DNA from: a virus
Strand: one strand, 5' to 3'
Length of the DNA: 30,901 bases
IMG/VR virus record: IMGVR_UViG_3300037674_000633
Location: 1-30,901 of that record
A program made the translations under genes and the position numbers. The notes below the pieces were generated by a model, which was not told where the DNA came from, ran no database searches, and was given only the letters and a program-made list of their open reading frames with translations. Shown one piece after another: positions 1 to 30,901 of this stretch; the stretch's first letter is position 1; each line of letters starts with the position of its first letter.

Positions 1-540
1 TCAACTGAGACAGAAGGTGCAGAAGTAGAAGTGCGATGGGTTGTAAATGAGAAGCTATTGCTTACACTCGGCTATTCAAACATTAAAGTAACAAATCTAA
101 ACACTCAGGATGATGGATATCGTTTCAGCTTTATAGGCTGTGAAGACTTACCAAGCATTCCTTGTAGTGCACTACTTGGAGGACAGCTCGGGGGGAATGT
201 TTCTGCCGCTCCTAGTAATAGTAGAAGGTCTGGTATGCCAGAAAACATACTATCATTTACAGGTACTTATGACTTCGGAAATGGGTGGACTGTAAACGGT
301 AGCGTAATTGATGTAGAGGAGACTTATTCAGGTTTCTCAAACAGCATTGAGCTACCTTCATACACACTAGTAAACTTAGGGTTCTCATATGAAGCAACTA
401 ACTGGGTATTTAGTGTGAATGGAAAGAATCTAACGGATGAAACGTACTTCCGAGCAAACTTTCCTAACTTGTTTGGTAGTACGATTGTACTTCCAGAACT
501 TCCACGAAGCTATACGGCTAGAATACAGTATAACTTCTAA
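1..540 (+). CDS. TonB-dependent receptor, C-terminal part (partial)
   Basis: The frame is open from base 1, so the gene begins outside the window; the GTG at 31 is only an internal valine. The 179 visible residues look like the end of a TonB-dependent outer-membrane beta-barrel: alternating hydrophobic/aromatic strands, a motif close to NGKNLTDETY shortly before the end, and a terminal YNF in which the last Phe is the usual Bam recognition signal. Such receptors import siderophores, vitamins or glycans using TonB energy. The plug domain and TonB box are not visible, so substrate and intactness cannot be judged. The loop around residues 45-75 has a Cys pair (CEDLPSIPC) that could form an extracellular disulphide. 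A terminator follows directly, and a TorF-like gene lies 69 bases downstream on the same strand. The family call is firm; whether the gene belongs to the phage or to a host is open. Confidence 0.85.
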   Translation, partial: STETEGAEVEVRWVVNEKLLLTLGYSNIKVTNLNTQDDGYRFSFIGCEDLPSIPCSALLGGQLGGNVSAAPSNSRRSGMPENILSFTGTYDFGNGWTVNGSVIDVEETYSGFSNSIELPSYTLVNLGFSYEATNWVFSVNGKNLTDETYFRANFPNLFGSTIVLPELPRSYTARIQYNF

Positions 541-542
541 CA

Positions 543-570
543 AAAAGGGGCGAAAGCCCCTTTTATTTTT
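543..570 (+). terminator. Rho-independent terminator after the TonB receptor gene
   Basis: GGGGC - GAAA - GCCCC hairpin (547-560), flanked by AAAA and TTTT that extend the stem, followed by a T-rich run. It sits 6 bases after the stop codon. A nearly identical hairpin follows the next gene. Confidence 0.9.
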
Positions 571-609
571 AATTAGGACAAGTAAGTCCGCAAGAGGAGG
601 AAGGAAAAA

Positions 610-1194
610 ATGAAAAAAGTACTAGTTGCAATACTGTTGCTTCTTCCAACACAGGTTTTTGCTGGTGAGATATTCAGCGGAAATATAGGAGTCTCGTCAG
701 ATTATCTCTGGCGAGGGTACTCTCAAAACAGTGGAAATGTTGCTGTTAGCGGGGGTGTTGGAGCAGATTTAGGTATTTTTACAATGGGTGTATGGGCTTC
801 ACAAGTTGATTTTGATGATGAAGCTAAGTTTGAGTACGACCTGTTTGCAGGTGTGTCTCATAATTTTAATGATAGTTTCGGGGTCAATGCGGGGTATATA
901 AAGTATAAGTGGGATAAGGGATATGATGACGTAGATGAGGCATATATCGGTATGAATATGTGGGATCTAGATGTTACATACTACAAAGATTTAGATAATT
1001 CTGAACTTGATTTTATTCATGCAAATTACTCTATTCCATTCATTGAAAAAGTAGACGTATCATTAGAGTATGGAAAAGCTACAGGATTTGACTCCTATCA
1101 GGCTTTAAATATTTCTAAACAACTTGGGAATTATGTTATAGGAGGACAAATCGGATCGGAAGAAACGAATATAGCACTTTATTATAACTTCTAA
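610..1194 (+). CDS. TorF-family putative porin / outer-membrane beta-barrel
   Basis: The 194-aa protein starts with a clear signal peptide: a Lys pair, a hydrophobic core (VLVAILLLL) and a likely cleavage after VFA, before GEIFSG. The mature part opens with the pattern I associate with the TorF/TIGR02001 family (GNIGVSSDYLWRGYSQ) and continues as short amphipathic beta-strands ending in YNF. The role is inferred to be an outer-membrane barrel of unknown substrate; at about 174 mature residues it is on the short side for the family. The start is set by a very strong ribosome site (GAGGAGGAAGG, 594-604) just upstream of ATG. The gene lies between two matching terminators behind a TonB receptor, and converges on the phage fibre operon. 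No separate promoter is obvious in the 69-base gap, so read-through from upstream or an unrecognised promoter is possible. Confidence 0.8.
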   Translation: MKKVLVAILLLLPTQVFAGEIFSGNIGVSSDYLWRGYSQNSGNVAVSGGVGADLGIFTMGVWASQVDFDDEAKFEYDLFAGVSHNFNDSFGVNAGYIKYKWDKGYDDVDEAYIGMNMWDLDVTYYKDLDNSELDFIHANYSIPFIEKVDVSLEYGKATGFDSYQALNISKQLGNYVIGGQIGSEETNIALYYNF

Positions 1195-1200
1195 CAGAAG

Positions 1201-1219
1201 GGGGCGAAAGCCCCTTTTT
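1201..1219 (+). terminator. Terminator between convergent operons
   Basis: GGGGC - GAAA - GCCCC followed by TTTTT, 6 bases after the TorF stop. The minus-strand fibre operon ends immediately beyond it at 1221. Read on the minus strand the same hairpin is followed by a poorer T-tract (CTTCTGTT), so it may stop both operons but is better suited to the plus strand. Confidence 0.88.
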
Positions 1220-1220
1220 A

Positions 1221-1514
1221 TTACCATTTTACCTTGTTTGCCCAATAAGCGGCTGACATTTTACCTCTCGCAATATTCTTTGCATGTCTCGCTTTAAAGC
1301 TTTTTCTTTTAGCCTTCATGGCAGCAGACTCCCCTGCTTTTGGTTTTCCTGCGGTCTTTGCCCCTTTTTGCCCAAATCGAATAGTTTTAACTTTATTGCC
1401 CACTTTTGCAACTACTATATGTGACTTCTTCTTATGTCCAGGTGTGCGTCTAGGCTTATTATAGCCTGACACTCTAGCACGCTTTAATCTAGGGTCTCTT
1501 TTCTTTTTGGCCAT
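1221..1514 (-). CDS. Small, very basic conserved phage protein of unknown function
   Basis: This 97-aa protein has about 33 Lys/Arg and only two acidic residues. It ends in a conserved-looking block (KAKRKSFKARHAKNIARGKM followed by SAAYWANKVKW). From memory, close relatives with the same SHIVVAK...KTIRFG...AKTAG core occur in many marine phages, but I cannot name a function. The charge suggests nucleic-acid binding, for example DNA packaging or genome compaction; that is inference only. The start is supported by an AAAGGAGT ribosome site 7-14 bases upstream. It is the last gene of the minus-strand late operon, 16 bases after the 65-aa gene, and abuts the shared terminator. No signal peptide or membrane segment is visible. 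Confidence 0.75.
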   Translation of the reverse strand: MAKKKRDPRLKRARVSGYNKPRRTPGHKKKSHIVVAKVGNKVKTIRFGQKGAKTAGKPKAGESAAMKAKRKSFKARHAKNIARGKMSAAYWANKVKW

Positions 1515-1530
1515 ACTAATACTCCTTTTA

Positions 1531-1728
1531 CTATCTATATAAGAAAGTATTTTTTTCTTCTTCCATATAGCAATTCTTAGTGGGGGAAGTTTCCATTTGC
1601 TTTGCCCAGTCTAACTCTTGAATGAGTCTATTATACCACTTTCTATCGTACTCATTGTTGGGTTTATTCATCTCTTCTTTGAGTTGCCCTATTCTTACAT
1701 CAATGTAGTTCGGTTTTTCTCTTTTCAT
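1531..1728 (-). CDS. Hypothetical 65-aa protein
   Basis: I do not recognise this protein. It is charged (many Glu, Lys and Arg), likely helical in the middle (IGQLKEEMN...WYNRLIQELDWAKQM), and has no signal peptide. Its reality is supported mainly by architecture: its ATG overlaps the TGA stop of the upstream chaperone gene by four bases (ATGA), which is typical of translational coupling, and it is co-directional with the whole operon. It lies between the third fibre chaperone and the basic 97-aa protein. The helical charged pattern would fit a small assembly or regulatory partner, but nothing more specific can be said. Confidence 0.55.
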   Translation of the reverse strand: MKREKPNYIDVRIGQLKEEMNKPNNEYDRKWYNRLIQELDWAKQMETSPTKNCYMEEEKNTFLYR

Positions 1729-2015
1729 AGTGTAGGCTTAGTCTCTGGAAAATCACCGGTGCTAGGCCAGTCACGCAACTTAGTTCTGTACGTCATGTAA
1801 GCTGCATGTTGTGGATGGTCGCTAACGGGCACTATAAAGTCTGTAGTTCTTAACTCTTCATCCCTCCAATCTCTAGCTTCTTGTGCTAGATCCTCTGCCG
1901 TCTTGACATATGGATCACAATGCTCTCTTTTTATTGAAGCATTGCCGTCCTTTATCTCAATCCAATCCCCATTTACAGGAGCTTGGCCTGGATTTGTATG
2001 ATTTATAATTTCCAT
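1725..2015 (-). CDS. Tail fibre assembly chaperone (Phage_tail_APC-like), cassette 3
   Basis: The 96-aa protein carries the signature of the phage tail assembly chaperone family: ARDWRDEELRTTDFIV, then D-P-aa-AAYMTYRTKLRDWPST, then FPETKP at the C-terminus. It is a paralogue of the protein at 5901-6200: ARDWR, TYRT-LRDWPST and FP-TKP are shared, and even the DNA has a 21-base identity (1863-1883 = 6045-6065). Proteins of this type help fold or trimerise the fibre or adhesin encoded just upstream, as Tfa and gpU-like proteins do; that role is inferred by family and position. It follows the adhesin gene by 12 bases with a strong AAGGAGAAG ribosome site and overlaps the next gene by 4 bases. Confidence 0.75.
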   Translation of the reverse strand: MEIINHTNPGQAPVNGDWIEIKDGNASIKREHCDPYVKTAEDLAQEARDWRDEELRTTDFIVPVSDHPQHAAYMTYRTKLRDWPSTGDFPETKPTL

Positions 2016-2027
2016 AATATCTTCTCC

Positions 2028-2675
2028 TTAATTTGGAAATGAGTAGGCAAGAACACCTCCGTACCCCTTTTCTGCGTTGGCGTGGCCTGCTATACTACAC
2101 TTCACTTCAACTTTTAAACTTGTGTCAAATAGATGAGCAGGGAGACCTTGCACAACCATGTCTTGTGCAGACCGTACTACTCCGCCTCCAGGATAAGCAT
2201 CGACTCCCGCATTTTCGTCGTAAAACCTATGAAGGCCATAGCCGCTCACACTTTGATAACGAACGTCATTTGTTTGTCCGTATTCTTTAGCAAAGCCTAG
2301 CCACTTGCGCCTATTATTACTCATAGAGGTTGTTAACGTTTTGAACTCTTCCACAACACCATCTGTTGTAAGTTTAATCGTGTAAAAACCACTTGCCGTA
2401 GTGGCATTCTGAGGAAATATTATAGTTCCCATAGCTCCGTGACTTCCTGTGATATCGACATAAGTATAATAAGTGTCTGCAGTTTTTGAGCCTGTAGTTT
2501 GCCTGTGCCCAAACGTAGAGTCGGCAAAAGAGTTGGTGGTAGACCAAAAAGGCGCCGCATTACACTCTCTTGATGTAGTAGACTCATACAATCTGATACC
2601 ACCTTCATCACCATCACAATACGGCCAATATTTTGGGTGTATTGTAGATACTGCTTGTTTTCCTAATATTGCCAT
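2028..2675 (-). CDS. Putative fibre-tip adhesin, cassette 3
   Basis: This 215-aa protein is not a family I can name, but it is clearly related to the protein at 6210-6869. Shared features are an MAI(F)LG start, a TADT-YT-V-IT stretch near the middle of the N-terminal half, a TDGVV-E motif, and a C-terminal F-x-x-SLKVE segment followed by a glycine-containing strand. The remainder, especially the region before and after residue 120, diverges strongly, as expected of a receptor-binding surface. It sits between a shaft gene (2679-3287) and a chaperone gene (1725-2015), which is the usual place for a tip adhesin. Its ribosome site (GAGGT) lies in the last codons of the shaft gene, so the two are translationally coupled. 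Function is inferred from context and duplication. Confidence 0.65.
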   Translation of the reverse strand: MAILGKQAVSTIHPKYWPYCDGDEGGIRLYESTTSRECNAAPFWSTTNSFADSTFGHRQTTGSKTADTYYTYVDITGSHGAMGTIIFPQNATTASGFYTIKLTTDGVVEEFKTLTTSMSNNRRKWLGFAKEYGQTNDVRYQSVSGYGLHRFYDENAGVDAYPGGGVVRSAQDMVVQGLPAHLFDTSLKVEVKCSIAGHANAEKGYGGVLAYSFPN

Positions 2676-2678
2676 AAT

Positions 2679-3287
2679 TTATACCTCGAACCAGCCGATG
2701 GTGTCATCGACATAGACTAATTGGACTGAATTGCCCTGGGGTAGCGTACCGTCAGCCGCTGCACTATTAATGTTTGAACTGTTTCTTGCTATTGTTACCG
2801 TGGCTGCTCCTGCATTTGCTACAATTACTGTATCACCATCATTACCCCCAGATACACTAGCGGCGGGAAGAGTTACAGTGAAAGCCGTGCTTGCATGATT
2901 ACATATGTACTGGCCTTTAGCTGCCAAGTTTGCAGTTGTAGTAAGAATAGACCAATCACTGTAAGCACCTCCTCCCGCATCAACATAAGCCTTAATGGAT
3001 TCTGAGGATGAAATAGTTGTTGCGCTGGCACCTGACATAGAATCTGAATCTATGAAAGTCTTGCCATCTAACAAGTTAAGTTCTGCAGCAGTAGCATCCA
3101 CCGCAGCTAGTTTTGTTAGGTCAGCTTGAACTAGTCCAGAAACACCATCTAACAAGTTAAGTTCTGCACCCGTTGCCGTTACTACGGTTCCGCCAAGTAC
3201 GATACTACTTCCTGTAAGGTCAAGATTGTCCCCTGAAGGAAGTTCCTTCAATGTTGTATCAACAATTAGTGGAAATCTATTTGCCAT
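2679..3287 (-). CDS. Tail fibre shaft / structural protein, cassette 3
   Basis: The 202-aa protein has an N-terminal half with repeated AELNLLDG units (two copies about 27 codons apart), of a kind common in trimeric fibre shafts of marine phages. The C-terminal half matches the C-terminus of the protein at 6869-7342: GGAYS-W, then ICN-x-x-TAFT-TLP, then GAATVT-ARNS, then QLVYV-x-TIGW. The shared C-terminal block is probably the fold that joins shaft to tip. It precedes the adhesin gene by 3 bases (TAA ATT ATG) and follows a 46-aa gene by one base. Fibre identity is inferred from repeat style and neighbourhood; no enzymatic motif is seen. Confidence 0.7.
   Translation of the reverse strand: MANRFPLIVDTTLKELPSGDNLDLTGSSIVLGGTVVTATGAELNLLDGVSGLVQADLTKLAAVDATAAELNLLDGKTFIDSDSMSGASATTISSSESIKAYVDAGGGAYSDWSILTTTANLAAKGQYICNHASTAFTVTLPAASVSGGNDGDTVIVANAGAATVTIARNSSNINSAAADGTLPQGNSVQLVYVDDTIGWFEV
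3064..3168. repeat. Two exact 24-bp direct repeats within a fibre shaft gene
   Basis: Copies at 3064-3087 and 3145-3168 are identical and 81 bases apart, an exact multiple of three. On the minus strand they encode the duplicated AELNLLDG unit of the shaft protein. Exact in-frame repeats allow shaft lengthening or shortening by recombination without breaking the frame. Confidence 0.9.
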
Positions 3288-3288
3288 G

Positions 3289-3429
3289 TTATGCTACTCC
3301 TATTTCGACTGTTCCTGAGCGAGTCGTTACTATAAAAACCCCTGTGGTTACTTCCACTATTGTATTTGAGGACCTTCCAGTTATAGTTAGTTTACCTGCT
3401 TGTGTTGGTTGTTCTCCTACGAAAGGCAT
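3289..3429 (-). CDS. Small 46-aa protein, fibre region
   Basis: This short gene fills the gap between the cassette-2 chaperone and the cassette-3 shaft. It reads MPFVGEQPTQAGKLTITG... and ends ...RSGTVEIGVA. It has an ATG with a good ribosome site (TTAGGAGAG, 5 bases upstream), and its TAA stop ends one base before the ATG of the shaft gene. The MPF-G start resembles the MPFLGIP start of the cassette-2 shaft protein at 5899. The sequence is Thr/Val-rich and probably beta-structured; it could be a small N-terminal attachment module or fibre decoration. The spacing, ribosome site and lack of any other gene in this stretch argue that it is real, but the function is unknown. Confidence 0.65.
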   Translation of the reverse strand: MPFVGEQPTQAGKLTITGRSSNTIVEVTTGVFIVTTRSGTVEIGVA

Positions 3430-3442
3430 CTTACTCTCCTAA

Positions 3443-3886
3443 TTAAAATAATGCATCTGGTGCATCTGGTAATTTTACAAAATCCGTAGGGAAATTTGCT
3501 TGTTGTGGTACTTCACGTAACGCCTGACGGTAGTCTTTCCACTCATCAGACATTGTTACATCAGACAGTGCCATATGGTCTGTTCTCTGCAATAAGGAAT
3601 CTCTAGTTTTTCTGATCTCTGATGCTGCAACTTCATCTGATAACCTTTCTACAACAAATTTCCGCTTATAAACTCCATCAACTAATTCTGGGTCAGTTTC
3701 TACAATCACTTCACACAAAGTATGGTTAAGTTCTGGTGTTGTTTCTTCAACGTCAAAGATACCGTACTCAGTTTTAGTAGCTGAAGAAAGTTCTTTTGGA
3801 AAGCTCACATTCTTGAAAGCTTTCTTTAATTTATCAATACTGTAGGGGTAGTCATGCACCCCATCTACAATTCTCGTCATTTTCAT
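3443..3886 (-). CDS. Tail fibre assembly chaperone (APC-like), cassette 2
   Basis: The 147-aa protein has a C-terminal half with the chaperone-family pattern: RKTRDSLLQRTDHMALSD, then EWKDYRQALREVPQQ, then NFPTDFVKLPDAPD. The N-terminal 80 residues are unlike those of the two shorter paralogues at 1725 and 5901, and match the fact that its partner adhesin (3889-4782, glycine-rich) is also of a different type. It follows that adhesin by two bases with no clear ribosome site, so it probably depends on translational coupling. The inferred role is folding or trimerising the glycine-rich tip. An ATG two codons downstream is an alternative start. Confidence 0.7.
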   Translation of the reverse strand: MKMTRIVDGVHDYPYSIDKLKKAFKNVSFPKELSSATKTEYGIFDVEETTPELNHTLCEVIVETDPELVDGVYKRKFVVERLSDEVAASEIRKTRDSLLQRTDHMALSDVTMSDEWKDYRQALREVPQQANFPTDFVKLPDAPDALF

Positions 3887-3888
3887 AA

Positions 3889-4782
3889 TTAATTTGCACT
3901 CATATAAAATCGTCCGTCGGTACCTAACGATTGACCAGCACCACCTTGTCCTGCACCGTTTCTGCGAGAGTTACCACTATCTCCAGGAGTTGCATTACTA
4001 CCTGCAGTAGTTACCTCGTTAGTAATATCACTATCAGATGTATCTATGTAGCCACTACCGCCACCGCCACCGCCGACATTACCGCCTCCTCCGCCGAAGT
4101 AGCCACCACCACCGCCACCCATACCAGAATATGTGTACCAATATATCGCAAAACTACCTCCTCCAGTCAACGCCGACCCTGCGACACAGGAATTATACAC
4201 AGAGGCAGCCCCTCCTGCGGATTGTGTTCCTCCATACCCGCTTTGTTGATAGCCGCCAGCATTTCCACCAGAAGCGCCTCCTCCAGCACCAGCACCTGAT
4301 CCATCATAATTAGTATCACCACCGCCACCACCGCCGCCAGCCATTAGCATGGCATTTGCTTGGGTTACGGAAGAAGTCTTAAATAAACCAGTATAACCTG
4401 CACCTTCAGTACCCCAAGATGTGCGAATACCTCCTGCAATATAGGTTGTAGAAGCGGGACCTCCTTGCCAATTTCTCGCGCCCTTTTCACCAACTTGAAT
4501 CGTATAAGTGCCTGCATTTAAAACAACATCAGCAGTAGTATGACCTCCCCCACCTCCTGGACCTCCACCGGCTCCAGCTGAGAGAGTATAAGGATTTCCA
4601 CCAGGCCCGCCGCCTCCCCACATATCTATATTAACTGAAAAAGAGTCTGATACCGTAATTGTCCATTGGCCGTGCCCTAAGTTTAAATCACCATCATCAG
4701 CCATAACCCAATCACTTACACCCCCTACAGAGGGACTAATTGTAAATGCGGCACCGCCCCCACTACTACCGGCAGCACCCAT
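3889..4782 (-). CDS. Glycine-rich tail fibre tip adhesin, cassette 2
   Basis: The protein (297 aa from the ATG at 4782) is dominated by glycine runs, including seven consecutive glycines. These alternate with short variable loops; the run order is roughly GGGGPGG, GGGPGGGGG, AGGGGGGGD, GAGAGGGASGG, GGGGGGYFGGGGG, GGGGGGSG. This pattern is known from the distal adhesin gp38 of T-even-like phages, where glycine-rich strands pack as polyglycine-II helices and the loops bind the receptor. The beta-strand motif GTYTIQVG is typical of glycine-rich domains. I chose the ATG because a GAAAGAG ribosome site precedes it and it lies 19 bases after the shaft stop. A GTG at 4821 would overlap the shaft gene and lacks a ribosome site. 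The receptor is unknown. Confidence 0.75.
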   Translation of the reverse strand: MGAAGSSGGGAAFTISPSVGGVSDWVMADDGDLNLGHGQWTITVSDSFSVNIDMWGGGGPGGNPYTLSAGAGGGPGGGGGHTTADVVLNAGTYTIQVGEKGARNWQGGPASTTYIAGGIRTSWGTEGAGYTGLFKTSSVTQANAMLMAGGGGGGGDTNYDGSGAGAGGGASGGNAGGYQQSGYGGTQSAGGAASVYNSCVAGSALTGGGSFAIYWYTYSGMGGGGGGYFGGGGGNVGGGGGGSGYIDTSDSDITNEVTTAGSNATPGDSGNSRRNGAGQGGAGQSLGTDGRFYMSAN

Positions 4783-4801
4783 AAATACTCTTTCAAATGA
4801 A

Positions 4802-5899
4802 TTAGCCAAGAGCGGTTCCACCTAAGAAACCATAATATGTTGTGCCTCCGTCTCTTGTTAAAAATCCATATGCTTGTACTTCATTATTGCCAGCTGCATC
4901 AGGTGCAGAACCCCCCGCCCAATCCACACTACTCGGCCATGCAAGACTTACGGCTGTAGAATGTTGAGTTAGTATAAGAGTAAAGCTAAACGCTATGCCC
5001 GAGCTTGGAGGATTGCTAAACGCAAACGTAGTTGTACTACTCGCCGCTGTCGCAGAAAAAGAATTGCCTGTTGCTAAGTCACAAGTCATTGTAGTTGCCG
5101 TACTAATATCAACATATGTTTCTTGGTAGGTTAATGGTTTAAGTGACCCTGTCATAGTTACAGAAGTAGTACCTGTAGGTATTTCAAGTACATCAGCATC
5201 TGCATCATTCTTGATTGTTACATCATTAGTACTACCTTGTCCTGTAAGAATTAATCCTTCGGCAGCAGTATAACCAATAGCGGCATCATCCCCTGCAGCT
5301 GTATCACCTGTAGCCTTTAATGTGCTTGCAGTTACAGTAGTAAATGTACCTGCAGCTGCCGAACTGCCTCCAATAATTGCACCATCTACAGTTCCTCCAT
5401 TAATATCAACGGTTAAACTTCCCGCCAGTTGGTCTGAGCCTACTGCATCGTCTGCTATAAGTGCAGAAGTAATTGCATCATCGGCTATCAGAGCACTAGT
5501 AATTGCATCATCGGCTATGGCTGCTGTTACTACTGCATCATCAGCTATTTTTGCAGCTGTTACTGCATCATCTGCGAGCATAGAAGTAGCAATATCACCA
5601 GCACTAATATTACTGACATCAAGACTTGTTACGTCCCCCTCGAAAGCTATAATATAATCAATTACGTCATTACTTGTAAGAGCACTAGCAAATACTATGT
5701 TTGAGCCACTTATTGTATACGCTGCAGTAGGAGCTTGTGTTACACCATTTAAAGAAACTAGTAAAGCTTGTACACTTTTTGGAGTATACGCGGCACTATC
5801 TTTTGTTAAAGCATAAGTAGCCGTAGCTGAAGTAGTAATTGCATCAAGAATTACATTAGTATTTAACTTAGCTCCTGCGGGTATTCCTAAAAATGGCAT
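4802..5899 (-). CDS. Tail fibre shaft protein with ADDA repeats, cassette 2
   Basis: This 365-aa protein begins MPFLGIPAGAKLN. Residues about 30-95 resemble a phage fibre N-terminal domain (SVQALLVSLNGVTQAP...YTISG). Residues about 102-152 hold five tandem decapeptides of the form ADDA(V/I)xxAxI, a repeat style seen in trimeric shafts of marine phage fibres. A middle section (GTFTTVTASTLKATGD...) is reminiscent of fibre beta-repeats. The last 110 residues form another beta-rich domain ending GGTALG. The glycine-rich adhesin follows 19 bases downstream, so this is likely its shaft. It starts one base after the chaperone of cassette 1 ends. No catalytic motif is visible. Confidence 0.75.
   Translation of the reverse strand: MPFLGIPAGAKLNTNVILDAITTSATATYALTKDSAAYTPKSVQALLVSLNGVTQAPTAAYTISGSNIVFASALTSNDVIDYIIAFEGDVTSLDVSNISAGDIATSMLADDAVTAAKIADDAVVTAAIADDAITSALIADDAITSALIADDAVGSDQLAGSLTVDINGGTVDGAIIGGSSAAAGTFTTVTASTLKATGDTAAGDDAAIGYTAAEGLILTGQGSTNDVTIKNDADADVLEIPTGTTSVTMTGSLKPLTYQETYVDISTATTMTCDLATGNSFSATAASSTTTFAFSNPPSSGIAFSFTLILTQHSTAVSLAWPSSVDWAGGSAPDAAGNNEVQAYGFLTRDGGTTYYGFLGGTALG
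5444..5593. repeat. Five tandem 30-bp units in a fibre shaft gene
   Basis: Units begin at 5444, 5474, 5504, 5534 and 5564, each opening with TGCATC(A/G)TC(G/A/T)GC. On the minus strand they encode five decapeptides of the type ADDA(V/I)xxAxI. The second and third units are the most alike. The period is exactly 30 bases with no spacers, and the units are coding, so this is not a CRISPR array. Confidence 0.9.
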
Positions 5900-5900
5900 A

Positions 5901-6200
5901 TTAGCTTCCTAACTCTGGCTTAGTAGCAGGGAAATTACTGGTGCTAGGCCAATCTCTTAAAGCGGTTCTGTAAGTCAAGTATGCGGCACGTTGAGGATGA
6001 TCTGGGGTCTGACTGATCCAATCCGTTCTCGATAACTCTGCATTCCTCCAATCTCTAGCTTCTTGAGCTATTTCTTCATCAGTTGGGGCTACTACAGCGT
6101 AATATAACTTCTCAATTACCGTATTACCATCAATGACTCTTATAAGATCACCATCTACGGGGGTTTGATTAGGAGTTGTTATGTTTTCTATTATTGTCAT
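5901..6200 (-). CDS. Tail fibre assembly chaperone (APC-like), cassette 1
   Basis: The 99-aa protein shows the chaperone-family signature: ARDWRNAELSRTDWIS, then DHPQRAAYLTYRTALRDWPS, then NFPATKPE. It is the closest paralogue of the protein at 1725-2015, with similarity along its full length (also P-x-x-TPVDGD-IRVIDGN against the equivalent APVNGDWIEIKDGN). It follows the adhesin gene 6210-6869 by nine bases, with a GGAGATAA ribosome site, and is one base ahead of the next shaft gene. The inferred role is folding of the tip encoded directly upstream. That chaperones are better conserved than their adhesins fits selection on the adhesin surface. Confidence 0.78.
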   Translation of the reverse strand: MTIIENITTPNQTPVDGDLIRVIDGNTVIEKLYYAVVAPTDEEIAQEARDWRNAELSRTDWISQTPDHPQRAAYLTYRTALRDWPSTSNFPATKPELGS

Positions 6201-6209
6201 TTTATCTCC

Positions 6210-6869
6210 TTAGGATCTTAGAATATAGGTAGCACCGCTCCAAGCCATACCTGCATAGCCACTGCTGGGCCCCGTGTTAGACATTCGCTGCTCTACTTTT
6301 AAACTTTGCTCAAAAGCAATTGTTTTGAATATCTGCGCCGCCTTCAGGGGGTGAATTATTTGCCATGGTAGAGTCTGGTTCATATAATTAAAGACAACAC
6401 CTGGAGTAGTAGTGTTATTATTAATCCATATCGGTTCATCATCAGCTATCAACCAATTCGAGAACCCCCCGTCGTAGGTATGGACATTTGATAGGCCCGG
6501 CCCGTAGATCATTTTAGGGTAACTCGGAGCTTGTGCAGGCATGGTAAGACCAAGTTTTTCATAAACTACTCCATCAACTGTTACTTTTAAATCCCATTCA
6601 GTTCCAGAAGTAAGATTGGTCGGTGAAATAATATTCACGAGATTTCCTTTACCTGATGTAATGTTCACATCAGTATACCAAGTGTCTGCGGTACGATCAT
6701 ATGTGCCATTAACTGCACCATTGTTGCCTATATAAGTCGTCCAATGACTAGCGGTTGTCAGATCTTTATCAGTAGCTTGGTAACGTACCCTCAAGTACTG
6801 TCCACCAGCACACGCTACAAAATAGTCATCTAGAGTTGTCTCTTCTTTTTGCCCTAAAAATATTGCCAT
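6210..6869 (-). CDS. Putative fibre-tip adhesin, cassette 1
   Basis: The 219-aa protein is a divergent paralogue of the one at 2028-2675. They share an MAI-LG start, TADTWYTDVNIT, VDGVVYE-x-LGLT and the C-terminal FEQSLKVE stretch. The central region (about 120-190) is Trp/Asn-rich and unlike its paralogue; it is where a receptor surface would be expected. The gene starts in a TAATG overlap with the upstream shaft gene and is followed by a chaperone gene. Identity as an adhesin is inferred from position and duplication; no known domain was recognised. Confidence 0.65.
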   Translation of the reverse strand: MAIFLGQKEETTLDDYFVACAGGQYLRVRYQATDKDLTTASHWTTYIGNNGAVNGTYDRTADTWYTDVNITSGKGNLVNIISPTNLTSGTEWDLKVTVDGVVYEKLGLTMPAQAPSYPKMIYGPGLSNVHTYDGGFSNWLIADDEPIWINNNTTTPGVVFNYMNQTLPWQIIHPLKAAQIFKTIAFEQSLKVEQRMSNTGPSSGYAGMAWSGATYILRS

Positions 6870-7342
6870 TATGGAAGCTCCTTCCAGCCGATTGTCGAAG
6901 TGACATAAACTAACTGTGTTGAACGGTTTGTAAGCAAAGTAGCATCACTCGCCGTTGAGTTTATGGGTTGACTGTTTCTGGCGACTGTTACTGTTGCTGC
7001 TCCTATATTTGAAATAGTTACTGTTCTACCGACTGTAGTTCCAGAGGGTAGAGTAATTGTGAAGGCTGTAGTTGGGGCGTTACAAATTATCTGGTCACCA
7101 TCGGAGGCCGTGTAGCCATCTGCGTCTTTCACTATCCACGAACTATAAGCTCCGCCTACTTCAGCCCAAGCATTATCGCCTCGTAAAAAAGTTGAGGAGG
7201 AAGCAGTACCGGTTGCTGACAATTCAGCAATACCAACAGCATCATCTGCTAAGTGAGCATTATCAATAGAAGTGTCTACATAATGGTCACTATCAACTGA
7301 ATTCGCTCCTAGGCTATAAACATTAAGTTTTGTAATAGCCAT
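6869..7342 (-). CDS. Tail fibre shaft / structural protein, cassette 1
   Basis: The 157-aa protein has a short N-terminal part with one ADDAVGIAEL unit (the decapeptide that is repeated in 4802-5899) and a linker SSTFLRGDNAWAE. The C-terminal domain matches the C-terminus of 2679-3287: GGAYSSW, IICN-x-x-TTAFTITLP, IGAATVTVARNS, TQLVYV-x-x-TIGWKEL. It has fewer shaft repeats than the cassette-3 homologue, so it is probably a shorter fibre. Both ends are TAATG overlaps with neighbours, which indicates tight translational coupling. Confidence 0.7.
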   Translation of the reverse strand: MAITKLNVYSLGANSVDSDHYVDTSIDNAHLADDAVGIAELSATGTASSSTFLRGDNAWAEVGGAYSSWIVKDADGYTASDGDQIICNAPTTAFTITLPSGTTVGRTVTISNIGAATVTVARNSQPINSTASDATLLTNRSTQLVYVTSTIGWKELP

Positions 7343-7683
7343 TAGGTTATCTCCATAATCCCTAATGTTGCGTCAATCGAATTTGTGGCCCCTGCTTTCA
7401 CCCGTAATTTATCTGAGGTTTCTAAAATATATTTTTGTCCTGCTAACACTTCGAGTGTAGTACGCCCGGGTATGCTTACTGCTTCAAGAAGCCCATAATC
7501 TTCTCCCGTAGTACCATGAGAATTAGCATCTTCCCATTGCACACTAACAGTTACAGCATTTGCTGTCTTATTACAGAGTGCTAAACCAAGAATTACTGTA
7601 GTTACTCCACTACCAACTTCATACATATTCACGTAGCTTGTTCCTACGTTTAGTTCCCCGTGACTTTTAAATGTATTTGCCAT
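7342..7683 (-). CDS. Phage structural protein, small beta-sandwich
   Basis: The 113-aa protein begins MANTFKSHGELNVGTSYVNM and has a strongly beta pattern (TTVILGLALCN...AVTVSVQWED...TLEVLAGQKYILE...LRVKAGATNSIDATLGIMEI). Small proteins of this kind are familiar from marine phage fibre and baseplate regions, where they are annotated as virion structural proteins; I do not know a defined function. It lies between the fibre adaptor gene 7688-7897 and the first shaft gene, with a GGATAAAATT ribosome region and a TAATG overlap downstream. A role as decoration or fibre attachment domain is inference. Confidence 0.6.
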   Translation of the reverse strand: MANTFKSHGELNVGTSYVNMYEVGSGVTTVILGLALCNKTANAVTVSVQWEDANSHGTTGEDYGLLEAVSIPGRTTLEVLAGQKYILETSDKLRVKAGATNSIDATLGIMEIT

Positions 7684-7687
7684 AATT

Positions 7688-7897
7688 TTATCCTAATGCA
7701 ATTGCCAGAGCGGTGGCGTCGTCTACGCTTGCTCCTGTTGCTGCTGCTACATTTGCCACTTCCACAATATTGCCAGAGCCGTCCCTCATGTAGATTTTTT
7801 GGTCAGCAGTATTTACAGCAATTTCGCCTTCTACTAAGTCTCCGGTGTCTGGTGCCCCAGTTGTAAACTTACGTTTTGGTTTAATTACTTGAGTCAT
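7688..7897 (-). CDS. Short fibre N-terminal (tropism-determinant-like) module
   Basis: This 69-aa protein is essentially one module: KPKRKFTTGAPDTGDLVEGE followed by IAVNTADQKIYMRDGSGNIVEV. The pattern K-R...GAP-x-x-GDL-x-GE-AVN-x-x-D-KIY is one I associate with N-terminal attachment domains of phage tail fibres and major tropism determinants. The short tail (ASVDDATALAIALG) suggests that this is either a stand-alone adaptor or the remnant N-terminus of a former fibre. Its start MTQVIK-KR parallels MAQVIKIKR of the adjacent 7897-8787 gene, so the two are probably paralogous. It starts in a TAATG overlap. Confidence 0.6.
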   Translation of the reverse strand: MTQVIKPKRKFTTGAPDTGDLVEGEIAVNTADQKIYMRDGSGNIVEVANVAAATGASVDDATALAIALG

Positions 7898-8787
7898 TAG
7901 CTATAAGTTCCTCCGTCTATAGTTCCTACTTGTAAATCGAAAGAAATATTTCCGGTTGCTCCTGTGCCTCCTCCTGTAATACTTGAATCAGTACTAGAAA
8001 CTATTACTTGAGTGATATCACCCGTAGCAGTAGTATAACCATAATCTTCAATTCTATTTTTAATAGCCAAAGCAGTCATTAAATGATCATCTGCATCAGA
8101 TGCTTCAGAAGTAATATCAATATCATCTACTGCATGTCCACCAATTGTAAGGTTACCAGTTACATTACCTTCTACGTTTGCTACTAAGGTACCTGTTGTA
8201 ACGGTTAAATTTCCAGTGGAAGATGCAGTTGCGGTTGTTGTACCAACTTGGAATTTATCTGCACTTTCATCCCACATAATGATAGCGTTATCACCAGTAG
8301 AACCACGTTCTATAACAATACCACTATCATTTGCATTTGAGCTTGCACCACTATTCAACTCTATTAGATTATCATCTAATGTAGTGTTAGTGGAATTAAC
8401 TGTAGTTGTTGTACCATTAACAGTAAGATCTCCGGTTACAGTTAAAGCTCCAGCCATAGTAATGGTTACATCAGTTGCGTCTCCAATAGTAGTACTATCA
8501 CTAATAGCCGTAAGATTTGTTCGAAGATTTGCTACACTGGAATTGTCAGTACCCGCAGCATCTACACCCGCTAAAGTACGAATTTCTGCAGCGGTAATTC
8601 CCGTTGCAAGTACCGCAGTACCTGCATTATTTTTAATTGCGGGTCCGATAGCAATAGGAGTATTAGCAGTAGCAGGGTCTCCTATATAAAAAGTGTCACT
8701 ACCTTTACTATAGGCTAACTCTCCCACTGCGAGAGCGCTAGGCGCACTAGACCCCGTGGATCGTTTAATTTTAATTACTTGTGCCAT
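7897..8787 (-). CDS. Tail fibre protein with tropism-determinant-like N-terminus
   Basis: The 296-aa protein starts with the attachment-like module MAQVIKIKRSTGSSAPSALA followed by VGELAYS. Residues 100-225 are Thr/Asn-rich beta repeats (GALTVTGDLTVNGTTTTVN...DNLIELNSGASS...NVEGNVTGNLTIGG), a common style for trimeric marine phage fibres. The C-terminus ends QVGTIDGGTYS, closely resembling the end of the neighbouring 8807-9232 protein (VVGTTDSDTLDGGSY). It begins 19 bases after that gene and overlaps the next gene by one base. A structural fibre role is well supported; receptor binding is not shown. Confidence 0.7.
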   Translation of the reverse strand: MAQVIKIKRSTGSSAPSALAVGELAYSKGSDTFYIGDPATANTPIAIGPAIKNNAGTAVLATGITAAEIRTLAGVDAAGTDNSSVANLRTNLTAISDSTTIGDATDVTITMAGALTVTGDLTVNGTTTTVNSTNTTLDDNLIELNSGASSNANDSGIVIERGSTGDNAIIMWDESADKFQVGTTTATASSTGNLTVTTGTLVANVEGNVTGNLTIGGHAVDDIDITSEASDADDHLMTALAIKNRIEDYGYTTATGDITQVIVSSTDSSITGGGTGATGNISFDLQVGTIDGGTYS

Positions 8788-8806
8788 AATAAAAGCCTAT
8801 CGAATC

Positions 8807-9232
8807 TTAGTAAGATCCGCCGTCTAAAGTATCAGAATCTGTAGTGCCTACTACAAGGGGGACCCAGCTGTAGACATTAGAAGAAACTTCTCTGTAGATT
8901 TTAAATTGATTATCGTCTGTATCGTACCATGTATCTCCTTCCGCTAATGTGGAAGTTCCATCTACTGTGGAGCCTGAAGGGGTAGAAGCCCCTCTGAAAT
9001 CTTGGTCTGCTAATTCTTTTAATGCGTCCGCTAAATTATCTGAAGCAATAGTATTATAAGGAACTACAGTTACATTACTTGCAGTAATTTGACCAGGTAC
9101 TTCAAAGGGTATAGCTAATGTATACGCTTGTATTTCAGTAACATCATCGGTAAGAGTAATTGTCAATGTATCACCAGAAGCACTAACTTCTGTAACATTT
9201 TCAGTAACTTCCAAAGTAGTTTGTCCACTCAT
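8807..9232 (-). CDS. Small fibre/baseplate structural protein
   Basis: The 141-aa protein has an N-terminal beta-region (TTLEVTENVTEVSASGDTLT...), then a stretch like a fibre linker (NTIASDNLADALKELADQDF), then STLAEGDTWYDTDDNQFKIYR, a motif frequent in marine phage fibre proteins in which a flat segment states GD-WYDT--N. It ends DTLDGGSY, a tail shared with 7897-8787. Its ATG overlaps the TGA of the upstream gene by four bases. I do not recognise a specific function; position and style suggest a link between the tail tip and the side fibres. Confidence 0.6.
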   Translation of the reverse strand: MSGQTTLEVTENVTEVSASGDTLTITLTDDVTEIQAYTLAIPFEVPGQITASNVTVVPYNTIASDNLADALKELADQDFRGASTPSGSTVDGTSTLAEGDTWYDTDDNQFKIYREVSSNVYSWVPLVVGTTDSDTLDGGSY

Positions 9233-9567
9233 CGAGTTACCTCAGGTGTAAGAGTTACTTCTCCCTGTATTATTCTTTTAACAATAGAATCACTAGACGT
9301 AAAGATTTCTAAGTCGTATACATACTGTCCTGCTGAAATACTGGAAGAAGTTGCTGCAGGTAACTGCAACTTTAAAGCTCCCTCTGATGCATTCGTTATA
9401 GTAACAGTAAAAGAGGCAGAAACAGAGCTTGCATCCACAGATGTTCGCAGCTGTGCCCGACCTGAATAATTGGCCAAATTTAAAGCTGTTCCTGCCTGTT
9501 TAATAATCAAGTCAAGAGCAAAGTCGGAGCCTTGGTCAATTACTAAGTTATATGTTCCTGCACTCAT
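9229..9567 (-). CDS. Fibre/baseplate attachment protein (BppU N-terminal-like)
   Basis: The 112-aa protein has the compact pattern YNLVIDQGSDFALDLIIKQ, then ANYSGRAQLRTSVDAS, then GQYVYDLEIFTSSDSIVKRI, then GEVTLTPEVTR. I recognise this as a small beta-domain widespread in phages, resembling the N-terminal part of baseplate upper proteins (BppU), which anchors receptor-binding proteins to the tail tip. It is the first gene after a consensus promoter and has a GGAG ribosome site 7-10 bases upstream of ATG. As first gene of the fibre operon and just downstream of J, it is a good candidate for the adaptor that fastens the side fibres; this is inference. Confidence 0.68.
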   Translation of the reverse strand: MSAGTYNLVIDQGSDFALDLIIKQAGTALNLANYSGRAQLRTSVDASSVSASFTVTITNASEGALKLQLPAATSSSISAGQYVYDLEIFTSSDSIVKRIIQGEVTLTPEVTR

Positions 9568-9586
9568 GTATTTTCTCCATTTTGAA

Positions 9587-9615
9587 ATTATATCTCAAAG
9601 GACCTGTTTAGTCAA
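9587..9615 (-). promoter_or_regulatory. Consensus sigma-70 promoter for the fibre operon
   Basis: On the minus strand, TTGACT (9615-9610) and TATAAT (9592-9587) are separated by exactly 17 bases. The predicted start lies near 9580, giving a leader of about a dozen bases before the ATG at 9567. It would transcribe 9567 to 1221 independently of J. Confidence 0.85.
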
Positions 9616-9635
9616 GTTTTATTTTTTAGGTGGTA

Positions 9636-12600
9636 TTATGAGAGTTTGCCAATTATTACACGGTCTGTACTGCCATCAGTTATTGTTATTTTTTGAGTCG
9701 TACTGTCTAACGTAATAGAGCCTCCACCAGTGCCTGTGGTCTCACCTTTGATCTGTACTGTACCAGTATCGCCCTCTAACCTAAAATGTTTGGCTCCAAT
9801 AGATCCTGCTTTATCATTTCCACTAGTTGCTAATTGAAAGTATGCGCCATCAGTAGTAAAAGTAGCCCCGTCCTTATAAGTTCCAGTAGCGACTGTCATA
9901 TCAGTACTTTGTATTCTTCCCGTTGTTATTTTACTACCGTCTATCGCAGTAATATCCAAACTATTTGTTCCATCAGAGATGGTTGAGCCACTAAAGGTTA
10001 CAACTCCCGTAAAATTTATGCCTTCTTGTACTGTTCCAAAAGTAACAGGACCTACATCAGTTGCAGATCCATTAGTTACTGTCTCAGTCGCAGTAAAAGG
10101 AGCATAAAAAACTGCTTGTCGAGTTGAGCTTGCAGCAGGCGGGCTTATACTAAAGTTATCTACATTTGTGGCTGAAGTCTGACCCTCAGTGCCCCCTCCT
10201 ATATCTGGATTAAAGGTAGCATCCGCTAAAGTTGAGGTAAAAGTATAAGTAGGCCCAACATTTTGTATTGCTGTAATTGCTGTTTGAACAGTGCTTTTTG
10301 TTGCTGTTTTTGCTCCCTGCCAGTAAACATAGCCTGTGACTACTCTTCCTGCATCAGTACCTTCGGTTCCCTGAAAAGATGTAGCGGGTTTTACAGTAAT
10401 AGTACCAAAACTTTGGCCTGTGACACCCGCTGCATCCGTTCCTGTTACTGCAGCACTAACAGTTACGCTATCCTTTACTTGTGCTTCTGTTCTATTAGCG
10501 GCAAAAGTAAAAGTATTAGTAGAGTTTCCTGTGGTGCTTGCTAAAGTTCCTATAGTATCTGCTACATTATCACTCCAAGTTACCCCTGTAATAGTTCCAC
10601 CAGAAGTAGCTAAAGTTAAAGTAGAAGCACTTCCAGGGTCATAAGTAGTACCATCAAGGGTAAAAAGAACTGGAGAAGCTGTTAAAGTTAAAGCAACCCC
10701 ATCAGTTCCACGAACCGCTACTATTGAACCAGGCCCCCACCCACTACCATCAGTAGCTGTACTTATAGTAGTGGTAAGGCTAGCATCAGTTATAGTAGCC
10801 TGTCGCATATGTAGATATGGCTTAGCGACTGTAGTTTTTTGCGGAGTAGCATACCAACTATTTGAATGGGAGCCGCCCCCCGTCCAAGCAAGGGCTCCAG
10901 AAGCAAAAGTTATTACTGCAGATACACTAGGGTAGGTAGCGGTTGCGTTGTCGGTGGGAGACAACTTATAAATACTTATAGTTTTAGTGGCCTCACCTGT
11001 TACAGATTTAGTTAGGGTTTGAGTAGTCTCAATTGTCTCGGTGGTGCCCGCTTGTTTATAGATTATAGGCCAAGTTATTACTTCTTCAGGATTTGTATCC
11101 GCTGTTCCAGTATGATTCCCAATAGTAACTACATTATTAGCTACACTAGAGGGTGTTCCAATAGTTACGTCACTTCCTGTAACCGTGGGATTACCAATAT
11201 ACCATTCTGTATTGTCTAAGGTACCTGTAGGACTATTATACCCACTAGTCCCTCCAATATAAGTATATACTACTCCTCCTACTATAAGTTCTAAAGTTGT
11301 TCCAGTTATACTTATACCCGTTGCAACACCTGTACTAGGAGTTGAATAAGTATGCGCATGATTTGAATTTACAATTGAAACTCCACCTGCTCCCGCCGCT
11401 ACACCAATTAGAGAAATACTATCTGTTGATGTAATTGTATCAGGCGCGCCTGAGCTCCACCCTGAAGGCTTCTCTCCTACCTCTACTTTTACTACTTTTG
11501 GCCAATTTGCTTTATTATAAGTAGAGGGTATACTACCACTTGCGAACGTATAAGTAGCAGCACTTGTTCCACTTGTATCTGCCCAAGACCCTGCACTTCC
11601 AGCAAAAGTAAATCTATATAAAGGGTCTGTGAAGTTGTTTGCTGTTGCAGTAATTACAATGTTACTACTACCACTACTAGTATAACTTGGATTAGTCCCT
11701 TCTACATCATAAATTATAGAATAATCATCCGACGTTAAAACTACTGTTTTCCCATCTAATCCAACTGATCCATCTTGTAGCTTTATAATCTTAAAAACTT
11801 TTGATTTTAAATCGGTTTGATCTTCAGATTCTCTTACAGTTACAGTGAAATCTAATGAAGACCCACTGTCATATCCGATTCCTCCAGAGCCATCATGCAA
11901 TTGGTACGTTAGAGTTTGATCAGTTACAGCATTATTAGAAGAATCTATATAAGAACTTTGAGCAGATGCACTAATTGCAGGACTGCCTTGAGTAAAACCA
12001 GCTCCTGTAATTGTAAATTCAGGACTATCATATCCGAGGGCCTCTGCTGTTAAAGTAATTGCAGCTTCATTTTGTAATGCCCCATCAGAATCATAGTTTA
12101 AAGCTACGTCATTTGCATCGACTATGAGAGCCTTAAGACCTGTAAGAGTTACGTCTTCTATCCATTTTAAAGGTATATGAGTATAAGTGCTTCCACTTCT
12201 ATTTATACGAGCTACAATAGCATCGTTAGCAGTATCAGGACGAAGTGTTGTTCTTGCAATTGCTTTGGACTCATCTACGCTAGTAAGTGTAGAACTAGTA
12301 CCGTTTAAACGTCTATCAACATATAACGTACTATTATCTTCTATATAGGCAACCTTTCCTCCAACATACTTATTTGCTGCATACTTTATACGAATAATAT
12401 CGCCTATTTCAAAAGTAGTTAAAAACGCTGCGCTTCCTTCACTTACAGTAACTTTATTACTATACTTAGGTATAGTTACTCGTACATCTGCGTTTCCTGT
12501 ACAGTCTGTCCAATCGTTTTCGGCATCTGCAATGTACGCTACATAGTCTCTCCAATAGGGCTGTTGAGTATTTTCCCATTTAGCAGCCGCCACATTCATT

Positions 12601-15600
12601 AATTTAAAATAGTCAGTAGTAGCATCTGCATCAAAATATATAAATGCTTTTGTTATACCACTACCTGAAGCCATTGCTGTAAGGGTCTGCTCATAAGTGG
12701 CGGCAGTAGATTGATTAGCATTATTTACTTTTGTTCCGGGAGCACCAGGGGACTGTACCGCCCAATCCACAACCTTCATAGACCAGGTATCCCCGCTTCC
12801 CGACATTTTCGAGTTTGAACGTATACCTAAAGGTAGCCCCTCTGTTGTTCTATCACAAGGGTGTTTAAATGGATCTGTTAATTCAATAGAGCGCCAAGTT
12901 ATCTCTGATCTTTTTCCTCCTGAAGTGAAGGTTTGAAGCCCAAAACTGTAAAAACCGTCGGGAATTCCTTGTAAACGCCACAGTCTACGTTGGGTATTAT
13001 TTATTTCAATAAGATCCGTACCATCAGGTAGTTTAGGTTCTATATGAATTGCATAAGAGGAAATATGGTCATAATCTGTATTATCAGAATTACGAGGAGG
13101 CTCCCACATAACTTGTACTTCATTTAACTGAGCGGTATGGTCTGGAGTTTGAAGAATATAGACAGCTCCTGGAGGAGGTACATAAGTGGGTTCTGGAGGA
13201 GTCACTGTGTCAGCCTTAGCTAAAGTGAACTCGTTATCTACAGCATCATACTTTGTATTATAGAATTCTACTCCACTAATGTCCCACGTACTATTCTTGC
13301 CTTCTTTTAACCCTAATATTTTATATTCTTTATAAGAGGCTACTGTAGTAAGGCCTTTATATTCTTCTTTTATGGCCCAAACTGTACTAGAAGGAATTAT
13401 TCCTACAAAAGCACTTGGTATTGCTATTTGAGTTACTCCATTTACCACCGATACATCAGATGAATCAAATGCTTTTGTTTCAATGTTTGTTGAGTTTCTA
13501 AACTCAACTTGCATATCATTTCCATTATTATCTTGAATATTGGAAATATTTTTGTGTACTTGTTCATCGGAATCAGAGCTTCCAATTAGTGCAGTTGCGG
13601 TACCCGCAATATTTGCATAAGTTACTATGTCTCCCCGATTATATGTATAAGTTGTTCCTCCATATGTAACAAGGGCAGGGGCGTCTTGGTTTAGAACAAC
13701 TTTACGGTCCATTACAAGTAAAGCAAGCTCATACTCATAGTCTGAACTGCTTCCAAATGCGAAGCCTTGTGTAGAGCCTCCATCAATCTGAGGTTCTTGT
13801 GACTGGGCGGTAATATTTCTATCTAGGGTAACTGCTGAATTTGAAGATGCAGTTATTCGTCCGCTAAAAGCTGTCCCTGTAACATTCTGATCTTGTACAT
13901 TAATAATATCTCCAGGAGCCAAAAAAGATGCATTTATAGCAGTATTAAATGAAATCGTTTCTGTCTGATTAGTAGAGGTCCAAGCTTTCCAGCGACCGTA
14001 TCTTATTGCTTGTCCTTCCGAGGTACAGCCAAAAGCTACTGCTTTTTTATTAATAATTCGTCCAGTATCAATTATATTTTGTTTATCTTCAATTATTAAA
14101 GCTTCTTGTTTATAGGCAGAAAGAGGATTATTCCAAATAACAGTATACTGATTAGCTCTGGATTTACTACTAGAAGTCTGGGTTGAAAGGCTGCCCTCAA
14201 GAATATTAGACTGAGAAAAATTATAAATAGGGGTAGCAGGAGCATCATGTATTGTAATCATTTCACCATCAAGCCAATATAAAATCCCTCTAAAAATAGT
14301 TGCCATGTCTTTAAGAACTTTATAAGCTGCAGCAGCTTTTGTTAAATATAAATTTGCAGTAAATCTAGGCTCCGTTCCTCCATTAGAGGTAGGAACAAGC
14401 TCATCACAATATTTTGCAACTTTATAAAGTTGAAATTTATTTATGTCTTGTGCTTGTAAAAAATCCCCAAGACCATACCGGTTATTTATTAATATATCAT
14501 AAAAAACCCAGGCAGGATTATCAGTATAGTAAGTAGCTATATCTAAACCACTAGAATTGGAGGTTCCTTCATCGCTAAATTCACCATTCCATATTCCTGT
14601 GTATGTGGCCACTCCTGTAGATGTTAAATGTCTTGGCGTATAGTTTGAAGGAACTTTTACCTTCAAGCCTCTTACATGGTAAGATCGCTTAGGAGGCCTA
14701 GGAAAGCTTTTCGAACTAAATCGAACAGCGGCCATAGCAGAATAAGGATACTCTAATTTTTCGTCAATAGTTACAATTACTTGTGCTATTTTACAGGTAT
14801 TTATAACTGCTTGTAAGCCAGTATCCCCTTGAACTAAATGCGAGCCACTCAATTTACCCCCAGTATTAGTTCCTGAAGTTCCCCCGTCCTCGGTTAGACG
14901 AGTAATTTGAAGGCGCATATCCATAATATTTAAATTAGTTAGTACAGGAATTTCTACGACATAAGCAATGGCTGTTTTTTGCAGCCCAAAGTATTTAATA
15001 TAAGTAAATTCTCCCCCATCTATAGCAGTCCAATCACTTGGATTTGCCCCGCCACTTTCAGAACCTTGTAACTCAATATGAAAAGCCGCTCCTGAGCTAC
15101 CATCAGTCCCTTCATCATTTACCTGATAATGTCCTTGAGGAAATTCAAGTTGGATCTTTATTTTGTCAATCTCATTGATTTGTGCGCTTGTAAAAGAACT
15201 ACTAAAAACTATATTTTTCTGAATCATCCCTGTAGGTACTGAAGAACCTATGTTAGGGTATCCAGCGACTGCTACTGCAGCTGCGGAGGGCCACGCCGCT
15301 GTAGTATCGAAAGTCTCGTTTTGACTTTGTGTAAGAGTGATCGGGAAAGAGGCTACTCCTACTCCTGCTATTTGGGTAAAGGGTTCTTGACTTCTATTTC
15401 CTACTCTAAATTGGACAGTAGAACCGGGGTATTTCTGGGTATTACTAGGGTTTCCTGCAGAGTTAGCAACTCCAAGAAGTTTTTGTTCGGCACTTATAGT
15501 AAAAGGCTTATCAGTTATTGTTAAGTTAGCACTTTGTTTAGGTATATAAATAACATTATTTGAGCTAATAGTACGAATATCTATTTTTAAAACTCTATCT

Positions 15601-16358
15601 ATATAAACAGTTCCGTATACTTCATTTGTATCATCTGCAAAAATATCCGCATCCCACTCTACTGCATTAACTACTGTAGACCAAGGCCTCATTTGGGCTC
15701 GTTTTGTCCTCCCCGAAGTTACTTCAGAGTTATAGTTATCTCCATATAAACCTGTTATGCTTCCTTTAATTGTTTGTCCTGAAGGAAGTACAATACGACA
15801 AACAGGTTTTAAATTATAAAAAACATTATTACGGTCATTAACACCCGGTTTCTGGCTCTGGTAGAAGAAAGTATTTTCAGTCCCAGAGGAGTTAACTGCA
15901 CATACTCTCACATCCCCCATGGTTGTAACGAATTCTGCCCCATTGACAGCTCGTGTATTAATTCTTTCAATTTTTACCCTACTTGAAGACACCCCAAAAA
16001 CTGTTAACCACCGATACGTACGAGAATCAGTATAAGTTTCTTCTAAATCATTATAATATGCAGTAGCACCCGCGAAATCTTTCATTGATGCAGTTACAGG
16101 TTGGTCCTCAGAAGATGCGGCAGCAAAAGAAATAGTACGGGGCTTTCCTGTATCTGTAGCTTTAGTAGCCTCTATTGTAATTCTATCTACATTAAATAAT
16201 TGATCGCCTTCTAGGTAAACTGAGGATTCTGCATTAACTAAGCCCTCAATAGGGCCCTCAGAAATTAAATCAGTTATAGAAATTTCCTGAATATCAGAGG
16301 GCATCCGAGACTGTTGATCAGGAGTGGGGGGGTTTACAGGAATAGTAAAGTTAAACAT
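9636..16358 (-). CDS. J: Tip attachment protein J-like, host specificity (very large)
   Basis: The 2240-aa protein has a lambda J-type N-terminal half. ITDLISEGPIEGLV occurs near residues 29-42. YPYSAMAAVRFSS...RSYHVRGLKVKVPSNYTP occurs near 540-575. A long J core follows (NNRYGLGDFL...LDGEMITIHDAP...FNTAINASFLAPGDIINVQD), to about 850. A fibronectin-III-like segment (VQVMWEPPRNSD...SYAIHIEP...GFYSFGLQT) lies at about 1065-1160. The final ~1080 residues are Ser/Thr/Gly-rich beta domains without a name I can give. Lambda J has 1132 aa, so this protein is about twice as long, mainly through the C-terminal extension. J forms the central tail tip, closes the tube and normally contacts the receptor. 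It follows the I-like gene by two bases, with a GAGGT ribosome site in that gene's end. Confidence 0.9.
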   Translation of the reverse strand: MFNFTIPVNPPTPDQQSRMPSDIQEISITDLISEGPIEGLVNAESSVYLEGDQLFNVDRITIEATKATDTGKPRTISFAAASSEDQPVTASMKDFAGATAYYNDLEETYTDSRTYRWLTVFGVSSSRVKIERINTRAVNGAEFVTTMGDVRVCAVNSSGTENTFFYQSQKPGVNDRNNVFYNLKPVCRIVLPSGQTIKGSITGLYGDNYNSEVTSGRTKRAQMRPWSTVVNAVEWDADIFADDTNEVYGTVYIDRVLKIDIRTISSNNVIYIPKQSANLTITDKPFTISAEQKLLGVANSAGNPSNTQKYPGSTVQFRVGNRSQEPFTQIAGVGVASFPITLTQSQNETFDTTAAWPSAAAVAVAGYPNIGSSVPTGMIQKNIVFSSSFTSAQINEIDKIKIQLEFPQGHYQVNDEGTDGSSGAAFHIELQGSESGGANPSDWTAIDGGEFTYIKYFGLQKTAIAYVVEIPVLTNLNIMDMRLQITRLTEDGGTSGTNTGGKLSGSHLVQGDTGLQAVINTCKIAQVIVTIDEKLEYPYSAMAAVRFSSKSFPRPPKRSYHVRGLKVKVPSNYTPRHLTSTGVATYTGIWNGEFSDEGTSNSSGLDIATYYTDNPAWVFYDILINNRYGLGDFLQAQDINKFQLYKVAKYCDELVPTSNGGTEPRFTANLYLTKAAAAYKVLKDMATIFRGILYWLDGEMITIHDAPATPIYNFSQSNILEGSLSTQTSSSKSRANQYTVIWNNPLSAYKQEALIIEDKQNIIDTGRIINKKAVAFGCTSEGQAIRYGRWKAWTSTNQTETISFNTAINASFLAPGDIINVQDQNVTGTAFSGRITASSNSAVTLDRNITAQSQEPQIDGGSTQGFAFGSSSDYEYELALLVMDRKVVLNQDAPALVTYGGTTYTYNRGDIVTYANIAGTATALIGSSDSDEQVHKNISNIQDNNGNDMQVEFRNSTNIETKAFDSSDVSVVNGVTQIAIPSAFVGIIPSSTVWAIKEEYKGLTTVASYKEYKILGLKEGKNSTWDISGVEFYNTKYDAVDNEFTLAKADTVTPPEPTYVPPPGAVYILQTPDHTAQLNEVQVMWEPPRNSDNTDYDHISSYAIHIEPKLPDGTDLIEINNTQRRLWRLQGIPDGFYSFGLQTFTSGGKRSEITWRSIELTDPFKHPCDRTTEGLPLGIRSNSKMSGSGDTWSMKVVDWAVQSPGAPGTKVNNANQSTAATYEQTLTAMASGSGITKAFIYFDADATTDYFKLMNVAAAKWENTQQPYWRDYVAYIADAENDWTDCTGNADVRVTIPKYSNKVTVSEGSAAFLTTFEIGDIIRIKYAANKYVGGKVAYIEDNSTLYVDRRLNGTSSTLTSVDESKAIARTTLRPDTANDAIVARINRSGSTYTHIPLKWIEDVTLTGLKALIVDANDVALNYDSDGALQNEAAITLTAEALGYDSPEFTITGAGFTQGSPAISASAQSSYIDSSNNAVTDQTLTYQLHDGSGGIGYDSGSSLDFTVTVRESEDQTDLKSKVFKIIKLQDGSVGLDGKTVVLTSDDYSIIYDVEGTNPSYTSSGSSNIVITATANNFTDPLYRFTFAGSAGSWADTSGTSAATYTFASGSIPSTYNKANWPKVVKVEVGEKPSGWSSGAPDTITSTDSISLIGVAAGAGGVSIVNSNHAHTYSTPSTGVATGISITGTTLELIVGGVVYTYIGGTSGYNSPTGTLDNTEWYIGNPTVTGSDVTIGTPSSVANNVVTIGNHTGTADTNPEEVITWPIIYKQAGTTETIETTQTLTKSVTGEATKTISIYKLSPTDNATATYPSVSAVITFASGALAWTGGGSHSNSWYATPQKTTVAKPYLHMRQATITDASLTTTISTATDGSGWGPGSIVAVRGTDGVALTLTASPVLFTLDGTTYDPGSASTLTLATSGGTITGVTWSDNVADTIGTLASTTGNSTNTFTFAANRTEAQVKDSVTVSAAVTGTDAAGVTGQSFGTITVKPATSFQGTEGTDAGRVVTGYVYWQGAKTATKSTVQTAITAIQNVGPTYTFTSTLADATFNPDIGGGTEGQTSATNVDNFSISPPAASSTRQAVFYAPFTATETVTNGSATDVGPVTFGTVQEGINFTGVVTFSGSTISDGTNSLDITAIDGSKITTGRIQSTDMTVATGTYKDGATFTTDGAYFQLATSGNDKAGSIGAKHFRLEGDTGTVQIKGETTGTGGGSITLDSTTQKITITDGSTDRVIIGKLS

Positions 16359-16360
16359 AA

Positions 16361-17017
16361 TTATACCTCACTAGATGCGGGAACTAAGAAAAGGTTTCCC
16401 TCGGAATCTGTAGTTGTTGCCATAGTACCTGCATTTGAAGTACCTGATAGAAACCCTTCTGAACTATTTCGTAAATTGAATGAAACCGGCTGCCCTGGAA
16501 CACGTAATTCTCCGTATAAGACGGGCACAGGATTACCTTCTGGAATAGATTGTTCTGCCCCTTGAAATAGATACCCCTCTTTATTCTCTTCTTGATTATC
16601 TGTTGCAGGGTCAGGTGCCATTAGTTCTGCAATACCAGACGCCGCCAAGCTAAGACCAATACCTATAAGTGCTTTTCCAAGCCAAGGGGCATATGGAGAA
16701 ACAACGAACCCAACAATTACAAGAATTATCCCAAGTATAGTTTTAATTGCACCACTAGAACCTATAGGGACCGGAGTAATGATTATATCTCCTTTGTCTA
16801 AGGGTAATAATAGTTCTTTGTCGTCTTCTACATACTCATCAGCAATTTTTATTGTGAAACCAATGTTTTTATCATGTTTATCTAACAAGTACTTTTTTAG
16901 TCCGCTATGGTTTGCGTCTAGATACTGTATTACTTCACGAACAGTGGTTGCTTTTACTTCAGCAATCCTTCCGTATTTTTCACCCATATCTCCCTCTAAG
17001 TATAATTTACGCAACAT
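16361..17017 (-). CDS. I: Tail tip assembly protein I-like
   Basis: The 218-aa protein fits the lambda tail assembly protein I family. It has an N-terminal ubiquitin-like region (LEGDMGEKYG...ATTVREVIQYLDANHSG...DIIITPVPIGSSG), a hydrophobic central segment (IKTILGIILVIVGFVVSPY and a second stretch GKALIGIGLSLAASGIAELM) of the kind usual in this family, and a C-terminal region with NPVPVLYGELRVPGQPVS. In lambda, I is needed for tip assembly together with K and is not retained in the mature virion; I apply this by homology. The gene overlaps K by 11 bases and lies two bases ahead of J. The two hydrophobic stretches may help tip-complex assembly or membrane contact. Confidence 0.85.
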   Translation of the reverse strand: MLRKLYLEGDMGEKYGRIAEVKATTVREVIQYLDANHSGLKKYLLDKHDKNIGFTIKIADEYVEDDKELLLPLDKGDIIITPVPIGSSGAIKTILGIILVIVGFVVSPYAPWLGKALIGIGLSLAASGIAELMAPDPATDNQEENKEGYLFQGAEQSIPEGNPVPVLYGELRVPGQPVSFNLRNSSEGFLSGTSNAGTMATTTDSEGNLFLVPASSEV

Positions 17018-17702
17018 AACGATAAGCTCCTACTAAATATTCCTGCCAAAACGGGAATAAATTTTCCCTACATGATAACCTGTTTACTGCATGATGGTAG
17101 AATATATCATTCCCAATATAAACACCACAATGATTATTTATTTCTTCTTGTACTCTAAAAATTAGTACATCATTCTCTTGTAGTTCAGACAAGTTAATTT
17201 CTTGGCCTCCCCAGTTCTTAATTACTTCTGGACAAAAGTAGTCCAAGCCCTTAGTATACCAACTATCTTCGAATAGGGCTCTAGGAGGTATTTTTATTTC
17301 CTTCTTATGTAAATAGTCTCTCATTGCTTCAAAACAATCAGATACCCCAAACTTATATTCTCTTCCATATAAGTCTGTAAAATTCTTATCTGGTTCTACA
17401 ATTTTTAGTTCCATATCAGGATAACTAAAAATATAATAGGGGATTCCTAAAGCATTACAAGCTTCTATGTCTGTTTCTCCAGGCTCTGAACTTCCATCTA
17501 TATGGTTATGTACAATTCCAATTATATCAGTTGAAATCATGAGTCGAATATATTCATCTGAATCCATTATAAAATCATCATTGTCTTTAGCTAGATTAGT
17601 TACTGGGAACCACTGTTTTTTACCTTTTACAACTGCAATTACCCCGCACCCTTCTCGTGGATACTCTTTGTCAAAATGTTCTTTTATTTCATGAATATTC
17701 AT
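17007..17702 (-). CDS. K: Tail tip protein K-like: JAMM + NlpC/P60 peptidase
   Basis: The 231-aa protein has two domains. The N-terminal Mov34/MPN/JAMM-like domain has Glu17 (PREGCG) and the metal-ligand motif HNHIDGSSEPGETD: His65, His67 and Asp78 are present, but the Ser usual in HxHx7SxxD is Gly75. The C-terminal NlpC/P60-like domain (about 110-231) has the catalytic Cys123 in SDCFEAMRD and His191 in NNHCGVYIGN, with further His at 203-204. Such proteins in siphovirus tips cleave peptidoglycan peptides, or act in tip maturation as in lambda K. It begins in a TAATG overlap with L and overlaps I by 11 bases. Peptidase activity of the C-terminal domain is plausible from its residues; the JAMM half may be impaired. 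Confidence 0.88.
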   Translation of the reverse strand: MNIHEIKEHFDKEYPREGCGVIAVVKGKKQWFPVTNLAKDNDDFIMDSDEYIRLMISTDIIGIVHNHIDGSSEPGETDIEACNALGIPYYIFSYPDMELKIVEPDKNFTDLYGREYKFGVSDCFEAMRDYLHKKEIKIPPRALFEDSWYTKGLDYFCPEVIKNWGGQEINLSELQENDVLIFRVQEEINNHCGVYIGNDIFYHHAVNRLSCRENLFPFWQEYLVGAYRYVA

Positions 17703-19168
17703 TATATCTTACGACTACCTGGGAATCCTCCAAAAGGTAATGCTTGTTTTGTATCTAAAGCTGTTCCTGGCACTGTATTATGGTCAGCACTGCTACTTCC
17801 CCCTACTGTTTTAAATTGATATCGTACCTTGCAAGAATTCAATAGTTTTCCACATACATCCCCTCTTTTCCAGTAATTAGATACGTCGGAAGGAGTCTCT
17901 GTATTACTAGTTATTACCGCCTTATAGATCCTAGTTGTAGAAAGAATAGTAAAAGAAGTGTCGGCTTTTGTCGTCGCATTAGTTACTGGGTGAATAACAT
18001 AATCATTTGCAGAATAAGTCAGCCCCGATACAAAAGGCTCATAAAGTTTTACCCTCTGCCATAAACTGTTAGTTATAGAGGGGACTGTAGTATTTGAAGC
18101 AGCTTCTGACCTCCAATAAGTAAATACTCCGCCGTCCGAAAGTGCAACTAAGGCATTTGCGGCATATGAGGTCCCTGCACTTCCTGAGTGTGTTTTCCCG
18201 CTAAGAATATTAGCTGGACTTGCAGAATTATGGATTAAATACTTCCAAATAATAGGCTCATCAAGATCAGTGAAGAAAGGATAGTATTTTCTATCTGTTC
18301 CGTCGTCATCAATATTTATTAAACTACTAGCACTCCAAGAACAGGCACCTGAAGGTGTATCAAGAGACAGTCCTTGGTACACCCAAGGACAATATTTTCC
18401 AATCACTTGTCGATTAGGTAATGTAATCCCTTCTAAGTCAAACGGGTTTGCTAATTCAAACACAACTACTTGTGAGGTTCGTTGTTTTATTGAATCAATG
18501 ATATAAGTACGCTTTGGGAACTCAACAGTTGCTTTAGTACTAACTACAGCAGGGTCGATACTTAAGTATTTTTCAAGTGTCTGCCTTTTTGTAATTCTTT
18601 TACTAATTAAATTATCAAGACTAAAAGAAGATAGACCAGCCGTTCCACCCTCCTCTGCATTTTGAAAAACGGAACTTTTACGAATAATAGACTCTACATT
18701 TCCAATCGTTAGTGTAGGACGATTATGTACTCCTGAAGTACTTATCGTTAAATCGGTCATTGCTAATGGAAGGGCGTAATAAGTATTTCCATCATATACT
18801 ACTGGAGAATAGTCTGTATCTGTTATTCCTGGCCCAGTTATAACCATACCCACTTTTAAATCAGAAGCGGAATTTAATGTAATAGTATTAGTAGCCGGGT
18901 TGTCTCCTGAAACAGTTTTTGATACGGAAACTTCTGATCCGGAAGTATTCAACCCTTTAAAAATAAGAGTTGTACCCACAGATACATTTTGAGAACTATT
19001 TAAAGTAGCTGTAGCACCATCCAACTTAGTAATTCTTACCGAGGAAGTTAACCCAGGATGAAAATAAAGGGTTGTCGCAGAGTCGTACTCAAGCTCATAT
19101 AGCTCAACTAAAGGGCTGCTTATCTCTAAAGATTGACTATCTGTTACTATTAAATTTGAATTGCTCAT
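17702..19168 (-). CDS. L: Tail tip protein L-like, Fe-S type, enlarged
   Basis: At 488 aa the protein is about twice the length of lambda L (about 230 aa). It keeps four cysteines in the L layout: Cys260 (KYCPWVYQG), Cys276 (GACSW), Cys439 (DVCGKL) and Cys446 (NSCKVRYQF). It also keeps the family C-terminus LPFGGFPGSRK. In lambda L four cysteines hold a [4Fe-4S] cluster, and the last two have the same spacing. Here about 160 residues separate the second and third cysteines, against about 22 in lambda. That insert has two Trp/Tyr modules (SYAANALVALSD...LWQRV and TYSANDYVIH...VSNYWKRGD) resembling carbohydrate-binding modules of the CBM5/12 type. A second insert of beta-rich sequence lies in the N-terminal half. 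The gene overlaps M by 4 bases (ATGA). Confidence 0.85.
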   Translation of the reverse strand: MSNSNLIVTDSQSLEISSPLVELYELEYDSATTLYFHPGLTSSVRITKLDGATATLNSSQNVSVGTTLIFKGLNTSGSEVSVSKTVSGDNPATNTITLNSASDLKVGMVITGPGITDTDYSPVVYDGNTYYALPLAMTDLTISTSGVHNRPTLTIGNVESIIRKSSVFQNAEEGGTAGLSSFSLDNLISKRITKRQTLEKYLSIDPAVVSTKATVEFPKRTYIIDSIKQRTSQVVVFELANPFDLEGITLPNRQVIGKYCPWVYQGLSLDTPSGACSWSASSLINIDDDGTDRKYYPFFTDLDEPIIWKYLIHNSASPANILSGKTHSGSAGTSYAANALVALSDGGVFTYWRSEAASNTTVPSITNSLWQRVKLYEPFVSGLTYSANDYVIHPVTNATTKADTSFTILSTTRIYKAVITSNTETPSDVSNYWKRGDVCGKLLNSCKVRYQFKTVGGSSSADHNTVPGTALDTKQALPFGGFPGSRKI

Positions 19169-19572
19169 GAGGCATATATTCTTCTAAAATTTCCATTTAC
19201 ATTATAATGGGATCCATGTGCATACTGAATTGACCAAGAAGCACAGACTACTTTTACTGTTGAAACAGCATTTCCATCACTATCGTTTGTAGAGCTATTC
19301 GCATCTGGAAAGGTAAAGTCAAAGCTTGTTACTCCCCCCTTATCTTCAAAAAACTTTACAATATCATCTGCTACAGATTTTTCTCTATTTTTCATTGTTA
19401 CTTTAAAGGTTTGCTGAATATGGTTCATACCCGCTGTTCCACGCTGCTCATAACCATCCCCAAATTTTGATATAATAACTTTTGGTTTTGAAGTTCGTGT
19501 TAAGTCGTTGTCAGGACGAATAGTTGCTGTAGTTATATTTGTACCAGAAATTTGAAATCCTATATCAGACAT
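19165..19572 (-). CDS. M: Minor tail protein M-like
   Basis: The 135-aa protein matches the lambda M / Phage_min_tail pattern: PKVIISKFGDGYEQRGTAGM, then FKVTMKNREKS, then FFEDKGGVTSFDFTFPDANS, then a C-terminal strand SIQYAHGSHYNVNGNFRRIYA. Length is close to the family norm (lambda M 109 aa). In the lambda tip, M lies between the tube base and the L ring. It sits directly after the tape measure gene through a TAATG overlap and overlaps L by ATGA, so translation of the tip genes is coupled in order. No unusual residues were noted. Confidence 0.85.
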   Translation of the reverse strand: MSDIGFQISGTNITTATIRPDNDLTRTSKPKVIISKFGDGYEQRGTAGMNHIQQTFKVTMKNREKSVADDIVKFFEDKGGVTSFDFTFPDANSSTNDSDGNAVSTVKVVCASWSIQYAHGSHYNVNGNFRRIYAS

Positions 19573-22500
19573 TAAGATGCTCCATATGGGCTAAGTAGGC
19601 CCCCGGCACGCTTCTGGTTAACTAATTCCTCTTGAACAATAAAAGCGAGCCTTTCTCCAAGCGCTTCCGCTTCTTGGTCATCGCTTTCCGTATCAGTTGA
19701 AGCCTGACCTTGATTATCAATATTCACAGTAATTCCTACGGTATTATTTTGTGTTCCACTTCCACCAGCGCCTTTCGGGAAAGTAACAGGTATATCTTTG
19801 CCATTCGGCAAAGGAACTACTGCTTCGTTTCCATGTAGTATGGCAGGGTACCCTGCCTTTGGGCCTTTCGCAACCCCGCCCGCTGCGTATCCTAAAGGAG
19901 GATATAGGCCTTTTGCAGCGATCCCCCCAACGCCACTACCCATGAGCGCTGCCGTATTTCCCATCGTAGCAGTAGTATTTATAACAGTTTCTCCAATGGA
20001 CTGACCTAAAGCAATATCTTCCTTCGCTCCTCGCATTCTCTCCCATACGAACCTTACCTGATCAAATAAATAGATTGCTGCCATTATTTTTTGCAATGCT
20101 TGCCCTGCTTTACTATTTCCAGCTAATGCTGTAACTGCCATCCCAAGTCCCATGGCAGTTTTTAAAGTCATAGCTGAATTCTTTTCTAATGCCTCAGTAT
20201 TTTTATCTTTGGGGTCTTCACCTCCAGGGCCGCCCCCTGATGGAATATCTGTGGTCCCATCACCGCTTCTAAGGCTGTTAAACCCGCCTGTTTCGTCCCC
20301 TAGTGCAGCATCAACAGCAGTGGGGAGGGCTACGTCCATTCCAGCGGAATCTTTCAATACGACAGGTACAGGAGTTGCACCTGCACCATCACCAAAGGTA
20401 CTCAAGTGCCCTGCTGAGCCCGCTAAGTCACCTTCGCCTCCTTCCATGTATGATAATTTACCTGGAGGACCATCATTAAACTGGTCCATGTAGGAAGAAG
20501 AAGCTATTCTTGACTCAACCCTCGGAAGGTCTGGAGCCACTGGCAGAGTTTTTTCAATACCAGCCTCCATACCAGCACCAGCACAGGTGCAAGATGCACA
20601 AGCATCACGAATTGCCTGAGCAAACCTTTGAGCAGCGTCATCTAAAGCCTTAGTCATTGCTTCACCAGCTTTTTTAGTTCCGTCTTCAAGAGCTTTAGCT
20701 ATTGCTTCTGCCTCTTTACTTACTTCTTTAGCCCCTTTTGTAATATTTTTTTGTACCTCTAGGCCCCCGGCTTTGTGGGCTTTTTCAAGTAACCTTGCAT
20801 TTTTCTGCGCCTCTGTCTCAAATCCTACAGCGTTCATAATTTTCCCTGTGAGATTTTTTGCAAATGCATCTATCATAGAATCAGTAACACTTTTAGCAAT
20901 ATTTAAAAGAGCATCTTTTAAACTCGTTTCTTCGCCTTTCATAATTGCTGCTATATTACTTTGTAAACTCTTTTCCAGTGCCTGTTCACCTGCTTGCCTT
21001 ATTTGAAAGTTTAGGTCTCGTTGTTCCCTAATTAGATCATTTTGCTCTTGCAAAACTAATACTTGTGCCTTAAGCCCATCAAGTTTTAGCTTTTCCTTAT
21101 CTGTGGCATGCTCCGTGGCAACAGTAATCTCATTTTGTAGTAGAGCTATTTTTTGGTTATTCGCTACAATTTTCTGACTTCGAGCTATATCTTCTTTCTG
21201 AAGTGCAGTAGCGGTATGCAAAGCTTTATTAAATACTCTTTGATTTTGTATTTTTTCATTTGCAATTCTTATTTCTACCCTAGCTATGTCATCAAGAACC
21301 TTTAAGTATTTATTTAACTGCTGTGTAGATTTATCTATTTCCTTAATAAGCAGAGGGTCGCCTTCATTCGCTTCTGCTAATTCTTTTAAAGTGGTTTTCT
21401 GATCTTCTAAAAGTTTTTGTAAAGATGAAACAGAAGTAGAATACTTACTAATACTATTAAGTGCATCAGTATACTGTTTCTTTAGCTCTTTCTCTTGCTC
21501 TAATACAAAACCTGCTTTTCGTCCTGTTTCTGCAAAGCCCTCAGCTAAATTCTTGAGAGCATCTATTTGCTTTTGTGTAAGGGTCTCGCCGGTATCAAGA
21601 ATTCTACGCTGTTCTACTAATATGTCTAGGTATTCTTTCTGCTTGACACTTAAAGGACCTATAGCTTTTATCGTTTTTATCGCTGTATCTAAAGGAGCCT
21701 TCATAGAGTCTGCTAGGGCTTTATTTGCCTTTGTAAGTTTTGCTAGGTCCTTCACCCACAAGTCATGTCTCTCCTTTTGCTTTTGTAGCGCATTCATTTC
21801 TGCCCTCTCAATATCGTCGAGGGCTTTAATCGTCACTTCCTTAGTTATTTCAACTCGACCTCCCAGAGGCCCGTCCTTGAATTTCCCGGTTCCTACCTCT
21901 TTCGTTTGTACTTCACCTTTCGGGACATGTGCTCTATCTTCAAGATCTGCTAGTTTTTGGTGCTTAGTAAATTCTTCGATCCCCGCCGCCGCCATTAGTG
22001 CCTCGTTCTTATAGTCTGCCATAGCTTGTGCAGCATCTATAATTGAGGGAGTTATTCCAGTGAAGAAATTACCTTGATTTTGTAAACTTTTAATACTATA
22101 GCCTGTGTTATCTTTTTTTGCCGCCTTCGCCAATCTTTTTTGTATGACCTCAAATTTTTTATATTCTTCACCTACTGTCTTTAACTTCTCTCCTATATTT
22201 CCGAAAGCTTCTACATAGTTCTCTATATCCTTACTATCCTTAAAGAACCCCATAGCTTGTGCAGCAGTTTTTGCTAAGTCATAAAACATTATGATCATTC
22301 CAACCCAACCAGCTGCTCTAAATACTTTATCTATTTTTCCCATGCCGTTTGCAGCTATAGTCTTCATACTAGCCATAGTTGCCTTCCAATTTGCTGCCAT
22401 TTTTTTAAATTGAAGATTTGCGTTATCGGTCATCCTGCGGTAGCCCATACCAATATTTTCTACCCAAGTATTATGACCTCTTTTCATGCCTCGTAACATA

Positions 22501-23753
22501 GCAAGATAATCAGCTTTCTGACGCTTATTCATTTTCCTGACTACGCCATTGCCCTGTTCAGCGTGCCTTAACATCTGAGATACGCGTCGTTTATCTGCTT
22601 TCAACGTTTCTGTATCACCTTGTTGTAGCATCTCTAATCCGGAGCCTTTCTTAGCCTTGCCTCCTACCTTACTTGCGCCAACGGCTCCTGTATCCCCTTT
22701 CTTAAGTCTTTTTTCCGCCTCTGCTAATTCTTCAAGGTCTTCTTGTGCTTCTTTATAAGAGTTAGCTGCCGCTTCGGCAGCATCTCTAGATTTTTCTGCC
22801 CAACTATCTAATCCCGGAATAATTGATCTAATTATAGGAATCGCCATTAAACCTAAAGCAGCAGTTAACGAAAGAATATTTTTAGTTAGAAATTCTGCCG
22901 CAGGTTCTGCGAGTGCAGCTGTCCATTTTTTAACTTTATTCAATATCCTATCAAACTCAGTACCTAATCTAGCAATAGCATTTACTTGTATACTGGTTGC
23001 TTTTGCAACTCCACCATATTTGCTCTCGAGTTGCGTTTGAACTTCTAAAAATACTGCTTGTTTTTTCTCATAGTTTGTTAAGTCTGCGGCAGCCTTATTA
23101 AGAGAAGTTGCATAGTTTTTCTGAGCATCCTCAAGACGAAGTATAATACCTAATTCATCTAAAAGTTCTGGCTCTGCTTTTGTGACACCACGAATAAGAC
23201 GATTAAAGGAATCTGTAACATCTCTTCCTAATATTTTTGATAAATTTCCTGCACCTGCTGCAAGTTGTTCTATCTGTCCCGCACCTAACCCCGAAGCGAT
23301 ACCAATAGAGGCTGCTTCTGAGGCGTCTTTAAACTCTAGCATCATCCCCGAGGCTTCTTGTATATTAGCCGTAAGAGATTTCATGCCTACACCAGTTGCG
23401 CCAGTAAATGCAACTTGTGCTTCCTGCATTACACGAAAATCTGCTGCTTGTTTCAAAAACTGAAATGCTGCCGTAATAGCAAATACATTAGAGGCAAGAA
23501 CTGCATACGCAGGAACAAGAGTTCCTGTCATTCCTTGCGCCATCTTAGAGAAGTTTTTGGTACTGTTAGAGGACTGTTTAGAGAGCCCTTTCATGTTTCG
23601 GTCTAAACTTGCGGAACCCTTACCGGCTCTTCCACTAGCCCCACCAACATCATCGAGTGCGAGACCTAATTTTTTAGCACTAACAGCCACTCTCTGCATG
23701 GATCCGCCATCAGAGGTTTGAATATCAATATATACTGTATCTTTTTTTGCCAT
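19572..23753 (-). CDS. Tape measure protein
   Basis: At 1393 aa this is the longest helical protein of the tail operon. It opens with KKDTVYIDIQTSDGGSMQR and a Ser/Lys-rich section. Hydrophobic segments occur near 75-105 (GTLVPAYAVLASNVFAITAA), about 293-315 (TAALGLMAIPIIRSIIPG), about 478-500 (WVGMIIMFYDLAKTAAQAMG) and about 1200-1240. Between about 640 and 960 it is long coiled coil rich in Lys/Glu/Leu. The C-terminal 80 residues have the tape measure motif GPKAGYPAILHGNEAVVPLP. By the usual 0.15 nm per residue it predicts a tail near 200 nm. A Cys cluster (CASCTC) lies near residue 1050. The protein guides tail-tube length and is thought to enter the cell envelope during ejection. It starts with TAATG after the G-T frame. 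Confidence 0.93.
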   Translation of the reverse strand: MAKKDTVYIDIQTSDGGSMQRVAVSAKKLGLALDDVGGASGRAGKGSASLDRNMKGLSKQSSNSTKNFSKMAQGMTGTLVPAYAVLASNVFAITAAFQFLKQAADFRVMQEAQVAFTGATGVGMKSLTANIQEASGMMLEFKDASEAASIGIASGLGAGQIEQLAAGAGNLSKILGRDVTDSFNRLIRGVTKAEPELLDELGIILRLEDAQKNYATSLNKAAADLTNYEKKQAVFLEVQTQLESKYGGVAKATSIQVNAIARLGTEFDRILNKVKKWTAALAEPAAEFLTKNILSLTAALGLMAIPIIRSIIPGLDSWAEKSRDAAEAAANSYKEAQEDLEELAEAEKRLKKGDTGAVGASKVGGKAKKGSGLEMLQQGDTETLKADKRRVSQMLRHAEQGNGVVRKMNKRQKADYLAMLRGMKRGHNTWVENIGMGYRRMTDNANLQFKKMAANWKATMASMKTIAANGMGKIDKVFRAAGWVGMIIMFYDLAKTAAQAMGFFKDSKDIENYVEAFGNIGEKLKTVGEEYKKFEVIQKRLAKAAKKDNTGYSIKSLQNQGNFFTGITPSIIDAAQAMADYKNEALMAAAGIEEFTKHQKLADLEDRAHVPKGEVQTKEVGTGKFKDGPLGGRVEITKEVTIKALDDIERAEMNALQKQKERHDLWVKDLAKLTKANKALADSMKAPLDTAIKTIKAIGPLSVKQKEYLDILVEQRRILDTGETLTQKQIDALKNLAEGFAETGRKAGFVLEQEKELKKQYTDALNSISKYSTSVSSLQKLLEDQKTTLKELAEANEGDPLLIKEIDKSTQQLNKYLKVLDDIARVEIRIANEKIQNQRVFNKALHTATALQKEDIARSQKIVANNQKIALLQNEITVATEHATDKEKLKLDGLKAQVLVLQEQNDLIREQRDLNFQIRQAGEQALEKSLQSNIAAIMKGEETSLKDALLNIAKSVTDSMIDAFAKNLTGKIMNAVGFETEAQKNARLLEKAHKAGGLEVQKNITKGAKEVSKEAEAIAKALEDGTKKAGEAMTKALDDAAQRFAQAIRDACASCTCAGAGMEAGIEKTLPVAPDLPRVESRIASSSYMDQFNDGPPGKLSYMEGGEGDLAGSAGHLSTFGDGAGATPVPVVLKDSAGMDVALPTAVDAALGDETGGFNSLRSGDGTTDIPSGGGPGGEDPKDKNTEALEKNSAMTLKTAMGLGMAVTALAGNSKAGQALQKIMAAIYLFDQVRFVWERMRGAKEDIALGQSIGETVINTTATMGNTAALMGSGVGGIAAKGLYPPLGYAAGGVAKGPKAGYPAILHGNEAVVPLPNGKDIPVTFPKGAGGSGTQNNTVGITVNIDNQGQASTDTESDDQEAEALGERLAFIVQEELVNQKRAGGLLSPYGAS

Positions 23754-24181
23754 TAGCCCTTTACATTATGAGTGTAGGTTTTACCACCCCCTTGCTGTCG
23801 TTTTCGGTCGTCAGCTTTTCTCTTTCGATCTTGTTCTTCAGCACGATCCTTTATAATTTCACGTTCATACATTTTCATAAAGTACAATACTGTTTTTTGG
23901 TCTTTAATTTTAAATAAATCAAAATATGTTTGTAGAGGCCCCCAATTCTTTCCCATATAGGATCCAGACATCCCCTCCCAGACATCAGATAGATAATTGT
24001 ACACAAAAAATGCCACTTGAACTTCATCTGGAAATACAGATGATTCAAGCGGCATTCTTTCGGGGTCGGGCTCTTCGCCTAGCTGTTCACAGATAAGTAA
24101 GTATTTCTCAACATCTATAGAGGTTGATTCTTTTACATATCTTTCAAGCAGCGGTTGTATTTCAGCTACTTGTTCCCAGTA
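23753..24181 (-). CDS. T part of the tail assembly chaperone G-T (-1 frame)
   Basis: The -1 frame continues from the slippery site for 142 codons: YWEQVAEIQPLLERYVKEST, then EKYLLICEQLGEEPDPERM, then PLESSVFPDEVQVAFFVYN, then MSGSYMGKNWGPLQTYFDL. The block PDPERMPLE...FPDEVQ...MSGSYMGK...W is one I recognise from marine siphovirus G-T products. Open reading extends well upstream of the ATG at 24055 to the slippery site with no ribosome site near that ATG, so expression as the fusion with 24166-24606 is much more likely. The fused product would be 284 aa (142 + 142). The C-terminus is strongly basic (DRKRKADDRKRQQGGGK). In lambda the T part recruits tube subunits to the tape measure, and G/G-T leave before completion. 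Confidence 0.85.
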   Translation of the reverse strand, partial: YWEQVAEIQPLLERYVKESTSIDVEKYLLICEQLGEEPDPERMPLESSVFPDEVQVAFFVYNYLSDVWEGMSGSYMGKNWGPLQTYFDLFKIKDQKTVLYFMKMYEREIIKDRAEEQDRKRKADDRKRQQGGGKTYTHNVKG

Positions 24182-24606
24182 AAATTTTCTAGGTCACCAA
24201 CTGTTTCTGTAACCCACGTATCAAAGGAAGCAGCATTTTTCATTAACAACTCTGCATTGTCTTTTGAGTACGGGAGCTCATCATCAGGGTCAAAGGAAGA
24301 AACATCTACCAAAAGAAGCTCTTCTAGGTATTGATATTTTAATCCTTTCCACCCCTTGATTACTGCTTTACAATATTCTATTAGGAATTTATCTTCATCT
24401 AACTCTTCAGTGAGTTGATGGGTTTTCTTATCCCATTTATTGGATATACATCGTTTTCGTAATTTAACTAACTCTTCTCTTGCCAAGTAACATATGTCTA
24501 CTGTCATCCCTACATAACCGGGGAAGTCACAGGAAACTGTTTTACTTGGAGTCATAAGACTCGCTAATGATACGGGTTCTTTCTTTTCTGTAGTGTTTGC
24601 GGGCAT
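24166..24606 (-). CDS. Tail assembly chaperone G
   Basis: This 146-aa protein lies between the tail tube gene and the tape measure gene, the conserved place of lambda G. It is acidic and helical in the C-terminal part (LEEL...SSFDPDDELPYSKDNAELLMK...WVTETVGDLENFTGNK) with a start MPANTTEKKEPVSLASLM. Its last codons contain the slippery heptamer A AAU UUU, five codons before the stop, which fuses it to the downstream T frame at low frequency. It is the first gene after a consensus promoter (24633-24661), with a leader of about 20 bases and a modest AAGGAT ribosome site. The family was called by position, slippery site and downstream T sequence; G sequences are poorly conserved. Confidence 0.85.
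   Translation of the reverse strand: MPANTTEKKEPVSLASLMTPSKTVSCDFPGYVGMTVDICYLAREELVKLRKRCISNKWDKKTHQLTEELDEDKFLIEYCKAVIKGWKGLKYQYLEELLLVDVSSFDPDDELPYSKDNAELLMKNAASFDTWVTETVGDLENFTGNK
24181..24187 (-). promoter_or_regulatory. Programmed -1 frameshift slippery site (A AAU UUU)
   Basis: In the G frame the codons read GAA AAT TTT ACT. The heptamer AAATTTT has the canonical X XXY YYZ form (A AAT TTT), allowing both tRNAs to re-pair after a -1 shift. The G stop (TAG, 24168-24166) lies five codons further on, and the -1 frame runs open to 23753. I did not find a compelling stimulatory hairpin by eye. Confidence 0.85.
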
Positions 24607-24632
24607 TTGATAAATCCTTATTTAGAAGTTAA

Positions 24633-24661
24633 ATTATACGGTATAAGACAATAAATGTCAA
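24633..24661 (-). promoter_or_regulatory. Consensus sigma-70 promoter ahead of the tail chaperone genes
   Basis: On the minus strand, TTGACA (24661-24656) and TATAAT (24638-24633) are separated by exactly 17 bases; both hexamers match consensus perfectly. The predicted start is near 24627, giving a leader of about 20 bases before the chaperone ATG at 24606. It lies immediately after the tail tube terminator. Confidence 0.9.
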
Positions 24662-24685
24662 GAAATATTTTTAAGATGGTGAAAG

Positions 24686-24710
24686 AAAAAAGGGGCCGAA
24701 GCCCCTTTTT
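24686..24710 (-). terminator. Rho-independent terminator after the tail tube gene
   Basis: On the minus strand, GGGGC - TTCG - GCCCC (24705-24692), flanked by AAAAA and followed by TTTTTT then CTTT. The UUCG loop makes it very stable. It is 16 bases after the tail tube stop codon and separates that gene from the promoter at 24633-24661. Confidence 0.92.
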
Positions 24711-24726
24711 GGTCTTAGTCTTAAAC

Positions 24727-26403
24727 TTAAGAGTAAGTAGTTGGTGCGAAGTACTTAATGTCTGTAATTTCATTAGCACTGTCAAAAGCAGTTGGTAGTG
24801 CGTGAAAGTTACTTTCTAGTGAAATTACATCTTCAACAGAGTGAGATGGAACTTCAAAGTGAACATTATCCATTTGAATTACCATAGAGGCAGAGCCGTC
24901 TTGCGCAGAGCCTCCAATCTTAAGAGTAACTGCAAATTTGTTAACAACCTGTGACATTGCACTTGTAGAAACAAGATCATTAAAGAACTGTCTCGAAGTA
25001 CCAGAAGTATCATCCGCGTCGTTCAAAGTTAAATAACAAGTTGCTGTACCAGTAATATTACGTCCACCTGTTACGTGCTCTAGCGGCTTGTTTACAAATC
25101 CTAATTCATCTGGCACTAAGTACGTGATGTTATTAGAAACTGTAAAGCTTCCGCCTGTTAATGCGAGGTTATACTTACCATCAGCATTAGCAGTTACTCC
25201 TCCAGGGAAAATTGTCTTATTATCCGCAGTAATATCAATACTTGTTAAGCGATTACGAATAAAAGTATTCGTACTTGTTATCGCTTCATCAATTGCTTGA
25301 GTACAGGTAGTAGAACTGCTGTTGCCAGGAGTAGATTGAACAATATGGAACGCACTTCCTTGAGCATTATTCGAATCTATCCAAATATCACCTGCTGCAA
25401 TCGTACTAGAATCATTAGTAGTATCGGTACCTATAGGCAAAGTATCATCTACGTGTACACTTCCAGATACATCTTCTACTTCTTTTGCCATTCCTGACCA
25501 GCTAAGAGTAGCAATACCTTCAACGTCAAAATCAATACTAACTTCATTTACAACAGCTTCCGTTAGTTTATAAACAACAGGGTTAGCCGTACTAGTATCA
25601 ACTACAAAGTAAAAGTGTAACGGATGTAATGCGGAACGGTTAGATTCTGTCATTACTAGAGTACTTAATGTTGGTGCGGGAGTGATAACCGGACCAGTTA
25701 CTTTGTTAACTGCTCTACGGAAATCATAAGCTGCAGCTGTTAAAGTAGCTACATCAAAAGTAAAGGCAGTATCGCCTGCCGCAGCACCAATCTTTTCACT
25801 TGCTACTGTAAAGGTATCATCAACCGCATAGCCGTCTCCACCTGATAAAACGGTAGTAACACTTGCCACACCACTACTGTTTACAGTTATGGTGAACGAT
25901 GCACCGCGGCCTGATCCGCCAGTAGTATGATCATCTTCACTAATTGTATACGTACCGGCGGCTCTACTGCTATCGGTAGCTCCAACTAATTGATCAACGG
26001 TAGCTACACCAGTAGCACTATGATATACATCAGCGCCCCCCATAGCTGCCCAAAGAACTTCTTCTACCGCGTGTACGTCAGTACCACTATCTGCAGCCTT
26101 CACACCTGTAGCAGTACTTCCACCCTTAGAGTGAAAAGGTCTGATATAGGTACTAAATGACCACTCCGCAGGAGCAAGAGAGTCCGTAAACATACGACGT
26201 CCACGACGTGATATGCCTTTTGTGCTTTCCATTTCTGAAAGCATTATTTCAGAGGTATTTGTTGTTTGTGAGAAACTGTATCCGTCTAAAACGGGAATTT
26301 CCCACACAGATCCCGCCCCTGCGGTTCCATCATCTTCAGCGTCTTGATTACGCATTTGTACAAACAATCGCGTATCACGGCTAAAGTATAATTGCTCTGC
26401 CAT
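24727..26403 (-). CDS. Major tail tube protein, enlarged
   Basis: The 558-aa protein begins MAEQLYFSRDTRLFVQM and has WEIPVLDGYSFSQTTNTSEI, ISRRGRRMFTDSLAPAEWSF and STYIRPF in the first 100 residues. I recognise this pattern from tail tube proteins of marine siphoviruses. Lambda V is about 246 aa, so this protein is more than double. Two inserts are plausible: residues about 140-205, with a fibre-like module (GTYTISEDDHTTGG...ASFTITVNSSGVASV...GGDGYAVDDTFTV), and about 320-400, with a Ser/Thr-rich section (GTDTTNDSSTIAAGDIWID). The C-terminal part (about 400-558) ends with a tube-like fold. The inserts may project from the tube as decorations. It has its own terminator and a GGAGAAAA ribosome site. 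Identity is strong by sequence style and position, the insert role is inference. Confidence 0.88.
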   Translation of the reverse strand: MAEQLYFSRDTRLFVQMRNQDAEDDGTAGAGSVWEIPVLDGYSFSQTTNTSEIMLSEMESTKGISRRGRRMFTDSLAPAEWSFSTYIRPFHSKGGSTATGVKAADSGTDVHAVEEVLWAAMGGADVYHSATGVATVDQLVGATDSSRAAGTYTISEDDHTTGGSGRGASFTITVNSSGVASVTTVLSGGDGYAVDDTFTVASEKIGAAAGDTAFTFDVATLTAAAYDFRRAVNKVTGPVITPAPTLSTLVMTESNRSALHPLHFYFVVDTSTANPVVYKLTEAVVNEVSIDFDVEGIATLSWSGMAKEVEDVSGSVHVDDTLPIGTDTTNDSSTIAAGDIWIDSNNAQGSAFHIVQSTPGNSSSTTCTQAIDEAITSTNTFIRNRLTSIDITADNKTIFPGGVTANADGKYNLALTGGSFTVSNNITYLVPDELGFVNKPLEHVTGGRNITGTATCYLTLNDADDTSGTSRQFFNDLVSTSAMSQVVNKFAVTLKIGGSAQDGSASMVIQMDNVHFEVPSHSVEDVISLESNFHALPTAFDSANEITDIKYFAPTTYS

Positions 26404-26463
26404 AGTTTTCTCCTATGAAACTTGAAAAGACTGGTCGTGAATTTTTATTCGTGCCAGGATTTT

Positions 26464-26919
26464 CTAATAACGAACCTCTATGAGTATTTCACCTACCCCT
26501 AATGGCTCAAGTACACCTTCATCAGTATCAATACTGAGGATTGTGATCTGTTGGGTAGATTGCTCTAACCCTAATCTGTCATTGTAAGTTAACTTACTGT
26601 TTTCTTCAAGAACGGTCTCTACATCCTCTAGTAATTCATCGAGTGCGTTGACTGCATCCTCTTCATTTACATAACAACGAACAGTAAGATTTAAAAATCT
26701 GTCTTTATATCCACCTGCTTGATATGTTCTTGATTCACTCCCCGCATTTATATGAATTGCTGGGAACTCTTCTATTTCATCCCAGAACTTTAATCTAGGA
26801 CTAGTCTCTGCTACTGCCGTATGATAAATGCCTCTTCCGTCAATAAGAGCTAGTTTATCCGCAAGAGCCTTCGTAATAGAAGATCTACGTGTAGTATATG
26901 ATCTTTCAGTACCGGCCAT
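26464..26919 (-). CDS. Tail terminator protein (gpU / gp11-like)
   Basis: The 151-aa protein fits the tail terminator family by size, fold pattern and position directly ahead of the tail tube gene. It has an N-terminal helix with SITKALADKLALIDG, then a beta-hairpin part FPAIHINAGSESRTYQAGGYK, then LNLTVRCYVN, then helix EDAVNALDELLEDVETVLEE, and final strands TILSIDTDEGVLEPLGVGEILIEVRY. Terminators form the hexameric ring at the head end of the tail and join it to the head. The gene starts in a TAATG overlap with the 454-aa gene. A 60-base gap follows before the tube gene; I saw no convincing promoter or terminator there. Confidence 0.8.
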   Translation of the reverse strand: MAGTERSYTTRRSSITKALADKLALIDGRGIYHTAVAETSPRLKFWDEIEEFPAIHINAGSESRTYQAGGYKDRFLNLTVRCYVNEEDAVNALDELLEDVETVLEENSKLTYNDRLGLEQSTQQITILSIDTDEGVLEPLGVGEILIEVRY

Positions 26920-28283
26920 TACTGTCTCCTAGTGTAAAATCTTCCTAAAGCGTAGCCTGCTGCGATCTCTCTTATTGACGCATCAATCAGCCTTCTTGGG
27001 TCTCTAGGAATACTAGCAAATCTTGAGCCGCTTGAAGATTCGAAAACGGAGTAAGGACTCTTCTCATAAGTATAACCAAAACTGGGCATTCCTTGAGGAG
27101 TTTGTACTACATCTGTAATCCTAACGCTATCTGCAAATTTTCCTGTTTGATTTTCTAATCGTGGAGCGCCCATATTACCTCTAACTGTCTCTGGTAGCTT
27201 ATCATTTATAAGGGCCATTACAGTATATAAACTTGCTTGTGGATTAGGACTACTATTTCTTTGCTTCTGTAATTTTGTCTTTGCTCTATATTGTTTTGCT
27301 TTGTCCTTTACCTTACTATTAGATTTGATTGAGATATCGGTTGCTTTTCGCTCAACAGGTTTTACATCTGAAATAATTTTTATACCTTTTCTCTTCCTAA
27401 GTTCTTTAATTGCAAGATATCGTGCATGACTTCTTGCATCTTTTCTTATACTATTACTCGCTTCTTGGTCAGCCCAGCCATTTTGTTTTGCCCAAGCTAA
27501 CATCTTTTTTTGAAGTTTTGGTTTAATTGTTGACCAGTCTGTTGCTAATGCACCCGCCGGATTGGAGGAGTCTGGCCCTACCTCAATATCAACCACCATA
27601 CCTGTTTCAAAAGCTACTTTATTTTTTCCCTTAAAACTTTTTCCCTTAAAACTAGCTTCTACTTGTCCAAAACGATCAACAAACTTTGTAAGGGGAGTAA
27701 AAGTTGCAAATTGCCCCCATGTAGGAGATTGTTGAGCCCATTCTGCAGCAGCAAGTAATTGTAAAGCACCTACTGAGCGTTTGGTTTTATGTAAACGCTG
27801 GGTTCCTTGCGCCATTATAGAGCTTTCAGAAGCCTCTTTACCTCTTTCTGATCTATACTGGGTTAATTTATCATGCCCTTTGGCTTCTAAAGCTGCATTA
27901 ACCTTGATTCTAGCAACTCGTTTTAAAGTAGTAAAAGGAGTTTTAACTGCCCTGCTTTGATGAAAACTAATACGAGTACCTTCGTTCCAACTAATTAATT
28001 TAGCGTCAGTTCGTGGACGTATTACATGAGTATGAACTGCTTTTAAAGCCTCTTTTGCTACTTCTGTGAAGAATTTTATTGTTAAGTTGAGAGGCTTATA
28101 TTTATCGTCTTTTGCCACCCGTCTATTAGTAACTGAATTGTACCCTTCAAGAAAAGACTGTGCTACCGCCTGCACACTCATTGTTACACGTTGTTTTTGT
28201 CCGTCTAAAGCACCTCTGGCTGCCTCTGCATCCAGAAACTTTTCCATGTTTTTTAACGCTTTTCTTACCTGCGCTTCAGCCAT
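26919..28283 (-). CDS. Large neck / tail-completion candidate (HK97 gp10 position)
   Basis: The 454-aa basic protein occupies the position of HK97 gp10-like tail-completion proteins, between the connector and the tail terminator. Only the C-terminal 130 residues look like something I recall from marine phage necks: DKLPETVRGNMGAPRLENQT, then GKFADSVRITDVV, then TPQGMPSFGYTYEKSPYSVF, then RDPRRLIDASIREIAAGYAL and GRFYTRR. The N-terminal ~320 residues are Lys/Arg-rich and helical, with no family I can name. HK97 gp10 is about 120-140 aa, so this would be a fusion or a much expanded version. The start is one base after the connector stop (TAG ATG). The minor structural role is inferred. Confidence 0.6.
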   Translation of the reverse strand: MAEAQVRKALKNMEKFLDAEAARGALDGQKQRVTMSVQAVAQSFLEGYNSVTNRRVAKDDKYKPLNLTIKFFTEVAKEALKAVHTHVIRPRTDAKLISWNEGTRISFHQSRAVKTPFTTLKRVARIKVNAALEAKGHDKLTQYRSERGKEASESSIMAQGTQRLHKTKRSVGALQLLAAAEWAQQSPTWGQFATFTPLTKFVDRFGQVEASFKGKSFKGKNKVAFETGMVVDIEVGPDSSNPAGALATDWSTIKPKLQKKMLAWAKQNGWADQEASNSIRKDARSHARYLAIKELRKRKGIKIISDVKPVERKATDISIKSNSKVKDKAKQYRAKTKLQKQRNSSPNPQASLYTVMALINDKLPETVRGNMGAPRLENQTGKFADSVRITDVVQTPQGMPSFGYTYEKSPYSVFESSSGSRFASIPRDPRRLIDASIREIAAGYALGRFYTRRQ

Positions 28284-28871
28284 CTAAAAGTTCTTATACA
28301 AGTCTAAGACTCGCTTAATGTGGTCAGGAAAATCAACATTGTCTCTTTGTGTAGAACTGCCTTGATTCTGTAAACTAGCACCTGCTATTGATTGTCTTAG
28401 CTTGTGCTCGTCTTTTAAATAGTAAGTAACTAAGTCAAGAACTGCAAGTTTTAAATCGGCAGGTACTGCACTATAGCCTGCTGTATATACTACTTTAACG
28501 GTACCCACGCCTGTGGGCCAGTTTTGATAGCCCACTGAATTTGTGCGTAAAATACTATCAGTACTTGAGTCTAGTGAATATTCATAAGCCCCTGTTGTAA
28601 GAGTAGTATAAGAAGAACCATAATTAGTTCGTTCTTGTACACTTACTATTGCATTAACAGGTGTTTCAGCTAACTGTACTACATGAGTAGACCAGTTAAT
28701 ATCAAAAGTTTCTGTTTTATTAGAAGAGTAATAGTCTACAAAACTATTACCACAATAAGTTTTTATTAGTTGACTTACAGACGGAATCAATATATTTAAT
28801 CGAGAATCATCCTTAGGTTGGGTGATCCCTTGAGCAGTCTTATAATCTTGTAATGTTATTAAATCAGCCAT
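28284..28871 (-). CDS. Head-tail connector (HK97 gp6-like)
   Basis: The 195-aa protein has the gp6-like/phage connector pattern: N-terminal helices MADLITLQDYKTAQGI...DDSRLNILIPSVSQLIKTYC, then a beta part (VQLAETPVNAIVSVQER...GAYEYSLDSSTDSILR...GVGTVKVVYTAGYSAVPADLK) and C-terminal helices LAVLDLVTYYLKDEHK...HIKRVLDLYKNF. Such proteins form a ring under the portal through which DNA passes to the tail. It is the first gene after the capsid terminator, with no clear promoter of its own in the 77-base gap, so it may be read through or started by an unrecognised promoter. Confidence 0.85.
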   Translation of the reverse strand: MADLITLQDYKTAQGITQPKDDSRLNILIPSVSQLIKTYCGNSFVDYYSSNKTETFDINWSTHVVQLAETPVNAIVSVQERTNYGSSYTTLTTGAYEYSLDSSTDSILRTNSVGYQNWPTGVGTVKVVYTAGYSAVPADLKLAVLDLVTYYLKDEHKLRQSIAGASLQNQGSSTQRDNVDFPDHIKRVLDLYKNF

Positions 28872-28883
28872 AAATCAATTAAT

Positions 28884-28909
28884 AAAAACTTGGGGAGGCG
28901 AACCTCCCC
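28884..28909 (-). terminator. Terminator after the capsid gene
   Basis: On the minus strand, GGGGAGG - TTCG - CCTCCCC (28909-28892), followed by AAGTTTTTATT. The stem has seven GC-rich pairs with a UUCG loop. It separates the capsid gene from the connector gene. Confidence 0.88.
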
Positions 28910-28948
28910 CAGTTAATAGAATTACTAAAAAAGTAATTAATACTGCTA

Positions 28949-30901
28949 TTAAGCGAAAGGTAAATATATTGAAGGCAGGTCAGGCGCTGCTCCAGCATAT
29001 AACTCATTAAAACCAAGGGATTGTGATGCAACGATCACATTCTGCTGGTCTTTAACGCTATATTCAGTCTCGATGGAAACTCCCTTCAAACGCGGAATAA
29101 CATAGTTATCCATATTTACAGCAATTGCTGCAGATGTTATAGGAGTACCAGACGATAACAAGTTACTAGCCAACTGATTAGTTGCAATTACGGGTGAGCC
29201 GTATACTGAACCAACTTCACCTGTGAGCTTTCCAGCGCGGTCGCTTCCGACTTCACTTACGTCAGTGAAACCACTTGCGTCAATCAACTCGAAGTATACA
29301 TCGTTAGGAACGATGAACGCTACTCGTGAGGGGTCCATACCATACTTGCCCATCTGCTTTCTCATATTGAGAAGCTGAGTCGGAGAAACCACTCCTGTAC
29401 CAGAAGCATCAATAGTTACCGCGCTTCCAGCGGTTGAGGCAGCGGTTGCAAAGCCAGTCGTGTTATCAGTTCCATTAGTACCAGAAAGTCCTTGAGAAAT
29501 AGAACCTGCTGTAGCACCAACAAGGATGGCCTTATCAAGAGCAACTGCGTGAGCTCGTGCGAGCGCACTTGTAACAATAGGCAACAATGTTACCACAACT
29601 TGCTCGTCAGTATCGTTCGAGATATAAGTACCAGCGATCAATCTGTGAGCCTGCAGGATTACCTGACTAACTGTATAGTTGCTATTACCAGCATCAGACA
29701 GCTGATTAGATGAATCACCAATACCAGCTGCGCTGAATGTTGCTCCTCCGGCGTCGGGGGCCAAAGGCAGAACGGTTGCACCAGATGATACTGCGAGTTC
29801 TCGGAAAGCCGGAGCTACTTTCATAGCTTGACGCATTTCTTCTTCGAACTGCTGGGAAACGATTACATCGATACCAGCGGCCGTAGTTGAAGTGTAGGCA
29901 ACACCTGCTTTCTCAAACAGATCTTTAGCATAGCCAGTTTCATAGCCTTTCTTAGTGATTGCACCAAGAACTTTTGCTTGAAGGAGTTCTTTTCCATACT
30001 TGGAAAGATCGCCTTTAGAACGTCCGGAAAAATCACGCTTGCTATTATGCATAGCTGTAAGCTCTGCTTGCTTCTCTTCAAGCTCCTTCCTATATTTTTC
30101 AATAGTATTCGTAGTAGCTTCCTTATCGGATTCCATTTCTTTACGAATATCGTCAATCAAACGTTCTGCACCTGATTCTACACCAGATACAATAGCTTGC
30201 TTGACTTCTTCTTCTTGTTGAACCTTAGCTTCTGCATTTGCAGTTGCTTGGTCTTCAAGATCTTTTTGCACAGCCTCTTCGGCTGCTTTTTGCTCGGCTT
30301 GCTTCATTGCAATTTTAGCAGCAGTTTCCTCAGCTACTTTTTTAGCAAAAGCTTCCAAGTCAACGGGTTGTTGTGTCTCTTCAGACATTTGTATCTCCTT
30401 TTGGACTTGCGTCCCGTCACTAATAGTGAAAGTTTTTTTGAAGTCTTCATACTCTGCGATAGAGTCAAAAGATTTCGCTAGTGAAAAAGTAGCTGATTGA
30501 TTGCAGGGTACAGATACTACTGATACCTCAAATAACTCAGCGTCCTTTATTCTTAATCCGTCGGTTTCCTCTAAATAATCAGCATCCTTGACTCGAAAAC
30601 CAACAGAAAAGGCCCCAAGAACACCGTCTTTAACTAACTCCGCCACATCTTTAGCAGCCTTACTAATTTTCGCAGTAAGTTCCAATCCATTAGGAGTACT
30701 CTTTAAACCAGTAGCCCTCCCAATAGGTCGGTTGTAGTCATGATTGAAAAGAATAATAGGATTCTTCTCAAAATTATTCAATCCACCTTTAGTCCATGCG
30801 TCAGCTGAAATAGAATCGCCCGCGCGATCAAAATCAGAAGTACTCGCCATACCTCGGATCGTAATACTACCATCATCATCGGTATGAGACTTAAAAGTAG
30901 A
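28949..30901 (-). CDS. HK97-type prohead protease fused to major capsid protein (partial)
   Basis: One continuous frame holds both protease and capsid. It is open to the right edge (the last 17 visible codons before ATG 30850 read STFKSHTDDDGSITIRG), so the true start lies outside the window. The protease part has GMASTSDFDRAGDSISADAW, then NPIILFNHDYNRPIG (His near 30742-30740) and GAFSVGFRV (Ser near 30607-30605), which are the His and Ser positions of the S78 prohead protease. A coiled, Glu/Lys/Ala-rich delta-like segment (about 30390-30010) follows, then the HK97-fold capsid (AAGIDVIVSQQFEEEMRQAM...VAFIVPNDVYFELIDASG...VIATNQL...ELYAGAAPDLPSIYLPF). Fused protease-capsid genes occur in a minority of HK97-like phages. 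A strong internal start exists at 30388. Confidence 0.92.
   Translation of the reverse strand, partial: STFKSHTDDDGSITIRGMASTSDFDRAGDSISADAWTKGGLNNFEKNPIILFNHDYNRPIGRATGLKSTPNGLELTAKISKAAKDVAELVKDGVLGAFSVGFRVKDADYLEETDGLRIKDAELFEVSVVSVPCNQSATFSLAKSFDSIAEYEDFKKTFTISDGTQVQKEIQMSEETQQPVDLEAFAKKVAEETAAKIAMKQAEQKAAEEAVQKDLEDQATANAEAKVQQEEEVKQAIVSGVESGAERLIDDIRKEMESDKEATTNTIEKYRKELEEKQAELTAMHNSKRDFSGRSKGDLSKYGKELLQAKVLGAITKKGYETGYAKDLFEKAGVAYTSTTAAGIDVIVSQQFEEEMRQAMKVAPAFRELAVSSGATVLPLAPDAGGATFSAAGIGDSSNQLSDAGNSNYTVSQVILQAHRLIAGTYISNDTDEQVVVTLLPIVTSALARAHAVALDKAILVGATAGSISQGLSGTNGTDNTTGFATAASTAGSAVTIDASGTGVVSPTQLLNMRKQMGKYGMDPSRVAFIVPNDVYFELIDASGFTDVSEVGSDRAGKLTGEVGSVYGSPVIATNQLASNLLSSGTPITSAAIAVNMDNYVIPRLKGVSIETEYSVKDQQNVIVASQSLGFNELYAGAAPDLPSIYLPFA
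30386..30400 (-). promoter_or_regulatory. Internal ribosome site and ATG for separate capsid synthesis
   Basis: On the minus strand AAGGAG (30400-30395) is followed by six bases and then an in-frame ATG (30388-30386) that opens MSEETQQPVDLEAFAKK. The spacing is ideal. It would give a 479-aa delta-plus-capsid product without the protease, alongside the long fusion. Confidence 0.78.

Follow-up and report, generated by a model that had tools for sequence, protein, structure and literature searches.

The window analysed in this work is an entire 30,901-bp record of a marine bacterial virus (IMG/VR record IMGVR_UViG_3300037674_000633). Its minus strand holds a tail region of the lambda-like siphophage kind, with tail tip, tape-measure-sized and minor tail genes upstream of the fibre genes. 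Following a conserved gene for a 113-aa protein, nine reading frames at 7342-1725 form three sets, each composed of a shaft, an adhesin and a chaperone; the positions occupied by the sets are referred to here as slots (Table 1). All nine frames are found on the minus strand where the original prediction had placed them, and the ADDA and AELNLLDG repeats that it had read in the shafts are both present. The inventory was short by one gene, the small frame for a 46-aa protein that opens set 3. The gap in which this frame lies (3288-3442) was considered as a regulatory or recombination element, a proposal that was abandoned when alignment revealed the coding frame. The 46-aa gene immediately precedes a slot-3-type shaft in 38 of 38 loci. 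The three sets had also been described with no word on their kinship. Sets 1 and 3 turn out to be paralogues, with 54% identity between the shaft C-termini, 57% between the chaperones and 33% between the N-halves of the adhesins (over residues 1-115), and set 2 is distinct. In the family of the slot-1 adhesin, tips are about 200-240 aa long and have a hypervariable middle at approximately residues 126-168. For the slot-2 adhesin, the ATG at about 4782 is the likelier start codon.

Table 1 Genes of the three fibre sets and the gene directly upstream
Feature	Position	Strand	Characteristics
Conserved 113-aa protein, directly upstream of slot 1	7342-7683	-	
Slot-1 shaft, 157 aa	6869-7342	-	Anchor MAITKL, short ADDA region, C-terminal socket domain ending GWKELP
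Slot-1 adhesin, 219 aa	6210-6869	-	Plug MAIFLG
Slot-1 chaperone, 99 aa, Phage_tail_APC	5901-6200	-	PF16778 E 3.2e-9, over cut-off
Slot-2 shaft, 365 aa	4802-5899	-	Anchor MPFLG...LDAITTSATATY, ADDA repeats, socket type II (YYGFLGGTALG)
Slot-2 adhesin, glycine-rich	3889-4782	-	phrog_1589 E 7e-6; frame extends to GTG at 4821
Slot-2 chaperone, 147 aa, Phage_tail_APC, longer N-part	3443-3886	-	PF16778 E 2e-15
Small 46-aa protein, part of slot 3	3289-3429	-	MPFVGEQP...TTRSGTVEIGVA; conserved protein sequence
Slot-3 shaft, 202 aa	2679-3287	-	Anchor MANRFPLIVDT, AELNLLDG repeats, socket ending GWFEV
Slot-3 adhesin, 215 aa	2028-2675	-	Plug MAILG, paralogue of slot-1 adhesin
Slot-3 chaperone, 96 aa, Phage_tail_APC	1725-2015	-	PF16778 E 2.2e-7, over cut-off

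The genes are spaced as in an operon, within one cluster on one strand. A promoter-like site with 11/12 matches lies upstream (9615-9587), of a class as frequent in shuffled sequence (19 found, 19.0 expected), and a terminator-like stem lies downstream (1214-1201), of a class that likewise shows no enrichment over shuffles. Phages Mu and P1 carry invertible fibre-chaperone cassettes, in which more than one tip-chaperone pair is encoded together. Unlike these Gin/Cin-type systems, the sets in the window all run in one direction, and no inverted repeats of at least 18 nt occur between 1200 and 9700, which argues against an invertase switch.

The genes around the cluster deserve a brief description. 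A gene for a TonB-dependent receptor enters the window at 1-540 (plus strand) and is complete in the related contigs L004 (7836-10286, minus strand; 816 aa) and L084. It sits between the fibre cassettes and the NrdB/NrdA and phage recombination genes. Relatives were found in 23 viral contigs, and the isolate phage records gave only five weak matches. The nearest bacterial homologues, 70-80% identical, belong mostly to marine gammaproteobacterial MAGs, which suggests the host. The phage protein might provide a surface receptor, hide one, or assist uptake. Contig L170 (43,988 bp; G006:C1:14260-14586) has a different TonB-dependent receptor (778-aa frame) downstream of its cassettes, so the receptor at that position also varies. 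Beside the TonB gene, 610-1194 (plus strand) encodes a 194-aa protein resembling Gcw_chp and outer-membrane barrels, which is also found in L004 and is absent from this place in L037. The receptor and porin-like genes suggested a prophage edge, an idea that we rejected given the phage replication genes nearby in relatives. A very basic 97-aa protein (1221-1514, minus strand; phrog_7595) has at least 597 relatives in viral contigs. Upstream of the fibre sets, 9229-9567 (minus strand) encodes a 112-aa protein that resembles the L-shaped tail-fibre assembly family (phrog_3304, E 9e-21) and weakly BppU_N; it is a candidate platform for the anchors.

Chaperone pairing and the predicted folds of shaft and adhesin

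The three chaperones score 36.9, 56.8 and 31.1 bits against PF16778 (Phage_tail_APC), above the curated cut-off of 26.6, and 14 of 14 aligned relatives match the family as well, in agreement with the type that had been predicted for them. Co-variation was measured by Mantel tests on 76 dereplicated triplets, for which we took the first 50 residues of the shaft, the last 70 residues of the adhesin and the N- and C-parts of the chaperone. The adhesin C-terminus tracks the variable N-part of the chaperone closely (Pearson 0.82) and correlates weakly (0.26) with the C-part, which is conserved in the alignment. The shaft end correlates with the adhesin start (0.46), and the first 50 residues of the shaft show no correlation with any other part (Spearman 0.03-0.07). 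The co-occurrence of adhesin and chaperone that the original prediction proposed as a check is thus borne out, and these results support chaperones dedicated to their own tips, with chaperone activity itself predicted from sequence.

A tip-specific variable N-part joined to a conserved C-part is the trait of Tfa/gp25-like chaperones, and the contrast between the two chaperone correlations displays it here. In gp25 of the myocyanophage Pam3, the variable N-domain holds the tip and the conserved C-domain trimerises (PMC9608196). The order of an adhesin followed by an intermolecular chaperone with this same split is shared with the Pam3 gp24-gp25 pair (PDB 7YPX), whereas Pam3 has one fibre and one chaperone and keeps shaft and tip in a single protein (PMC9608196). 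A sequence relation to a solved Tfa/gp25-like chaperone was not detected: the PDB profile search returned only 2kz6, an uncharacterised protein, and the Phage_tail_APC profile gave no match to the Pam3 gp25 sequence. Chaperones of this family matched one of 50,697 isolate phage records, whereas 99 relatives came from one scan of uncultured viral contigs. Being nearly absent from isolate genomes, the system has offered few opportunities for study.

The AlphaFold monomer of shaft 1 has a pLDDT of 65, rising to about 80 in the socket region, and the shaft matches Pfam Phage_depo_C just below the cut-off. Foldseek matches of the model include the Pa223 spike, the Solidus tailspike, CBA120 TSP4-N, a T4 baseplate chain (5IV5) and the Klebsiella KP1 baseplate; values for 7rej, 5iv5 and 9f4b are E 0.0025-0.023 and TM 0.33-0.40, and the 7rej match fits XD1, not XD2/XD3. 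The socket sequence profile weakly matches the same entry (7REJ, TSP4-N residues 99-165; E 0.034), a stretch that in CBA120 is XD1, the spacer beside the docking domains XD2 and XD3 (PMC8825819). With moderate confidence, the socket-bearing shaft is modelled to contain a T4 gp10/TSP4-like beta-sandwich, and this family relation supports a trimeric structural or docking role for the predicted domain. The monomer of adhesin 1 is modest (pLDDT 65), with a beta core and a disordered variable middle. Its PDB matches, of jelly-roll or TNF-like kind, are weak (best E 0.06), and predicted viral proteins include one clear relative, an uncharacterised protein of an uncultured phage; we therefore assign no fold to this adhesin. 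Single-sequence PDB searches with chaperone 2, shaft 1 and adhesins 2 and 3 returned nothing significant.

Slots, joints and the exchange of sets

The close clade comprises 13 loci with the 113-aa marker, the window included. Across them the shaft N-termini, or anchors, follow a fixed order of slots 1, 2, 3 and an optional 4. Slot 1 is occupied in all 13 loci, as are the small gene and slot 3, with slot 2 present in 8 and slot 4 in 5. Slot 2 is recognised by the motif MPFxG...LDAITTSATATY and slot 3 by MA[DN]R[FY]PL. Matches to the slot-2 anchor occur in Pelagibacter HTVC and Methylophilales Melnitz phages as well. An MPFxG(x)P start is common to proteins of different slots (in the window 3289-3429 and 4802-5899, and the slot-1 shafts of relatives), and is possibly a shared docking peptide.

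Behind these constant anchors, tips and chaperones differ and shift between slots. Chaperones of the class seen in sets 1 and 3 of the window occupy slot 1 in L166, both slots 1 and 4 in L183, and slot 4 in L179. A different class occupies slot 2 in L170 and L184 and slot 4 in L182. L037 shares the downstream TonB gene (97% identity) and the upstream region (86%) with the window, yet has three different sets between them, and in L165 the sets differ although the 113-aa protein is 94% identical. L004 aligns to the window at 98.6% identity over the entire alignment, divergent stretch included: identity is 100% from about 7378 through the first fibre genes and approximately 60% above that point, with the change falling at about 7361-7378, within the last ~38 nt of the 113-aa gene. 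This junction reflects either natural recombination at a module border or a chimeric contig; a third independent contig across it was sought and none was found. Relatives have acquired, lost and exchanged sets, and sets have changed slots, as expected of the modules that had been proposed and not of an inseparable block. The locus is real, modular and multi-fibre.

Shaft ends sort into types I-V, each of which pairs with particular adhesin starts with no crossing; we refer to the two sides of the joint as socket and plug. With rules frozen beforehand and applied to 23 new contigs, type I was followed by a MAxxLG start in 16 of 16 cases. Within type I, a GWF shaft end goes with a MAVLG-type start that has glycine at position 5 (17/17), and a GWK end with a MAIxLG-type start that has glycine at position 6 (24/24). 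The mutual information between GWF/GWK and plug length is 0.81, compared with at most 0.32 in 2000 shuffles, and among 41 new pairs this sub-code held in 15 of 15 (GWF) and 5 of 5 (GWK). When adhesin families were defined without the first 14 residues, homologous tips within one family bear different plugs, each fitting its own shaft; the plug thus follows the socket, not the tip.

In the window, slot 1 combines GWKELP with MAIFLG, slot 2 has a type II joint and slot 3 combines GWFEV with MAILG. Counting recognised joints only, 33 dereplicated loci have two or more; none of their 53 within-genome pairs carries the same label twice, against 8.1 expected, and zero was reached in none of 5000 shuffles. 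A slot-stratified permutation within the close clade gives 0 repeats against 5.1 expected (P = 0.002). The labels were chosen after sequence inspection and the loci are related to each other; coarser labels weaken the exclusion (6 against 12.8 expected, P = 0.01). A label-free test on all joints finds lower similarity within genomes (P = 0.001, last 30 residues), and for type I alone, with 13 pairs, the effect is marginal (P = 0.04 for the last 30 residues, 0.20 for the last 80). The set of new loci contains only 3 with multiple joints, too few to bear on the exclusion. Taken as sequence patterns, joint types are likely to be mutually exclusive within each genome.

A model of the tail tip and the weight of its alternatives

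We assign a probability of roughly 60% to a siphophage tail tip that displays three separate trimeric receptor-binding fibres together, assembled through mutually exclusive joints. The shaft N-terminus would fix each fibre to the tail tip in a slot-specific way, and the extra 46-aa protein probably aids docking in slot 3. The repeat region would act as a spacer and the C-terminal beta-sandwich as the socket, into which the first 5-6 residues of the adhesin would plug, leaving the distal half as the receptor-binding tip. The variable N-part of the chaperone would recognise that tip while the conserved C-part, with the Phage_tail_APC helices, trimerises, and the chaperone would afterwards presumably be released. 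Recombination would swap tips along with their chaperones, and separately the anchors, without parting socket from plug. Where several fibres are made from one operon simultaneously, joints of different types in each phage would direct each tip onto its own shaft. The genes, their family matches, the co-inheritance and swapping of parts, the agreement of socket and plug and the lack of repeated joints are observed; that the fibres assemble as trimers, dock physically and are displayed at the same time, that the chaperone leaves, and that selection acts against mis-pairing, we infer from the sequences. More tentatively, with the odds slightly against it, the short C-terminal motif of the shaft and the first 5-6 adhesin residues may specify partners in marine phages, with selection keeping joints distinct within each genome so that exchangeable tips are assembled at once and unmixed, as a general assembly code in several phage groups.

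The original prediction left open whether the three tips are displayed together or compete for one attachment site. In the latter case, the sets would be alternative tips, with one or a mixture per virion; the locus would diversify host range instead of building a multi-receptor virion. The paralogy of sets 1 and 3 fits such a picture, as does the MPFxG start in slot 1, slot 2 and the small slot-3 protein of relatives, which could bind the same partner. Competition is disfavoured by the three anchor types of the window, whose order relatives keep, by joints that differ within the genome, and by a single-strand cluster free of inverted repeats of 18 nt or more; we consider it improbable. Different anchors in a kept order together with different joints fit simultaneous display at separate places, as far as genes alone can tell. 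The suggested broad or switchable host range may follow from such an arrangement. More improbable by far is an assembly artefact that joined the fibre sets of different phages. The identity jump in L004 could come from a contig chimeric on one side, but a second contig, 99.93% identical over 17683-7273, spans that point and backs the window side, and the three-set layout is repeated in independent contigs such as L037, L170 and L186.

The main rival to joint exclusion is the loss of repeats by recombination, and it belongs to a wider explanation that we regard as unlikely, if less so than competition for one site: socket-plug matching and unrepeated joints would be historical by-products, as adjacent sequences are co-inherited and identical joints recombine, deleting the set between them. 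Socket adjoins plug within tens of bases, so linkage alone could keep the pair together; homology-driven exchange is plausible, as at the identity change in the 113-aa gene; and deletion by recombination would predict the absence of repeated joints. Against this, homologous tips behind different sockets bear the plug of their socket, and joint types change slots yet never repeat in the slot-stratified test, a result that linkage alone does not predict.

Comparison with known systems helps to place the design of separately anchored fibres. Like the branched tailspikes of CBA120 and G7C with their T4 gp10-like XD domains, the locus, as read from its genes, would hold several receptor-binding proteins on one virion by means of trimeric beta-domains (PMC8825819). 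CBA120 spikes, in contrast, branch from one anchored protein, and the docking domains of TSP2 and TSP4 are N-terminal (PMC8825819); in the window the three slots carry an anchor each, the shaft ends C-terminally in the socket, and the first 5-6 residues of the adhesin form the plug. This private anchor type per shaft argues, at the level of sequence, against docking of spikes on one anchored spike. The marine Alteromonas phages V22 and A5 resemble our case in that fibre and cognate chaperone move jointly between unrelated phages, but they have a single fibre, a DUF4376 chaperone, no separate shaft and no multiple slots (PMC7289586, PMC10579305). Metaviromic islands likewise show hypervariable host-recognition genes in marine phage genomes that are otherwise alike; the text on them mentions neither chaperones nor cassettes, and nothing on anchors, joints or the pairing of chaperones was found in it (PMC3909814). 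No description of the joint code was found in the literature searched, which is weak evidence as coverage of subscription papers was thin. Receptor-binding modules with chaperones are already known as a general kind, and the separate-shaft design with its apparent joint code appears to be new.

How multi-receptor phages keep tips on their own stalks while tips recombine freely is an open question of both practical and evolutionary interest. Should the joints prove truly specific, sequence alone would suffice to match tips with shafts and to mark module boundaries in uncultured viruses, and mis-pairing would be directly testable with small purified proteins. Connectors that are never reused would, if this holds true, let viruses trade grips freely without mixing them.
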